Source of the DNA: an uncultured Opitutales bacterium
Lineage (GTDB): Bacteria; Verrucomicrobiota; Verrucomicrobiia; Opitutales; Seribacteraceae
NCBI GenBank assembly: GCA_943789375.1
Contig: CALSTX010000006.1
Coordinates: 62,001 to 126,000, forward strand
DNA: 64,000 nt
Reading direction: 5' to 3'
Positions within the stretch are counted from its first letter, which is position 1. Every line of letters begins with the position of its first letter. The notes beneath the pieces are model-generated. The model did no database searches. It saw only the letters and a program-made list of their open reading frames with translations, and was not told where the DNA came from. This document shows, in pieces, positions 1 through 64,000 of the stretch. Position numbers and translations under genes: made by a program.

Positions 1-187
1 AAACTTGATTTATGTACATTGGGTCTGGGTTTGCACCATCAATATCATCTGTTTGATCTCCGTATCTGAATGGGCATTCCCATTTTCTTCCATTGTGCTC
101 GAACCCTTCAATGATGGTTTTTCGTAATGTATCAAACGAGATGATGTTTGAGTTGATTCTGATCCATGTTTCGCATTCGTTAGCCAT
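1..187 (-). CDS. Partial small protein, possibly phage/element-derived
   Basis: The 5' end of a leftward gene; 62 codons are visible and the rest lies beyond the left edge. It starts MANECETWIRI and is hydrophilic and rich in Asn, Asp and Trp. The ATG at 187-185 has a strong ribosome binding site (AGGAGG, 191-200 in reverse). I do not recognise the family. The MAN-Cys/Asn opening is reminiscent of Api92-like (DUF1281) phage proteins, but that is only a resemblance. It lies in a probable integrated element, divergent from the helix-turn-helix gene at 633 and with its own candidate promoter at 249-277. Confidence 0.6.
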   Translation of the reverse strand, partial: MANECETWIRINSNIISFDTLRKTIIEGFEHNGRKWECPFRYGDQTDDIDGANPDPMYINQV

Positions 188-248
188 TTTTAATCCTCCT
201 TTATGTTATGTTTCGTTTAGTATTATTGTTTAAATTGATTATGATAAT

Positions 249-277
249 AATATACCCAAAATTAGGGCAAAAGTCGA
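249..277 (-). promoter_or_regulatory. Candidate sigma70 promoter of the leftward gene at 187
   Basis: Read leftward there is a -35 like TCGACT (277-272), a 17-base spacer and a -10 TATATT (254-249). The -35 matches the consensus at four of six positions and the -10 at five of six. The start would fall near 242, giving a leader of about 55 bases ending in the AGGAGG site. It rests on pattern match only. Confidence 0.4.
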
Positions 278-371
278 GGAAAAAATGCTTTTTGAAATTA
301 CATAAACTAGTTGTAATCCAACGATATGCAACACGGTTAAATGCTGGGATTCAGCCGATTTTGCGATGGCA

Positions 372-386
372 TTAATCATTGATTAA
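372..386. promoter_or_regulatory. Perfect 15-bp palindrome, candidate operator
   Basis: TTAATCATTGATTAA is a 7-bp inverted repeat around a single central T. It lies between two divergent promoters in a probable integrated element, where a repressor operator is expected. No second copy was noticed nearby, and the binding protein is unknown; the helix-turn-helix protein at 633 is one candidate. Confidence 0.35.
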
Positions 387-597
387 CAACACTATCTGAA
401 AGCCAAAAAACAAAATTAAAAAAGACGAAAAAAAGTTTAAGAAAATTACAAAAATTTAAGAAAACTTTGCTCGGTTGGGCGGGCGATTTCTTACTTTCTT
501 GTGATCGCGAAGAATACGCTTCTCGATGTCGGTTATGATGTAATCGAATAAAATTTTGCATGTAATTAATTATTAGGCATTTATGAAAACTTTAAAC

Positions 598-626
598 TTG
601 ACCTGCGTGCTCTTTTTCGATACAAT
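598..626 (+). promoter_or_regulatory. Near-consensus sigma70 promoter for the HTH gene
   Basis: A -35 TTGACC (598-603), an exact 17-base spacer and a -10 TACAAT (621-626) each differ from consensus at one position. Transcription should begin near 632-634, on or next to the ATG at 633, so the mRNA would be leaderless. Confidence 0.6.
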
Positions 627-632
627 TATGGC

Positions 633-809
633 ATGTTCGCAAGAGATACAGACAAAGATGTTTTTAAGAGTTGTTCATCGCATCTCAAAGGTTTTGATGC
701 AATGCTCACTCGCAAGGATGTGGCTAGTATTTTGGGTATCAGCGAGCGTCAAGTTTGCAGACTTGAAAACGAGGTTGTTTGCCGAGAGTGCACATCAGCA
801 CGAATGTAG
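633..809 (+). CDS. Small helix-turn-helix DNA-binding protein (excisionase/AlpA-like)
   Basis: A 58-residue protein. Residues of about 25-45 (LTRKDVASILGISERQVCRLE) form a textbook helix-turn-helix of the kind found in MerR/AlpA/excisionase-type proteins, followed by a short Cys-containing tail (CRECTSARM). There is no Shine-Dalgarno site; the promoter -10 ends 6 bases before the ATG, so translation probably uses a leaderless mRNA. An overlapping frame (583-870) contains the promoter and is not credible. It sits convergent to the integrase, as excisionase or element-regulator genes often do. The role as excisionase or repressor is inferred. Confidence 0.65.
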   Translation: MFARDTDKDVFKSCSSHLKGFDAMLTRKDVASILGISERQVCRLENEVVCRECTSARM

Positions 810-866
810 TTCGCTACTTCCTAAAGATCTTCAGCAGTTGATTGAGAGCATGCGAGTCGAGCGAAA

Positions 867-2164
867 CTAATGACCTTTCAAAACATTCTTTGGAGTAAGG
901 TCATAGAACTCTTTAGTGGATTGAGCCGTTATCCCTTTTACGGATTGGTAATTTGACTTGATGATTCTCGGAGTGTTGCCCGACCATTCAGCGACTTCGC
1001 CAATGTGCTTAATGATTTTTAGGCGGTAGGTAATCGCAGTATGCCTCATCTGATCGTTTGCCCAAGAAGTTCGATTCTTCGCATCGCAATTTTCAACCAA
1101 TTTTTCTTTTCCGAATAAGTGCATGCTAGAAATCTGACTTTTACTGAGCTTGAAACCAGCACATGCCCGAACAAGGTTGAATAGCTTCGAGTGGTTTTGA
1201 GGAGTAAGTGAACCAGTCCTTTCTCTACTTTTGCAGTAATCAAGCCACTCAACGCAAATTGCGGGTAGTTCTACACTGCGAGTGTATTTGATTGAGCCTT
1301 TTCTGTGGCGGACTCGGATAATGTTTTCATCCCAATCAAGATCCTCCCATTCCCCGCGGATAATTTCGCTTGGTCTAACGCCCGCAAAGATACCAACTGC
1401 GAAGTAAGGAAGCATGCTCATGTCATCGATCTCAGTCGCGTAGTACAAAAGGTCTTTTGCCTGTTGGATTGAAAGTGAGATTGGTTCTTTCGTCTCCGTC
1501 GTTGGCTTATCGACCATTGATACAACATTGCTTCCAACAATCGCTTTCTTGAAGCACCATTGAAAAAAAGCATGAACAAATCTGTAATCATTCAACTTTG
1601 AGTGCGAGCCCGAACCTTTGTTTCGGTAGATCCATTCCTCTATCTCATTGTTCGAGATTGTGCCAATGTCTCGTTCGCCAAATGCAGTAGCAAAAGTGCT
1701 TGAGGCATCGACTTGGAACCATCTCGATGTCGGCTTTGAGCGATTGAGGAATTTCTCTTGCCCCACCATGTACAAGTCCCTTGCCTCGCTCACGGAATGG
1801 GTCTCGATGCCCTTTACGGGCGAGTCTATGAAAAACCTCAGTCCCTCGCGAACAAGCTCTTTGAGGGGTGTCTCATGGTCATCTAGCTGCTCTCTGATTT
1901 CATCGACAAGTCCCAATGATAGTGTTCATCTTCATCAGAGATTCTAGATTCACGAAATTCGTAATCTGCCTTGTCTTGCTTTTCCTTGATTTCAAGCAAG
2001 TGACGATAGGCTTGGGCTTTCTCAATGCGTCCTTTGCCCCAAAACTTTTTTCTCGGTCTCTTGCGATTGCCATTTTCGTTTCGCTCATTAGTGTAGCCAT
2101 CAACAACAAACCCTTTCTTTTTTCCTTCTGTGTACTTCTTAATTGTGAACTTGCTTGATCTCAT
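867..2164 (-). pseudogene. Tyrosine recombinase/phage integrase, split by a frameshift
   Basis: Two leftward frames make one integrase of about 430 residues. The first (2164 to 1883) has the N-terminal basic SAM-like start (MRSSKFTIKKY); the second (about 1916 to 867) has the rest of the core-binding domain and the catalytic domain. Catalytic signatures are Arg in GVRPSE, Arg-His in MRHTAITY, a Trp in the late His/Trp position (EWSGNTPR) and the nucleophile Tyr in SNYQSV. The frames join by a -1 shift around 1885-1925; no classic slippery heptamer is visible. The order fits an integrase family common in Verrucomicrobia. It may be inactive, recoded or a sequencing artefact. Its 5' end lies about 115 bases from tRNA-Thr. 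Confidence 0.75.
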
Positions 2165-2191
2165 AGTTAGGTTACTTGCTAATGGCTTAAA

Positions 2192-2215
2192 TTGGACACA
2201 GTTTTGGACACAGTT
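2192..2215. repeat. Tandem 12-bp direct repeat between integrase and tRNA
   Basis: TTGGACACAGTT occurs twice back to back (2192-2203 and 2204-2215) in the gap between the integrase start and tRNA-Thr. Short direct repeats in this position are typical of integrase arm-type or core binding sites; that role is inferred from position. Confidence 0.6.
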
Positions 2216-2254
2216 TAACTTTCACTCAAGAAAAAACTTTACATATTTGTCCCT

Positions 2255-2272
2255 CTAATGCTGATACATTAG
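2255..2272. repeat. Inverted repeat just upstream of tRNA-Thr
   Basis: CTAATG and CATTAG are separated by six bases, ending 8 bases before the tRNA. It could be part of a recombination core or of the tRNA promoter region. There is no T-run to suggest a terminator. Confidence 0.35.
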
Positions 2273-2280
2273 GGCTTTAA

Positions 2281-2356
<76 letters not shown>

Positions 2357-2430
2357 TTTTTTATTTTGTTTAAATCAGTTAACGCGGAAGACGCTTGCAC
2401 TTTCCAGAGTGGGCTAGTAACCGATAAGGT

Positions 2431-2931
2431 GTGTATATCGTACGGGTTTTGATTCTATCAATTATTCTTCTTCAAATCAGCTGTTCTGATTTGGAAGAAC
2501 CTAAGGATTCTCAAAGAAAAGATAAAAGTAGCTTGGTGATTCGAGAAAAGGTAAAACTTTTAGAATCGAAGATTGAATCATTGCGGTGGGAAAATGCTCG
2601 CCTTTCACTAAAGATTCGAACGGTCAATGGATCGAGAATGGTTAAGGATAAGAAGACGGGGCTTTGGCATTTTGATGTTGAGCGAATTCCTTACACGGGG
2701 ATGGTCGTGGAAAAGTTTCCTGATGGTTCCCCTCGGGCAGAGGCTAGTTTCATAAAGGGTAGAAAGGACGGAATGGAAAGATTTTGGTACAAAAATCGGC
2801 GTCTTAAGGAAGAAAGCCATTGGTTTGACGGTCTGGCGGAGGGAATCATGAAAACTTGGACTGAGGAGGGTAAAGCCAAGCGAATTCTTAGGTTTAAGAA
2901 AGGAGAACTGATTGAGGTTCTCAAAGAGTGA
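2431..2931 (+). CDS. Lipoprotein with MORN-like (YwqK-type) repeats
   Basis: A 166-residue protein starting at GTG; a stop lies two codons upstream, so no earlier start is possible. The hydrophobic N-terminus ends in a lipobox-like LQISC at about residues 14-18, so it is probably lipidated. A short coiled coil (about 35-60) is followed by MORN-like strands: GLWHFD, YTGMVVEKFPDG, EASFIKGRKDG, HWFDGLAEG. Such repeats occur in YwqK-type proteins often labelled antitoxin components, but no toxin partner is visible here and the function is unknown. It faces the leftward gene at 2945 with 13 bases between the stops. Confidence 0.75.
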   Translation: MYIVRVLILSIILLQISCSDLEEPKDSQRKDKSSLVIREKVKLLESKIESLRWENARLSLKIRTVNGSRMVKDKKTGLWHFDVERIPYTGMVVEKFPDGSPRAEASFIKGRKDGMERFWYKNRRLKEESHWFDGLAEGIMKTWTEEGKAKRILRFKKGELIEVLKE

Positions 2932-2944
2932 GTCATTGTCTTTT

Positions 2945-3931
2945 TTAGTAAGGCAGCTGTAAACCCCGAGGAAGGGATACCGGACCAATCCATTCAGGGC
3001 GCTCACAAAAAATAGGCAAGTCTGGTAAGGGAGTAAGAGCAGGATTAGAGTCGGGTCTGAGGTTTGTGATCACCTCAGGGATCATAATTTGGAAAGTTTC
3101 CAGTGGGGAACCGTAAGCAAAGGTTAGCAATAGGTCATGTCTTTGGTTGGGACGATCGGTATGATGGTAATCCAATACTTTTACTGATCCGCCAGCAGCT
3201 TTCAGGTCAGGACAAAAGTAAAAAAGTTCATCTGGGGTGGATCGATCAAAGCGTATAACGATATCACCTTGGCCAGTACCATTCCCCAAAATGCCACGAT
3301 TAAAAGCAAAGTCGGAATCCTCCGGGTGGGTCCCAACCATGAAAGCCTTTGCATACGTTGTGCTGTCGGGTCTAAGCCGGTAATTGAGATTGCGGTCAAT
3401 GTATAAGGTCCTTGAACTTGAGGAGTTTTCATCGAGATCTGGGTCTCCTTTAATGACGAAGCGTCCATTTTTCCAGGTGACAGGGAGCAGGATTTCTATA
3501 GCAACCAGTTGTACGGTTTTCCATTGAATATCATGTTCGTGGACTGCTTTGAGGATAGGCAGCATGGTTTGCTCCCGAATTCGGTCTGGAGTGAAACGAG
3601 ATATGTGTCGCCATTCATTTCTCCAATTATGCTGAAATGCGATGGCCCAACGCTGTTGTGCGGTGATCGCTTCTGAAGGAAAAGGGATGGAATGGATACT
3701 GATTAAATCATTACGCAGTGATTGATTTCGAATATTCTTAATCAAAAATTTAAAATTTTCCTCGGGTAAAGAAAAGATAGACGAATTATAAAGACTTTTA
3801 AAATTTTGATTTCTGAACGAGTCAAAAACTTTACGACCTAGTGCTTCTTTCGGATGAACTTGGGAAAATAAGGTAGAAATTACAGAAAGAAGAAAAGTGG
3901 TACTGAGAGCTTGGATAATAATTCGATACAT
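2945..3931 (-). CDS. Hypothetical exported protein
   Basis: A 328-residue protein with an N-terminal signal-like segment (IIIQALSTTFLLSVIST). I recognise no domain. The middle has many aromatic and charged residues (QRWAIAFQHNWRNEWRHISRF) and the C-terminal half looks beta-rich with Asp/Pro turns. It is divergent from the LysR regulator at 4044 with a 112-base shared upstream region, the classic arrangement for a LysR target, so regulation by that protein is a reasonable guess. Confidence 0.7.
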   Translation of the reverse strand: MYRIIIQALSTTFLLSVISTLFSQVHPKEALGRKVFDSFRNQNFKSLYNSSIFSLPEENFKFLIKNIRNQSLRNDLISIHSIPFPSEAITAQQRWAIAFQHNWRNEWRHISRFTPDRIREQTMLPILKAVHEHDIQWKTVQLVAIEILLPVTWKNGRFVIKGDPDLDENSSSSRTLYIDRNLNYRLRPDSTTYAKAFMVGTHPEDSDFAFNRGILGNGTGQGDIVIRFDRSTPDELFYFCPDLKAAGGSVKVLDYHHTDRPNQRHDLLLTFAYGSPLETFQIMIPEVITNLRPDSNPALTPLPDLPIFCERPEWIGPVSLPRGLQLPY

Positions 3932-4043
3932 AATTGATAGCGTATGGAATTCTTCTAATCCGACAAGCTGTAAGAAGTAGAAAAAATGTTCATTTTTATG
4001 GTAATATTAAAATTGGATCATGAATTGCAAAGACGCCCCGTAA

Positions 4044-4970
4044 ATGAAAAGAAGTAGTTTATTGGAAAGCAGGCAACTTGAGGCATTTGAAGTACTTTGT
4101 GCAACCGGAAGTTTTACCGAAACAGCGAAGCAACTTTTTCTTACCCAGTCAGCTGTTAGTCATTCTATGAAGTCTTTAGAGGAGGAGCTTGGTTGTCAGC
4201 TTTTTCGGAGGCAGGGAAAAAAGTTTTCCATGACTGAAGCCGGGGATCGGTTACTTAGGTTCGCTCGACCGTACCTTGCGGAGATGCAGATATTACGGCA
4301 GGAATTGAACGGCTTTGAGAAGTTTGGCTCGGGCAGACTCCGGCTGGGTGCGAGTCAGCAAGCATGCCGTTTTTTATTACCTCCTATTTTAGCAAAATTT
4401 AAAGAAGCTCACCCTCTATGCCGTTTTGAAGTGAAAGCTGAAGATACCCCGCAGTGTCTTGAAATGCTAAATTTAGGCGAAATTGACTTAGCGATTACCC
4501 TAGAACCAGTAAAAAGCAGTGAAATTGATTTTGTCCCTTGTTTTTCAGATGAGCTCCGTCTCGTTCTTCTCCCAGATCATCCTTGGAGTTTGGCAGGGAA
4601 AATTGATTGGTCCCAAGCGGTTGCCGAAAATTTTATTCTTTATAATCGATCAAGTTATACTTTTCGTGCGTTAAATGATTACCTGAATGAGAAGGGTGTG
4701 AAATTAAACTCATTTATGGAAATGAGTAGCCCAGAAGCCACCAAGGAACTAATAAAAGTGGGGATGGGTGTAAGTGTTATGGCATCCTGGTCGGTTGAAG
4801 AGGAGTGCAGGCGTGGAGAATTAAACAGCCTATCCCTCGGATCCCCAAAACTTTCCCGAACCTGGGGTATTTCTGTTCGAAAAGGAAGGCAACTAAACAA
4901 GGCAGAGAGAATTTTTATTAAAATTGGAGAAGAATCAGGCTGTCATTGGATGGTGAGTAAAAAGCGGTAA
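4044..4970 (+). CDS. LysR-family transcriptional regulator
   Basis: A 308-residue protein of standard LysR length. Residues 8-67 are the winged helix-turn-helix (SFTETAKQLFLTQSAVSHSM, then LGCQLFRR). Residues of about 95-300 form the periplasmic-binding-like effector domain (RLRLGASQQACRFLLPPIL, then IDLAITLEP). The family binds small-molecule co-inducers and controls divergent genes and its own expression. The closest divergent gene is the exported protein at 2945-3931. The effector cannot be told from sequence. A discoidin-domain protein follows 58 bases downstream on the same strand and may be separate. Confidence 0.93.
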   Translation: MKRSSLLESRQLEAFEVLCATGSFTETAKQLFLTQSAVSHSMKSLEEELGCQLFRRQGKKFSMTEAGDRLLRFARPYLAEMQILRQELNGFEKFGSGRLRLGASQQACRFLLPPILAKFKEAHPLCRFEVKAEDTPQCLEMLNLGEIDLAITLEPVKSSEIDFVPCFSDELRLVLLPDHPWSLAGKIDWSQAVAENFILYNRSSYTFRALNDYLNEKGVKLNSFMEMSSPEATKELIKVGMGVSVMASWSVEEECRRGELNSLSLGSPKLSRTWGISVRKGRQLNKAERIFIKIGEESGCHWMVSKKR

Positions 4971-5028
4971 GTTTTTTCTTCAAAGTTGTTTTCTTGCATG
5001 TCGATTCAAATGCATGCAAAAAGTGAGT

Positions 5029-5568
5029 ATGAAACTTAAAAATGGACTCCTTTTGATCATAGGCTTCACCTGTTTTATTCTTCATTCTACATATGGCCAA
5101 AGTCGTTCTCTTACTGGGGATTCTCGAAGCTTTGTGCTTTGTCCTGTAAAAGATGTAAAAACTTCTGTTTCCCCAACATCGGATGCGGGGAGGTATGGGG
5201 TGAAAAGCTTGGTAGACGGAAAATTACCCAAAGATGGTTGGCGCTCTTCCTGGAGTGTATGGATGAAGAAAAACCCAACCTTTACCTTTGATGTGGGTAC
5301 CACCAAAAGAATTGGAGTCATTCGTATATTTTACCAACCATGGGATCGAGTCCAAGAGCTTTCCAAAGTAAAGGTGGAGGTAAGCCTCGATAATCAGAAC
5401 TTTATGCTTTTCAATGAATATTCTGGTTTCGTGGCTGAAAAAGGAAAAGCCGCTTGGGCAGAAATTGACTTAAAGGCGATTAAGGCAAGATATTTTCGAA
5501 TCACCCCATCCTATGACGGATGGGGTCACCAATGGGGAGAAGTTGAGTTCTGGGAAATTGCCAACTAA
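5029..5568 (+). CDS. Secreted F5/8 type C (discoidin-like) domain protein
   Basis: Starting at the ATG at 5029, this 179-residue protein opens with a clear signal peptide (MKLKNGLLLIIGFTCFILHS). The rest is one discoidin-like jelly roll: LVDGKLPKDGWRSSW, FTFDVGTTKRIGVIRIFYQP, KVKVEVSLDNQNF, ARYFRITPSYDGWG and a C-terminal VEFWEI strand. Domains of this kind bind carbohydrate or cell-surface ligands. No catalytic domain is attached, so it may act alone as a binding protein. An alternative in-frame start lies 15 bases upstream (5014). Confidence 0.85.
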   Translation: MKLKNGLLLIIGFTCFILHSTYGQSRSLTGDSRSFVLCPVKDVKTSVSPTSDAGRYGVKSLVDGKLPKDGWRSSWSVWMKKNPTFTFDVGTTKRIGVIRIFYQPWDRVQELSKVKVEVSLDNQNFMLFNEYSGFVAEKGKAAWAEIDLKAIKARYFRITPSYDGWGHQWGEVEFWEIAN

Positions 5569-5615
5569 TCAGCTCTTTTTCTTTTTATTTCCAAGATCCA
5601 TAAACATGGTCAGTG

Positions 5616-6143
5616 ATGAGTGACTTGCCATTACCTCCTCATCAATTGGCTCCTCCAGTACATCTAAAAAGGGCCCAAGGTTTTTTTGATTTAGAAATGT
5701 TTGAGGATGTGCAGGTAGAACTACGGGCAGTTCCTGACATCATGCCTTGGTCCAAGCAAAAGAGGGCACTGCTTACATTCTTGTATCAGGAGCTTGCGGA
5801 CTGGTCTATGATGCAATCTTTTTCCAGTAGTCTACGCTCCGACTTTCCAGAAGAAGTGGAATGGTGGGTGTCAGAAGCCTACGCTACGAGGCGGGCGAAA
5901 TCTGTAGGGGAAGCCAGGCAAATATTGTTAGATGGACTGGTGAATCACTGTGAAAGTGCGATTATACGCTATAATCTAGCTTGTTATGCGTCACTTTTAA
6001 ACAGTCCGGGAGAATGTTTGGATTTATTGAAGGAGGCGGTTCACCGAGATGCAAAATATAAAATGATGGCATTAGAAGATGAAGATCTTAAGCCAGTCCA
6101 TGCGGCTCTACTTCAAATGGGGTGGGGGAAGAATATCGATTGA
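5616..6143 (+). CDS. TPR-like helical repeat protein
   Basis: A 175-residue, all-helical protein. The C-terminal part has TPR features (AIIRYNLACYASLLNSPGECLDLLKEAV). GTG at 5613 is an alternative start. Its last codons overlap the start region of the pseudopilin-like gene that follows, so the two are probably translated together. Similar TPR proteins in Verrucomicrobia and Planctomycetes are annotated only as TPR proteins; the specific role is unknown. Confidence 0.75.
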   Translation: MSDLPLPPHQLAPPVHLKRAQGFFDLEMFEDVQVELRAVPDIMPWSKQKRALLTFLYQELADWSMMQSFSSSLRSDFPEEVEWWVSEAYATRRAKSVGEARQILLDGLVNHCESAIIRYNLACYASLLNSPGECLDLLKEAVHRDAKYKMMALEDEDLKPVHAALLQMGWGKNID

Positions 6144-6709
6144 GTAAGTCAAAAAAAAATCTTGGCTACAGTTTGATAGAACTTTTGGTAATTCTTTTAA
6201 TCATTGGGATTTTATGTAGTATTTTATTGGTCAGTTTTTTTTATGTACAGGAGAAACAGAATGAAAAAAAAGCTTATCTTGAGCTTTCAGCCTTAGAGGT
6301 TGGGATAACTAGTTATTTTCGAGAGTTTGGAGATTTCCCGAATTGCCCTGAAGGAGTTTGTACCCCGGGAGAATGTTTATTTCTATCTATGGTTGGGTTT
6401 CATAATGCTAAAGGCGGGTTGGAAATTCCACCCCAACGGTCATCTTTGCCTGTGGGATTATTTGGCTTTGACCCGGTAGTTTTCGATGTAGCGGAAATCC
6501 CTGACTTTTCTCACAGTGATGGAAATTCTCTGAAAGTTTGGGTATCCAACATTTTAGCTAAAGATCCAAGCTTTCTTGATCCTTGGGGTAATGAATATCA
6601 ATACGAGTATCCGAGAAAAGACAGGGTAGGGGGCTATAAAATTTTTTCCTTAGGACCGAACGGAGAAACAGGAGGAAAGTTTTCGGAGGATGATATCTTT
6701 CCTTTGTAG
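6140..6709 (+). CDS. Type IV/type II pseudopilin-like protein
   Basis: A protein of about 189 residues beginning at TTG 6140, which overlaps the upstream stop; GTG 6122 is an alternative. GGGGGAAG lies 8 bases before the TTG. A short basic leader (SKSKKNLG) precedes a prepilin motif G|YSLIELL with the conserved Glu5 and a 20-residue hydrophobic helix. The C-terminal DPWGNEYQYEYP and SLGPNGETGG match the GspG/type II major pseudopilin signature. The residue after cleavage is Tyr rather than Phe. It lies 47 kb from the main secretion operon, so it is an extra pseudopilin of unknown assembly. Confidence 0.85.
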   Translation: MSKSKKNLGYSLIELLVILLIIGILCSILLVSFFYVQEKQNEKKAYLELSALEVGITSYFREFGDFPNCPEGVCTPGECLFLSMVGFHNAKGGLEIPPQRSSLPVGLFGFDPVVFDVAEIPDFSHSDGNSLKVWVSNILAKDPSFLDPWGNEYQYEYPRKDRVGGYKIFSLGPNGETGGKFSEDDIFPL

Positions 6710-6729
6710 TTTTTTTCTTAAAGTTTTTC

Positions 6730-9030
6730 TTAGAAAGCAGTCGAGCCTTGATCCAGTAGTCTTTGGCGAATGATTCGGAGGGGTTCGTTTTCTGTACTAT
6801 TGGGATACTGTTCGAGCAGAAGATCAATGTCAGTGAGAGCGTTTTCAAGCTTACCTGAAATATAAAAAATCATCGCACGTTGGGCTCGGGAATAACGGTC
6901 TTCGGGTGAAATAGCTAGGATGGTGTCAAGGTATCTAAGTTGAGATGCTGGGTCGTTTTCTTTTTCAGCAATCTGTACAAGGTTACGAAGCATTCGTTTT
7001 ATAATATCTTTTTTCGCAGATGGCTCGAATACAAGATCCTTAAGTTTAAATCCAGATAACTTGGCAGCTTGGCTGCGGTTAATGATTTCCCCGCCAAAAG
7101 GATCAATGATTAATTCTTTAGGCTCCTGTTGTTTATTTTTACCCTGATCATTGATGGATACTGGTTCTTGGTATATAGCTAAAAAGTGCCCCGGGATACC
7201 CAGCCCAGAAACATTTAAATTAAGCCTGTTTGCCAATTCGATGAAGAGAACGGAGAGAGTCACGGGCAAGCCCTCCCGATCGTCCATAACTTCGTTCATG
7301 TAGCTATTAGAGCGATGATGGTAGTCGAGAGTACTTCCATGAAATCCCATTTCAGTGAAGAGCTGTTGTACAAGAATTCTGACCCTCTGCTCGTCGTTTG
7401 CATCTCTGGGGAAAACCGCCTGTATGTTATCCGCTAAGAGGTCTGCCCTTTTAAGATAGTCGTCGAGATTAAAATGTTCGTTATCCAGGCGAGCGATGAG
7501 AAGGGCAGACCTTAATAGGTCGATCGAGTTTTCATTTTCGTGGTTTAGAGATTGTACCAATTCTGCGATGACTAACCGTTCTCGAACTTCTTGGGCAAGC
7601 CATTCAACTTTAATGGATTTCTGCCTTAACTCTTCAGAATAATCTTCAAGAATCTGTGGTGCAGTTTCTCCGATTTCTATAATCTGCTGTACTTCTTTGT
7701 CATCTACATTTGGGTATCGCGAAAGGTCACGAGTAAGCTTGCGAACTTTATCGCGCGATTTAAGGCTAATTTTTTTTGATGGAAATCTTTTGGCAACGCG
7801 AAAATTACGAAAGGTGGCAGTGGGTTCCCGAAATTTACAAAGGCCAACGAATCCGCTTGTTTTCTCAAAGTCTAATACATCAATCACAACCTCCTTGTTT
7901 ACAGAACAAAGGATACGACCATTTTCTTCAAACTTAACATGAATATGATTCCATTTTCCTGGTAAGTAGGCCTGGTTTTCAACGGTTTTAATAATGTTCC
8001 AGCTGTACACACTGGGACCCACAAAGTGAGTGAGCCTAAGGGATCCGTTTGTTGGATAAAATCCGTAGTGAGATCCATCTTTATCCGAACAGAAAACAAG
8101 GCCTGCCGCACCACTGTCATCATCAAGTTTGACTTCAACTTCCAGCTCGAAGGGTGCGGAAATTAACCCATTTTGATTGAGGCATAGCATACGGCCACCA
8201 AATCCATTACCAAACCCAGTCGCCCGAATTTCTCCAGCTCTTTGCTTCCATGAACCCTCCATCATTGCCTTCCATTGTAATTTATCCAGAGTGCCAATGG
8301 TTAGCCATTTATGGAAAGGAATTGGGGTTGTTTTTTCGCTGATTAAGTTTTTTAAGGCATTAACGGGTACTCCAAAGCCCATCGCTCCACCCGATTTAAT
8401 CGATAAAATGGATACGACTTCTCCCTCTAAATTAATCACCGGACTTCCACTGCTCCCAGGTTCAATGGGAACTGCTACCTGGATCATGGGGCGGCCATCC
8501 CCAAATTCTAATTCACGGATTGCGGCAATTACCCCTCGACTGACACTGAAGCTGTACCCCAATGGGTTACCCAGGGAAAGGATGGTTTCACCTGCCTTGA
8601 GTATTGATGAGTCTCCAAGAGATAGTGGAACCAGGTTGTTGGCATCAATTGTAAATAAGACCAAGTCCTGGGCACGGTCTATGGAGGCAATACTCGTGGG
8701 TCGAAAGCTTTTACCGTCTGCAAAGCGAACCTTGAAATCCCGGTGTTCTCCAATGACATGAAAGTTGGTCGCGATCATCCCGTTTTCAGAAACTACAAAT
8801 CCGGTGCCTCTTCCACCTTCTCGACCCACTCGATCCACGCTCTCAATCACAACAACCGATGGCTTAATTGAAGCAGCCAATTGCTGGAAATTAAACTTAC
8901 CTTGATCCCTAGCAAAATCAGAAGCTTGGCGGGTATTATTGCTCTCCCCTGGTTGTGCTGCCAAAGGAAAAGATAGCAACAGAAATCCAGCAAACTGCAG
9001 GGTAAAAAGGAACCGAATATGAGGCTTCAT
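6730..9030 (-). CDS. Exported trypsin-like protease with LamG-like, SirB1 and TPR domains
   Basis: A protein of about 766 residues with a signal peptide, then a DegP-like serine protease domain (about 45-220). Numbered from the ATG at 9030, the triad is His91 (TNFHVIG), Asp122 (AQDLVLF) and Ser194 (PGSSGSPV). Next is a beta-rich domain (about 250-410) like the LamG/DUF1080 fold (GAAGLVFCSDKDG, PGKWNHIHVKF), then a SirB1/transglutaminase-like core-2 domain (about 470-690; MNEVMDDREGLPVTLSVLF, GIPGHFLAIY, IDPFGGEI). C-terminal TPR-like repeats end the protein. The fusion of a protease with SirB1 is unusual. GTG 9042 is an alternative start. Confidence 0.9.
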   Translation of the reverse strand: MKPHIRFLFTLQFAGFLLLSFPLAAQPGESNNTRQASDFARDQGKFNFQQLAASIKPSVVVIESVDRVGREGGRGTGFVVSENGMIATNFHVIGEHRDFKVRFADGKSFRPTSIASIDRAQDLVLFTIDANNLVPLSLGDSSILKAGETILSLGNPLGYSFSVSRGVIAAIRELEFGDGRPMIQVAVPIEPGSSGSPVINLEGEVVSILSIKSGGAMGFGVPVNALKNLISEKTTPIPFHKWLTIGTLDKLQWKAMMEGSWKQRAGEIRATGFGNGFGGRMLCLNQNGLISAPFELEVEVKLDDDSGAAGLVFCSDKDGSHYGFYPTNGSLRLTHFVGPSVYSWNIIKTVENQAYLPGKWNHIHVKFEENGRILCSVNKEVVIDVLDFEKTSGFVGLCKFREPTATFRNFRVAKRFPSKKISLKSRDKVRKLTRDLSRYPNVDDKEVQQIIEIGETAPQILEDYSEELRQKSIKVEWLAQEVRERLVIAELVQSLNHENENSIDLLRSALLIARLDNEHFNLDDYLKRADLLADNIQAVFPRDANDEQRVRILVQQLFTEMGFHGSTLDYHHRSNSYMNEVMDDREGLPVTLSVLFIELANRLNLNVSGLGIPGHFLAIYQEPVSINDQGKNKQQEPKELIIDPFGGEIINRSQAAKLSGFKLKDLVFEPSAKKDIIKRMLRNLVQIAEKENDPASQLRYLDTILAISPEDRYSRAQRAMIFYISGKLENALTDIDLLLEQYPNSTENEPLRIIRQRLLDQGSTAF

Positions 9031-9088
9031 AAACACATCCACTATTGAAGCGAGTAAGTAGGGGATGGCAAACGAAAGAATGTTCTGG

Positions 9089-11353
9089 TTACCTCTTAGG
9101 TAAAGCCTGCTCGTAGTCTTCTAGAAGTGCTTGCGCTTGCTTATGTTTTTCCTGTTCCATTTTTTGAAGTTTAGAAATCTCTTCATGAATTTGGTTGATC
9201 GAAGTGAGAGCAGACTGGGTACGAATTTTTTTATCTTTGATAATCGCTGGCAATTTGCCCTTTTGACCAATCAATCCATGCAGAGTTTCTTGAGCCTGTT
9301 TATGATCAGTAGAGGTAAGCCTAGTTTGTTCTTTTTGGCTTTTCAAATTGGATGTAAAATTGGAAATTTTCTGATTTAAATTATGGAGGGTGTTGGCTAA
9401 ACCCTCTTTGTTTCCCCCCTTATTCAGTCCCTCGGTTTGTTCGATTATTTGCAAAGTATTTGCCAGTTTCTTTTCTAACTCCTTTTCTCTGATGATGCTT
9501 TCTTGATGAATTGCTTGTTTTGCTACGGTTTCTTCCCTCGCCTTAGTTATATTGTTGGGCAAATTGAATAATTGTTCTGCTTTCTGGTCGAGCACCTGCA
9601 ACGCTAAGTTGTAGGTATTTTCTAGATCAGCCAATTGCCTGTTTTCTATCTTGATTCGATTTTTTATTTCGTGTTTTGTGGCGAGGACTTTGTGTCTTTG
9701 AGTATTTATTTTTTCAGCTTTCCACTTCTTTATATCGTATAGCAGTGATTGGCTTTCCACCTCTGCTTTTTGGAGAAGTGTGACGGAGGGGATGGCGTTT
9801 TCCTTCCTTGAATCTACCCCTTTCCCCAAACTCTCCTTTTTTTGGTGGAATTGAGTGACCTGGCTTTCTATCTGTTGTGTTGAGTCAAGCAGAGGTGAAA
9901 TTTTATTTCTCTCCGATATTATCCTTTGTTGAACTTGTGAAAGTTTCAGTTCGTAAGCACGGATGCGTTTTTTTATAGATGGCGGATTACTTTGTAATGA
10001 ACCGTATTGCTTACCATCCAATGGGTTCCAAACCGTGATATTTCCCGTCCACTCCGCGGCTACAATTCTCTGTCCATCTTGTGAAAACCTGGATTCTGTG
10101 ACAATATCCTTAAAGCCTGAAATCGTGGTAATCTCCTTCCCGTTGTTATCCCAGTAGACTACTCTTTTATCTCGGCCGGAGGAAATGATATTGGCTTTTT
10201 TATCAAAGTGGGCCGAGAGGACACCACCCGGGTGAGCCTCCCAATCTTTTATTTTTTTCCCACTTATCATTTCCCAAGTATGTAAGGTTCCATCTTCGGA
10301 GGAAGAAAGAAGGATGTTACCATCAGATCTCCAGCTTAGATCGGTAATTTCTGCCTGATGCCCGGAAAGCGTGTAAAATGGATTTCCGGTTTCCACTTCC
10401 CAAATATGAAGTCCACCATTTCTATCCCCCGTTGCCATTAGGATCCCGTCGGGTGAAATCGCAACCTGGGTTACCCACTCGGAGTGCTTGCTTATATCAT
10501 AGAGAACCTCCCCTGAGCCCAGATCAAAGACTTTTACGATTTTTGATGTTCCTCCAATTGCAATCAATGACTGGTCTGGGTTGATATCGGTGGTTAAAAT
10601 TGAATCCTTTTCCTGACCCAGGGTAATCATTCGTCTACCCGATTGAATATCCCAAGCAACCACTTGTCCGCTTTTCCCACCTTTTCCTCCACTGGCAAGA
10701 AGTAAGGAGCCATTTTTACTAAATGCAAGAGATTCAGCAAACCCTTCAGGGTAGGGTAATATGGCTTGAAGTTCTAATGTTTCGGTGTGATAAATTAAAA
10801 TTTGTTTTGGACATGCGATCGCGATTAGGGGAGACCAAGGGGCGGTCTCCATTGCGGATGGGGTAAATCCTCTTTCAGTTATTAGAAAGGGCTCAAGATT
10901 TAAGCTTCTCGGCATGGGAGGCGGACCCTTTGGCTTGCCTAAGTCATTTGTTTTTAATTCCAAGGCAATGGTTGGTGCCTTTTTTTTCATAGGCTTGCCA
11001 GAAGCGGTTGGAAGCAAGCCTTGATCAATCCAGGTTTTAATCAGCTTGAGCTGCTCATCGTCAATTGCTTGACCACGAGGTGGCATATGAGGTTCTTTCT
11101 GGTGGGAGGCGAGCAGATAGAGTGAACTATTATTACTGTTTTTAGGTACTACCACATCGCCTGAACCTCCTCCATTTATAACATCATTTATACTCGAAAG
11201 AATTAGGCTTCCTTTTGCTTTCTCAGGGTTGTGGCAGGAATTACAGGACTGGTCCAGGATTGGAAGAATATCATCCTGAAAATTCGGCCTCTCGGGACTG
11301 GCACTTAGAACTAGCAGTGAAGCAAGGAATGTAAGGGATGAAAAAGTGGGCAT
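9089..11353 (-). CDS. PSCyt1 cytochrome c with WD40 propeller and coiled coil
   Basis: A 754-residue exported protein, signal peptide at 1-20. Residues 20-115 are a planctomycete-type cytochrome c domain with one heme motif CNSCH and the MPPRG signature. Residues of about 130-450 are WD40 repeats (HSEWVTQVAISPDG, DRNGGLHIWEVETG, HQAEITDLSWRSDG, SEDGTLHTWEMISG, SGRDKRVVYWDN). The last 300 residues are a Gln/Lys/Glu-rich coiled coil. It is the final gene of the leftward run that starts at 18078, 33 bases after its neighbour. The family accompanies DUF1549/DUF1553 proteins in Planctomycetes and Verrucomicrobia; the biochemical role is not established. Confidence 0.9.
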   Translation of the reverse strand: MPTFSSLTFLASLLVLSASPERPNFQDDILPILDQSCNSCHNPEKAKGSLILSSINDVINGGGSGDVVVPKNSNNSSLYLLASHQKEPHMPPRGQAIDDEQLKLIKTWIDQGLLPTASGKPMKKKAPTIALELKTNDLGKPKGPPPMPRSLNLEPFLITERGFTPSAMETAPWSPLIAIACPKQILIYHTETLELQAILPYPEGFAESLAFSKNGSLLLASGGKGGKSGQVVAWDIQSGRRMITLGQEKDSILTTDINPDQSLIAIGGTSKIVKVFDLGSGEVLYDISKHSEWVTQVAISPDGILMATGDRNGGLHIWEVETGNPFYTLSGHQAEITDLSWRSDGNILLSSSEDGTLHTWEMISGKKIKDWEAHPGGVLSAHFDKKANIISSGRDKRVVYWDNNGKEITTISGFKDIVTESRFSQDGQRIVAAEWTGNITVWNPLDGKQYGSLQSNPPSIKKRIRAYELKLSQVQQRIISERNKISPLLDSTQQIESQVTQFHQKKESLGKGVDSRKENAIPSVTLLQKAEVESQSLLYDIKKWKAEKINTQRHKVLATKHEIKNRIKIENRQLADLENTYNLALQVLDQKAEQLFNLPNNITKAREETVAKQAIHQESIIREKELEKKLANTLQIIEQTEGLNKGGNKEGLANTLHNLNQKISNFTSNLKSQKEQTRLTSTDHKQAQETLHGLIGQKGKLPAIIKDKKIRTQSALTSINQIHEEISKLQKMEQEKHKQAQALLEDYEQALPKR

Positions 11354-11386
11354 GGTGACAAAATTATCCTACGCAGCAACCCGGGT

Positions 11387-14245
11387 TTAGTGGTTAAAAA
11401 CAAATTCTTTGGAATTTAACAGAGCCCAAAAGATATCGACTAGGCCCTTTTCTTCCTCTCCAGTGGTAATGGTTTGGAGAAGATTCTGAAGCTCCTTTGG
11501 AGTTGGGCTTCTGGAGTAGCACCGATGGTATAACCATTGAATAATCTCTTCTGCAGATTGACCTTCTTTAAGAAATGTCGAGATTACTTTACCTTGGGTA
11601 ACACGCTTATTTGTAGTTTCTCCATTAAGGAGATGAAGAGCCTGGGACAAACTTGGTTCCATAACCACCTCGCAAGAGCACACGGATTCTCGCTTAGCCC
11701 TACCAAAAGTAGTGAGGAAATAATTATTAACTTTACCGTTTGCAATCTGCACAGCTTTTGCGCCGAGAGGGAGTCCCGGGAATTTATTTTTGGTTTCTGT
11801 AACTTGAGATATTACATCTAGAAGGATCTCAGCACGCAGGCGTCGCATGGTTGACCGGGCAAAGTTTCGTCGATCATCTTGGTTCGATTGAGTGGTTTGG
11901 GTCGACAGTTGGTAGGTTCTAGAATTGCAAACATCTTTCACCAGCTTTTTGAAATCATATTTGTAGGTGGTAAATCGACGGGCTAGTTCATCTAGGAGTT
12001 CTGGGTTGGCGGGTGGGTTGGATACCCTGACATCGTCAACGGGTTCAATAATACCCTGACCAAAAAAATGGGCCCAGACAAGATTAGCCAGGTTTTTCGC
12101 AAAGAATGGGTTTTCTGGCGAAGCGAGCCAATTCGCTAACACTTCCCTACGATCAACATCTTTTGGGATTTCAGGGGCATGACCGCCAAGGAACTTCGGT
12201 GGCATGGGTTTTTTGTGAACTGGATGATTGATTTCGCCCTTTTTGCGGTTGTAAATAACTTGTTCTCGAGGGTCGGCCCCCCGTTTTCTACCCACTTGAC
12301 TAAAGAAAGATGCAAAGGAGTAGTAGTCGTCCTGGGTCCATTGATCGAATGGGTGATTGTGGCATTGAGCGCATTGAATCCTCATGCCCATAAATACTTG
12401 AGCAACATTTTCAGTAATTTTAAGATTATCTCGCTCAACTTGATAATAATTGGTGGGTGGGCTAACAAAAGTGCCACCTTTGGAAGTGATTAACTCCTTC
12501 ACGATTTGATCCATAGATACATTGTTGGCAATGCGATCTTTTAGCCAATTGAAGTAAAGAAGGGTCGCCTTGTAACTCATTCCCTGATTTGCATCGGTCT
12601 GGATTTGTAAGAGTTCTGCAAACTTCATAACCCAAAGCTCAGTAAATTCCTTGCGTTCAAGGAGTTGGTCAATGAGATGACTTCGCTTGGCAGGTGATTT
12701 GTCCTCGAGGAATTTTTTGAGTTCTTTTACGCTTGGCAGCATACCCGTGATATCTAAGTACACTCGTCGGATAAAAACTTCGTCTGAGCCTATTGGAGAA
12801 GGCGTGATCCGTAACTTGTCGAGCTTGTTATGGATCAGTGCATCAATGTAGTTAAACTCTGCGATTTTGGGCCGAGTATAATTCAGATCCTCAGGAATCA
12901 CAATGGTTTGTATGCCTACAGTGAAGACATTGAAGCGTGCGATGACAAAGGCCTCGCCTCGCTTGCCTGCCGTGATTTTCCCTTCATCATCTACAGCTGC
13001 AGTTTGTTCGTTATTTGACTGAAATACAGTCAAAGAGGTCACATCGCGAGTGGTTCCGTCAGAGTAGTGTGCCAGAACGGTTACCTGTTGGGTCGCCCCT
13101 TTTCCTTCCATGAGAAGAGAAGAGGGGAATAACTCAACTCGCTCGGGCGTGGCTACATCTTCCGAGTCCTTGGGTGCCCCGGCTTTTAGCCATTTGTGTA
13201 AGGTATGCCAATGGGTGCTCTCTTTATCGAAAAGCTTTCCTCCGGTGTGAGGCACAGCACCTACGGCTTTTTCTAAGAGCATGCTTTCTTCAGGAAGGGC
13301 GAGATTAATCCTTCGGGTTCCTTGCTCACGGGTGATTCGGTAATGGTCTCCAACGGGGTCATAGCCGAATAGAGAGAGCATAAAGCGGTCTTGGCCGCGT
13401 GCAGATCCGTGGCAGGAACCAGTGTTGCAACCTGCTTTCATGAAGATTGGCATTACATCCAGCTTGAAACTAACTTCCCTGTTTTCCTCACACTGGCTAA
13501 TGGAAACAGGTACATCTACTTTGAGATTTCGGTAGCTTACACTCAGCTTGGTTTTACCATTTGAAATTGGGTAAACGGTGGCATCCTGAATTCTTATAAT
13601 CTCAGGGTCTTCAATCTTGAAAGATGATTCAAAAGTGACATCACGAGTGACGCCATCTGCGTATTTTGCGAGAATAGTGTAGGCATTAAAATCCTGTGCG
13701 TATTGTAAGGTGATGGACGGAGGAAATGCTTCAAGACTCAGGAGTTTTTTGTTGGATGCTTTGGCTCGTAAGCCAAGTTGTTCTGTTGAAAGTGCTTGTA
13801 GTGGCTGCCCCGAAGGCCATGATCCGCCTGTTTGTACCCATTTCCTGAGGATATTTTTTTGATCTACTGAAAGGGGGTGGTTATCTGGGGGCATCGCATC
13901 ATCATCAGAAGGGTCGAGGTGAGTGCGTTCAATGATGAGGCTATCCAATGAATTTCCGGGAGTAAGGGCAGGTCCAGAATTGCCGCCTTTAAATGCCCAG
14001 TTTTTGGTGTCAAGTCGAAGCCCACCTTTTGAGCTTTTAGGACCGTGACACTCAATGCAATTACCTTCTAAGATAGGACTTACTTTTTCCCGAAAGAAAG
14101 AAGTAGAGGATGATTTTTTCTGATCGGTGTGAGGGGAGAAATCGTTTGTTTCAATAGAACGATTATTTTCTCCACCGATTGTTAAATGAACAAACAGTAA
14201 GGAAAGTAAAAAATAAGAGAGAGTATGAAGCGGGCGATCCAGCAT
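11387..14245 (-). CDS. PSCyt1-Big2-DUF1549-DUF1553 secreted cytochrome protein
   Basis: A 952-residue exported protein. After a signal peptide come a PSCyt1 domain (heme motif CIECH near residue 62, then PPDNHPLS), Big_2-like beta domains (KYADGVTRDV, HYSDGTTRDV), a second cytochrome-like motif CNTGSCH that has three rather than two residues between cysteines, DUF1549 (about 475-700, with CAQCHNHPFDQW) and DUF1553 (about 720-950, RREVLANWLASPENPFFAKN). This is the standard architecture of these families, thought to act in extracellular degradation or electron transfer. It lies between the PPC protein upstream (9 bases) and the WD40 cytochrome downstream (33 bases), so the genes are co-transcribed. 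Confidence 0.93.
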   Translation of the reverse strand: MLDRPLHTLSYFLLSLLFVHLTIGGENNRSIETNDFSPHTDQKKSSSTSFFREKVSPILEGNCIECHGPKSSKGGLRLDTKNWAFKGGNSGPALTPGNSLDSLIIERTHLDPSDDDAMPPDNHPLSVDQKNILRKWVQTGGSWPSGQPLQALSTEQLGLRAKASNKKLLSLEAFPPSITLQYAQDFNAYTILAKYADGVTRDVTFESSFKIEDPEIIRIQDATVYPISNGKTKLSVSYRNLKVDVPVSISQCEENREVSFKLDVMPIFMKAGCNTGSCHGSARGQDRFMLSLFGYDPVGDHYRITREQGTRRINLALPEESMLLEKAVGAVPHTGGKLFDKESTHWHTLHKWLKAGAPKDSEDVATPERVELFPSSLLMEGKGATQQVTVLAHYSDGTTRDVTSLTVFQSNNEQTAAVDDEGKITAGKRGEAFVIARFNVFTVGIQTIVIPEDLNYTRPKIAEFNYIDALIHNKLDKLRITPSPIGSDEVFIRRVYLDITGMLPSVKELKKFLEDKSPAKRSHLIDQLLERKEFTELWVMKFAELLQIQTDANQGMSYKATLLYFNWLKDRIANNVSMDQIVKELITSKGGTFVSPPTNYYQVERDNLKITENVAQVFMGMRIQCAQCHNHPFDQWTQDDYYSFASFFSQVGRKRGADPREQVIYNRKKGEINHPVHKKPMPPKFLGGHAPEIPKDVDRREVLANWLASPENPFFAKNLANLVWAHFFGQGIIEPVDDVRVSNPPANPELLDELARRFTTYKYDFKKLVKDVCNSRTYQLSTQTTQSNQDDRRNFARSTMRRLRAEILLDVISQVTETKNKFPGLPLGAKAVQIANGKVNNYFLTTFGRAKRESVCSCEVVMEPSLSQALHLLNGETTNKRVTQGKVISTFLKEGQSAEEIIQWLYHRCYSRSPTPKELQNLLQTITTGEEEKGLVDIFWALLNSKEFVFNH

Positions 14246-14254
14246 ATTCTTGGT

Positions 14255-16687
14255 TTACCTAGTTTTGGATTTTGCCTTCATTCTTAACTGTTCGAGCCGG
14301 CTGATGGCTTTCGTTTTTACCTGGGGCTTTGACACATATTTTTGGGCCTTGGCTATTTTTTTTGCCTTAGGGGGCGGCTTATCTATTCGGATCTGACCAC
14401 CTTGACCTATGGTTTGAACAATCATGGAGTTTTGAAAAGGAATTTTGGCAAAGCAGAAAAGGTTTTTGGTGATGCCAAGCTGTGCCTCTTCTGAGACCTC
14501 TATGGGAAAAGAAATCAGAGAAGAATTTGTATCAAATGAGAGGGTGGGGCAGGCGGTAAAAGGAGGTAAGCCTTTGAGCTCAATTTGGCCCTCCCCTGAA
14601 AAAGGCCTTAGAATAGAAAGGTTACAGGTCAGGGTTCCTTTATCTCCTTTTTGGATGGCTGTCATGGTAAGTTTTCCCAAAGCATACGGCTCCTCTATAC
14701 TGAGTTCAATAAAGTCAGAAGCTGAGAGTAATGACCCTCCGCTTTGCGCCTTCGCTTCGCCCTGGACTGCGATTTTCCATCTTCCTGTTTCAGCATTACT
14801 ATTGGCTGTAAGGGGATAAAAACCAGTTGAATGAGTGCCATTAATTTTGATACTGGATCGAGCTCCCAAGCCAGGAGGGCGGGCTAATATCTTTACAGTT
14901 ATATCTTCGGTGAAGTTCGCATCTCTGAAAACCTCGACTTTTAGATTCATAGAACCGCCTTTGACAATGGGCGTTTTGGGCGGGTGTAATTTTACTGTAA
15001 AAGGAACAGGGTCAACTACAGCAACAGGGAGTCTATGAAAATTGGAGTCATAGTAGCACTGGTTGTTGGGGGGGCCATAAACGAGTTCTACCTGGTGGTT
15101 AAATCCTCCAGAAATTTCTTTTTCTTTATTTTCATTTTTATGAACTAATTTTAACTTAGACAAAGACGCTGATTTAGTTGCATCAGCTGAGGCCTCAAAA
15201 AGGAGGGTGACCGTGTTGAAATTATTTGGACTAGTGGGGGCGGTCATGGAAACTTTCGGTGGGAGATTGTCGGCTATCAAATCAATCGCTCCACTAAAAT
15301 TTTTCCTATTTAATGAAAGCACTGTTGCCGCCTTACCACCTTGTGGAATGGGGATCATTTGACGTGATTGAGAATCACGATTTCCGAACTTTGGGATCGA
15401 ACCTGAAATTTTAGCCGTAATACGTTCAGTTTCTATTCGGTAGACATGTCTCGGACTGCCTCGGTCCAAATGATCGCGGATGCGAAGAATATACTCTCCA
15501 TCCTTGGGGAAGGTCTGGGTAATGAGGCTGTCAGGACCTTTATCGGCATCATCATTGCCCCGTATAGATTTGCCGCTTGCATGGTATAAATTTAAGACGG
15601 GGTCTAAAGGTGATGCAATCGAGCGGGCGTGAGCCCGGATGTAGAACCGATCTCCCTTTTTGGCCGAGAAACGAAAGTAATCCATATCGCCTTCCTTTTC
15701 GATCACACCATCGAAGGCGAGGGGAAGCGTTAACTTCGTGATCATTGCTTCCTTTATAAGATTGTTTGGTTCTCTTTCTTTAACAGAAGGGTAATGGGTT
15801 ATACGCAGAAGATTTGGGCTGGGTGAAAATAAGCCATTTTCCTGGTGGTGGAACGCAAAAAGTGAATCAGATGTGGGTGGAATGGTTATATTTTTCTCGA
15901 AATCACCAGTAGGGTCCCCAATAAATTTAAACTCGCGTGCAACTCCGGATTGGCCGCCTGCGGGAAAAGCAACAAGGGGTCGAGGGAAAGTGCCAACATG
16001 TAAGCGGTAGTGAAAGGCTTTACCCCCTTTGTAGGAAGAGTCTCTTACCTCAATTCTGAATACCCCATCATAAGGAGCAAGAATGCTAAGCGTACTGTCT
16101 TGAAGAAGAAGTTCAGAGTCATCATTGGAAGCAATTTCAAAGCGTTTGTTGTCGATAATTGCTAGGTAGGGATCAAAAAGAGGACCTGATAAGCGAATGG
16201 CTTCAATTTCAACACTTATTCTTTGTCCTTTCGTTGCATTGATTTGGAAATAATCAACATCTTCATTTGAGCAAATGCCATTGACTGTGAAGTTTAAAGG
16301 AATCGGCTGGGCAGATGCAAAAGATGAGTTTGGCTCGATTTCTTTTAAATTCTTAAAAGAGCCAACCCAAAAGGTGACGAGATTACTTATTCCTTTGTCG
16401 GTGCACAACCGAACTTCATGCTGCCCAAGTGAAGCATCCGGAGCGATTTGGAATCGGACCTGTACATTTTTTCCGTTGGTCTGCTGGATATCGGTTACGG
16501 ATAGTCCAGGTTTGTAAAAAAGAAAGCTTGTAGTATCGGTTAATCGCTTTCCTTTGAAGAAAACAATCTGGTCTGTCCCCCTTTGTCCTCCGCGGGGAAG
16601 TAAGCTATCAATGAGAGGCTCAGTCCCAAAGGTGAATGAAGCAGTTGCTAGGAGGATTAAGTAAATGAAGGGTGAGATTTTACTCAT
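14255..16687 (-). CDS. Exported protein with two PPC domains
   Basis: An 810-residue protein with signal peptide MSKISPFIYLILLATASFT. It opens with an IPT/TIG-like segment (LLPRGGQRGTDQIVFFKGKRL). Two bacterial pre-peptidase C-terminal (PPC) domains follow: one near 130-235 (VDYFQINATKGQRISVEIEA, then YDGVFRIEVRD) and one near 325-415 (DMDYFRFSAKKGDRFYIRA). The C-terminal half is beta-rich and the tail is basic (KPPPKAKKIAKAQK), perhaps for surface attachment. No catalytic site is visible. It is the second gene of the DUF1501/PSCyt1 run; PPC proteins are its usual companions. Confidence 0.88.
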   Translation of the reverse strand: MSKISPFIYLILLATASFTFGTEPLIDSLLPRGGQRGTDQIVFFKGKRLTDTTSFLFYKPGLSVTDIQQTNGKNVQVRFQIAPDASLGQHEVRLCTDKGISNLVTFWVGSFKNLKEIEPNSSFASAQPIPLNFTVNGICSNEDVDYFQINATKGQRISVEIEAIRLSGPLFDPYLAIIDNKRFEIASNDDSELLLQDSTLSILAPYDGVFRIEVRDSSYKGGKAFHYRLHVGTFPRPLVAFPAGGQSGVAREFKFIGDPTGDFEKNITIPPTSDSLFAFHHQENGLFSPSPNLLRITHYPSVKEREPNNLIKEAMITKLTLPLAFDGVIEKEGDMDYFRFSAKKGDRFYIRAHARSIASPLDPVLNLYHASGKSIRGNDDADKGPDSLITQTFPKDGEYILRIRDHLDRGSPRHVYRIETERITAKISGSIPKFGNRDSQSRQMIPIPQGGKAATVLSLNRKNFSGAIDLIADNLPPKVSMTAPTSPNNFNTVTLLFEASADATKSASLSKLKLVHKNENKEKEISGGFNHQVELVYGPPNNQCYYDSNFHRLPVAVVDPVPFTVKLHPPKTPIVKGGSMNLKVEVFRDANFTEDITVKILARPPGLGARSSIKINGTHSTGFYPLTANSNAETGRWKIAVQGEAKAQSGGSLLSASDFIELSIEEPYALGKLTMTAIQKGDKGTLTCNLSILRPFSGEGQIELKGLPPFTACPTLSFDTNSSLISFPIEVSEEAQLGITKNLFCFAKIPFQNSMIVQTIGQGGQIRIDKPPPKAKKIAKAQKYVSKPQVKTKAISRLEQLRMKAKSKTR

Positions 16688-16747
16688 ACAGCTTTAGCTA
16701 AAATCAGCACTGAAAGTGATGTAAGCGAGAGGAGGAAGACCAAGTTT

Positions 16748-16769
16748 TTAAGTGCAAATTAAGTGCAAA
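16748..16769. repeat. 11-bp tandem duplication across a stop codon
   Basis: TTAAGTGCAAA occurs twice in tandem (16748-16758 and 16759-16769). The second copy contains the end of the DUF1501 gene, so the duplication places a second TAA just past the stop. It looks like a recent slippage event with no effect on the protein. Confidence 0.6.
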
Positions 16770-18078
16770 TTTCTTTTATCACTTTACCACCGTCCACGAT
16801 TTCCATCGGACGACCTCCGGGAGCCATAAGCTCTTTGTCGGCAACAATTCCGATACGATCATAAATGGTAGATGCGAGATCTTCGACCGAAAGAGGGTTG
16901 TCTTCTGGCGCTGTGGCAAAGGCGTCGGACGAACCGTAAATATTGCCTCGTGTTATACCGCCGCCAGCGAGAGCAACGCTAAAAACTCGGGGGTAGTGAT
17001 CCCGCCCATTGTCTTTGTTGATTTTTGGAGTTCTGCCAAATTCTGAAGAGAGTATGACGAGTGTACTATCAAGCATGCCACGTTCATCAAGGTCGCTGAT
17101 AAGGGTGGCAAATGCTTTGTCTAGTTGAGGTGCTTGTTTGCTGAAGCCAGTTTCAATATTCTGGTGGTGGTCCCAACCGCCATAAGTGAGAGAAACAAAG
17201 CGAACCCCAGATTCTACAAGTCTTCGGGCAAGTAGCATGCGTAAGCCAGCCTCATTCTTACCATACCTTTCTTTAACCTTTTGGTTTTCCTTAGACAAAT
17301 CAAAGGCTTCTTTGGCTTCTTTTGAATTGATCAGGGAGTAGGCGTCTTTGTAAAATTTGTCCATTGCATCAAGCCCATCTGAGTTTTCTTTAGACCTGAA
17401 ATGAGAATCAACCATTTTTAAAAGATTTTTTCTGTCTGCAAATCGATGGTCAGAAATATCTTTTGGTAGGGAGAGGTCCCGGACCTCAAACTCTTTCTTT
17501 GCCGGATCTGATCCGACACTAAAAGGTCCAAAGGAAGAGCTCAGGTATCCACTACCCGCAAATTCATTAGGAACTCTAGGAATACAAACATAAGGGGGTA
17601 AGTTTTTACGACTTCCCAGTTCGTGGGAAACAACGGACCCAAAACTTGGGAACTTTATAGCAGGGCTCGGTTTGTACCCAGTGAACATATTGTGAGTTCC
17701 TCTTTCATGAGCAGCTTCACCATGGGTCATCGATCTGCATATCGTCAGTTTATCTGCAATTTTTGCAGATTCCTGAAAGTTTTCACTAAAGTGAATGCCT
17801 GGGATTTTAGTTTTTACGCTACCAAAGGGTCCACGATATTCGAGGGGAGCATATGGCTTCGGGTCCCAGGATTCTTGGTGGGCCATGCCACCAGGTAAAT
17901 AAATGTGGATGACATTCTTGGCCGGGCCTTCCACGGACTTATAAAATTTCTGAGCACCTTGGGCTTTCATTTGTAAAAAGTCACCGAGAGAGAGGCCAAG
18001 CCCACCTAGTAGGCCTATATGCATAAAACTACGCCTAGAAAAATCGAATGGTAAGTATGAACTGCGTGAAAACTTCAT
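16759..18078 (-). CDS. DUF1501 family secreted protein (sulfatase-like fold)
   Basis: A 439-residue protein from the ATG at 18078; a TTG two codons earlier is possible. The N-terminus carries a twin-arginine-type signal (FSRRSFMHIGLLGGLGLSLG). The rest matches DUF1501, which resembles the alkaline phosphatase/sulfatase fold: IYLPGGMAHQESWDPK, THGEAAHERGTHNMFTGY, YGGWDHHQNI, SSEFGRTPKI and GRDHYP. It heads the leftward run followed by the PPC and two PSCyt1 proteins. Partner DUF1501 and DUF1553 genes are a hallmark of Planctomycetes and Verrucomicrobia; the substrate is unknown. Confidence 0.92.
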   Translation of the reverse strand: MKFSRSSYLPFDFSRRSFMHIGLLGGLGLSLGDFLQMKAQGAQKFYKSVEGPAKNVIHIYLPGGMAHQESWDPKPYAPLEYRGPFGSVKTKIPGIHFSENFQESAKIADKLTICRSMTHGEAAHERGTHNMFTGYKPSPAIKFPSFGSVVSHELGSRKNLPPYVCIPRVPNEFAGSGYLSSSFGPFSVGSDPAKKEFEVRDLSLPKDISDHRFADRKNLLKMVDSHFRSKENSDGLDAMDKFYKDAYSLINSKEAKEAFDLSKENQKVKERYGKNEAGLRMLLARRLVESGVRFVSLTYGGWDHHQNIETGFSKQAPQLDKAFATLISDLDERGMLDSTLVILSSEFGRTPKINKDNGRDHYPRVFSVALAGGGITRGNIYGSSDAFATAPEDNPLSVEDLASTIYDRIGIVADKELMAPGGRPMEIVDGGKVIKEICT

Positions 18079-18255
18079 AGGCAAAACTTTAAGAATATTA
18101 CTTTGTGTAGTAACAAATGTAACGACAAGTGAATTTTATCCCTTTTCCCCAATTTTTTTAAGGCAGTCTTATGACCGAGAATAATGTTTCTATGCACGAC
18201 GTCTGAACGAAAAGATAAAGACGAGTCTAATTTTTTTTTGTTTCTAAAAATTTTA

Positions 18256-18282
18256 CTAGCTTGGGGTAAGCTACCCTTTTTT
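18256..18282 (+). terminator. Weak terminator-like hairpin with T-run
   Basis: GGGTA-AGC-TACCC (18264-18276) is followed by six T (18277-18282). An overlapping, mutually exclusive hairpin TAGCTT/AAGCTA (18257-18262 with 18268-18273) shares the same bases. No rightward gene precedes it, so a real terminator role is doubtful; it may belong to a lost gene. Confidence 0.3.
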
Positions 18283-18470
18283 GGCTTGCAGAGGCATAAT
18301 TGCCGTAAAGTAAATAAATATAGCCGTGATGTGTAAGCGTACTTTTCAACAAAGTGTAGCTCTATGTAATCAATTCGGTTACAAAAGAAATACCAAGCCA
18401 AAGACATTACTTTGGAAATAAGGCAGAGCGGTATCATAATTCATACAAATTTCCCGAATCGTAACTCTAA

Positions 18471-18739
18471 GTAAAGGACCAGGTTGATCTTTTAATTTCG
18501 GTCCCACGGTTGCAAGAAATAGAAGAAAACTACTCTACAGAGTGTGTTAATGAACTACCCGATACCAAGAAGTACAGGTATGATATCGCTCTTTTATTCT
18601 TCGGCATTGATGAACTGCCAACAGAGGATTTTAGAAGCGTTGCCAATCTTTGATTTTATCGGGGAAAGATTATTTGCACCATCGTGCTGTGTTCTATCTG
18701 GAAAACTACTTAAGGGCGTGTAGCAGGCAAGGTGCTTAA
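18471..18739 (+). pseudogene. Decayed coding fragment of unknown family
   Basis: Two frames translate into continuous protein-like sequence. Frame one (18471-18653) gives ...RLQEIEENYSTECVNELPD, then YRYDIALLFFGIDELPTEDF and a TGA. Another frame (18653-18739) continues as LSGKDYLHHRAVFYLENYL and ends at TAA. They join by a frameshift at about 18651. There is no start codon or ribosome binding site, and a stop (18468) lies just upstream. I cannot name the family. The rest of 18085-18790 shows no gene, only the hairpin at 18256-18282. Confidence 0.5.
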
Positions 18740-18790
18740 TGAAATCTGTTGCTGTGCGGAGAGATGAAAAGTGTAAGATATGTGAAAAGT

Positions 18791-20113
18791 TTACAGCAAA
18801 GGGAGTTGTTCAGATTCAGGAGGTTTCTCCTCGTCAGGATCGTATTCAATATTAGTAGCAAAAGAAGCCGGTAGAGTTTTTTTGGTTCGGATGCCCATAG
18901 TCTTGAGTTTTTCAACTTGGCCGACCAAATTCCCAGGGCCATTGGATAGCTGGCTTATTGCCTTATGATGTGCTTCGCTTGCTTTACCTAATACCTTACC
19001 TACTTCTTCCATATTGGAAAGGAATCCTACAAATTTATCGTAAAGTAAACCCGCCCGCCTGGCAACATCGTGAGCATGCTTGTTTTGCTTCTCCAACTTC
19101 CAAAGATTTGCCACAGTTTTAATCGTAGCCATGAGTGTGGAAGATGTAACCAAAACAATTTTGCGGTCAAAAGAGTATTGATAAAGGTCTGGGTCTTGAG
19201 ACAGGGCAGCACCAAATGCTGGTTCAATCGGAATAAAAAGCAAAACAAAATCAGGGGTATTTATCTGTTCGATAGCGGAGTAATCTTTTTCGGCAAGCTC
19301 ATCCACATGTTTTTTTAAGGATTGGAGGTGTTCTTTTTCAGCCTGCTTTTTGACAGCTGCGTCATCGCTTCCAATCGAGCGCTCGTATGCGGTTAGGGAC
19401 ACTTTTGCATCGACTACAATTGCTCGGTTTTCCGGTAGCCTGATGATGGCATCTGGCCGTTGGCGGTCAAAGGTTTCTTGCATGGAAAACTCCAGGCCTT
19501 TTACCAAGCCAGAGGCTTCCAATGTTCTTTGAAGAATGAACTCTCCCCAATCACCTTGTTTTTTCGAGTCTCCCTTTAATGCAGTGGTTAAGTTTCGAGC
19601 TTCCTCACTAAGCTGAGATTGTGCATTTTGTAAATTACCAAGAAATTCTTTTAGAGACGCATGCTGACTCAGGTCTTTTTCGTGAATGTCTTCGACTTTT
19701 TTACGAAAATTTCGCAGGTCTTTGTCGAGAGGCTCAAGTAAAGACTTTATATTTTGTTTATTGGATTCAGTAAATTTGGCACTCTTCTGATCGAGTATTT
19801 TATTGGCAAGATTTTCGAACTTTTCCTGCATCTGTTCGGTTGCATTCTTTTGGTCATTGAGTTGTTTTTCCAGTTTCTGGTTTAGTTCTTCATTAATGGT
19901 TTCGTACTTGATTCTTTCAAAATCAGATTGTTTCAATTCTGCCCGCAACTCAGTTTCTGTTTTCTTGGATTGAATGAGTTGTTCGCTCAGGGAAGAATTT
20001 TCTGCCTTGAAAGTCTGCAGGGTTGAAGATTCCTTGCGGAACCGAACAAGGAATAAAACAAGAATTCCGATTCCGATTCCAAACCCAGCAAGACCATACA
20101 CCACAAAATCCAT
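18791..20113 (-). CDS. rmuC: DNA recombination protein RmuC
   Basis: A 440-residue protein. An N-terminal transmembrane helix (VVYGLAGFGIGIGILVLFLV) is followed by a long coiled coil (about 28-170) and the conserved RmuC nuclease-like domain (about 180-400; GDWGEFILQRTLEASGL, DRQRPDAIIRLPENRAIVVDAKVSLTAYE split over two stretches, FVLLFIPIEPAF). RmuC limits DNA inversions between short inverted repeats and has a restriction-endonuclease-like core. Length and domain order are normal. It stands alone here, with no close partner on the same strand. Confidence 0.93.
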   Translation of the reverse strand: MDFVVYGLAGFGIGIGILVLFLVRFRKESSTLQTFKAENSSLSEQLIQSKKTETELRAELKQSDFERIKYETINEELNQKLEKQLNDQKNATEQMQEKFENLANKILDQKSAKFTESNKQNIKSLLEPLDKDLRNFRKKVEDIHEKDLSQHASLKEFLGNLQNAQSQLSEEARNLTTALKGDSKKQGDWGEFILQRTLEASGLVKGLEFSMQETFDRQRPDAIIRLPENRAIVVDAKVSLTAYERSIGSDDAAVKKQAEKEHLQSLKKHVDELAEKDYSAIEQINTPDFVLLFIPIEPAFGAALSQDPDLYQYSFDRKIVLVTSSTLMATIKTVANLWKLEKQNKHAHDVARRAGLLYDKFVGFLSNMEEVGKVLGKASEAHHKAISQLSNGPGNLVGQVEKLKTMGIRTKKTLPASFATNIEYDPDEEKPPESEQLPLL

Positions 20114-20203
20114 TTATAACTTAGATGCTCTGTGTCTGGGTTTTGTCAAGAACGAGAAGAGCACAGAGATAAAGGGAAGGATGGGGAGTGAGGTAATCAC
20201 GAG

Positions 20204-20533
20204 CTATATGCTTACCACTCTCGTACCCTTGACGACTTCAAAGCCCTCAAAGTGAGGGTGATTCCTATACAGGTGGCCACGAGAACCGGCACCTTCGTGG
20301 GCTTTTCGAAATGCTTCAGACTTTGTCCAATCATCGAAGTGGCGTTCTGAATCCCAAAGGGTGTGAGACGCGTAGAGTGTGAAATCTTCCAGATTGGGGC
20401 CCTTTAACAGGTTGAATTGTTGGAAGCCTGGGATCTTTTCCAGGTAGGTAGTACGATTTTTCCAGATTGCTTCAAATTCTTGCTCATGTCCCTTTACAAC
20501 TTGGAAACGGTTCATTGCGATGAATGGATTCAT
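20204..20533 (-). CDS. Antibiotic biosynthesis monooxygenase-fold protein (HmoA/IsdG-like)
   Basis: About 109 residues from the ATG at 20533; a start at 20560 is possible. The ferredoxin-like ABM fold is clear: MNRFQVVKGHEQEFEAIWKN, then PGFQQFNLLKG, TLYASHTLWDSERHFDDW and SEAFRKAHEG. HmoA/IsdG-type members cleave heme to release iron, and the conserved Asn (MNRF), Trp (DDW) and His (KAHEG) pattern fits that group. No iron-regulated operator is visible, and neighbours do not help. Confidence 0.85.
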   Translation of the reverse strand: MNPFIAMNRFQVVKGHEQEFEAIWKNRTTYLEKIPGFQQFNLLKGPNLEDFTLYASHTLWDSERHFDDWTKSEAFRKAHEGAGSRGHLYRNHPHFEGFEVVKGTRVVSI

Positions 20534-20756
20534 ATTCTGTACATAAACAGTCAAGCTCATGATGACAACTTTTTCAAAGTTTTGAAGCAGTTTGTATTAC
20601 TTGGCACTTAGAATTGGAAATTGCCCTTAACTTTGCTTGTAGTCGTTGCAACCACTTGAGGATGTTGTTTGGGGTGTTGATTAAATCGCAACTCTTTATC
20701 TCAAGAGAAATGGAATTTCCCATTGCCATGAATGGGCAGATAGTAAAAGAAAAGAA

Positions 20757-21101
20757 ATGGATAAGTGGAAGATTGGTTTTGGACTATACTGCGGTTTGGT
20801 TCTTTATGTTTCAAGTATGAGCCCGGGAGAAATACCCGATGGTGGTATTACCGTATCAGATAAGGCCCTGCACATGGTGGAGTACGGGATTATGGGTATT
20901 TTGGGGTGGGCTGCTTTTGGCCGTGGTGGGGCCGGTTTCCCTTGGGGCTTGTTAGCCTTTTGTGTATGCTTTGGGATCGGTGATGAATGTTTTCAGGATT
21001 GGCTCGATCATGCTCGCACTCCCGATGTGTGGGATTCAGCTGCAGACGCCGCCGGTGCTTTTATCGGATTACTTTTATCGATGGTTTTTTGGAAAAGATA
21101 G
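20757..21101 (+). CDS. VanZ-like family small membrane protein
   Basis: A 114-residue protein with about four membrane segments. VanZ-like features are SDKALHMVEYGIMG (conserved His-Tyr pair), GDECFQDWLDH and RTPDVWDSAADAAGAFIG (Asp-rich loop with Arg-Thr-Pro-Asp). The function of this family is uncertain; VanZ itself gives low-level teicoplanin resistance. The gene precedes the TIM-barrel isomerase at 21162 by 60 bases on the same strand. Confidence 0.85.
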   Translation: MDKWKIGFGLYCGLVLYVSSMSPGEIPDGGITVSDKALHMVEYGIMGILGWAAFGRGGAGFPWGLLAFCVCFGIGDECFQDWLDHARTPDVWDSAADAAGAFIGLLLSMVFWKR

Positions 21102-21161
21102 TTTTTTTAATCGAAACAGCTTTGACCTTGCTTTGTTTGCAGAGGTGTTAAAAAAAAATGA

Positions 21162-22103
21162 ATGGACAGATTAAACATAGAAAAAACATCAGTATGTAGC
21201 CAGACAACCACGCGGCGTGGGTTATTTAAGGGCTTGGGGGTCGGTGTTGCCTTGGGAGCGTTGAATGGTTCTGTAGCATCGGGGGACAGTCCTGAGGAAA
21301 AAAAGAGGGGTATTAGAAATGGACGCCTCAAGCAGTCAGTTGTTTCATGGTGCTTTGCTGATTATTGGAGCGTTGAAGAGACCTGCATACAGACCAAACG
21401 CTTAGGGTGTCAAAGTGTTGAACTTATTAATTCCAAGCATTGGCCGGTTTTAAAGAAGCACGGTCTAACCTGTGCGATTTCTGGCATACCCGTAGAAGGA
21501 AAGCCTTTTATCAAGGGATTCAATAATCCTGATTACCATGGTTGGCTGTCTCAAGCGACCAAGCAAGCCATCGACGAATCTGCCCAATTTGGTTGTCCAA
21601 ATGTAATTGCTTTCACTGGGTACAAGGAAAAATTCTCTTCGGAAGAAGGAGCAAGAAACTGCGTAAAAGGACTCAAAGAAGTGGCTGGTTATGCGGAAAA
21701 AAAGGGGGTGACTATATGCTTGGAAATGCTGAATTCAAGAGACGGAACAGATCCAAATAAAGGTCATCCGGGTTATCAGGGTGACCACATGGATTATTGC
21801 CTCGATATTGTGAGAAAAGTGGGTTCATCAAGGGTGAAACTTCTCTTTGATATTTATCATGTACAGATTATGGATGGAGATATTATTCAACGAGTCCGAG
21901 AGTGTGGAGATTTCATTGGACACATCCATACGGCAGGAAACCCAGGGCGTGGGGAACTTGATGATAAACAGGAAATTAACTATCCTCCAATTATGAAAGC
22001 TCTTTTGGAGATTGGTTATAAGGGGTATATCGGTCAGGAATTTATACCTACTCGCGACCCAGTTAAAGGTCTGGCTGAAGCCGTCGAACTTTGTGACATT
22101 TAA
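21162..22103 (+). CDS. Hydroxypyruvate isomerase-like TIM-barrel protein, exported
   Basis: A 313-residue protein. The N-terminus has a twin-arginine-type signal (TTRRGLFKGLGVGVALGAL). The remainder is an AP-endonuclease-2-fold TIM barrel of the hydroxypyruvate isomerase group: VELINSKHWPVLKKHGL, CPNVIAFTGY, ICLEMLNSRDG (metal-binding Glu), LLFDIYHVQIMDGD (Asp and His), GHIHTAGNPGRGELDD and GYIGQEFIPTRDP (final Glu). Metal ligands Glu/Asp/His/Glu are all in place, so it is likely active. Exported Hyi-like proteins are frequent in Verrucomicrobia and may act on unusual sugars; the substrate is not known. Confidence 0.88.
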   Translation: MDRLNIEKTSVCSQTTTRRGLFKGLGVGVALGALNGSVASGDSPEEKKRGIRNGRLKQSVVSWCFADYWSVEETCIQTKRLGCQSVELINSKHWPVLKKHGLTCAISGIPVEGKPFIKGFNNPDYHGWLSQATKQAIDESAQFGCPNVIAFTGYKEKFSSEEGARNCVKGLKEVAGYAEKKGVTICLEMLNSRDGTDPNKGHPGYQGDHMDYCLDIVRKVGSSRVKLLFDIYHVQIMDGDIIQRVRECGDFIGHIHTAGNPGRGELDDKQEINYPPIMKALLEIGYKGYIGQEFIPTRDPVKGLAEAVELCDI

Positions 22104-22170
22104 TATTCTTTTGCTTTAAAGTTTTTCGGTCTTGATTTAATACCCTGTGGTTAATCATAAGATAACACCA

Positions 22171-23136
22171 ATGCGTTTTATCGATTTGTTTTGCGGGGTG
22201 GGTGGGTTCAGGCAGGCTCTAGTTAGTCTCGGCCATGAGTGCGTATTCTCCTCAGATAACGATAAGGATGCATGCCACTCGTACGAAATAAATTATGATG
22301 AATGTCCCAAGGGTGACATTTCTCAAATTCCGGAGGCTGACATTCCTGCCCATGATATTTTATGTGCCGGCTTCCCCTGCCAACCGTTTAGTATATCGGG
22401 AAACCAAGAAGGTTTTGGTGACGCAAGAGGTACCTTGCTACACGAGATTTTACGGATTGCTCGTTCGCATCAACCTCCAGTTTTGTTCTTGGAAAATGTA
22501 AAAAACTATCGAAGCCATGCAGGCGGTGAAACTTTGAAGAAAACACTGCAACTTCTTAGCAGAGCAAATTATCATGTGCATTATAAAATTCTTAATGCTT
22601 CTAACTTCGGAGTGCCTCAAAAAAGGGAGCGAATTTATTTTGTCTGTTTTCGAAAAGACTTAGATGCTGCTGAATTTTCTTTTCCTGCAGCAACAAATAG
22701 AAAGATTTCTCTGGAAGATGTTTTACTTGCATCGGGTGATTCTAGGCTGGAGAGTTTACTTATTGAGCGGGCAGACTTAACCCTGAAATCTCAATTGCCG
22801 AAAGAGGTTGAAAACCGTCCGCTTAGAATTGGGACGGTGGGTAAAGGAGGTCAAGGTGAGCGGGTTTATAGTGTAAAAGGACATGCGATAACCCTGTCGG
22901 CTTATGGAGGTGGGATCGGGGCAAAGACAGGAATGTATTTAATAGATGGTAGCATTCGCCGATTACATCCCATCGAATGCCGAAGGTTAATGGGCTTCTC
23001 TGAGGATTTTAAACTGCATTATCGGCCCAATGTATGTTACAAGCAATTTGGGAATTCGGTGGTGGTACCGGTTGTTAGGCAAATTTTTAAAGCTGTGCAG
23101 TCTGTGGTGACCAAAAAAGTAGTACTTACAACTTAA
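22171..23136 (+). CDS. DNA (cytosine-5) methyltransferase, solitary
   Basis: A 321-residue protein from the ATG at 22171, where the N-terminus MRFIDLFCGVGGF matches the family; GTG 22147 is possible. Motifs are in standard order: I (FIDLFCGVGG), IV (GFPCQPFS, catalytic Cys), VI (LENVKNY), VIII (QKRERIYFV), IX (RRLHPIECRRLMGF) and X (YKQFGNSVVVPV). A short target-recognition region lies between VIII and IX (about 190-260). No restriction endonuclease or very-short-patch repair gene is adjacent, so it is probably an orphan methylase with an epigenetic or protective role. Recognition sequence unknown. Confidence 0.95.
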   Translation: MRFIDLFCGVGGFRQALVSLGHECVFSSDNDKDACHSYEINYDECPKGDISQIPEADIPAHDILCAGFPCQPFSISGNQEGFGDARGTLLHEILRIARSHQPPVLFLENVKNYRSHAGGETLKKTLQLLSRANYHVHYKILNASNFGVPQKRERIYFVCFRKDLDAAEFSFPAATNRKISLEDVLLASGDSRLESLLIERADLTLKSQLPKEVENRPLRIGTVGKGGQGERVYSVKGHAITLSAYGGGIGAKTGMYLIDGSIRRLHPIECRRLMGFSEDFKLHYRPNVCYKQFGNSVVVPVVRQIFKAVQSVVTKKVVLTT

Positions 23137-23170
23137 TCTTCACATTTTTTAATTAGGCTGAAAATAGACC

Positions 23171-23584
23171 ATGCTTACAAAATCTGCTAAAAATACCGCT
23201 GTATGCCTCATCGGATGTGCCATTGGTGACCTGGGTGCAATTTACTTATTTCAAAGATATTATGATCCATCGGGAATTCCTGAAGAAATGTGGGGTATGG
23301 TCTGGGCGATCGCTATGGTTTCCGGAATTTGTACCAGCATTGTTCTCGAAACCATCATCCTTTGGGGACAAATGGGTCCCAGACGGGCCTTTACCACCGC
23401 TATTGGGATGAGCTTGATTTCAATGATTCTGATGGAACTCGCTATGAATATCGCAGACTTTGCGATGATGGGAGAGCCGATGATTACGCTTAAGGTACTT
23501 CCATTTACCTTAGGTGCTGGTTTTTTGGCTGCTTGGCCTTATAACTTTTGGCGACTTAAAAAATATGGTAAATGCTGTCATTAA
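23171..23584 (+). CDS. DUF4396-like membrane protein
   Basis: A 137-residue protein with four hydrophobic segments (near 8-25, 40-62, 73-95 and 108-124). The signature GCAIGDLGAIYLF near the N-terminus resembles DUF4396, a family of small membrane proteins linked by context to metal or copper handling. A Cys-Cys-His end (KCCH) is present. Thirty-four bases separate it from the methyltransferase, which is probably unrelated. Confidence 0.7.
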   Translation: MLTKSAKNTAVCLIGCAIGDLGAIYLFQRYYDPSGIPEEMWGMVWAIAMVSGICTSIVLETIILWGQMGPRRAFTTAIGMSLISMILMELAMNIADFAMMGEPMITLKVLPFTLGAGFLAAWPYNFWRLKKYGKCCH

Positions 23585-23641
23585 TTGATGATTTCTTTTC
23601 CTTGATCTTTGTAGGAATTACCTACTATGGTTTGACCTGAA

Positions 23642-25243
23642 ATGAAGCTATTGCACCGCGAAGATGTTTTGGAGGCAGGGTATGATCTACCGAATACAGG
23701 TTTGTGTGCAAATATTGGGGTTCCGGAAATGGAAGCTCTCCGTTTTGGCGGTGAGTGGATTCTAGCAGAAGATGAAACTTTAGTTTCCGATGGCCATGAG
23801 CAACGATACCTTTACATGGTGGTGACTGGTGAAGTTGCCATAACCAAAATTAACGACCAAGGGAAGTCGCAACAAATAGCCACCCTTGGGACTGGGGCCG
23901 CTTTCGGTGAAATGGCTTTTCTTAGCGGAGGAGTTGCCTCTGCCAATGTTCAGTCTATTGGGGAAACCATTTTATGGCGTTTTGATCATGAACGCCTGCT
24001 TGGATTTATTGGAGAGCACGGCGTTGCCGGTGGCCAACTTTGTCTTAATGTAGCAAGCATTCTCTCCGGACGTCTTGTTGACGGCAATAAGAAAGTCGTC
24101 GATATGGGGAAGGAATTGCAATCCTCGCTTGTGCAATTACAGCAAGCTTCCTCGGCCGAAGCAGGAAATGACCAAGCTCTTCGCCAAATGCAGGGCAAAG
24201 TTGCCAACATGCAGAATGCTTTTAAGGGAAGCGCTGTAAAAAAATCCTCCAATTTGTTTACGATCGCCGCCACGGTTGTGGCTGTTATCAGTACATTGGG
24301 CATGGTCGGACTTTTAGTGTCCATGGATGATTCTTCTGCTCGGGAAGCAGTAACTTTAGCCAAAAAGGTAGAAAAGCTGGAGGCAAATGAAGAATTTTAC
24401 CTTGGCCTTAAAAAGAAACTAGAAGATGAAAATCAACTACTGGTTGATAGCAGTAAGACATTAGAGGGTGAGAAAGAAAAGCTTGCCTCAAGTATTTCTA
24501 GATCCATGGGCGACATTCAGGGACTGAAGGATCAATTACGCACCAAGGAACGAGAACTATCCCAGGCCAAGGATGACATTGTTCGAGCCCAACGGATCAT
24601 GCCCGAAGCGACCACGGAGAAAACAGAACAGGTTGAACCCGTGGTCACCCAATCCTTGATTGATCAAGCAATGGCATGGTCGAAGACCCATACTACCTTA
24701 GTTTTTCCTCTTGCCTTAAAGATAAAAGAAAAAGACATCACATTGCAGGATGCTGCCCAAATGGTGAAGATCCCAGTGAAAATCGGAAGGTCTGTGCGTG
24801 CAAAAGGGTATCATCCCCAGTCATCTGACTTTTTAGTCGTAGCGCAAGAGAACAGTGACAAATTTTTGGCAACGATCCGCGTGTCGAATTCGAATTTCAT
24901 TGACCTTGTTGTGCCTAAGTATCAAGAGCATGCAAATGTAGATCGTGGTCCTGTGAATCCCTTACTCGTAGCTCCAAAGAAAAGAGTGGTTCGGACATCC
25001 CCTGTGGTTTCTCCAATCTCTAGTTCTGTTTCTTCAAGCAAGCCAGTATCTCAATTATCCCCAGCCCCTGCAGTTGTAAAAGGAAAAGCCAGTAATCCCC
25101 AGCAACCCGAAAATATGTTGGAGATGAGTTCTAGTTCTACGCCCAAGAAGGTGAACACCAGCGATCATGGTGATAACTGTGTCTGTAAGGACTGTAGAGT
25201 TAAGAAAATTGGTAAAGGAGGAAGTTTATTTCCTGACCTTTAG
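23642..25243 (+). CDS. Cyclic-nucleotide-binding domain membrane protein with coiled coil
   Basis: A 533-residue protein. Residues of about 30-140 form a cNMP-binding (CAP-like) domain with the phosphate-cassette region GAAFGEMAFLSGG. A linker helix (155-200) leads to one transmembrane segment (SNLFTIAATVVAVISTLGM, about 202-225), then a coiled coil (235-310), a globular region (about 340-430), a low-complexity Ser/Pro stretch and a tail with CVCKDC, a possible metal site. The cNMP domain should lie in the cytoplasm and the rest outside. No effector domain is seen. It ends 9 bases from the stop of the convergent Ser/Thr kinase at 25253. Confidence 0.88.
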   Translation: MKLLHREDVLEAGYDLPNTGLCANIGVPEMEALRFGGEWILAEDETLVSDGHEQRYLYMVVTGEVAITKINDQGKSQQIATLGTGAAFGEMAFLSGGVASANVQSIGETILWRFDHERLLGFIGEHGVAGGQLCLNVASILSGRLVDGNKKVVDMGKELQSSLVQLQQASSAEAGNDQALRQMQGKVANMQNAFKGSAVKKSSNLFTIAATVVAVISTLGMVGLLVSMDDSSAREAVTLAKKVEKLEANEEFYLGLKKKLEDENQLLVDSSKTLEGEKEKLASSISRSMGDIQGLKDQLRTKERELSQAKDDIVRAQRIMPEATTEKTEQVEPVVTQSLIDQAMAWSKTHTTLVFPLALKIKEKDITLQDAAQMVKIPVKIGRSVRAKGYHPQSSDFLVVAQENSDKFLATIRVSNSNFIDLVVPKYQEHANVDRGPVNPLLVAPKKRVVRTSPVVSPISSSVSSSKPVSQLSPAPAVVKGKASNPQQPENMLEMSSSSTPKKVNTSDHGDNCVCKDCRVKKIGKGGSLFPDL

Positions 25244-25252
25244 GAATTTCCA

Positions 25253-26347
25253 TTACCCTCCAAATAATGCATGAATGACGGCTCCTGCTAAACCAGCAAG
25301 TCCTGCAACCAACCAATAAGCTTTCTGGTGATTCCACCGGGAAAGTTTCTCCCATCCTGAATACCAATATACGGACACTTCTTCTCCGTGCCTGAATTTT
25401 TGAAGGTCAGCAAGTAAATCAGTTACGGATTGATACCGTTTGTGGCGTCTTTTTTTCAAGGCTTTCAGGCAAACCGCTTCGAGATCCTTAGGGATAAACA
25501 TTTGCGCCGATTTTTCTCGCGGAAGGGGATAAGTTTCTTCGAGCAGCTTTTTTTTGATTTCTATGATATCTTCTCCTTCCACAAATGATTTAAGGGTAAG
25601 CATTTCATACAAAATAATACCCAGGGAAAATACATCGGATCTGGCATCTATACTTTCATCTCCTTGGGCAATTTCTGGCGACATATACATAGGAGTCCCA
25701 TAGTGTCGGCCAACCGGTGTTAATTGTAAGTCCTTTTTTTCCGGTTCAGGCTGTACATCTTTATCAATAATAGACGCGGTTCCTGTTACTTTCGCTAATC
25801 CCCAATCCAGCACATAGACTTCACCAAATTTTCCGATGATTATATTAGCCGGTTTCAAATCGCGATGAATAACCCCTAGATCATGGGCGAATGCCATGGT
25901 CTGACAGACTTGGATCAATATATCTAATAAACGGGGTAGGGGGAAAGCTTCGACAACTTCAGGTACTTCTTGCGCAAGGTCCTGAAGGATCTTACGAAGA
26001 TCTCGCCCATCTACTTTTTTCATAGTGAAAAAAAGCTGACCTTCCCGATCGCGGCCAAGTTCATAGACGGGTAAGGTGCCAGGGTGCTGAATGTTTGCGG
26101 TTACACGAGCTTCTCGAAGAAACCTCTTAGTTTCCACATCCGAATTTCGGAGGTCAGTGTGTAAGGTTTTATATGCAACCGTACGGTTGAGGTTTTTGTC
26201 CTTGGTTAGGAAAAGCTTGGCGGTGCCACCTTCAGCCAGCATCTTTAATTCCCCATATTTTAATGAACCACTTTTCCAGGCAGTTGGAAGAATGAGATCG
26301 GTGACTTCTTGATCTAGATGAGGTTTAATTGGCTCGGATCTAATCAT
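25253..26347 (-). CDS. Membrane-anchored Ser/Thr protein kinase
   Basis: A 364-residue Hanks-type kinase. The catalytic domain spans about 30-315: glycine loop (LAEGGTAKLF), Lys60 (VAYKTL), HRDLKPAN at 161-168, DWG at 181-183 in place of DFG as in many planctomycete and verrucomicrobial kinases, and the activation segment ending GTPMYMSPE. A single C-terminal membrane helix (YWLVAGLAGLAGAVIHALF) would keep the kinase inside. No extracellular sensor domain follows, so the trigger is unknown. It is convergent with the cNMP-binding membrane protein. Confidence 0.95.
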   Translation of the reverse strand: MIRSEPIKPHLDQEVTDLILPTAWKSGSLKYGELKMLAEGGTAKLFLTKDKNLNRTVAYKTLHTDLRNSDVETKRFLREARVTANIQHPGTLPVYELGRDREGQLFFTMKKVDGRDLRKILQDLAQEVPEVVEAFPLPRLLDILIQVCQTMAFAHDLGVIHRDLKPANIIIGKFGEVYVLDWGLAKVTGTASIIDKDVQPEPEKKDLQLTPVGRHYGTPMYMSPEIAQGDESIDARSDVFSLGIILYEMLTLKSFVEGEDIIEIKKKLLEETYPLPREKSAQMFIPKDLEAVCLKALKKRRHKRYQSVTDLLADLQKFRHGEEVSVYWYSGWEKLSRWNHQKAYWLVAGLAGLAGAVIHALFGG

Positions 26348-26398
26348 TTAAATTGAATTTACCCAAAGTTTTCTTCTCACGCAAGGGAACAGGTGAAC

Positions 26399-27322
26399 TT
26401 ATTCACTTCGGGGCATTTTTTGTCCGAGGTGAGAACGGTTTTGAGAGTTGGCTAAATTGATTTGCTTTTGTCTTTCTCGAAGGCTTTCCTTTTTTTCTTC
26501 CGTGATAGAATCGACGCACCTTGGACAGCATACACCAAATTCATATTGATCCGAATGCAAGTCCTCTTCCGAAAGGGGCCACCGGCATCCAAAGCATAGC
26601 TCGCTTCGCCCATCTTTGAGTCCATGTATGACAGAGACCCGGTGATCAAAAATAAAACATTCTCCCTCCCATTTACTTTCCTCGGGTTGTACATTTTCCA
26701 GGTAATTCAAAATACCCCCTTTGAGGTGGTATACATCCTCAAATCCATGGTGAAGTAAGTGGGCGGAAGCTTTTTCGCATCGGATTCCCCCGGTGCAAAA
26801 CATGGCAACTTTTTTGTGCTTTTTATGATCAAGGTTTTCTTTTACATACTCATCCCATTCTCGAAAAGTTTTAGTTTCGGGATTGACCGCACCTGCGAAA
26901 GTTCCGATGGCGACTTCGTAGTCATTGCGGGTGTCGACAAGCAGAACTTCAGGGTCCTTAATCAGTTGATTCCATGCATCGGGTTCCACATACTTTCCTA
27001 CTGCTCTGCTGGGGTTTATGGTGTCATCGCCAAGGGTGACGATTTCATCCCGCAAAAATATTTTCAGGCGGTAAAAAGTTTTTCGGCTTGAGGAAGATTT
27101 CCTGGCTTGCAAATCAGAAAATCTGGAGTCTGTTTTAATCTTATCTAAAAAAAGGTAAGTGGCATCTTCGCTACCGGAAATAGTGGCGTTTATACCTTCT
27201 TTTGCCAAAATAATGGTGCCTAATATGCTAAACTTTGCCCCTTCTTCTTGGAGGGTAGTCTTCCAATCGGCAAAATCTGGGAAGGTTACGAATTTATAAA
27301 AGGTAAGGATTGTTTGCTCCAT
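26399..27322 (-). CDS. trhO: tRNA uridine(34) hydroxylase, rhodanese family (TrhO/YceA)
   Basis: A 307-residue protein with the normal length and order of TrhO. An N-terminal ferredoxin-like domain (KEGINATISGSED), a rhodanese domain (about 125-220) with active-site loop CTGGIRCEK, and a C-terminal Cys-rich zinc-binding tail (CFGCRWPLS, CCPRC) are present. The family makes 5-hydroxyuridine at tRNA position 34 using oxygen. No obvious partner is adjacent. Confidence 0.93.
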   Translation of the reverse strand: MEQTILTFYKFVTFPDFADWKTTLQEEGAKFSILGTIILAKEGINATISGSEDATYLFLDKIKTDSRFSDLQARKSSSSRKTFYRLKIFLRDEIVTLGDDTINPSRAVGKYVEPDAWNQLIKDPEVLLVDTRNDYEVAIGTFAGAVNPETKTFREWDEYVKENLDHKKHKKVAMFCTGGIRCEKASAHLLHHGFEDVYHLKGGILNYLENVQPEESKWEGECFIFDHRVSVIHGLKDGRSELCFGCRWPLSEEDLHSDQYEFGVCCPRCVDSITEEKKESLRERQKQINLANSQNRSHLGQKMPRSE

Positions 27323-27352
27323 GATGGTAGCGAACCAAGGGGTGTTATCGTT

Positions 27353-28114
27353 TTATGAGAGTACGCACTGAGTCCAAAAATTTGCCATCAGGGCCGCACC
27401 GTGAGCACTTGGGTGTACACCATCCCCTGCCCAGTGACTAGGCTCAGCAAATTTCACAGCTTCATCAAACATGGATTGAAAGGGGACAAATATGGTTCCG
27501 TATTTGTCAGCTACTTTTTGGGCGGATGCCCGGTATTGATCAAAGGTTGGAAACCATTTGTCATTGACCGCACCACACTTCAGCACGAAGGGCTCACAAA
27601 TGACAATTTTGGCCTTGGGTAAAGCAGCCTGTGTGCGAGCAAGGAGTTGATCGTAGTCTTTTTCATAGGTTTGTACGGTCCCGTCGTACCGTCCATTCAG
27701 TCTATGCCAAATATCATTTACCCCGATAAGAATACTGATTATGTCTGGCTTGAGGGATAGGCAGTCCTTCTCCCATCTTGCACCAAGTTGGTGGACTTTA
27801 TTACCCGAGATTCCACGATTATGAATTGAAAGATTCAGGCTGGGGTTTTGAACTAAAATGTGTGCGGCGGTCATCCATGCATAACCCTTGCCAAAAGCAA
27901 GCTGCTGATTTGCTACCTGCTGCTTTTTATTTCTACCCGCATCGGTAATGGAATCACCCTGAAAGAGAATGGTCTGCCCCTTTGATAATTCTAAGTTTGG
28001 GGTCTTTGTTTGTTTTGGTTTGTTTGCAGAGGTTGCCAATGGAAACGCTAAAGATGCAAAGGCAGTGGTCCCAAAGAGTTTCCTTCGGGTTATCAAATTC
28101 ATGCTTTTTTTCAT
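27353..28114 (-). CDS. SGNH/GDSL hydrolase, exported
   Basis: About 253 residues from the ATG at 28114; a longer version from 28165 lacks a sensible signal. A Tat-like signal (MNLITRRKLFGTTAFASLAF) precedes an SGNH fold: block I FQGDSITDAG (catalytic Ser), block II NRGISGNKV (Gly), block III IGVNDIW (Asn) and block V WAGDGVHPSAHG (Asp/His). All four catalytic blocks are intact, so esterase activity, often sugar deacetylation in this lineage, is likely. Substrate unknown. Confidence 0.92.
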   Translation of the reverse strand: MKKSMNLITRRKLFGTTAFASLAFPLATSANKPKQTKTPNLELSKGQTILFQGDSITDAGRNKKQQVANQQLAFGKGYAWMTAAHILVQNPSLNLSIHNRGISGNKVHQLGARWEKDCLSLKPDIISILIGVNDIWHRLNGRYDGTVQTYEKDYDQLLARTQAALPKAKIVICEPFVLKCGAVNDKWFPTFDQYRASAQKVADKYGTIFVPFQSMFDEAVKFAEPSHWAGDGVHPSAHGAALMANFWTQCVLS

Positions 28115-28218
28115 AGACTTACTTTCGAAACCAATTTTGTGAAGTAAGCAATGCGGAAATATCAACTTGGTAACGGAATACGCTTTGAATTAAGTTTAAA
28201 ACATGTAGTTGTTTGATT

Positions 28219-28683
28219 ATGACTGCTGATGAAAGATTGATAAGCCTTGGCATTAAATTACCCCCTCAACCCCTCGCCGCGGGGCTTTATAAACCCCTTT
28301 ATTTGGACGGTGACCTCGCTTATTTCTCTGGCCATTTACCTATTGCTTTTGATGGTAATATGATGACTGGTTGTGTGGGGGTTGACCTAACGCAAGAACA
28401 GGCAACTTTTGCAGCCAGGCAGGCTGGGCTTAATATATTGGCAACGGTGAAAGCTGAGTTGGGGAGCTTAAATCGAGTGTGCCAAGTGGTCAAAATTTTA
28501 GGTTTGGTCAACGCACCGAGTAATTTCAGCCAACACCCACAAATTGTAAATGGTTGTAGTGAGTTGTTTCGGGATATATGGGGTGAAGACAAAGGCATCG
28601 GGGTGAGGAGTGCGTTTGGTGTCTCTGGTTTACCCGCAAATGCATGTGTCGAAATTGAAGGAATCTTTAAAATTACTTTGTGA
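28219..28683 (+). CDS. RidA/YjgF-family protein
   Basis: A 154-residue protein starting at the ATG 28219 (TTG 28213 is possible). It matches the RidA-like subfamily of longer proteins: LYLDGDLAYFSGHLP, AARQAGLNILATVKAELGSL, VVKILGLVNA and RSAFGVSGLPANACVEIEG, with the conserved Arg in RSAFG. RidA proteins remove reactive enamines and imines. The stop overlaps the GTG start of the decayed YdcF-like gene at 28680, so the pair was once an operon. Confidence 0.92.
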   Translation: MTADERLISLGIKLPPQPLAAGLYKPLYLDGDLAYFSGHLPIAFDGNMMTGCVGVDLTQEQATFAARQAGLNILATVKAELGSLNRVCQVVKILGLVNAPSNFSQHPQIVNGCSELFRDIWGEDKGIGVRSAFGVSGLPANACVEIEGIFKITL

Positions 28684-29332
28684 GTATATCCCGTAAATTT
28701 TTTATTATTATTGGTGCTCTTTGACTTGGCTGCGCCCTGATATATCTTTTTAGAGCCCCAATTTTGACCCGCTACGCAACTTATTTTAGCATCAACACTG
28801 CAACCAAGGGAGGCCGATGCCATTATTTGTCTTTCCGGTGGCAAAATGACCCGAGCCCCTGAATGCTTGCGACTTTGGAATCAGGGATACAGCCCTGTCC
28901 ATCTGGTTACCGAATAAAAGCCAAGGAATTCAGCATTTCGTGAATTGGAAGTGACAAATTTAGAATTTGCCCAAGAAGTGACCAAAAATGAAATTGAGTG
29001 CTTCATGGCAAGTGTTACCTTCCCTTTCAGGAGGGGCGACCTCTACCTTTGACGAAGCGGAAGATGTTTTACTGTATGCAAAACAAAAGAATTGGAAACA
29101 TGTTATTATTGTAACCGATGAATTCCATACCCGCCGGGCATATATTGCTTTCCACAAAGTGTTGAAAGGAAGCTCTGTGGTGATTGAGGTGGCAGGGGCT
29201 CCCAATGAAGTCTTTAATGAGTTTAACTGGTGGAAGAAGGATCTTGGCATCCTCTGTTACCTTTCCGAGTTAATTAAACTTCCGGTGTATTGGCTTTGGG
29301 ATCACGAGCCAAAATTGATTGAAAACACTTGA
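28680..29332 (+). pseudogene. Decayed YdcF/DUF218 family membrane protein
   Basis: A gene of about 215 codons can be followed across three frames. It begins at GTG 28680 (MSISRKFFIIIGAL), overlapping the RidA stop, hits TGA at 28722, continues (CALIYLFRAPILTRYATYF), shifts frame near 28790 to READAIICLSGG (the DUF218 core), hits TAA at 28915, and shifts again near 29020 to STFDEAEDVLLYAKQKNW, VTDEFHTRRAY and the C-terminus at 29332. Two stops and two frameshifts mean it is a pseudogene. DUF218 proteins such as YdcF and SanA are membrane-linked envelope proteins. Confidence 0.8.
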
Positions 29333-29368
29333 GTCTTGATTGCAAGCCCTGGGGGAACATGTAGATGG

Positions 29369-31156
29369 TCAGTGCTGGGAGGCTTTGCCTGCTCCTTTGG
29401 GGATACGGATTTCTTCGACCATATCTTGGATTTCTTTTGGGGGAGGGGCGGTGACGGAACTGACCGCAAATGCGACAGCAAAGTTGATCACCATCCCGAG
29501 AAAGCCAATTCCTTCGGGTGATATCCCAAACCAATAGTCTTTACTGTCTGTTAAAAATTGGAAGTAGATGATGTAACTTAGGGTAAAGCCAATTCCGCAT
29601 ATCATACCCGCAATCGCTCCTTCTTTGTTCACCCTTTTTGAGAATATTCCCATAATTAGGGTGGGGAAAAAAGAAGATGCAGCCAAGCCAAACGCAAAGG
29701 CGACAGTTTTCGCAACAAAGCTTGCAGGCGGATTGATTCCAAAATAAGCGGCAATGGCAATCGCTCCAAATGATGCCATTCTTGCATATTTCATTTCTTG
29801 CTTATCAGAAATTTTTGGATTGATAATTTTCTTCATCAGGTCGTGGGAGACTGAAGTCGACAAGACAAGCAGCAACCCAGCGGCCGTGGAAAGAGCGGCC
29901 GCCACGCACCCGGCCATAACCAAGGCAATGACCCAGGGTGGAAGGCCAGCCATTTCCGGGTTAGCCAACACGATGATATCTTTGTCGTAGTACACCTCAT
30001 TTTGTGATGACATATCAATATTGTTTGTCACTTTTCGTGGGCCTACATCGCTGGTGCTGTCTTCCGCATATACTGGTTTCAGGGGTTTACCCGCAAATAC
30101 TTTGCCAGCACGATATTGCATGACTCCATCATTGTTCTTGTCCACCCAGGCAATCATGCCTTGGTTTTCCCAGTTTTTAAACCAATCGGGGGCCTGTTGG
30201 TACTTTTTTTGGTTAATTTCTTCCACAAAGTTAGTACGGGCAAAAATCCCCAATGCGGGAGCGGTTAGGTAGATAACAGCGATGAAAGACAGCGTCCAGA
30301 ACGCAGATTTGCGAACGGCTCGAACATTTTTGACGGTAAAGAAACGAACAATGACATGAGGAAGCCCTGCTGTACCTATCATTAAGGCTGCAGTTATACA
30401 AAACATGTCCAAGGTATTACTCGAACTTGCAGTGTATTCCCTAAAGCCAAGATCGGTGGAAATTTGATTAATTTTTTCGATCAGCGGCTGCGCTTTGTCG
30501 GGACCGTCTTTGATGTAGTCCCCAATTAGCCCGAGCTGGGGCATAGCGTCTCCCGTAATAATGAGAGATATAAAAATGACCGGGATGGTGTAGGCAAAGA
30601 CCATGACACAATATTGTGCAACTTGGGTGTAGGTGATTCCCTTCATGCCGCCAAGTCCAGCATAGAAAAATACAATTCCTCCGCCAATAAGTACCCCCAT
30701 CCAGATTTCAATGCTAAAGAGGCGTGAGAATACAATGCCTACTCCACGCATTTGGCCCATAATGTAGGTCATACAAATAAAAATAGCACAGATCACGGCA
30801 ACTAAGCGGGCGGCATTGGAATAATAGCGGTCGCCGACGAAGTCTGGAACGGTGGCTTTCCCGAATTTTCGCAAGTAAGGGACCATGAGGGTGGTCAGAA
30901 GTACAAACCCACCAGTCCAGCCCATTAAAAACTTGGAAGCCCCATAGCCTGCGGCTGCAATTCCTCCGGCCATTGAAATAAAAGTGGCAGCCGACATCCA
31001 GTCTGCTGCGGTTGCCATTCCGTTTGCAAAAGGGGATACACTTCCCCCGGCGGTGTAGTATTCTTTGGTGGAGCCAGCCCTGGACCAGATGGCGATACCG
31101 ATGTACACGCTGAAGGTAATACCGATAAAAATAAAATTCCAAACAGTTTGATCCAT
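29369..31156 (-). CDS. Sodium:solute symporter (cation/acetate symporter-like)
   Basis: A 595-residue transporter from the ATG at 31156, preceded by GAGGAGG. It has about 13 membrane segments and the SSS-family signatures ([24 protein letters not shown] split over two stretches, [29 protein letters not shown]). Its length and its small DUF4212 partner gene, whose stop overlaps this start by one base, place it with the ActP-like/VC_2705 subfamily that imports acetate or other small monocarboxylates with Na+. The substrate is inferred from family. Confidence 0.92.
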
Positions 31157-31434
31157 TATTCGTCCTCCTCGAATCCATGTTGCTCGTCCAATCGATTCAT
31201 CCAAAACGAGTAGGCAAGTAAAAGACCGACAAAGCAGAGAATTGATCCCTGCTGTGCCATCCAAAATCCAAGAGGAGCTCCGCCTACGCTGTAGTTATCT
31301 AAAAAATCTTTGAAAAGAATTCCACAGGCAAAAGAGACTACAAACCAGATAACAAGTATGATTGTCAGAATTTTAAGACTGGCGTGCCAATAGTTGTTAT
31401 TTTTTTGTTCAAAAGGGGAGTCGGGCTGTTTCAT
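31156..31434 (-). CDS. DUF4212 small subunit of the sodium symporter
   Basis: About 92 residues from the ATG at 31434; a longer start at 31470 is less likely. Two membrane segments ([20 protein letters not shown] and [17 protein letters not shown]) flank the conserved [12 protein letters not shown] motif of DUF4212, and the C-terminus is acidic. The gene ends TAATG, overlapping the symporter start by one base, so the two are translationally coupled. The family is always next to acetate-type symporters. Confidence 0.93.
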
Positions 31435-31586
31435 GCTTTTAGAATGCTCAAAACAGATCAATTTTGGCAAGCGTTTATATTGGAGATTGAATTATTGATG
31501 TTTTACAATTTTTATGTAGTGAAATTTAAGAAATCATCTCCCAGACCGATTTTATATTTCTTGCAAAGAATGAGTTATCTCTCATC

Positions 31587-32246
31587 ATGGTAAAAGCCAA
31601 AATTATGTTGAATCTGCCCAAATTCCTAAGGTTTTTTCTGCCTTTAGTCATGTGCTTGTGTGCAAGCGGGCAGTATACTCCTTCCGAATCTCCACTCAGT
31701 GAAGGGGGTGCTGCGATGCAAGTAACCCTGCCTGATGGTGCAAACACTAGTATTTACCGAATCCTTAAACCACCCTACGATTCTGTGACAAACAATGTGG
31801 TGGGCCAATTCGTTGATTCGTTAAGCCAAACAATTTCGACTTCACCCACTTTTTTCTTCACCCCAAGTGACCCCGATTATTCCGGTACTTTTTATGTAGA
31901 TTGGAATGGTACGAATTCTTCGACTGGAATTGTTACTGAAAATTCGTATCTCGGAAACCCTCAAAATGATTATCTCGTGGTCGTTGTTACATCCACCGAC
32001 GATGTTCCCGTTTTATACACGGGCTTGACAAATGCGAGCGATTCAAATGCAGCAGTTAGTTATCAGCAAAATGAAGGAACAAGCTTTGTCGCCTATGCCA
32101 GTGCTATTGATGCTGACGGTGGTTCTCCCTCGATCACAATTACTGGTGGAGTTGATCAAGCCCTTTTTAGTTATTCTGGAGGGCAAATCTTATTCAATAC
32201 AACATCAGGCTTTGACTACGAATTCCCTCAGGATTCAGACGGCTAA
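31587..32246 (+). CDS. N-terminal part of the giant cadherin-repeat surface protein (frameshifted)
   Basis: A 219-residue frame that begins the giant surface protein. It has a signal peptide (FLRFFLPLVMCLCASG, ATG 31587 or 31605), an unassigned beta-rich domain with a YSGTFYVDWNGT segment, and the first cadherin-like repeat (SYQQNEGTSFVAYASAIDADG to FDYEFPQDSDG). It stops at TAA 32244-32246 in the middle of a repeat. One extra base at about 32241-32244 would restore the frame, where NNQYIFEVTATDANG continues. It is therefore not a separate protein. See the entry at 32245. Confidence 0.8.
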   Translation: MVKAKIMLNLPKFLRFFLPLVMCLCASGQYTPSESPLSEGGAAMQVTLPDGANTSIYRILKPPYDSVTNNVVGQFVDSLSQTISTSPTFFFTPSDPDYSGTFYVDWNGTNSSTGIVTENSYLGNPQNDYLVVVVTSTDDVPVLYTGLTNASDSNAAVSYQQNEGTSFVAYASAIDADGGSPSITITGGVDQALFSYSGGQILFNTTSGFDYEFPQDSDG

Positions 32247-35200
32247 TAATCAATATATTTTTGAAGTTACTGCTACCGACGCTAATGGAAGCTCTGATAT
32301 GCAAGAAATTACTCTTACTATATCCGAAGTTAATGATAGTCCCACGATCGTGGATGGGAATAATGATCTTATTTTTACCATCGACGAGGATGAAAGTCCA
32401 ATTGCCTGGACGGACTATAATCTATTGGTTTCTGATCTGGACTCTAGTGATTTTACCTGGTCCATATCTTCCGTCGCTCAGAATGGAACCGTTTCAATTA
32501 CGGATAGTAACCAAGAATGTACAGTCAATTATTCCCCCGATGCTGACATGTGGGGTATAGATACCGGGGCATCTCCATCAGCGGGACAGACTGGTGTCGC
32601 CGATAAATTTACCATTCAGGTCGTCGACGACCGTGGTGGAGTCGATGAAATTACTTTTCGTGTTAAAGTGAATCCAGTGAACGATGATGACCCCGTGATA
32701 ACCTACCAAGGTGTTGTTGTAACCGATCCAGTGCTAGCTTTAACATTGGATGAGAATTCAGTGAATTCCATTTTGCTTTCAGCTCACGATTTTGATGATG
32801 GAGCCGTTCTTGCTTGGTCTTTATCTGGTGGTGATGATGAATCTTCATTTAGTATAGTTGCAAGTACTGGAGAGCTTCAATTTCTTTCAAGCTTGGATAT
32901 CGATTTTGAGGCTTCTTCTTCTTATGATGGGGATAGTATTTTTGAGTTTGCTGTTACTGTTTCCGATGAAAATGGACAATCTGATTCACAGGATTACACA
33001 TTGAGTGTCTTAGATTTAAATGAAGCCCCTATCATATCACCTACATCCTTGGTTGTTGTTATGGATGAAGATAATGCCACTTCTTTTATTGCCCCTCTTA
33101 CTGCAGAAGATCCTGATCTTCATAGTGCAAATAGTGGCTGGAGAACACTTACTTGGAGCATAGAAGATGTACCGTCTTATGGCACAGCTGTTGTGTCCGG
33201 TACTGCAGAATATAATGGCACCGAAGTAAGCCCAACTACGATTACCTTTACGCCAAATTCTGGTTACAGCGGATCAGATTTCATGAGAGTCAGAGTGGAA
33301 GATGAGGGAAATAGCTTGACCAGTAAATTGCATGACATTGTGGATATAAATATAACAATTCTACAAACCGATGACTTGCCTGTATTTTCTTCAGTCCTTC
33401 ATGATGGCAATGCTAGTGTGACATTACAGGTGACGGAAAACAGCTATGGTGATTTTCAGGTATATGCAACAGATCCAGATGGGGGTAATATTTCATATTC
33501 GATTCATCATGGAGATGACCAAGGATATTTTGAAATCAATGGTACGACCGGATGGGTTCGGTTTTTAGAGCCACCAAACTTTGAAAATAGGTTGGATTTA
33601 GACTCCCAAAATACTTACGAGGTTACGATAGAAGCTTATGACAGTAACGGGAGTTCTTTCCAAAATTTTTCGGTTCAAGTTGCGGATGTTTTTGAACCTG
33701 CAACTTTTGTGAGTGATTCCTATTTCTTTGTCCCCGAGAAACAATTAGAGGTTGGTACGGTAGCAGTTTCTGATGTCGATTCCGGCGATTCTCATTCTTT
33801 TTCCATCGTTCCTCAGGGGTATCCAGACGATTCTAGTAAATTCTCAATCGATGAAGATACAGGAGGAATTACATTTATAACCCCCCCTGATTTTGAAGCC
33901 AATGCCTCTTACTCGGCTAACAATCTTTATAATTTTATTGTTCAAGCTGTCGATAATGGGGGTGTACCATCAGATCTAAATGTCAGTGTTGAGGTTACTG
34001 ATGATAATGATGCTCCATCTATTGAAACAAGCAATAATGCATCTCTTGTCACTATTGCCGAGGATTTGGCGATTGGCCAAGTTTTTGTAGACTTTAATGT
34101 ATCGGATCAAGATCAAGACCAGTCCCATTCTTGGGCACTTTCAGGAGATGATTCCTCCTTTTTTATTGTGGACTCAAGTACAGGTGAACTTTCGCTTTTA
34201 ACTTCTTTGGATTACGAAATTCCAAGTGATGTAAACAGCGATAACTATTATGAATTATCACTTGTAGCTTCAGACAGTCATGGTTCTCCTCTTATTTCAA
34301 ATACTTTCGGTTTTCAAGTGCTTGTTGCGGGGGTTAATGAACCCCCTTATTTAAGCGGAACTGTTACAACATCGGTCTCAATGAATGAAGACGATCCGAG
34401 CTCCTTTATATCTCCTGCGTGGAGTGCGATTGACCCTGAGACAAACAGTAGTTTGGGTATTAACTGGTTCCTCTGGGATGAAACCACCGCATCTAAAGTA
34501 AATGCATTAACTACTCCCATCAATCATTCCTCTGTTTCCATCGGGCAACTTGATGGAGTTCTGACTTTTAATCCTGCACTCAATAGCAATCGCGATATGA
34601 ACGGTTCAGAAATCCTAACCGTCATTTTTGAGGACGAACAAGGAGTTGAGAGAAACCAAACCATTCAAGTTAATGTATTGGGTTTGAACGACCCGCCAGA
34701 GATTACTGGTCCTGACGTACCTTTTGTCGATATCATCGACCACAACGAATCAGTTTTGGAAGTTATTGATTTCGAAGCTAGTGATTTTAATGATGTTGGA
34801 GATAACAATGTACACTACACTCAGGACTTATACTTAGATTGGAATGTCTCCGGTGAAGATGCAGATTTGTTTGATATTTCAAACCAAGGCAGACTTTCTT
34901 TCAAAACAGCACCCGTTTACGATTCAGTAACTCTGCTGAATAACAGGTATGAAATCATCATCTCTGTAATAGATGAATTCGAAGGTTTTTCCGATTATCC
35001 TTTGGTCATTAATGTGCTGAACTCTTCAGAACCCCCCGAATTATTATCCAGCCTTTCGACAGTTTTCATTTCTGAGGACAATACACCGATAGCTTGGGGA
35101 GATGTTTGGGAGGATTTGCAAGTAGAAGATCCAGACGGTGGTTCTCTGACCTGGGCAATCATTAACAATGCGGCTAACGGGCAGGCTGAGGTGGATCTTT

Positions 35201-38200
35201 ATTCAGGGCTAATAAATTATGAACCTACCCAGGATTATTTCGGTGAGGATTCATTTGATGTGCAAGTAACGGATGAGGACGGTTTGACCTTAGACATTTC
35301 CATTCTTGTTGATATTGACCCAATAAATGACCCCCCGAGTATCAGTGATGCTGGCGATTTGAGTCGGGAGGAAAATGAAATAATACTTGTATGGGAGAAC
35401 AACGCGAGCGTTACTTCTTTTACGGGAAATGACTCTCATGATGTCGAGTTTAATAGCACAGAAACTGACTTTATATGGAGCCTTGATGGGACCGACGCAT
35501 CACATTTTACGATTGATTCAAATGCAGTTCTTAAATTTAGGTATGCACCAGACTTTGAACTACCCTTGGATGCCGATGGGGACAATCTTTACACCTTTAG
35601 TATCTTAGTTACGGATGATAGTGATATATTTGGTGAGTATCTAATAAGGGTTAGGGTCAGAAATAAGAATGAACCACCAGTTTTTACAAGCTTAGAAGGG
35701 GAACTAAGCGCTCAACTTTACATTACTGAAAATAGTTCCTTTGTTTACACGGTGCAGGCACAAGGAGTTGAAGAATCTGGTCAAGAAGTCAGTTTTGATT
35801 TATCGAATGAAATTGATAACAACAACTCTCTCTTCGAGTTCGACCTATTTGGATCTAATGAAATTTACTTTAAAGAAGGACCAGACTTTGAGAACCCGAT
35901 CGGTGTTGAAGAGCAAAATATTTACATTTTAGAAGTCAACGCGTCGGATGGATTATCATGGGAGGTTCAGCGGGTAGAAGTTTTTGTCACAGACATCAAT
36001 GAACCACTCGCATTCGAATCTGACAGCAGTTATGCAATAGACCATAATGAGAGTAATACTGGCTTTATTTTAGATTTATCTCAGTACTATTCAGACTCTG
36101 ATACAGATACTGCTTACCGAACTTATATTTTCTCTCTTGCTGAATCTTCCGATTCTCAATTCTTTTTAATTAATTCAACTACTGGCGAAATTACTTTTGA
36201 TGAATCCTTTTCACCAGATTTTGAAAATCCCTCAGATGAAAATGGAGATAACAAATTCATTCTCTCTGTAAATGTTGAAGATGGTCAAAATTTAATCACA
36301 CAAGAATTTACAATTCAAATTCTCGATGTTAATGACTTACCCAATATTCTAGGTGCGGATTTAACTGAAATAGTCATACCAGAAAATCAAGCTTTTGTTT
36401 CCAAATTGGAGGCCTTAGATCAAGATAGTAAACTATCTTTTCAGGATTTATCTATCGTGGTTGAGAACGAATCAATTTCTTGGTTAAGAAATTTGGAGCA
36501 GAATGAAGGTCGTTTCCTTGATCCTTCACTTATTGTGGACGGTATTGACGCATCTTTCTGTGCTAGTTCAGATTTTGATTTAGATGGAGATTTGGACTTA
36601 CTACTGCTCGAAGCAGATGCAGACAGAGTGACCATATATGAAAACAACGGAACAGGAGGCTTTACCAATTCCCATGTTGTCTATAGCGAATCAGGCAGTA
36701 ATCCACAGCATGCATTACTAAGAGATCTGAATGAGGATGGGTACCTTGATATTGTAGTCGCACTCAAAGATGTTGGAAGAGTGATTGTACTTCAGAGCAA
36801 TCCCGATGCCCCGTTCGACTTTGTTTCCATAGATTCAATTCTTGAATCGAGCAATGTAGTCCATGTTGATTGTGGAGATATTGACGGAGATGGTGATACA
36901 GATATAATCGCAACTGGTAAAGATTCTACCACATCTGAATATTATATCCATTGGTTTAGTAATGGAGGAGAATTTTGGTTTACTCAGCCCAATGAACAAT
37001 TGACATTTTCTGGTCCGTCGCTCTTAACCTTCAGCCTTTCGCAGGTAAACCAGCCAAAATCTTTGTCATTAGGTGACGTTGATCAAGATGGTGACACTGA
37101 TCTTGCTGTGGCTTCTTCATTGGATGGCAATTTCACCCTTTTTCGAAATGATGGAACTGGCATTTTTGATGATCCTGTCAGTATTTACTCTGAGACAGAT
37201 GGACAGGCACAGGGAGTTAAACTTGCAGACTTAAATGCTGACTCAAAGCTAGATATTGTGATCACTACTAAAAATTCCAGTAAATTAGGGGTGATTCTTC
37301 AATCTTCTATTGGTGGAGGTGAGTTTCTTTCCCCATCTTTTGTTTATAGTTCTTCTTTTTACATCAACTCTTTTGATATCGGAGATATTGATGGTGATGG
37401 AGATTTGGATATTGTTGCGGCAGCTGGTGCTGATTCAAATGTTAGATGGTTTCAGAATGATGGTTCTGGTAAATTTACCATCAATGAGGAAATGGCCCTT
37501 ACAGACCAAACTTCAGTAGTATCTGTTTCTTTGGGAGATTTCAGCCAAACGAACACATTACTTAGATTCAGTATTGATGAATCAAGTGAGGACGCAGAGC
37601 ACTTTGTTTTCCGACCGAAGTATTCAGGTAATTTATATTTCAGGGAGGAACCGAATTTTGAGCTTCCTACTGATACAGATGAGGACAATCAGTATGAAAT
37701 TAAAATTTTGGTTGCAGACAACGATGCAGACCCCACGTCAGAAGTAATGGAAAAGGTTGTCATTAATATTGATAATTTGTACGAAGCTCCAGTCATTCAG
37801 GAGCCGACAGTTCAAGAAGGCAGAAGCCTTCAAGTAATGGAGCACACGCAGTTTGTAACAGATGTTAATGCAACCAATGATGAAGATTTATATGAAGATA
37901 CATTTTTCTCAATTTCTGGTGGTTTGGACGCAGACTTTTTTACCATTGATGAGATTACAGGAGTCTTGGAATTTGTCAGCGGACCAGATTATGAAAATCC
38001 TTTAGACGATTTCTCTGATGGAAATAATTCTTACCATGTAGTGGTTCGTGCGAACGACAATGGACCTGGGACCGCTTTTTCTGAGATTGATTTGATGGTT
38101 GCTGTGATAGATGGGAATGATTTGCCTGAATTCAATGTTGACCCTTCAGTGCTTTCGATAGACCTACCTGAGGATACACTTCACCTCTTAGCTTTAAGCG

Positions 38201-40380
38201 ATTTAAATGCGTCTGACCCAGAAGGTAGTGCACTAAACTGGTCGATTGTTGAGAATGGGACTATTGGGGGGGCAACCATTGAAGGAGATGAACTACATTA
38301 TCAACCATTTGACGACCTAAGCGGTTCTGATGAAGTAATACTTGAAGTAATGGACAGTGCTGGTTTGAAAGCCCAAATAGCAATTGAGTTCACGATTACT
38401 CCTGTTAACGACTCTCCGGTAATAAGTACAGAGAACAACTTAAGTCATCCAGAGAATCTTTCCACGATTATTACCTTGGAAGCAACTGATATAGAGGGAG
38501 ATGACTTGGCTTGGAGCCTAGTTGGAGGAGTTGATCTAGAATTCTTTTCTTTGTCTGCAAATGGCGACTTGTCCTTTACAGGAAATCCGCCTGACTTTGA
38601 GATTCCTGACTCCAACAAATCCGATAACTTTTATGAGGTGTCTGTTTTAGTTTCCGACGGAGACGCTTCTGAAGAAACAACCTTGACCGTTGAGGTCGTA
38701 GATATTGCTGATATTGACCCCGTCATTCATAACTTAGATGAGAATTTAACGAATTCACTTAGTGTTATGGAAAATGAATTTTTTGTTTTAGATTTAAACT
38801 TTTCGGATATTGAGGGAGATGAAATTGAGCTTTCACTCTCGGGAGGCCAAGACATGGCAATGTTTGACTTGAGTCAAGTTGGCAGGTTGACCTTTGTAGC
38901 AGCCCCAAACTTTGAAAATCCAAATGATTCCAACTCTGACAACCTGTATGAGGTTGATTTAAATGCGAGTGATGGGATCAATGCCATTACTCGTTCCCTA
39001 GTGGTTCAAGTGGTGAATGTTAACGAAGAATCCCCTCGAATTACTTCTTTTTTGGGTACGACTGATGACCCTGTTACACTTTCCGAAAATGAAGCTTTTG
39101 TTGTTGATCTCGAGGCTTCTGACGATGTGAATGGAAGTATATCATATGCGTTATCTGATGGATCTGATGCTCACATGTTTGACCTCAATACAAGCACAGG
39201 TGCTTTATCTTTTAAGCAATCTTATATCCCTGATTTTGAAACCATAAGATCAAGCAGAAGTGACCATATTTACGTTGTAGGAGTTCAAGTCTCGGATGAT
39301 GTCTACACATCCAAAAGTTATGATTTGTTTATAGGGGTTCTGGATGTTGACGAACCTCCAACCTTGCGACAATCGAGTTTTGAATTGATGGAAGACCCTT
39401 CGAGTGCGGTTTTACTAGGTGTAGAAGTATATGACCCAGAGGGCGATTCATTTGATTTTGACTTTTTAAGATCTCCGGATTTTGGGACTCTAGAATCTGC
39501 TAGTGGTGGCTATCTGTATATGCCGGAATTAGACTTTAACGGGGAAGATACGATTCAGTTTTTAGTTATTGATGATGAGAATGTAAGTCTCGAGCTAACT
39601 GCCACCATTTCTGTAAAAGCAGTTAATGACCCGCCTACAGCCTCGGATGATGTGATTGAGTATAACTCAACATCACTTGCACCCTTGATGTTTTCAACAC
39701 TTGGGAACGATTCAATTTCCCCAGACGATAATGAAACGATTGAAATCACTGATTGGAGTAAAAGTGCTTCCATTGATTACAATTTCGAAAGTGAACGCTT
39801 TACCTATACCCCAGACCCTCAGTTTATTGGTCCATTTGAATTTTCATACACGCTTTACGATGGTCAATTAACTTCTTCAGCAAATGTCACCGTGGATGTT
39901 TTGAGTTCTCCTAACCTGCCTGGTTGGCAATATCTGCCTGGTTTTGGGTATATGATGCGTAATCAATATCCATGGGTTTTACACGGCAGAATTGGATGGC
40001 TTTATATTTCACAAGACGGGGGCGAGAATTCTGCATCATGGATGTGGAATCAAGAGCTTGGTTGGTTTTGGACAGGTAAAGAATACTTTGAGCATTTTTT
40101 TGCAGAGGAGACCCAAAAATGGTATTATTGGCAAGGTGGAGTGTATGAGCCAGAAGGCATCCTTCTTTTCGATTTTGCACAGAACAAATTTATCGAAATG
40201 GCTGTTTACCAAAAGCAAAGAGTTAGCTTTGTCTTAAATTTGTTAACGGATGCCTCAGGCAGGATAGAATATGTTAGTTCCAGTAGCTACTTTTCTTCAG
40301 AACAGAAACAAGTCATTGTTTCGGAGCTTTATTTTACCAGACAATCTCCTACGCTTGAAAATCTATTGAGAGAAGATTAG
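32245..40380 (+). CDS. Giant cadherin-repeat surface protein, main frame (about 2711 residues)
   Basis: The continuation of the frame at 31587; with it the protein would reach about 2930 residues. At least 13 further cadherin-like repeats show the pattern DFE(N/L)P-D-DN-Y-V-D (e.g. DFELPLDADGDNLYTF, NFENPNDSNSDNLYEV). About seven Ig/VCBS-like domains ending NDPP or NDSP alternate with them. An FG-GAP/VCBS block with DxDxDGDxD loops (36540-37550) interrupts one repeat. The C-terminus (about 39900-40190) is a Trp-rich module (LPGWQYLPGFGY, HGRIGWLYI, WMWNQELGWFWT, KWYYWQGG) found on exported verrucomicrobial proteins. Acidic composition fits Ca2+ binding. An outer-membrane barrel gene follows with no gap. 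Confidence 0.88.
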   Translation, partial: NNQYIFEVTATDANGSSDMQEITLTISEVNDSPTIVDGNNDLIFTIDEDESPIAWTDYNLLVSDLDSSDFTWSISSVAQNGTVSITDSNQECTVNYSPDADMWGIDTGASPSAGQTGVADKFTIQVVDDRGGVDEITFRVKVNPVNDDDPVITYQGVVVTDPVLALTLDENSVNSILLSAHDFDDGAVLAWSLSGGDDESSFSIVASTGELQFLSSLDIDFEASSSYDGDSIFEFAVTVSDENGQSDSQDYTLSVLDLNEAPIISPTSLVVVMDEDNATSFIAPLTAEDPDLHSANSGWRTLTWSIEDVPSYGTAVVSGTAEYNGTEVSPTTITFTPNSGYSGSDFMRVRVEDEGNSLTSKLHDIVDINITILQTDDLPVFSSVLHDGNASVTLQVTENSYGDFQVYATDPDGGNISYSIHHGDDQGYFEINGTTGWVRFLEPPNFENRLDLDSQNTYEVTIEAYDSNGSSFQNFSVQVADVFEPATFVSDSYFFVPEKQLEVGTVAVSDVDSGDSHSFSIVPQGYPDDSSKFSIDEDTGGITFITPPDFEANASYSANNLYNFIVQAVDNGGVPSDLNVSVEVTDDNDAPSIETSNNASLVTIAEDLAIGQVFVDFNVSDQDQDQSHSWALSGDDSSFFIVDSSTGELSLLTSLDYEIPSDVNSDNYYELSLVASDSHGSPLISNTFGFQVLVAGVNEPPYLSGTVTTSVSMNEDDPSSFISPAWSAIDPETNSSLGINWFLWDETTASKVNALTTPINHSSVSIGQLDGVLTFNPALNSNRDMNGSEILTVIFEDEQGVERNQTIQVNVLGLNDPPEITGPDVPFVDIIDHNESVLEVIDFEASDFNDVGDNNVHYTQDLYLDWNVSGEDADLFDISNQGRLSFKTAPVYDSVTLLNNRYEIIISVIDEFEGFSDYPLVINVLNSSEPPELLSSLSTVFISEDNTPIAWGDVWEDLQVEDPDGGSLTWAIINNAANGQAEVDLYSGLINYEPTQDYFGEDSFDVQVTDEDGLTLDISILVDIDPINDPPSISDAGDLSREENEIILVWENNASVTSFTGNDSHDVEFNSTETDFIWSLDGTDASHFTIDSNAVLKFRYAPDFELPLDADGDNLYTFSILVTDDSDIFGEYLIRVRVRNKNEPPVFTSLEGELSAQLYITENSSFVYTVQAQGVEESGQEVSFDLSNEIDNNNSLFEFDLFGSNEIYFKEGPDFENPIGVEEQNIYILEVNASDGLSWEVQRVEVFVTDINEPLAFESDSSYAIDHNESNTGFILDLSQYYSDSDTDTAYRTYIFSLAESSDSQFFLINSTTGEITFDESFSPDFENPSDENGDNKFILSVNVEDGQNLITQEFTIQILDVNDLPNILGADLTEIVIPENQAFVSKLEALDQDSKLSFQDLSIVVENESISWLRNLEQNEGRFLDPSLIVDGIDASFCASSDFDLDGDLDLLLLEADADRVTIYENNGTGGFTNSHVVYSESGSNPQHALLRDLNEDGYLDIVVALKDVGRVIVLQSNPDAPFDFVSIDSILESSNVVHVDCGDIDGDGDTDIIATGKDSTTSEYYIHWFSNGGEFWFTQPNEQLTFSGPSLLTFSLSQVNQPKSLSLGDVDQDGDTDLAVASSLDGNFTLFRNDGTGIFDDPVSIYSETDGQAQGVKLADLNADSKLDIVITTKNSSKLGVILQSSIGGGEFLSPSFVYSSSFYINSFDIGDIDGDGDLDIVAAAGADSNVRWFQNDGSGKFTINEEMALTDQTSVVSVSLGDFSQTNTLLRFSIDESSEDAEHFVFRPKYSGNLYFREEPNFELPTDTDEDNQYEIKILVADNDADPTSEVMEKVVINIDNLYEAPVIQEPTVQEGRSLQVMEHTQFVTDVNATNDEDLYEDTFFSISGGLDADFFTIDEITGVLEFVSGPDYENPLDDFSDGNNSYHVVVRANDNGPGTAFSEIDLMVAVIDGNDLPEFNVDPSVLSIDLPEDTLHLLALSDLNASDPEGSALNWSIVENGTIGGATIEGDELHYQPFDDLSGSDEVILEVMDSAGLKAQIAIEFTITPVNDSPVISTENNLSHPENLSTIITLEATDIEGDDLAWSLVGGVDLEFFSLSANGDLSFTGNPPDFEIPDSNKSDNFYEVSVLVSDGDASEETTLTVEVVDIADIDPVIHNLDENLTNSLSVMENEFFVLDLNFSDIEGDEIELSLSGGQDMAMFDLSQVGRLTFVAAPNFENPNDSNSDNLYEVDLNASDGINAITRSLVVQVVNVNEESPRITSFLGTTDDPVTLSENEAFVVDLEASDDVNGSISYALSDGSDAHMFDLNTSTGALSFKQSYIPDFETIRSSRSDHIYVVGVQVSDDVYTSKSYDLFIGVLDVDEPPTLRQSSFELMEDPSSAVLLGVEVYDPEGDSFDFDFLRSPDFGTLESASGGYLYMPELDFNGEDTIQFLVIDDENVSLELTATISVKAVNDPPTASDDVIEYNSTSLAPLMFSTLGNDSISPDDNETIEITDWSKSASIDYNFESERFTYTPDPQFIGPFEFSYTLYDGQLTSSANVTVDVLSSPNLPGWQYLPGFGYMMRNQYPWVLHGRIGWLYISQDGGENSASWMWNQELGWFWTGKEYFEHFFAEETQKWYYWQGGVYEPEGILLFDFAQNKFIEMAVYQKQRVSFVLNLLTDASGRIEYVSSSSYFSSEQKQVIVSELYFTRQSPTLENLLRED

Positions 40381-41310
40381 ATGAAAATTCCTTGTTATTA
40401 TTTCCTTAAGCTTTTTCTGAATTTTGGTTTATTGCTAGGGGCTTACTCTGTGTTTGGACAACAAGCAAATGAAACCCCAGTGGATCGAGACGAATACTTT
40501 CGCCGCCTTGAAGAAAGGGCTCTTAAATTATCAGGTAAATTTGCAGAAATTTCAGGGACAGCCCCCGTAAAACTTTTTAATCCTCGCCCACCAAAGCAAT
40601 ATTCAAGAGAAGTAACTTCGCCTAGATTTCAAGATGCAGGTTCATCATTTTCAGGCTCTGATACTGGGTCCTCTTTTTCTCTGCTTTCTTTGGATCAAAA
40701 CAACTCAGGATTTTCTACAAACCGGATTATTGATGATGAGGTCATCGAATATCAGCCTACTATCGAGGACAAGCGTGGCCAATACTTTCTCCGCCCCTTT
40801 ATTGCCTTACAAGCCCCTAGCGATCTAAAGTATGAGACAGTAGAGCCAGGGCTGAAAAAGTTGGATTCAGGCATTGGTTATTCTCTTGGGTTGCAGGCAG
40901 GCACTCGTATTGAAAACTTCAATCTTGGTCTTCGCCTGAGCTATCACTACAATAAATTTTCTAAAAGTGCGGGTGTTCATCAGTTAGAGGGGGAAAATGA
41001 GCTTTTTTCTCTGATTGGTTTTGGAGGATACTCCACTTCATTGCGTGAGGATTTAATCTTCGAATTCGGAGCTGGGCTCGGATTTGCCAATAGGTTTAAT
41101 TTCGCAACGATTGATATCGGTAGTTCTTCTTTAAATGATGTGTCAGAAAAAACCGTTTTTACTTATGAATTTTCACTTCTTCTCGATTATGCCTACACTG
41201 AAAACTTATCTGCATTTGCTGGATATCGCCTAGTTGGTATGTCCAAAAATGGTCCTTTTTTAGGGAATATTTCTCATCAGTTTGAAATAGGTATGGGTGC
41301 CAGCTTCTAA
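40381..41310 (+). CDS. Outer-membrane beta-barrel protein coupled to the giant surface protein
   Basis: A 309-residue protein beginning at the base after the giant gene's stop. A signal peptide (YYFLKLFLNFGLLLGAYSVFG) precedes a Ser/Pro-rich periplasmic segment (about 30-140) and an 8-strand-like barrel (LRPFIALQAP, YSLGLQAGTRIENFNLGLRLSYHYN split over two stretches, FEFGAGLGFA, FSLLLDYAYTENLSAFAGYRL split likewise). It ends in Phe (GMGASF), as outer-membrane barrels usually do. Its position suggests it anchors, secretes or assembles the adhesin, but no specific translocator family is recognised. Confidence 0.8.
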   Translation: MKIPCYYFLKLFLNFGLLLGAYSVFGQQANETPVDRDEYFRRLEERALKLSGKFAEISGTAPVKLFNPRPPKQYSREVTSPRFQDAGSSFSGSDTGSSFSLLSLDQNNSGFSTNRIIDDEVIEYQPTIEDKRGQYFLRPFIALQAPSDLKYETVEPGLKKLDSGIGYSLGLQAGTRIENFNLGLRLSYHYNKFSKSAGVHQLEGENELFSLIGFGGYSTSLREDLIFEFGAGLGFANRFNFATIDIGSSSLNDVSEKTVFTYEFSLLLDYAYTENLSAFAGYRLVGMSKNGPFLGNISHQFEIGMGASF

Positions 41311-41376
41311 AAGGCATTTTTCCTAGACATATCCTTGACGAACTTCGATTCGCAAGATTGCTTAATACGCTGTTAA

Positions 41377-44028
41377 ATGAGCAAGAAAGCAGGACAGGAA
41401 ACCCCGATGATGCAGCAATATCGAGAGGCTAGAAATAGCCTTGATGATGATACTTTGCTTCTTTTTCGTCTGGGTGATTTTTATGAGATGTTTGAGGTCG
41501 ATGCAGAGCGCGGTGCAGCCTTGCTTGGCATCACATTAACGAAAAGGCATGATATGCCTATGGCTGGCATTCCCTCTCATGCCGCTGAGGGGTATCTTAC
41601 CAGACTTTTGAATGCTGGGCACAAGGTTGCCATCTGTGACCAGTTAGAGGCAGCCCAAACCGGTAAATTAGTCAAGCGTGGGATTACCCGCATCCTTACC
41701 CCAGGTACGGTTTTGGAAGATCGTCAGTTGCAAGCTTCCAGTAATCATTTCCTACTGGCTTTGGATTTTGTCAAAGCTTCGGTTTGTTCCTCTTGGCTCG
41801 ATCTTTCAACAGGTAAGTTTGTGCTGATGCACACGGAGTGTACTGAGGACTTTCTTGCTACCTTGAGTTCATTGGCTCCTCGGGAGGTTCTGGTTTCTGA
41901 AAACTTTGCCCGAAAAATTGCCAAGCTCAGTAGTCCCCAGTCTTTTCAAAATGAGTTGGACCGGGTGCTTGGAGAGATAAGCAAGACCGAGCGTCCTGAT
42001 TTTGACTTTGATGCAAAAGCTGGAGCTCGGGAGGTAATGGAAAGCTTGGGGGTCATGAACTTGGAGGGTTTTGGCCTTAATCTTAATCACCCGGCTCTTG
42101 GCGTTGCTGGTGCCTTATTGATTTATGTTCAGGATGTGCTCAAAGGAAAACCTGGAAATCTTCGCCGTATTGAAGAGTTTAAGCAAGGGCAGGCTTTGAT
42201 TCTTGATCCTGCAACTCAAAGGAATTTGGAGGTTTTCAAGACTTCGACTCAAACCCGCAAGGGGTCCTTAATGGATTCTATGGATGCAACCGTAACCGCG
42301 GCAGGTGCTCGTTTATTGGAGAGATACCTTGGCTCACCGGAGAGAAACCTGGATGAAATTAAAAGAAGACAGGCCTTGGTAGGTGAATTCTCATCAGAAC
42401 CCAGGATTGTTAAGGAAATAGGAGATGTTTTAAAAACAGGAAGTGATTTGGAAAGAATTCTTGGCCGTTTACGAAACCAATTAGTCCGGCCCCGGGAATT
42501 AGGTGGTTTGCGCGCTACGATCCGGGGCCTTCCCCAAATCCGAGATCTTTTGCTTGGCCTCGGTGATAGTTATCCTGCTATTCAGTCGATCGCCCGCCAA
42601 GTCGAGATCTTCTCTGATTTGGCTACACTACTAGAAGAAGCGTTGGAGGAGGAACTTCCTGCGGATATAAAAGTGGATGTAAAAGCTGAAGGAGGGCGTG
42701 TAATTCGACTTGGGTATAATCAGGAATTTGACGAACTGAGAGAGCTTGGGAGCGGAGGGAAAAAGTGGATCATTGATTTGGAAGTAAGTGAGCGTCAAAA
42801 GACCGGTATCTCGAATCTAAAGCTTAAATACAATGGAGCTTTTGGATATTTCATCGAAATAACCAAGGCAAACCTGCATTTAGTGCCGGAGCATTATGTG
42901 CGTAAGCAAACGATGACCAATGCGGAACGTTTTTACACCGAAGAGCTTCGGCAAAAAGAAAAAGAAATTGTTAATGCCGAAGAGCGAGCCGTTGCGAAAG
43001 AACAGGCATTGTTTTTGGAAGTTGTTGGTAAAACTCTGGAGTACGCTGATGGTTTATCTGCCGTGGCTGAAGTACTTGCACAGGTTGATCTTTTTTCATC
43101 CTGGGGTGGAATCTTGCGGGACCGTAATTATTGCCTGCCTGAATTCACAGTGGAAGGAGATGTTCTTGAAATCGTACAGGGACGACACCCTGTCGTAGAG
43201 TCTGTTCTTAAAAAAGAAAGCCTGGGTCTGGCTGGTACTCATGCCTTTGTACCTAATGACTGCCACCTTTCAGCAAACAAAGATCAGATTGCACTCATAA
43301 CTGGTCCAAATATGGCGGGAAAGTCGACCTTTATCAGGCAGGTTGCTCTTATAACCTTAATGGCACAAGTCGGAGCCGGTGTTCCCGCTCAATCCTGCCG
43401 TTTAAGCCTAGTGGACCGGATTTTTTCGCGTGTGGGGGCAGGAGATGAATTAGCCCGGGGGAATTCGACCTTTATGGTAGAGATGAATGAGACAGCTAAC
43501 ATTCTTAATCATTGTACAGCTTCCAGTTTGATAGTGCTCGACGAAATTGGAAGAGGGACAAGTACTTATGATGGATTAAGTATAGCTTGGTCGGTCATTG
43601 AGCACTTACATGGAAAAGATGAGTGTGGTCCCAAAACTTTATTTGCAACTCATTATCATGAGCTGACAAAACTTTCAGATTCTTTGTCACGACTACGAAA
43701 TTTCTCTGTGGCTGTAAAGGAGTGGAATGACGAAATTATTTTTGTACGCCAAGTGACTCCCGGAGCTTCAGAAAGGTCTTTCGGTATTCAGGTTGCCCGG
43801 TTAGCTGGACTTCCAAATAGTGTAGTCGGTCGAGCCAAAGAAATACTTGCAGGTTTGGAGACGGGAGATCTTGCTTCTGGGCTTTCTCCAAAATTGTCTT
43901 TAACTGAGCGAAGGGAGGATTCTCAAACTGAGGCTCCAATGCAAACCAGTCAAAGCCAAGTAGAGAAGCCAACCCTTTCGAGGAATAAGCGAGAAAACAC
44001 TGATCCTTCTCAGCTCGAACTTTTCTAG
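41377..44028 (+). CDS. mutS: DNA mismatch repair protein MutS
   Basis: An 883-residue protein of normal length. The mismatch-sensing Phe-x-Glu is present (DFYEMF, near residue 36). Connector, core and clamp domains follow, then the ATPase domain with Walker A (GPNMAGKSTF), Walker B (IVLDEIGRG) and the signature GRGTSTYDGLSIAW, plus the conserved His (ATHYHEL). MutS recognises base mismatches and small loops. A hydrolase gene follows 4 bases downstream and may share its transcript. No mutL is near. Confidence 0.97.
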   Translation: MSKKAGQETPMMQQYREARNSLDDDTLLLFRLGDFYEMFEVDAERGAALLGITLTKRHDMPMAGIPSHAAEGYLTRLLNAGHKVAICDQLEAAQTGKLVKRGITRILTPGTVLEDRQLQASSNHFLLALDFVKASVCSSWLDLSTGKFVLMHTECTEDFLATLSSLAPREVLVSENFARKIAKLSSPQSFQNELDRVLGEISKTERPDFDFDAKAGAREVMESLGVMNLEGFGLNLNHPALGVAGALLIYVQDVLKGKPGNLRRIEEFKQGQALILDPATQRNLEVFKTSTQTRKGSLMDSMDATVTAAGARLLERYLGSPERNLDEIKRRQALVGEFSSEPRIVKEIGDVLKTGSDLERILGRLRNQLVRPRELGGLRATIRGLPQIRDLLLGLGDSYPAIQSIARQVEIFSDLATLLEEALEEELPADIKVDVKAEGGRVIRLGYNQEFDELRELGSGGKKWIIDLEVSERQKTGISNLKLKYNGAFGYFIEITKANLHLVPEHYVRKQTMTNAERFYTEELRQKEKEIVNAEERAVAKEQALFLEVVGKTLEYADGLSAVAEVLAQVDLFSSWGGILRDRNYCLPEFTVEGDVLEIVQGRHPVVESVLKKESLGLAGTHAFVPNDCHLSANKDQIALITGPNMAGKSTFIRQVALITLMAQVGAGVPAQSCRLSLVDRIFSRVGAGDELARGNSTFMVEMNETANILNHCTASSLIVLDEIGRGTSTYDGLSIAWSVIEHLHGKDECGPKTLFATHYHELTKLSDSLSRLRNFSVAVKEWNDEIIFVRQVTPGASERSFGIQVARLAGLPNSVVGRAKEILAGLETGDLASGLSPKLSLTERREDSQTEAPMQTSQSQVEKPTLSRNKRENTDPSQLELF

Positions 44029-44032
44029 CTTA

Positions 44033-44809
44033 ATGAATCAAATTTTGTATCATGAAGAATTTGGCTCATCGGTGAACCCTCCCTTAGTTTGCCTCCACGG
44101 TTTGCTCGGATCTTCGAGAAACTGGAGGAGCGTCGCTAGGGCGATGGTAGAGCACCATCATGTGTTTACTTTGGATCTCAGGAATCATGGTCAATCCTTT
44201 CATTCAGAAGATGCCTCCATCGAGTCGATGGTTAAAGATCTTTTGCAGTGGATGGATTTTCATAAACTAGAGCGTAGTCATTTCTGCGGTCATAGTCTTG
44301 GAGGAAAAGTTGTCATGAAAATGGCTTGTACTGATGCGGACCGAGTAGATTCCCTGATCGTAGGTGATATTGCACCCAGGGATTACCCTGAAGGCCATCA
44401 TATTCCTACCCTTGATGCCTTGCTCTCCTTAAACCTTAGAGCACTTAAGAGCCGAAAGGATGCAGATGTAAAATTAACGGAAAGAATCACTAGTTGGGCC
44501 TTCCGTCAGTTTTTGCTTACCAATTTAGACTTTACAGAGGGGCAGGGCAGGTGGATCCCGAACCTTCAGGCTTTGCGATCTTCAATATCTTTGCTTTCAC
44601 AAAATCCGCTTAAATCAAAAGATCGCTATGATGGGCCATGTCTCTTTATTCGTGGAGGTAAATCAGGTTATGTCCGAACCGAACATTTTGATGAAATTTA
44701 TCAATTCTTCCCCAATGGATCTATTCAGACCATGGATGGGGTAGGGCATGATGTACATGTCGAAAATCGGGCCCTTTTTGTAAACATCCTTCAATCGTTC
44801 TTGACCTAA
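44033..44809 (+). CDS. Alpha/beta hydrolase (YbfF-like esterase)
   Basis: A 258-residue alpha/beta hydrolase. The oxyanion motif is LHGLLGSSRNW, the nucleophile elbow GHSLGGKV (Ser near residue 86), Asp lies in a late strand (LFIRGGKSGYV region) and His near the C-terminus (GVGHDVHVEN). The match is to YbfF-type esterases of the epoxide-hydrolase/haloperoxidase group. It lies 4 bases after mutS. The natural substrate is unknown. Confidence 0.92.
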   Translation: MNQILYHEEFGSSVNPPLVCLHGLLGSSRNWRSVARAMVEHHHVFTLDLRNHGQSFHSEDASIESMVKDLLQWMDFHKLERSHFCGHSLGGKVVMKMACTDADRVDSLIVGDIAPRDYPEGHHIPTLDALLSLNLRALKSRKDADVKLTERITSWAFRQFLLTNLDFTEGQGRWIPNLQALRSSISLLSQNPLKSKDRYDGPCLFIRGGKSGYVRTEHFDEIYQFFPNGSIQTMDGVGHDVHVENRALFVNILQSFLT

Positions 44810-44848
44810 ACTAAGCAGTTAGGGCTGACCGGGTAGCAATGAAGGTTA

Positions 44849-46003
44849 TTACAAGGTTTCTTTTCTGGCCCCATTTGAGGGTAAAAATCGATAAAACCGA
44901 GATTTTCGATCAAACCTTTTTTGGAATTCATCTGATATTGCCTGGGCTTCCGTTGCATTGAAAAGGTCCTGTGTCCATGCCATAACTGCGCCTCCAAAGC
45001 CTCCACCTGTAAGCCGTGCACCATGCACATTCCGGTGTCCATTGAGTAATCCGGCTAGGTAGTCTAATTCCTCGCAACTATTTTCAAAATATTGAGAAGA
45101 ACTTTGGTGAGATTCTTGTAGCAGCTTCCCAAGAGATTCAGGTGGCATGCCAGACTCAAGTCCCTTGCAAAACTGATTCACCCGAGCTTGTTCATCGCAA
45201 ACATGGGTTGCTCTTTTAAAGAGTTTTTCTTTTAAGTCTGCGTCCTTAAGTACCTCTTTTTCAATCATAGATAAACATGTAATATCAGAACCTTTATCCT
45301 GGATTATGGATAGGGCATCTTTACATTCCTGGTGCCTGACCGAATAAAGTGAATCTACAAGGTCGTGCTTGATTCCAGTATCAAATATCCATGCTTGCGT
45401 ATTTTGCGGAAGGTCTACGCTTTCATATGTTTCTTCCCTGCAATCAATTTTTACAAGACTGTTGTTCTTACCAAAGGCTGATGTACCTTGGTCAAGAATG
45501 CCGCAGGGCATGCCCACAAACTTGTTTTCTGCATCTCGGCATATGCTGGCAAGGGTTCCAGGACTTACCTCTTTGCCTGCCAACTGAAGAAGCGTAACCG
45601 CCGTAGCTAATTCTAGGGCTGCACTGGAGCTCAATCCTACCGCAGTTGGTAAGTTACTCGTGTAGTAAAGGTGAAAGCCTTTGGTTGGAGCTAAGTTGCG
45701 TTTTTGTAGTTCCTGTAATACCCCCAACGGGTAATTTGCCCACTTGTATTTACCCGTTTGTTTTTCAATACAATTGATTTGTCCAAGTAAGACCGCATCC
45801 TCTAAGCCTTCACTGGTCATGGTAATCAAAGTATCATTTGCGGGAATCCCCAAACATGATATCCCCGCATTTACAGCCATACCGAGAACCGTGCCTCCAT
45901 TGTAATCAAGGTGATTACCAAGGAATTCAATTCGACCAGGAGCAAAGCTTAGAAAGTATTCATGCTTATTTGTAAGGGCTCTAGCAAAAAAACCTTTGTT
46001 CAT
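44849..46003 (-). CDS. galK: Galactokinase
   Basis: A 384-residue GHMP kinase that phosphorylates galactose at C1 in the Leloir pathway. Galactokinase motifs are present: substrate motif PGRIEFLGNHLDYNGG, the phosphate-loop LPTAVGLSSSAALELAT, GMPCGILDQGTSAFG (catalytic Asp) and the C-terminal ARLTGGGFGGAVMA. Its start is 7 bases beyond the HU terminator, so it is separated from hup. No other galactose genes are in the window. Confidence 0.96.
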   Translation of the reverse strand: MNKGFFARALTNKHEYFLSFAPGRIEFLGNHLDYNGGTVLGMAVNAGISCLGIPANDTLITMTSEGLEDAVLLGQINCIEKQTGKYKWANYPLGVLQELQKRNLAPTKGFHLYYTSNLPTAVGLSSSAALELATAVTLLQLAGKEVSPGTLASICRDAENKFVGMPCGILDQGTSAFGKNNSLVKIDCREETYESVDLPQNTQAWIFDTGIKHDLVDSLYSVRHQECKDALSIIQDKGSDITCLSMIEKEVLKDADLKEKLFKRATHVCDEQARVNQFCKGLESGMPPESLGKLLQESHQSSSQYFENSCEELDYLAGLLNGHRNVHGARLTGGGFGGAVMAWTQDLFNATEAQAISDEFQKRFDRKSRFYRFLPSNGARKETL

Positions 46004-46009
46004 GTATCA

Positions 46010-46038
46010 AAAAAAAACCCGTGGTAAACCACGGGTTT
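46010..46038 (-). terminator. Rho-independent terminator of hup
   Basis: AAACCCGTGGT (46015-46025) pairs perfectly with ACCACGGGTTT (46028-46038). On the leftward strand the hairpin is followed by a run of nine T. It ends hup transcription and lies directly in front of galK, whose start is only 7 bases further. Confidence 0.9.
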
Positions 46039-46072
46039 AATAAAGGGGTAATTTTATTTGCAACCTAGTTGG

Positions 46073-46351
46073 TTAAACGGCAGCTTTCAGCTTTGTACCA
46101 GCTTTAAATGAAACTGAACGAGACGCTTTGATTTTAATCTTTGGACCGGTTGGGTCTTGTGGATTAACACCTGTGCGAGCTTTGCGACTAACCTTCTTAA
46201 AGGTACCGAATCCGATAACTTGAACTGGTTCTTTTTTTACTGCCTTAGTGATGCAGTCGATTACTGCATTAACAGCAGCGTCTGCAGCAGCCTTGGTCGT
46301 GTCTTTACCCAATTTTTTTTGTACGGCTTCGATGAGTTGTCCTTTATTCAT
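46073..46351 (-). CDS. HU-family DNA-binding protein
   Basis: A 92-residue histone-like protein of standard HU/IHF length: MNKGQLIEAVQKKLGKDTTK, NAVIDCITKAVK, GFGTFKKVSRKARTGVNPQ and the DNA-binding arm KIKASRSVSFKAGTKLK. HU bends and compacts DNA as a dimer. A good ribosome binding site (AAGGA) precedes the ATG, and a strong terminator follows it. Confidence 0.96.
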   Translation of the reverse strand: MNKGQLIEAVQKKLGKDTTKAAADAAVNAVIDCITKAVKKEPVQVIGFGTFKKVSRKARTGVNPQDPTGPKIKIKASRSVSFKAGTKLKAAV

Positions 46352-46456
46352 GTGTTTTTCCTTTTGTTTGGAAGTATGGTTTTAATGAGTTCTATAGATC
46401 TTTGCTCGGGTTTTTCTGCGTAGTGGTCAAACTTTTTTTCACAAAAACGCGATTTT

Positions 46457-46702
46457 TTAGGCATTTGGGGCTTTTTTTTCATCAAAATCAGCTTCATCGC
46501 TTGGATGTAGTCTTCCCTGAGCGCCTAAAACAGAAATCTCCAAAAGCTTCTGCAGTTCCTTAATTTTCGAAGTGTTTTTCTCTTCGGCTATTTGCTCTGC
46601 TCTTTTAATCAGTTGCTTTGCCATCACTTCAGCATTCTGCTTGGGAGCCCCCAGATTTATAAAAATCTGAGAAATTTTATCGATTTCATTCTTTGGGTTC
46701 AT
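46457..46702 (-). CDS. Small hypothetical protein coupled to ygfZ
   Basis: An 81-residue, mostly helical, charged protein (MNPKNEIDKISQIFINLGAP, then QLIKRAEQIAEEKN). Its ATG lies inside the last codons of ygfZ, overlapping by 17 bases, which suggests coupled translation. I do not recognise the family, and no membrane segment is present. Confidence 0.75.
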   Translation of the reverse strand: MNPKNEIDKISQIFINLGAPKQNAEVMAKQLIKRAEQIAEEKNTSKIKELQKLLEISVLGAQGRLHPSDEADFDEKKAPNA

Positions 46703-47591
46703 AAAGTTTTAGGTTGGTGGTGTTTTCTTGCATTTTTATTTCTCCCTTTCGTAGGGCCTTGGCTGCATTTTCGTGTAGAATAGCAATTCCAATATATCCC
46801 GGGTCTATTTTTATAAAACTTTTTAGCAGACCCACTTTCTTTTGATCGTAAAACAAGGGGGAGGGAAGAACGGGTGGAGTTGCTGAATGAAATTCAACGG
46901 GTACGGTTTGCCTTCTTACTTTTCCCATGGCGTGAATTCTTGCCATCACTTCTTGCCCTAAATAGCACCCTTTTTGAAAATCAACACAGTCTATTTCGAG
47001 TCTTCCTTCCTGGGGTAATTCATCCGGACCTATTTCTTCGGGTATAGTAACGAGACCGGATCGTATACGGGCCTTTTCAATTTCTGCTTGGTCTGTGAAA
47101 GTAACTTGGAGCCTATCCAGTATGGTATTTTCTGTGGGAATGAGAAGGGAGTAAGTTTTTGTTTCCAGTCGAGGGTCGAGGAAGGCAGTAAACTCTTTAC
47201 CTTGCCGCACCTTTTTTTCAGAGGGGCAGGCAATATCTAGAGTTTGAAACATGTTTTCTGCTTTAGGGCCATAAACCGTAAGAAGAATATATTTCTCGGA
47301 ATGATCCAAAAACTCAACTTCGTCAGCCACAACATTTTCCTTTAATAAGCTTCGTAATTGTTGGCTACTTGTCCCGCGGCTAATTAAAGAAAATGTTTCC
47401 TCGTTGGTTTTAATCACATACATACCTGCAAGGGTTTTTCCTTTTTTATCCAACCGCAGACCAAACCGTATATCATCGGGTTCCATAGAAACCAGATCAA
47501 CAGAGAGCTGGCTTTGCAGATAACTTTGGGCATCTTCTCCAAAAACTTGAAGATATGCAGGAGGGGTACAGCGGTTAACAAAAATACTCAT
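46686..47591 (-). CDS. ygfZ: Folate-binding protein YgfZ (GcvT-like)
   Basis: A 301-residue member of the YgfZ/GcvT family. The hallmark motif KGCYLGQEVMAR is intact with its conserved Cys. YgfZ binds folate and helps assemble or repair iron-sulfur clusters. It is divergent from the DAHP synthase gene, with 48 bases between the starts. Confidence 0.93.
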   Translation of the reverse strand: MSIFVNRCTPPAYLQVFGEDAQSYLQSQLSVDLVSMEPDDIRFGLRLDKKGKTLAGMYVIKTNEETFSLISRGTSSQQLRSLLKENVVADEVEFLDHSEKYILLTVYGPKAENMFQTLDIACPSEKKVRQGKEFTAFLDPRLETKTYSLLIPTENTILDRLQVTFTDQAEIEKARIRSGLVTIPEEIGPDELPQEGRLEIDCVDFQKGCYLGQEVMARIHAMGKVRRQTVPVEFHSATPPVLPSPLFYDQKKVGLLKSFIKIDPGYIGIAILHENAAKALRKGEIKMQENTTNLKLYEPKE

Positions 47592-47613
47592 TCTTTACCA
47601 TTCGTAAAAGTTT

Positions 47614-47631
47614 AGCTTGTTCATGCAAGCT
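47614..47631. promoter_or_regulatory. Inverted repeat in front of the DAHP synthase gene
   Basis: AGCTTG and CAAGCT enclose six bases, ending 8 bases before the ATG at 47640. It lies in the short divergent gap with ygfZ. It may be an operator or simply a hairpin; nothing identifies a regulator. Confidence 0.3.
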
Positions 47632-47639
47632 TCGGTTCT

Positions 47640-48710
47640 ATGTTCTTCCTCGTGCAACAAGTAACAAATTTAAGAATAACCAATTCAAAAGCCTTACCTA
47701 AGCCAATCGAGCTTTGTGAAGAAATCTTGCGTTCAGCGGAACAAAAGCAGGTAGTTCAGCAAGCAAGAAATGTCATTCATGAAATCATCCATCAGAAAGA
47801 TAAAAGATTATTGGCTGTGGTTGGTCCATGTTCCATTCACGATCTTGAAGCCTGTCGCGAATATGCAGCACGCTTTGCCGAGTTGAAGGAGGAGTTGAAA
47901 GACCGACTCTTTTTAGTCATGCGAGTCTATTTCGAAAAACCTCGAACAACTGTTGGTTGGAAAGGGCTTATCATGGACCCTTTGCTCAATGGCAGTTGCG
48001 ACATTCCTGAAGGCCTTCGGATTGCCCGTTCTTTTTTGGGCGAAGTTCTTGATTTAGGAATTCCTACCGCCACTGAATTGCTAGATCCGATTACTCCCCA
48101 ATACCTGTCAGATTCCTTATGCTGGGCTGCCATTGGTGCCAGGACCACGGAATCTCAAACTCACCGTCAAATGGCTTCTGGACTTTCCATGCCGGTGGGA
48201 TTTAAAAATGCAACCAGTGGAGATTTGAAAGCGGCGGTAAATGGAATTATTGCCGCAACCCAGCCTCAAACCTTTCTTGGTATTACCGAAGATGGACTGG
48301 CATCGGCCGTGACTACAGGAGGCAACCCAGATTGCCAGTTGATCCTTCGTGGCGGCGCTACGGGGCCAAATTATGCCCCCGAGAATGTTCAAATGGGTAA
48401 GGTTGCTCTGGATACGGTGAAAGCACCCACTTCTATTATGGTTGATTGCAGTCATGCTAATAGCGGAAAGGACCCGTCGAAACAACCCACAGTCTTGGAT
48501 GCAGTAATGAATCAAGTTGCAGACGGAGCGGACTGTATTCATGCCGTAATGATTGAAAGTCATCTTCATTCAGGTACTCAAGCTTTTCCCCGCCCAGTAG
48601 AGCAGCTTGATTATGGCGTTTCAATTACAGATGGATGCATAAGCTGGGATGAGACAGAGGCTTGCCTTCGTAAAGCTGCTGGGATAATAGATAAAGCTCG
48701 TTTTTCTTAA
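47640..48710 (+). CDS. 3-deoxy-7-phosphoheptulonate synthase (DAHP synthase, class I)
   Basis: A 356-residue AroF/G/H-type enzyme that condenses phosphoenolpyruvate with erythrose 4-phosphate in the first shikimate step. Visible motifs are VVGPCSIHD (metal Cys), RVYFEKPRTTVGWKGL, GARTTESQTHR, VGFKNATSGD (substrate Lys), LILRGG and MVDCSHANSGKD. The start is uncertain: ATG 47640 has no ribosome binding site, and GTG 47652 would give MQQVTNLR, which fits the family. Confidence 0.95.
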   Translation: MFFLVQQVTNLRITNSKALPKPIELCEEILRSAEQKQVVQQARNVIHEIIHQKDKRLLAVVGPCSIHDLEACREYAARFAELKEELKDRLFLVMRVYFEKPRTTVGWKGLIMDPLLNGSCDIPEGLRIARSFLGEVLDLGIPTATELLDPITPQYLSDSLCWAAIGARTTESQTHRQMASGLSMPVGFKNATSGDLKAAVNGIIAATQPQTFLGITEDGLASAVTTGGNPDCQLILRGGATGPNYAPENVQMGKVALDTVKAPTSIMVDCSHANSGKDPSKQPTVLDAVMNQVADGADCIHAVMIESHLHSGTQAFPRPVEQLDYGVSITDGCISWDETEACLRKAAGIIDKARFS

Positions 48711-48743
48711 TCGTCTTCGCTTTAACAACTAATTTAAAATTTT

Positions 48744-49736
48744 ATGAATGATACTACTCCTATTCGTGTTGCCGTTACCGGTGCAGCTGGTCAGATCGGT
48801 TATTCCCTTCTTTTTCGTATTGCCTCTGGGGGGCTTTTTGGTCCCGACCAACCGGTTGCGTTAAATCTCATCGAGATTGAGCCTGGGATGAAGGCACTGG
48901 AAGGAGTGTGTATGGAATTGGACGACTGTGCTTTCCCTCTGCTTAAAGATATTCGCCCGACATCAGATTTAAATCGAGGATTTGACGGTGCAAATTGGTC
49001 ATTACTGGTCGGCAGTGTTCCTCGTAAAGCAGGTATGGAGCGAGGAGACCTTCTTGGCATAAATGGTAAGATTTTTACAGGGCAAGGCCAAGCAATCCAA
49101 GCAAATGCAGCTTCGAATGCAAGGGTGCTTGTTGTCGGCAACCCATGTAATACCAATTGTCTGATTGCGATGAATAATGCCCCAGATGTTCCCCGTGACC
49201 GCTGGTTTGCGATGACGCGTCTAGATGAAAATCGAGCGGCGGCTCAACTAGCCGCGAAAGCGGATCGTCAGGTTTCAGAAGTTTCTAATGTTACCATTTG
49301 GGGGAATCATTCTGCCACACAATATCCGGATTACTACAATGCAAAAATTGGTGGGCAATCCGCTCCTGAAGTTATTTCTGATGACACTTGGGCTCATGTT
49401 AACTTTATCCCCACGGTTCAGCAACGGGGTGCCGCAATTATTCAGGCAAGAGGTGCTTCCTCTGCCGCTTCGGCTGCCAATGCTGCCATTGATACTGTCA
49501 AATCGCTGACCAACCCTACTCCTGAAGGCAATTGGAATAGTGTATGTGTTGCATCTGATGGAAGTTATGGCACCAAGGAGGGACTGATCACATCGTTCCC
49601 AATTCGTTCAGATGGAGAAAATTGGGAGATTGTTCAAAATTTAACAATTAATGACTTTAGCCGAGAAAAAATCGATGCTTCAGTAAATGAACTTGCTGAA
49701 GAGCGTGATATGGTCAGTGACTTATTGCCTAGTTAA
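48744..49736 (+). CDS. mdh: Malate dehydrogenase
   Basis: A 330-residue NAD-dependent malate dehydrogenase of the cytosolic/long type. Motifs are the nucleotide loop [41 protein letters not shown] (substrate Arg) and the catalytic His in [11 protein letters not shown]. It converts malate to oxaloacetate in the citric acid cycle. It lies 33 bases after DAHP synthase, and a hairpin follows it. Confidence 0.96.
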
Positions 49737-49756
49737 TTGTTGATAATTCCTTTCAC

Positions 49757-49785
49757 TTTTCTTTTGGCATTTGGTCAAAAGAAAA
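49757..49785. terminator. Bidirectional hairpin between convergent genes
   Basis: TTTTCTTTTG (49757-49766) pairs perfectly with CAAAAGAAAA (49776-49785) around a 9-base loop. It lies between the convergent stops of mdh (49736) and the acetyltransferase (49789). The AT-rich stem ends in U/A runs on both strands, as expected for a shared terminator. Confidence 0.55.
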
Positions 49786-49788
49786 TCT

Positions 49789-50301
49789 TCAAGTTAGATG
49801 TTGCAGGCGGTGTTCGTACATTCGTACATCATGGTATTGACCAAACTTGAACCCACCCTCATGGAGTACACCTGCAACTTGAAAGCCTAATTTTTCATGC
49901 AATCTTACCGAACCAGGATTTGGTAACACCACAAGGCCGTAGGCACGATGAACATCTTGGGTTAGCTTAAGGTTTTGGAGAAGGGCGGAATATACCTTCT
50001 CCCCAATCCCTTCCCCAGTATGATCTGGATGTAAGTAAATACTTGTCATGACCGAGGGTGCGTAAGCAGGGCGTTGATGAAAACGCAAACTGGCGGCATA
50101 ACCCACCACCTGACACTTTTTTTCTGCCACCATTAATTGGTAGCGTCCTCCGTTTGAAAATTGAGTAAACCATGTTTTGCGATTTTCAAGAGAGAGTTCG
50201 ACCATTTCAAAGGTTACCACGGTCTTTAAGATGTAGTAATTTAAAATGTCCCGAAGGGCAGGTAAATCAGATTCTAATCCTCTGCGGATGGTAGTTTCCA
50301 T
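49789..50301 (-). CDS. GNAT acetyltransferase (phosphinothricin acetyltransferase-like)
   Basis: A 170-residue GNAT protein. The CoA-binding loop is HPDHTGEGIGEKVY, with IRRGLESDLPALRDILNYY at the start and GLVVLPNPGSVRLHEKLGFQ near the end, which fit the phosphinothricin/methionine sulfoximine N-acetyltransferase group. The start codon is only 11 bases beyond the 3' end of tRNA-Leu on the same strand, and there is no ribosome binding site. The substrate is unknown. Confidence 0.92.
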   Translation of the reverse strand: METTIRRGLESDLPALRDILNYYILKTVVTFEMVELSLENRKTWFTQFSNGGRYQLMVAEKKCQVVGYAASLRFHQRPAYAPSVMTSIYLHPDHTGEGIGEKVYSALLQNLKLTQDVHRAYGLVVLPNPGSVRLHEKLGFQVAGVLHEGGFKFGQYHDVRMYEHRLQHLT

Positions 50302-50312
50302 AATAAAAGAGA

Positions 50313-50399
50313 TGGTACCCGGAGAGGGGGTCGAACCCTCACTCCCTCGCGGGAACCGGATTTTGAATCCGGCGCGTCTACCAATTCCGCCATCCGGGC
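50313..50399 (-). tRNA. tRNA-Leu (anticodon CAA)
   Basis: Read leftward: acceptor GCCCGGA/TCCGGGT, D-arm GGCGGAATTGGTAGACGC, anticodon stem CCGGA/TCCGG with loop TTCAAAA, a long variable arm as expected for leucine, T-loop GTTCGACCC and encoded CCA. Anticodon CAA reads TTG. The acetyltransferase gene follows 11 bases downstream. Confidence 0.95.
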
Positions 50400-50607
50400 A
50401 CTTGATATAACTAATGGTAAAATTTTATGTATTTGCAACCCTTGAGTTTTGGTAAACCAAACTGACTCATTTTAGCTGTGATCATACCTTGTATGCCTTC
50501 ACAGACTCTTGAATTCTTCCAGCAAGCAAGGGGCTTAAGCGCCTAAGTCCACAAGAAATGCCGCTTTTAGCAAGATAGGCCTCGGATTTGGTCTGAGTGG
50601 ATTGAAA

Positions 50608-50982
50608 CTAAAGGTCGCTTGGGGTTAGTTTTTCCGCGTCTTTCCAAAGGTGGTCCAATGCATAGTTTTCACGCTGTTCTTTTGAAAATAGGTGAACCAC
50701 AAAGTCAATGGCATCTAGGATAAGCCATCCACTTGGTTGAAACCGGTCTTTTGATAAGATTTCTATATTATTTTCTTTCAAGGTTTTTTCTACATTGTTG
50801 CGCAGAGCCTTGAGGTGAGGATCGGAAGTCCCGGTTGCGATAATGAAGCAATCTGTAAGAGGAGACTTTTCCCCAAAATAGAGAAGTTGGAGATCTTCCG
50901 CTTTCTTATCAAGTAATGCTTCACAAGCAAGGGATAGGTTTTGCCTGAGTTCTTTTTTATTTTTAGGAATTGAAAAACTCAT
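50608..50982 (-). CDS. rsfS: Ribosomal silencing factor RsfS
   Basis: A 124-residue Iojap-family protein (DCFIIATGTSDPHLKAL, then GWLILDAIDFVVHLF, EQRENYALDHLW). RsfS binds L14 on the large subunit and prevents ribosome joining in starved cells. It follows nadD by two bases, the usual bacterial pairing. The 208 bases beyond it toward tRNA-Leu hold no feature I can support. Confidence 0.95.
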   Translation of the reverse strand: MSFSIPKNKKELRQNLSLACEALLDKKAEDLQLLYFGEKSPLTDCFIIATGTSDPHLKALRNNVEKTLKENNIEILSKDRFQPSGWLILDAIDFVVHLFSKEQRENYALDHLWKDAEKLTPSDL

Positions 50983-50984
50983 AT

Positions 50985-51596
50985 TTAATTCGAGTAGGTT
51001 AATAAATGTTTGGTTTGGAGATAGGTGTAAACATCGTCGGGAACCATGCCTTTGATGGAGTCGCCTCTATGGAGATGATCGCGAATAGATGTGGAAGAAG
51101 CTGAAAATAACGAGTTATTCATTAAAGTAAAGCTAAGCTCAGGGAAGGAGGGATGGGAAGGATGAAGATGATCCCTTGCAAAAACAATAAAATGAACAGC
51201 TAGGGATAGTTCATTAAGAAACTTCCATTTGGATAATCGAACGAACTGATCGTAGCCAATAAGTAGAAGGATCTCCGCATCTGGGTATAACTTTTTGACC
51301 TCTTGGATCGTTTGCCAGGTGTAAGAGGTTTGTTTTTGATTTATTTCAAAATCGAAAATACTTATTTTTGGGTTCTTTTTCGCTACCAGCCTAACCATCT
51401 CAAGCCTTTGCTCGGCCGTGAATAAAGGTGGATGGTTTCGTAGTGGTGCCTGATAAGCTGGGCACAGAAGAAGTTGATCTAATTGAAATTCTTTGATCGC
51501 TTCTTCAGAAATGAATTTATGACCATTGTGGATAGGGTCAAATGTTCCCCCTAAAAAACCAATTTTGCGCAGAGGTGGGCCAGATAAATTAGGCAT
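50985..51596 (-). CDS. nadD: Nicotinate-nucleotide adenylyltransferase NadD
   Basis: A 203-residue nucleotidyltransferase that joins nicotinate mononucleotide to AMP in NAD synthesis. Motifs are GGTFDPIHNGHKF (substrate HxGH), LIGYDQFVRLSKW and the C-terminal SASSTSIRDHLHRG (ISSTxIR). It lies between the diadenylate cyclase (6 bases upstream) and rsfS. Confidence 0.96.
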   Translation of the reverse strand: MPNLSGPPLRKIGFLGGTFDPIHNGHKFISEEAIKEFQLDQLLLCPAYQAPLRNHPPLFTAEQRLEMVRLVAKKNPKISIFDFEINQKQTSYTWQTIQEVKKLYPDAEILLLIGYDQFVRLSKWKFLNELSLAVHFIVFARDHLHPSHPSFPELSFTLMNNSLFSASSTSIRDHLHRGDSIKGMVPDDVYTYLQTKHLLTYSN

Positions 51597-51602
51597 GCAA
51601 AA

Positions 51603-52958
51603 TTACAGTGCCCGTCCTTCAGATTTTTCAAATAAGGTAAACATTCTACCTTTCCTGAAATAAGTGACCTGCCCAGAAGAAGAGACGACAAGAGCGAGAG
51701 AATCAGTGACAAATGTAATAGCTGCCGCTGCCGCGTGGCGGGTACCGAGACCTCCGGGTAAATCAATTTCATCTGCCTTAGCTTGGATTAAACATCCAGC
51801 TGATTCAACCACGCCATCTCCTCGCAAAATAAAGGCACCATCAATCAAGGCTAGTTCCTTAATGGTCTCATCCATAAAAGGGTTCAATATACTACGATCC
51901 TCAGCTCCGTATCCGTGGAATGGGTTAAGTACCAATTGTTTAGATCTTTTAATCACTTCTTCGTGATCACCGAGCACGAACATAGCTCCGATTGACTGCC
52001 CCTCGCGTCCAGCGGTAGCCAGGTCGGTCGCGATAGCGGTAATTCTCTCTAAGGCTTCAGCCGAAACATCATTGGGTAACATCTCATCACCCTGTCCAAT
52101 TACAGATTCAAACTCTTCATCTACATCAACGACCAGAACAGTATCAAATTGCCCACTTCCGGGTATCCCTCCAATACAGCAAACTCGATCTTGGAAACCG
52201 AAAATATCACGGGTTAAGCCAAGGAGGATGGCTGCTCGTAACTGTGACAACCGAGAACGGGATAATGTACGCACCGCAAGGGTAGCATCCGCACGATGAT
52301 GTGCTTGATCTTCTTCTGACACTCCTTCTCCCGCCAAAACAACCTTAAATGTAGGAAACGTCATTCTTGGAGCTAAGCTTGGAGGAAACACATCCGTAAA
52401 AACTAAAATAGTTGAGCATTCTGCAGCCTTAGCTATTTTTGCAGCTTCGTCTGTCAAGAGTTTGTTAAATTTGGTTCTCCTTCGGGCTGGGCGGTCATCA
52501 GTTCCAATAAAAGCACTTCTAACTGCGGTCTTAAACTCAGCTTTTTCCCGTGCCATCCACAACTGATCCATGGTAGATTTGTCTTGGAATGTGCGGGCAA
52601 GGGAAGCAAGGAAGGAAAGGTAATTCTTCGCTTTTTTACTAGCCAGAAGAAGAAAAACAAATCGGATATCTTCGTAACTGTCTTTCCCTTCGAAAGTGAG
52701 CCCAGCAGGGCATCTGCCAATAGCCAGGGCGTAAGGTCTTTTCATGTCAACCCGAGCATGGGGGAGGGCCACACCTTCCCCGATGTAGCTAGTCATTGAA
52801 TGCTCGCGATCCACTAGCTCATTGAGTACTTTTCTTCGTTTGGGGGCAGTTGGAAGTGCGGTTCCAAAGGTGTTTAATAGTTCAGAGTATGCAGATTTTA
52901 AATCTTTACTGGAAAGATCAATAATTCGATTACTCGCAATGTATAAGTCAATTCTCAT
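51603..52958 (-). CDS. Diadenylate cyclase fused to a PTS EIIA domain
   Basis: A 451-residue protein with three parts. Residues 1-150 are a PTS EIIA type-2 (fructose/nitrogen-type) domain with phospho-accepting His67 in GEGVALPHAR and the following LTFEGKDSYEDIRFVFLLLA. Residues of about 160-290 resemble the pyruvate-kinase C-terminal-like domain found in archaeal DacZ (STILVFTDVF, CIGGIPGSGQFDTVLVVDVD). Residues of about 295-445 form a DisA_N diadenylate cyclase core with DGA at 373-375 and GTRHAA at 405-410. The last motif reads RHA rather than RHR, as in DacZ-like enzymes. It should make c-di-AMP, with the EIIA domain as a likely sensor. It lies upstream of nadD-rsfS. Confidence 0.88.
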   Translation of the reverse strand: MRIDLYIASNRIIDLSSKDLKSAYSELLNTFGTALPTAPKRRKVLNELVDREHSMTSYIGEGVALPHARVDMKRPYALAIGRCPAGLTFEGKDSYEDIRFVFLLLASKKAKNYLSFLASLARTFQDKSTMDQLWMAREKAEFKTAVRSAFIGTDDRPARRRTKFNKLLTDEAAKIAKAAECSTILVFTDVFPPSLAPRMTFPTFKVVLAGEGVSEEDQAHHRADATLAVRTLSRSRLSQLRAAILLGLTRDIFGFQDRVCCIGGIPGSGQFDTVLVVDVDEEFESVIGQGDEMLPNDVSAEALERITAIATDLATAGREGQSIGAMFVLGDHEEVIKRSKQLVLNPFHGYGAEDRSILNPFMDETIKELALIDGAFILRGDGVVESAGCLIQAKADEIDLPGGLGTRHAAAAAITFVTDSLALVVSSSGQVTYFRKGRMFTLFEKSEGRAL

Positions 52959-53013
52959 CGCTCAAAGGCAGGCTAGCCGGCATACGGCATGCCGAAAAAA
53001 AAAAACGGGCAAT

Positions 53014-53388
53014 TTACTTTTCCCACTCGAGGGCACCGCTTTTTAATTCGTAAATTAAGCCCGCAACAAGCACGAATGTGAAGAAAAGCATTGGCCCTAA
53101 GATTGGAATCCCTGCCGCCACAAAATCACGGTGCGTTAATACCCAAGGGATTAGGAAAACTACATCAATATCAAATAGGATAAAAAGCATAGCCGTAACA
53201 TAAAACTTTACAGAATAACGAGTTTCTCCCTTTGTATCAGCAGCTAATCCACATTCATAGGGAGAATCCTTGATTTTACTCCGAGTAGCACGCTGACCGA
53301 AGATATGACTAGCAACAAGTATTCCTACACCGATGCTGAGAGCAATGAATATTTGTATTAAAACGGGTAAATAATCGCTTAATGTCAC
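53014..53388 (-). CDS. nuoA: NADH-quinone oxidoreductase subunit A
   Basis: About 124 residues from GTG 53388 (MTLSDYLPVLIQIF); the longer frame to 53481 lacks family match. Three membrane segments and the conserved loop SPYECGL with KFYVTAMLFILFDIDVVF are complete. NuoA is a membrane subunit of complex I. No other nuo gene lies beside it: the cyclase follows and the secretion operon is divergent, so the rest of the complex is elsewhere. Confidence 0.95.
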   Translation of the reverse strand: MTLSDYLPVLIQIFIALSIGVGILVASHIFGQRATRSKIKDSPYECGLAADTKGETRYSVKFYVTAMLFILFDIDVVFLIPWVLTHRDFVAAGIPILGPMLFFTFVLVAGLIYELKSGALEWEK

Positions 53389-53542
53389 GCCGCAATTTTT
53401 ACTGGAATGTAAGTGCTGGGCAAGATTATTCGTTTTATTGAATACATTCCTTGCATTCTGAATGCTTGCCTTTCCTACCAATAATACCTTTAAAAGGTGT
53501 ATGAATTTAAATTACCGTTCTCTTAAGGATAAAAAAAATAAA

Positions 53543-53926
53543 ATGAAAAAAAAGGCTTTTACCTTAGTTGAGATTTTAATTGTACTTGCTCTGATTGGAA
53601 TAATTGCAGGTTTATCCATGAGTAATATAGGTAGTATCTTTGGTGGTTCTAAAGTGAAAGCCGCTCAGCAGTGGGTAAATAGTACAGGAGAGGCTTATGT
53701 CACGAGTTATCTCACCTTGGTTGGGGAGTACCCAAATAGTTTAAGCGATTTACGAACTCCTCCAAGCGGTATCCCTCCCTTTGTCAAACGGGCATCTGAC
53801 TTAAATGATCCCTGGAAGAACCCATACCAATACCGTTATCCTGGTACAAATAACCCAAGCAGCTTTGATTTATTTACATCTGCTCCTGATGGAAAAGTAA
53901 TTGGTAATTGGGATACCGGAAATTGA
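53543..53926 (+). CDS. gspG: Type II secretion major pseudopilin GspG
   Basis: About 127 residues from ATG 53543 (53501 and 53462 are alternatives). The prepilin leader MKKKA|FTLVEIL has Glu5, then a hydrophobic helix (LALIGIIAGLSM). The C-terminus has the GspG signature DPWKNPYQYRYPG, FDLFTSAPDG and GNWD. The residue before the cleavage site is Ala, not Gly. It is the first gene of the secretion operon, divergent from nuoA. Confidence 0.93.
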   Translation: MKKKAFTLVEILIVLALIGIIAGLSMSNIGSIFGGSKVKAAQQWVNSTGEAYVTSYLTLVGEYPNSLSDLRTPPSGIPPFVKRASDLNDPWKNPYQYRYPGTNNPSSFDLFTSAPDGKVIGNWDTGN

Positions 53927-53927
53927 G

Positions 53928-54467
53928 TTGACTTCGCTGAAGCGGGTAAAATCCATTCAAGCTTTTAGCTTGATCGAGATATTGCTCGTTCTTGCTTTAC
54001 TTTCGGTTCTTGCCGGAGTAGTTGCTGGAAACTTAGGAGCTTTTATTAAGGGAGCGAACTATGAACCCCCCCAACGTGTTTTAAAGAAAGCAGTTTTGGA
54101 TGCTGTTTATTTCAGCAGTGAACGTAAGCGAGCAACTTTTCTTAGCTATGATGAAGAAAATGCTACCTTCTTGGTAAGCGATTCGATGGGTGGAACTTTG
54201 GCAGAGCACCGAGTGTATCAGGACTTAGGTGACGAAATTAAACAAGATGGGGCTAATATTCCCAAAGTGTCCTTTCTAGCAGTTGGGCCACTTTCTGGCG
54301 TTGATGGAGATGACTCCAAATATGATGAGGACGAGTTGTTACTTCAACGCATACCATTCCACTCTGGTAGCAGTATTCCATTTCAGGCAACTTTGGAATT
54401 TGGAGGTCAAGAAACTGAAATGTATTTTGATCCATTTTCGGGCTATGTTCTAAAAGGTGAGGAATGA
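53928..54467 (+). CDS. gspH: Minor pseudopilin GspH-like
   Basis: About 179 residues from TTG 53928, just past the gspG stop; TTG 53901 is possible. The leader RVKSIQA|FSLIEILLV has Glu5, again with Ala before the cut, followed by LALLSVLAGVVAG. The rest is a beta-rich GspH-like domain. Its last bases overlap the next gene (ATGA). Assignment to H rests mainly on operon position. Confidence 0.8.
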   Translation: MTSLKRVKSIQAFSLIEILLVLALLSVLAGVVAGNLGAFIKGANYEPPQRVLKKAVLDAVYFSSERKRATFLSYDEENATFLVSDSMGGTLAEHRVYQDLGDEIKQDGANIPKVSFLAVGPLSGVDGDDSKYDEDELLLQRIPFHSGSSIPFQATLEFGGQETEMYFDPFSGYVLKGEE

Positions 54468-54964
54468 AATGTTTTCGGGTTAAAATACATTCTTCGACCC
54501 AAGGCTTTATGCTCATTGAGGTCTTGGTGGCTTTGGCATTATTTGGAATGGCTTCCGTTTTTTTAGTGGATGGAATTTCTGTGGCATCTCGTACAATGAG
54601 ACTAATGAAGGATACCAGGGAAATGGAACAAGATCTTCTTTGGGCAAGGAGTCAGATCTTCAAAGAACATCGATACGAAGAGCTTGAAGATGGAGGAGAG
54701 ATCGAAGCCTTGACCATTGGTGAGATTCTTTGGGAAACTGAAATTGAAATGACCAATGTACTGGATCTGTACAGGGTTAAATTATCCCTAGAATACGACG
54801 GGAATGATGAGCTGGGCATAGATTCTGGTACTAGGGTTTCGACGATGTTGATTCTTCGTCCTGGTTGGGCAAATGGGTCAGATTTTTCCACTGAACGCAC
54901 CCGATTGCTTGAGGATAAAAAGGATAAGATTCGAAATATGAGAGAGGAGAGGCAAAGGAAGTGA
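54464..54964 (+). CDS. gspI: Minor pseudopilin GspI-like
   Basis: A 166-residue protein; ATG overlaps the previous stop and AGGTGAGGA precedes it. The prepilin motif is STQG|FMLIEVLVALALFGM. The C-terminal part is acidic and beta-rich (ILWETEIEMTNVLDLYRVKL), as in GspI/PilV-type minor pseudopilins. It ends overlapping gspJ (GTGA). GspI helps start the pseudopilus tip with J and K. Confidence 0.82.
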   Translation: MKCFRVKIHSSTQGFMLIEVLVALALFGMASVFLVDGISVASRTMRLMKDTREMEQDLLWARSQIFKEHRYEELEDGGEIEALTIGEILWETEIEMTNVLDLYRVKLSLEYDGNDELGIDSGTRVSTMLILRPGWANGSDFSTERTRLLEDKKDKIRNMREERQRK

Positions 54965-55671
54965 GGAAAAGTGGATTTTCGATGATCGAGCTTTTGTTAG
55001 CTATGGCTATTGGTGGAATGCTTTTGCTTGCCGCGGTCTCCTTGCTCGTAACCGTTTCACAAGCATGGGCAAATCGGCCTGCAACTCGAGATGCATTTGA
55101 TGCCCATGTTAACGGTGTGGCTAACTTCTTACATGCAACATTGGAGGAAGCTAGTTTACCCACTGCAAGGGGTAAGAATGATGCGATTGTAGACCTCCAA
55201 CGTCCCGTAGGTTTTTCAGATTCAGATGAGCCTCTTATTCACTTTTATCTTCGGGAAGCTCCTCCCTTGTTTGTTTGGCCAAAAGGTGTTGCAACCCGAG
55301 TGCATACCTATCTTCAAATTGATGAAGGAGAGGGCTTATCTTTCCTGTGGTTTTCTGAATTGCAGGAATTGGAGAAAAACGAGAAAGGGAAACTAGAGCC
55401 AGAAGATGAAAGTGATCTGATGAAGACGCCAATTAGTAAATTCTGCAGTGAAGTTTTCTACTGTTACTATGGAGATGAGGACGATAAAGAGGGCGATAGT
55501 AAGGAATGGGATATCAAGGATGAGTTGGAAGAAAATATTCAAACTGGGAAATACCGAATTCCTGCCTTTATAAAATTAGTTTTTAGGTGGCCGGAAGAAG
55601 ATCTAGAGCGTACGATTACCTTGGCTGTCGAATCTATTTCACCCAATGGGTTGCAGGAGGATCCTTTTTGA
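54961..55671 (+). CDS. gspJ: Minor pseudopilin GspJ-like
   Basis: A 236-residue protein from GTG 54961. The motif MRKSG|FSMIELLLAMAIGGM has the standard Gly and Glu5. The body is acidic and beta-rich (PPLFVWPKGVATRVHTYLQI) with the RWPEEDLERTITLAVES tail typical of GspJ/PilW. Its stop overlaps the gspK start. Position between I and K supports the call. Confidence 0.83.
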   Translation: MRKSGFSMIELLLAMAIGGMLLLAAVSLLVTVSQAWANRPATRDAFDAHVNGVANFLHATLEEASLPTARGKNDAIVDLQRPVGFSDSDEPLIHFYLREAPPLFVWPKGVATRVHTYLQIDEGEGLSFLWFSELQELEKNEKGKLEPEDESDLMKTPISKFCSEVFYCYYGDEDDKEGDSKEWDIKDELEENIQTGKYRIPAFIKLVFRWPEEDLERTITLAVESISPNGLQEDPF

Positions 55672-56750
55672 AAAGAAAAAACAATAAGCAAACGGGGTCT
55701 ATTTTGATTTTTGTGCTTGTGTTGATTGTCCTGCTTTCCGTGATTGCGACCAGACTTATGCAGGAGACAATTCAAGAGATGCGTTATGTGAGCCAGCAGC
55801 ATTTTCGAGATAATCTCAGGACACATGCCTATTCCGTTTTAGACCTAAGTATTGGTGTACTTAATGAATTCAGGATGATCGAAAGAAACTTGCATGCTCC
55901 CTCTCAAGGTTGGGGTGACCCCCTTGGATACGCGGATATCGAGCCATTAGAGAGCAATGTGAAGTGGAATGTTAGGATCATTGATGAGTCAGGCAAAGTA
56001 CCCTTCTCATCTGCCCGCGAAAAAGACATGGTCTACCTGTTTGCGACTATGGTTTCTGATGACTCTCTTGTAGATGAAGATGATGGCCAGCCTTTTTATG
56101 ACGCCTTAATGGACTGGCAGGATGCGGATGATAATGATCGTGATGAAGGTGCAGAGGATGACTACTATGAGGATTTATCTCCTCCTTACTTTACTCCTGG
56201 CCAGAAAATTGAGAATTTTGAAGAATTTAGAATGATTAAGGGCTTTGCATATGATTTTGATGACCCTGAAAACTCCGGTATTTTTTATGGAGAAGATGGA
56301 CGGGAAAATCAAAATTTTAAAAACTTTCGGAATTCCTTTTCTTTTTTTCACGACGGTTCGATTAACATCAATGGTGCTCCAGAATTTTTACTTCGCTTCT
56401 TATGTGGAGAGAATGAAGGGCTCTACGAAGATTTAAAAGCCGGTCCCAGTTCTTACTCGAAAGAATCTAGTTTTTTTACATCTATGAACGATCCGGTACT
56501 TTCCCGAGTTTCTAAAAAAAGTGGGATAAGGTTGGGGACGAATGCAAGTATGTTTCGCTTGGTCATTACAGTGTCCAAGGGGAAGGCGAACTTTAAACTG
56601 CACGCAGTTGTCGGGGTTGATGGAGTAGGAAATCGATCAACACCTACTAAAAGGAAGAAAAAAATTAAGCCAAGAAGTCAGCAGAATCAAAAAATTAAAT
56701 ACCCTTTTCGGGTTCTTTCCTTGAGGGAAAACGAGAATTTGATCGACTGA
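55668..56750 (+). CDS. gspK: Minor pseudopilin GspK-like
   Basis: About 360 residues from TTG 55668, 7 bases after GGAGG and overlapping the gspJ stop. The N-terminus KQTG|SILIFVLVLIVLLSV has a prepilin-like cut but no Glu5, as is normal for GspK. The large globular part shows the GspK features: FFDDE-like acidic stretches (DWQDADDNDRDEGAEDDYYE split over two), FEEFRMIKGF and SININGAPEFLLRF. GspK caps the pseudopilus tip with I and J. Confidence 0.88.
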   Translation: MKRKNNKQTGSILIFVLVLIVLLSVIATRLMQETIQEMRYVSQQHFRDNLRTHAYSVLDLSIGVLNEFRMIERNLHAPSQGWGDPLGYADIEPLESNVKWNVRIIDESGKVPFSSAREKDMVYLFATMVSDDSLVDEDDGQPFYDALMDWQDADDNDRDEGAEDDYYEDLSPPYFTPGQKIENFEEFRMIKGFAYDFDDPENSGIFYGEDGRENQNFKNFRNSFSFFHDGSININGAPEFLLRFLCGENEGLYEDLKAGPSSYSKESSFFTSMNDPVLSRVSKKSGIRLGTNASMFRLVITVSKGKANFKLHAVVGVDGVGNRSTPTKRKKKIKPRSQQNQKIKYPFRVLSLRENENLID

Positions 56751-56781
56751 AACCCTGAATTTAAATAAAAATTAATGCTGA

Positions 56782-58035
56782 ATGGAGGAAAATCCTGACA
56801 ATGGCACCAGCCTACATTTCGGAGAATTACGCGAAATATCCCTTCTGATTCCAGGGGAGCACTTTTTTTGCGAAAATATCCCTTTACCCGACGGTACAAA
56901 TGATAAAGATTTGGAAGTTCTTGCCACGCTTGCTTTAGAAGACGAATCTTTTTCTCCTTATCCGATCGAACAACTTGCATGGGGTTTCTTCGGCTCGGTC
57001 GAATATAGCCATATGATTGTATTTGCCACCCCTTTTACAAAGTTACGAAGTCTAGGTTGGCAGAATTTAGAGTACTTTCGCAGAGTCTTCCCTTCATTTG
57101 TATCACTCCTGGGTGTAAAGTTTGATAAGCCGACCATTAGATTTTTATTATCGGAAGAAACATTGTCGGCTGCCGCTTATGAGGCAGGATGCATTGCTCC
57201 TCTGAACATCTTCTCCTTACCAACGGATAAAGAAGACCCAGAGTCCATTCAAGATGTTCGTGCAAAACTTCTCTCCTTGCTCGATTTAGAACAATTTGAA
57301 TTAGAGCCAGATATCTTGGTTCTCGATGAGTTTTCCCGGACCAAGGACGGTTTTTTTAAGTTTGAACATACTTGGTTGGATGGGAATGACCCATCTTTAG
57401 AACTTCAGCAAGATGTTATGCTTGAGGCAGACGAACTTTGGAAAGTAGACCTTCGTCCTCCTTTATTCAAAGGATCGGAGCAAAAAAGAAGAAGGCTTTC
57501 CCGGATAAAATGGAATGCCATGATAAGCTGGACTGTCGGTATGGCCGCGATTTTACTTATGCTTGCCGGAGTGAACTACCTTCGAGTTGTTTCTACAGGT
57601 AAAGCTTTAGAGTCCCAACAAATGTTTTCTGAAGTGCCAAAGGTCCGGGAAGACCAAAAACTTCTAGAAAAACTGAGACAAAATAAGCTAGGGGGAATTG
57701 ATGTTTTTGGTGCACTCGGTCGATTGGGAGCCCATCGAGGGATTGGTTCTGATGGTCCTGATCTTTGGTTTTCAGAGGCTCATTTTGAAAGCCGAAATGA
57801 GGTCAAGCTCGAAGGGCAGGGTAAAAACGTTGAAGCAATTAATAATTTCATCGAGCAATTGGAGCTAAAGAATGTTGCATTTATCAATAAAAACAGATCT
57901 GGAGATGAGATTAGAGAAATTGAAAGCGATGGGGGTAAGACTACTTTTAAAATCGAGTTCAAACTGATGGAGGAAAAGCAAGTCGAGGTAAGCGATGAGG
58001 CTGCATCCAATGAGGTGGGGCAGAAAGAAGGATGA
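56782..58035 (+). CDS. gspL: Inner-membrane assembly protein GspL/PilM-like
   Basis: A 417-residue protein. The N-terminal 240 residues form an actin-like cytoplasmic domain that looks degenerate; one membrane helix follows (MISWTVGMAAILLMLAGVNYL, about 247-267) and a periplasmic ferredoxin-like domain (FSEAHFESRNEVKLEGQGKN, then TTFKIEFKLMEE). The layout is that of GspL, or of PilM fused to PilN. It lies between gspK and the GspM-like gene, which it overlaps. GspL recruits the ATPase GspE. Confidence 0.78.
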   Translation: MEENPDNGTSLHFGELREISLLIPGEHFFCENIPLPDGTNDKDLEVLATLALEDESFSPYPIEQLAWGFFGSVEYSHMIVFATPFTKLRSLGWQNLEYFRRVFPSFVSLLGVKFDKPTIRFLLSEETLSAAAYEAGCIAPLNIFSLPTDKEDPESIQDVRAKLLSLLDLEQFELEPDILVLDEFSRTKDGFFKFEHTWLDGNDPSLELQQDVMLEADELWKVDLRPPLFKGSEQKRRRLSRIKWNAMISWTVGMAAILLMLAGVNYLRVVSTGKALESQQMFSEVPKVREDQKLLEKLRQNKLGGIDVFGALGRLGAHRGIGSDGPDLWFSEAHFESRNEVKLEGQGKNVEAINNFIEQLELKNVAFINKNRSGDEIREIESDGGKTTFKIEFKLMEEKQVEVSDEAASNEVGQKEG

Positions 58036-58583
58036 AGTCTTTAGAAAAATTATTTTTTCGCCTTTCTGACCGAGAGCAAAACTTATTAGTTATTACTCTG
58101 TGGCTCCTTTTAGTTGTTGTTTTTTATAAGATGGTATTTCAAGAAGGTATTCGAGAATACTCCACCCTAGAGGATGCGGAACATAACATTACCGTGTATA
58201 GTGAATTTATAAAATTAAAACCATCCATCCGAATGGCACTAGAGCAACAAAAGCTAGAGCAGAAAAATAAAAGCTATGACAAAAAGAATTTAAGCAACCG
58301 TGCATCCACGCTTGCCGATATGGTATTCCCCCAACGAGATTATCGGGAGTTGGACACGATCGAGCGAGAGCGCTATGCTCAACATCGTGTTAAAATTACC
58401 TTTGAAAGAGCAAGCTACCCGCAAGTTGAGGAGTATGCCAGTTTGATTCGCCAAGAAAGGCCTTACATGTTTTTGAGCGAAGTTAAGATTGAACCCAATT
58501 ATCCGCCCAAGTCTAGACCCTACGATCCAACTACTTACGATGCTGTCTTCGAGGTTAGCTCTGTTGAATTTATCAACCAATGA
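58032..58583 (+). CDS. gspM: Inner-membrane assembly protein GspM/PilO-like
   Basis: A 183-residue protein with one N-terminal membrane helix (LLVITLWLLLVVVFYKMVF) after a short cytoplasmic part containing LSDREQNLL, a typical GspM start. A coiled coil and a ferredoxin-like periplasmic domain follow (HRVKITFERASYPQVEEYAS). It overlaps both neighbours by 4 bases. Membership rests on topology and position. Confidence 0.78.
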   Translation: MKSLEKLFFRLSDREQNLLVITLWLLLVVVFYKMVFQEGIREYSTLEDAEHNITVYSEFIKLKPSIRMALEQQKLEQKNKSYDKKNLSNRASTLADMVFPQRDYRELDTIERERYAQHRVKITFERASYPQVEEYASLIRQERPYMFLSEVKIEPNYPPKSRPYDPTTYDAVFEVSSVEFINQ

Positions 58584-60895
58584 AATTACCACACTTTATT
58601 TTTCTTTCTCTAAGCATTTTGCTTAGCAGTCTTTTTTCCCAAGTTCCTGTAGGTGATGAGGATTCTCCTCCCCTTGTAATTCCCGCTGTTGACCCTTCGG
58701 ACGACACCGAGTTTCCTTTTGGTGCCTTAACTGACCCTGATGAGCTATCCACGATTTCAGGTTTGGATGATCCGATGGAGCGCTTACGCCTTCGAGATCA
58801 TGATACCAACATGATTTTAGATATGATCCAAATGATTACCGATCGTTATATCCTACGCCCGCAAAATTTACCGGCGGTAAAGATTACTTTTGATAGCATG
58901 AATGTCCTTACCAAGCGTGAAACCTTGCGGGCACTTGAAAGTCTTCTTGCCATGAATGGAATAGGTATTACCAAAATGGACGATTTGTTTTTTAAAGCGG
59001 TTCCAGCTTCAGGCATTAATGTTCATGTACCCATTTGGTTGGATGGGCCAGCATCGGGTTTGAGACCGAGTCAGCGGATTTATGTAAAAATGTTTCACCT
59101 TGAATATGCACCTGCCTTAGAAGTCCGCGACCAACTCAATCCATTTGCTACACCCAATGTTGGCTCTTTACTTGTTTTCGAAAAAGCAAATAGCATCTTG
59201 ATCACCGATTCTTTATTGAATTTGCAAAGGATGGAGAAACTCCTTCTTTCGATTGATAAGCCGATCAGTAAGGAGGATATTGGCATGGAATGGATTGTCT
59301 GGCCAGTCAAGCACGCAGGTGCGCGTGAGCTGGAAAGTAAACTGAAAGCAATGATTGAAGGGAGTTTTAAACCTTTTCTGGGTGGCACCACCAAAGTAGA
59401 TTCAGACGACAGGACAGGGAAACTCATCATTGTTACACGACGAGAGAATAAGGAGACCTTGACCTTTATTTTGGAGACTTATGACTCTCCAATAAAGATG
59501 AAAACGACAAGTAAGCTATTCAAACTTCAGCATGCTGAGTCCAAAGATATACAATCGATTTTGGACGAAGTGATTAAGAACCAACAACGTATTAAGCAGC
59601 AGATACAAGGTAACCAGTCCAATGCCAGGGCTTCATCGAGCAAAAAGCCTCCATCACCCGCAGGTTCAAACACCCCAGCGCAAACTGCATCTGATTCAGG
59701 AGGGTCGGATGGTGCCCATGAGTTTAGTGATTTTATAACCATCTCATCTGATGAAAGAAGTAATGCTATTTTAGTTTATGGTACCAAGGAAGATATCATT
59801 GAAATAGGGCGTATGATTGACTCTCTTGACGAACCATTACCTCTTGCCCGCATCGATACCATTTTTGTAATGGTTGATTTAACGGAGCAAAATCAGCGCG
59901 GTATTGATTCTCTTTTTGGAGGATTGGAATGGTCCAAATATGCTCGAGGTCCGAGAGCAGATGGATTATTTGGTGAACCAGTTTCAGCCGAGACAAAAGG
60001 TGATAGTTCATTGACTAGCTCGGGAGATGTTACGGTTACTCAAGTTCAGAATGAAACTTTACAGGGAGTCCTCGGAGTTCCTGGCTTAAATACATCGATT
60101 CCTTTCCAGATGCAGGATTGGGAACTCACGGGGATTCGTTGGGAGCAAATCTTTGCTTTGTCCTCCGAGAGAAATGATGTCCGTATATTCTCTACTCCAT
60201 CGCTTATGGTGTCTCATAATGCGCCCGAGGTTCATATTCTGATTGAAGATGAAAGAAATATTGTTGTTCCCACTTACTATGGAAATGTATCCACCACGGA
60301 AGGCTCAAATACAGGCCAGCGTGATCAAATCACTGCTAAGACTGAGTTACAGATAAAAAAGCCAAAAATTGGCCTGCCCCAGATGGATGAGAATGGAACG
60401 CTTATCTCTCACGGATCAATTTTTATGGAGGTTGAGGTGAAAGCCGAAAAATTTGACGAAACCCAAAGCAATACTTATCAGGGGCAATCTTTACCAGGTA
60501 AAAAAGTACGCGAAGCGAAGTCCATGGTAACGATTCGAGATGGAGAGATTATCGTCCTTGGCGGTCTTCAAGAAGTGCAAGTTGATTCTACTGAATCTAA
60601 ATATAATTTACTCAGTGATATTCCTTATTTTGGGGAAAAATTCTTTCGGCCTAAGACAGTAAAGTATACCCCAACTGAATTATTGATTTTTCTGAAACCT
60701 ACAATCATCACACCAAATTATAACGAGACTGCAGCTAATGTAGAATCCATCGATAGTAGAATTGAGGGAACTTATGCTCCTAAATTTGTTTCTCCATCTG
60801 GAAAGATCTTAGGCATGCCTGATATTGATGGAAAGATACAACCAAACCACAACCCCATGGACAGCCCGGCGAGTGTTCCAACCCTATCAAGATGA
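58580..60895 (+). CDS. gspD: Type II secretion secretin GspD
   Basis: A 771-residue outer-membrane channel. A signal peptide (FIFLSLSILLSSLFSQ) precedes N-domains (about 75-460; YVKMFHLEYAPALEVRDQLN, KLFKLQHAESKDIQSILDEV, EFSDFITISSDERSNAILVYG split over stretches) and the secretin core (about 480-730; VRIFSTPSLMVSHNAPEV, VTIRDGEIIVLGGLQ, LLSDIPYFGEKFF and TELLIFLKPTII). The extra Ser/Ala/Pro-rich linker at about 350-385 is typical of such proteins. It overlaps the genes on both sides. Confidence 0.95.
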   Translation: MKLPHFIFLSLSILLSSLFSQVPVGDEDSPPLVIPAVDPSDDTEFPFGALTDPDELSTISGLDDPMERLRLRDHDTNMILDMIQMITDRYILRPQNLPAVKITFDSMNVLTKRETLRALESLLAMNGIGITKMDDLFFKAVPASGINVHVPIWLDGPASGLRPSQRIYVKMFHLEYAPALEVRDQLNPFATPNVGSLLVFEKANSILITDSLLNLQRMEKLLLSIDKPISKEDIGMEWIVWPVKHAGARELESKLKAMIEGSFKPFLGGTTKVDSDDRTGKLIIVTRRENKETLTFILETYDSPIKMKTTSKLFKLQHAESKDIQSILDEVIKNQQRIKQQIQGNQSNARASSSKKPPSPAGSNTPAQTASDSGGSDGAHEFSDFITISSDERSNAILVYGTKEDIIEIGRMIDSLDEPLPLARIDTIFVMVDLTEQNQRGIDSLFGGLEWSKYARGPRADGLFGEPVSAETKGDSSLTSSGDVTVTQVQNETLQGVLGVPGLNTSIPFQMQDWELTGIRWEQIFALSSERNDVRIFSTPSLMVSHNAPEVHILIEDERNIVVPTYYGNVSTTEGSNTGQRDQITAKTELQIKKPKIGLPQMDENGTLISHGSIFMEVEVKAEKFDETQSNTYQGQSLPGKKVREAKSMVTIRDGEIIVLGGLQEVQVDSTESKYNLLSDIPYFGEKFFRPKTVKYTPTELLIFLKPTIITPNYNETAANVESIDSRIEGTYAPKFVSPSGKILGMPDIDGKIQPNHNPMDSPASVPTLSR

Positions 60896-61413
60896 GTAGG
60901 CTTTCTTGGTATAGGTGTTTTTTTGCCTCAGTTTTCTGTTGTGTTCCGTATATCTACAGCTTGGGTGCACAGGCCAATCCGTTCCTGCGTCCTGGGGATT
61001 TGGGTAGAAAGCCGCCCCCCACCGTAAGGCCGGCACCTCCGCCCCCAGCTCCAAAACCCATTAATTCAAATTTGGAATTGAGAGGTTTTTTTAAATTTCA
61101 GGAAATCTGGCATTTTGCTATATTTGACAAAGTTAAAAATAGAGGTTTTTGGTTAAAAAAAGGAGAAAGTTTTGATGATGGGAAAGTACAAATTGAAAGT
61201 TTTAATCTTGATACTGAATCTATTAAAATGAAGGGAGGGCAAAGCCTAACGCTTAAGTCATCTCAGCATCGAGTGATGCCAGTTCCCAGTGCCCAACCTG
61301 TTAAAAAGAAAACCCCTTCCATCCCTGCTAAATCTCCCATCCGACTTCCGAAAGCAGGTTTGCCTCGCGTAAAAATTCCAGCTCGCTCCCCAACTGGTAC
61401 TCCTCGCCCTTGA
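60892..61413 (+). CDS. Short GspC/PilP-like periplasmic protein
   Basis: A 173-residue protein with an N-terminal hydrophobic segment (CFFASVFCCVPYIYSLGAQA), then a proline-rich linker (PPPTVRPAPPPPAPKP). A small beta domain follows (LELRGFFKFQEIWHFAIFD, then GFWLKKGESFDDGKVQIESF), like the homology region of GspC or PilP that contacts the secretin. A Pro/Lys-rich tail replaces the usual PDZ domain. It sits between gspD and gspE, which supports a coupling role. Confidence 0.7.
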   Translation: MSRLSWYRCFFASVFCCVPYIYSLGAQANPFLRPGDLGRKPPPTVRPAPPPPAPKPINSNLELRGFFKFQEIWHFAIFDKVKNRGFWLKKGESFDDGKVQIESFNLDTESIKMKGGQSLTLKSSQHRVMPVPSAQPVKKKTPSIPAKSPIRLPKAGLPRVKIPARSPTGTPRP

Positions 61414-61427
61414 ATTTTGAGTAAGCT

Positions 61428-63653
61428 ATGAAGGAAGAAGAGAAGCTAGATGCAGAGGATTCAGAAACCACCAATGATTCTGTCCCAGAGCTTTCTATAG
61501 ATTCCCAGGATCATATGACCTGGTGGCCTGAGTTATCTGATTTAGACCGGCTCAATGTACTTGGTGCTCATAGAGAGGATCGAGCCCGCCTATTAGCTTC
61601 TAAAGATTCAAGGTCAGTAGAAGTGACTATGAAAGAAATTGCCCGAAAGTCAGGTTATTCTTTTGTGGAGGAGTTTAACTTATCCAAAAACCCTACGAAA
61701 CTTCTGCCTCTAAGGCTAATTCACTCCTTTTCTTGTTTGCCGGTTGTGCCTGCGATTGAAGGGTCCAAAGAAAAACCTAAGGTTTTGTGTGTGGATGATG
61801 AAAAAGCTATTCTTCAGGGTTTCAAACTTCACTTGAGGAACGATTTTGAAGTACATGTGGCTTCGTGCGGAGATGAGGGGATAGAAATATTTAAAAAAGA
61901 AGGTGATTTCTCCATAGTTTTATCGGATATGAGAATGCCTGGGATGAGTGGTTCAAGTATGTTAACTGAAATTAGAAAGATAGACCCTCAGATTGTAAGT
62001 GTTTTAATTACTGGTCATTCAGATTTTGAGATTGCCAAAGATGCGATTAATTCAGGAAACGTTTTCAAAATTTTAACCAAGCCCTGCCCAGCTGAAAAAT
62101 TAATTGAAGTGCTGAAAGATGGCGTGAAGCAATTTGACCAAAATGTTGGTAACAAGCTTCTATTGAAACCTGATGGTGGCAATATACACCTTTTAACATT
62201 ATGGCCGCCAACTGAAAGAATGAGCCGTTGGGTATTTGCGGTATCTGGCCGTAAACCTATCTGGTTTCTGGGGCTTCCTGAGAAGGTAACCAGTGCAATT
62301 ACTGAAAACTTTGGTATCGGAGCTGATAGCCTAGATGATTCTGATCTGGATATTGACGGGGAGGAAGAACAGCAGGACGATTTAGAGGATCAAAATGCCG
62401 CTATTATTCGTTTTGTAAACGAGGTCATTCAAAAAGCGATAGTAGATCGGGCTACTGATATTCACTTTGAACCTCACAAAGAAACCCTACAGATTAGATA
62501 TAGAATTGATGGGCAACTGGTACCTGTACGGGTTCCAGATAATCTTCGAAGTTTTCAAGATGCGATCATTTCCCGGATAAAAATAATGGGGGGGATTAAT
62601 ATATCTGAAAAGAGAAGGCCTCAAGGTGGGCGGATTACCTTTAACCATGGTCAAAGTGATCTTGATATCCGGGTCTCCACCTTGCCCACATTGTATGGAG
62701 AAAGTATCAGCCTGCGCCTGCTCAATGAAAAGTCTCAACCCCTCTCCATGCAGGAACTCGGGCTTCTTGGGCAGGATGAAAAAAACATTGTCAATGTCTT
62801 AGAAAAACCACACGGCATTGTGTTGGTTACCGGACCCACAGGTTCAGGTAAATCGACTTCATTAACCGCATTCATTCGAAGGATTCATAAGCCGGAAAGA
62901 AGGATAATGACAGTTGAAGATCCAGTGGAATATGAAGTTGCTGGAATTAACCAAACGCAGGTTAATGCAGAGATAGGATTTACTTTTGCGAGTGCACTTA
63001 GAGAGATTTTGCGACAAGACCCCGATGTTATCATGGTCGGAGAAATTAGGGACCGAGAAACGGCAGATATTGCCATTCGAGCATCCCTAACTGGCCACCT
63101 TGTTTTAAGTACTCTTCATACCAATGATGCACCAGGTGCGATTACTCGATTAGTTGATATGGAAATCGAGCCTTTCTTGATTGCATCCTCCGTGGAGATG
63201 GTCATTGCCCAGCGGTTAGTTCGTAGGCTTTGCCCAAAATGTGCAACGCCAGCCAAAATGAAGGATTCTGAGCTACTTGCTTCTCTTGCTTTATTAGGGG
63301 TTGATGCAGAGGAAAGTAAAGATGGTAAATCAGTGCTTAATGCGGTTGGTTGTCCAAATTGCCAAAACTTAGGCTACCGCGGCCGTGTTGGTATTTTTGA
63401 ATTGATGAAAATGAGTGACGCCATTCACAGTATGGTGATTAAAAATGCTTCAGCTCCTGACATAAGAGAAATTGCATTGGAGGAAGGAATGAGCACACTA
63501 CAGGAGACTGGTTGGGCCCAGATTAAGCGGGGATTCACCACTTTTGAGGAAGTCATCCGCTATTCGGATGGTATGATGGAAGAAGATGGTGAAATCACTG
63601 AGATTGATGCACCTGAAGGGTCTTTACCTCCTGTAACAGAATTTAAGAATTAG
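61428..63653 (+). CDS. gspE: Type II secretion ATPase GspE with inserted receiver domain
   Basis: A 741-residue ATPase. The N-terminal GspE domain begins at about 35 and is interrupted after [13 protein letters not shown] (about 100-113). A full response-regulator receiver domain follows at about 117-233: acidic pair Asp123/Asp124, phospho-acceptor Asp167 (LSDMRMPG), Thr195 (LITGHSD) and Lys218 (LTKPC). The interrupted domain then resumes ([20 protein letters not shown]). The ATPase has Walker [10 protein letters not shown] (469-477), the Asp box [20 protein letters not shown] and the four-Cys zinc site (CPKC, CPNC). The insertion suggests secretion controlled by phosphorylation. Confidence 0.93.
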
Positions 63654-63658
63654 TTGCC

Positions 63659-64000
63659 ATGCCAGAATTTAATTACTTGGCAGTTAATTCAAAAGGGAAA
63701 ACTATCCAAGGGAATTTAGAGGCGGATAATCTCAAGGATGCCCGAAGTACTCTCCGTGATGAAGGGTTAACCCCATTGAAACTCCAAGTTTCTGACCTTG
63801 CTGTTGCAAGTAGCAAGGCCTCCAAAAAAAGTAATGCTAAGCAGAGCAAAGAAACAAAACCTTCCTTAGTTAAGTCCTTCAGTAAGGGAAGTTCTAAGGG
63901 AGAGAAAGTGGGGTTGGAATTTCTAAAGAGATTGGTTGAGCTTCACGCAAGTGGCATGCCAGTCGCAGATGCAGTCAAACTTCTCAATCATCGATTATCT
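63659..64000 (+). CDS. gspF: Type II secretion inner-membrane protein GspF (partial)
   Basis: The first 114 codons of a gene that runs off the right edge, starting at ATG 63659. It shows the GspF N-terminus (FNYLAVNSKGKTIQGNLEAD, then ARSTLRDEGLTPLKL), an unusually long Ser/Lys-rich linker, and the start of the first T2SSF domain (FLKRLVELHASGMPVADAV). GspF is the membrane platform worked by GspE. Confidence 0.92.
   Translation, partial: MPEFNYLAVNSKGKTIQGNLEADNLKDARSTLRDEGLTPLKLQVSDLAVASSKASKKSNAKQSKETKPSLVKSFSKGSSKGEKVGLEFLKRLVELHASGMPVADAVKLLNHRLS

Follow-up and report, generated by a model that had tools for sequence, protein, structure and literature searches.

Cyclic di-AMP (c-di-AMP) controls potassium in Firmicutes. 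The class scheme for the cyclases that make it was reportedly set up by Corrigan and Gruendling in 2013, who are also said to have noted an EIIA domain. One class, DacD, we take to consist of proteins in which an EIIA_2 domain precedes a DacZ-like diadenylate cyclase (DAC) domain. The available passages of PMC6741144 list DacD as a bacterial class with representatives from Lacunisphaera, Puniceicoccaceae, Coraliomargarita, Verrucomicrobia and Opitutae, and describe neither its EIIA domain nor its PTS setting. In E. coli, unphosphorylated PtsN (EIIA-Ntr) binds and inhibits a K+/H+ antiporter (PMC11808508, in the part available), and PtsN acts on KdpD (PMC6488665, likewise in part). The signals that set c-di-AMP levels are described as largely unknown in the accessible text of PMC11323494.

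The window, the 64,000-nucleotide stretch of DNA from an uncultured Opitutales bacterium that we analysed, encodes a protein of 451 residues in a single open reading frame (Table 1). In profile searches all three of its domains scored above the curated Pfam cut-offs, with 68.3 bits for PTS_EIIA_2 (PF00359) and 72.8 bits for DAC (PF02457), the cut-off being 27 in both cases; N-terminal to DAC, the Pfam matches over cut-off were EIIA and DacZ_P only. Structure prediction returned a PtsN-like EIIA, a pyruvate-kinase C-domain and a CdaA/DisA-like DAC, and fold comparison of the predicted model matched the middle segment to the pyruvate-kinase C-domain. The mutual arrangement of the domains is left undefined by the model, because the pTM of the full-length model is 0.52. 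The three-part fusion proposed in a previous, sequence-only reading of this DNA, with a pyruvate-kinase-C-like part between EIIA and DAC, is therefore supported segment by segment. The same reading considered that no known cyclase class had such an architecture, and this claim has to be withdrawn: its list of classes was incomplete, because DacD is listed in PMC6741144 (part available), and JGI names of homologues already carry both functions. The possibility that the class is unnamed was rejected on the same ground, the name being in print. With an EIIA_2 domain ahead of a DacZ-like DAC, the window protein is most likely a member of DacD, as judged by the definition given above and by the kinds of organisms listed.

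Table 1. Features of the dacD locus (positions in the window)
Feature	Position	Strand	Remarks
rsfS	50608..50982	-	next gene downstream after nadD-like
nadD-like gene (Pfam CTP_transf_like)	50985..51596	-	6 bases downstream of dacD
dacD-type gene, 451 aa, EIIA (PtsN-like) - PK_C-like/DacZ_P - DAC	51603..52958	-	single ORF
DAC (diadenylate cyclase), residues 314-438	51645..52019	-	Pfam match; DGA 373-375, GTRH 405-408
DacZ_P, residues 167-282	52113..52460	-	Pfam match; predicted fold of pyruvate-kinase C-terminal (allosteric) domain
PTS_EIIA_2, residues 42-143	52530..52835	-	Pfam match; candidate phospho-acceptor His67, Arg51 intact, Tyr113 at second active-site His
nuoA (Oxidored_q4)	53014..53481	-	55 bases upstream of dacD, co-directional

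The sequence of the cyclase core indicates that the protein very probably makes c-di-AMP. The DGA and GTRH motifs were found where the sequence-only reading had placed them; that reading gave no strand for the gene, which is on the minus strand. To assess conservation we used an alignment of 37 rows, hand-picked for diversity, without G065, G068 and G073, whose most distant members share 37% identity with the window protein (alignment A1); in it D373, G374, R407 and H408 occur in 37/37 rows and A375 in 35/37. The likeness of this half to DacZ, also suggested before, is supported by an alignment of 141 columns in which it is 35% identical to a haloarchaeal (Haladaptatus) protein annotated as DacZ. 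At the third position of the RHR motif the window protein has Ala (RHA) and this haloarchaeal protein His (RHH). A cyclase that is dead for want of the second Arg was considered and rejected, since the Haladaptatus protein likewise has no Arg at this place; the reported activity of H. volcanii DacZ with manganese (PMC6741144, part available) is offered against the same idea, the motif compared being that of Haladaptatus and not that of H. volcanii.

The architecture is widespread among relatives. We surveyed 75 genomes, own included, and found matches to EIIA_2 in 61, DAC in 62, HPr in 65, EI in 64, the PgpH family in 65, PTS_EIIC in 3 and EIIA-man in 1. The EIIA-DAC fusion was found in 60 genomes, as one ORF in 58 and split at contig ends in 2. 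The same architecture is thus conserved, and a chance ORF or a frameshift artefact is ruled out. No EIIA_2 was found outside a DAC fusion in 52 of the 60 carriers; the other eight (G028, G043, G050, G053, G061, G062, G072 and G074) have an additional EIIA_2. Among the 43 high-quality genomes, a PgpH-family gene accompanied DAC in 40/40 cases versus 1/3 genomes without DAC (p 0.0033). DAC presence showed no association with HPr or with EI in the same 43 genomes (Fisher p 1.0 each), and of the 40 that bear DAC, six have no HPr and six no EI. One genome, G071 (L016), carries beside the fusion an additional DAC gene of a different kind, a 402-aa frame.

A scan of named genomes confirmed at least 462 relatives, of which the best 80 were kept (L099-L178). 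The record titles of these 80 read Opitutales, Opitutia, Puniceicoccaceae, Opitutaceae, Coraliomargarita, Cerasicoccus, Verrucomicrobia and similar, with one Pseudomonadales. A record titled Opitutales (L099) encodes a protein 98% identical to the window protein, and the one titled Pseudomonadales (L150) has a typical Opitutales-like copy of 52% identity; the latter is probably a mistitled or mixed MAG. At least three homologues among the matches listed (P0202, P0207 and P0223), one of them from Rubellicoccus peritrichatus, are publicly named "PTS sugar transporter subunit IIA", a name that masks the cyclase.

The gene lies just downstream of nuoA, and this order holds at 65 of the 78 eligible named loci among the best 80 of at least 462 relatives, deeper than every downstream linkage tested at these loci. 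Directly downstream, nadD was found in 25/73 and rsfS in 25/72 eligible loci of the same set, the nadD linkage in closer relatives only; since neighbours were looked for by tblastn with the proteins encoded in the window itself, distant copies may have escaped detection. With such counts, a nadD/rsfS operon led nowhere as a functional clue. The gap between nuoA and dacD (52959-53013) contains a T run and the palindrome CGGCATGCCG (minus strand). A scan for promoters and terminators near the gene returned 3 promoter-like sites versus 6.6 in shuffled sequences and 4 terminator-like sites versus 3.5. Elsewhere in the window, 61428-63653 (+) encodes a type II secretion ATPase (T2SSE) with an N-terminally fused response-regulator receiver domain (119-229), adjoining genes for a secretin and T2SS protein K, and 32032-40380 (+) is a single ORF of 2782 aa.

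The sequence-only reading had tied c-di-AMP synthesis to the state of a phosphotransferase system, and both EI and HPr, whose absence it had named as a ground for refutation, are indeed encoded in the genome. Profile searches of the assembly (G000, 92% complete) found one gene each for EI, HPr, DAC and a PgpH-family hydrolase. EI (591 aa) has the three PEP-utiliser families as its sole domains at the cut-off used, without an extra sensor domain; HPr (99 aa) has a HARP motif by eye, and the two genes are convergent neighbours on contig C4. The PgpH-family gene stands in a phoH-pgpH-ybeY-like order (phoH and ybeY named by eye). The fusion protein is both the sole PTS_EIIA_2 and the sole DAC of the assembly, in which, at 92% completeness, PTS_EIIC (PF02378) and EIIA-man had no match. 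Under stricter filters a c-di-AMP riboswitch was found in one of the 75 genomes and not in G000, with 37 of the 54 G000 candidates scored and partial scoring in many genomes.

These genes suggest a PTS that would not serve transport and whose terminal acceptor would be the c-di-AMP synthase, the phosphorylation of which would set cyclase activity; for the chain as a whole this is the reading towards which we lean. Its first part is the better founded, in that HPr probably phosphorylates His67. The relay predicted from the genome would run from PEP through EI and HPr to His67 of the fusion protein, and likely ends there, because the fusion holds the sole PTS_EIIA_2 found in the genome. Since the families searched yielded no sugar-transport EII, what the phosphorylation state reflects would be the PEP:pyruvate balance and not incoming sugar. 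Phosphorylation may alter the grip of the EIIA and PK_C-like domains on the DAC core; two such cores probably have to pair for two ATPs to be joined, and PgpH would remove the product. The C-domain of pyruvate kinase binds fructose-1,6-bisphosphate or AMP, and the PK_C-like domain may add a small-molecule input. By analogy with PtsN in E. coli and c-di-AMP in Firmicutes, the output would most likely be K+ and osmotic homeostasis matched to carbon status. Our guess is that c-di-AMP output shifts, in either direction, when the protein is unphosphorylated (low PEP).

Whether His67 receives a phosphoryl group at all is the point on which the strongest alternative turns. EIIA could be a structural or ligand-binding domain, unphosphorylated in most of the family, that together with the PK_C-like part likely controls DAC pairing by metabolites alone, with EI and HPr serving other clients; we regard this as unlikely, if worth weighing closely. 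The phospho-His site is intact in the window protein, with His67 at the position previously claimed, and the conservation of His67 (35/37) and Arg51 (32/37) in the diverse alignment A1 argues against the alternative, as does the finding that most carriers have no EIIA_2 outside the fusion. In its favor, Tyr113 aligns with the second active-site His of PtsN (alignment to 4gqx) and is Tyr in 37/37 rows of A1; that second His presumably carries weight in catalysis in PtsN and in transport EIIA_2 proteins. Five EIIA loci outside DAC fusions could be aligned, and they have the second-site His in four cases and Tyr in one (G074), the unfused EIIA of G074 being the one nearest to the DacD profile by score. 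His67 is replaced by Tyr in G043 and G069, two genomes of one family, despite the presence of EI and HPr, which also favors the alternative. Arg51 is missing in G050 and G052 although both genomes have EI and HPr. Further, two nearly complete genomes, G058 and G059, have EI and HPr and neither DAC nor the PgpH family; G059 has one EIIA_2, not fused to DAC, and G058 has no EIIA_2 match. EI and HPr likely have another role, at least in G058, because this genome keeps both without EIIA_2, DAC or PgpH, as a domain with other EI and HPr clients would lead one to expect.

Loss of EI offers a second view of the same question. Five small genomes (0.9-1.1 Mb; G046, G065, G066, G068 and G073) are without EI, and the EIIA active site is altered in all five: Arg51 is changed in three, EIIA is degenerate in one and absent in one. 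The cyclase motifs are kept in these genomes. That Arg51 or the entire EIIA is altered in this set counts against a domain that is not phosphorylated. Conversely, the domain is retained in G046 and G068, where neither EI nor HPr was found, and His67 is retained in G046, G066 and G068, the former observation being in line with a structural role. In G066 (1.1 Mb, no EI found) an HPr with a HARP motif lies at L085 1687-1983 (+). Among genomes of completeness at least 90 (41 rows, without a contamination filter), Arg51 and His67 are both intact in 31/35 EI-bearing versus 1/6 EI-less genomes (Fisher p 0.0009); when all 62 rows are taken, the counts are 49/53 versus 4/9 (Fisher p 0.0019). The window copy (identical to G000), the second DAC of G071, the unfused EIIA of G059 and two DAC-only fragments were excluded from these counts. 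An independent-pairs test on starred branches had 3 pairs to work with (sign test p 1). In the EI-less G066 the change of Arg51 to Gln need not follow EI loss, because the EI-bearing G052, its sister on the tree, has Gln51 too. Decay of the active site goes along with loss of EI, although not as a phylogenetically independent trend: on the tree the small genomes fall together and long branches join. This lack of independence, the invariant Tyr113, the Tyr67 family with EI and HPr, His67 in three EI-less small genomes and the lack of association of DAC with EI or HPr are points against a simple switch.

The direction of signalling could also be the reverse: the DAC/PK_C part, with ATP, c-di-AMP or a metabolite bound, would likely set the acceptor state of EIIA, and the fusion would act as a phosphate sink or as a PtsN-like regulator of K+ transporters and kinases. 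The EIIA is most PtsN-like, and the action of unphosphorylated PtsN on the K+/H+ antiporter is by binding (PMC11808508, part available), both of which fit; we nonetheless hold this to be improbable, since the DAC motifs persist in G065 and G073, where EIIA is lost or degenerate, suggesting that the cyclase is the output that was kept. Least probable is that the cyclase has an ordinary housekeeping role and that its EIIA survives passively from an ancient fusion of genes. The spread of the fusion over 60 of the 75 genomes, the varying downstream neighbours and the carriers in which HPr or EI was not found would suit this, but E52, G62 and P66 are invariant and Y58, H67 and R69 stand at 90% or more in A1, with identities down to 37%.

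If EIIA is indeed the terminal acceptor of the relay, a candidate c-di-AMP signal is written into the protein itself: an EIIA open to phosphorylation, in a genome that also encodes EI and HPr, next to a predicted pyruvate-kinase regulatory fold. The relay could be tested in vitro from three purified proteins, EI, HPr and the fusion, free of a transport background, because 52 of 60 carriers have no outside EIIA_2 and PTS_EIIC occurs in 3 of 75 genomes. More tentatively, and with more doubt than confidence, we envisage that the Opitutales PTS has been reduced to a one-wire fuel gauge, from PEP through EI and HPr to an EIIA built into the c-di-AMP synthase; a further signal from glycolysis would be read by the pyruvate-kinase regulatory domain, the carbon state would be what c-di-AMP conveys, and the PtsN and c-di-AMP potassium circuits would be one protein. 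If true, this would join the literatures on PtsN and potassium and on c-di-AMP and potassium.

A literature search by titles, abstract openings and passages, with subscription papers mostly outside its coverage, found no paper on an EIIA-cyclase fusion, and in a term search of the text of a 2026 review of PTS-Ntr (PMC13104625) the words diadenylate, c-di-AMP, fusion and fused never occur. Nor did that search give an account of an arrangement in which the fusion carries the only EIIA_2 of a PTS lacking detectable PTS_EIIC, with the hydrolase co-occurring. CdaA, DisA, CdaS and CdaM resemble the window protein in having a DAC domain in which DGA and TRH motifs occur, and their models gave 15 to 33 bits, where the cut-offs run from 188.8 to 225 (26.3 bits against 188.8 for the CdaA equivalog, TIGR00159). 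PtsN is the best match, in sequence and in fold, of the first 150 residues; in contrast to PtsN, the window EIIA is fused to a cyclase and has Tyr for the second active-site His, and it scored 43.3 bits with the PtsN equivalog (TIGR01419), under the cut-off of 138.7. Archaeal DacZ (DacY-CdaZ) has in common with it the DAC core and a middle domain of PK_C fold (PMC6741144, part available), whereas the N-terminal EIIA is additional in the window protein, which scored 99.1 bits with the DacZ equivalog (NF041371), under the cut-off of 430. With DacD, likened here by organism and by the definition given above, no difference is shown, and the kinds of organism are the same (PMC6741144, part available).
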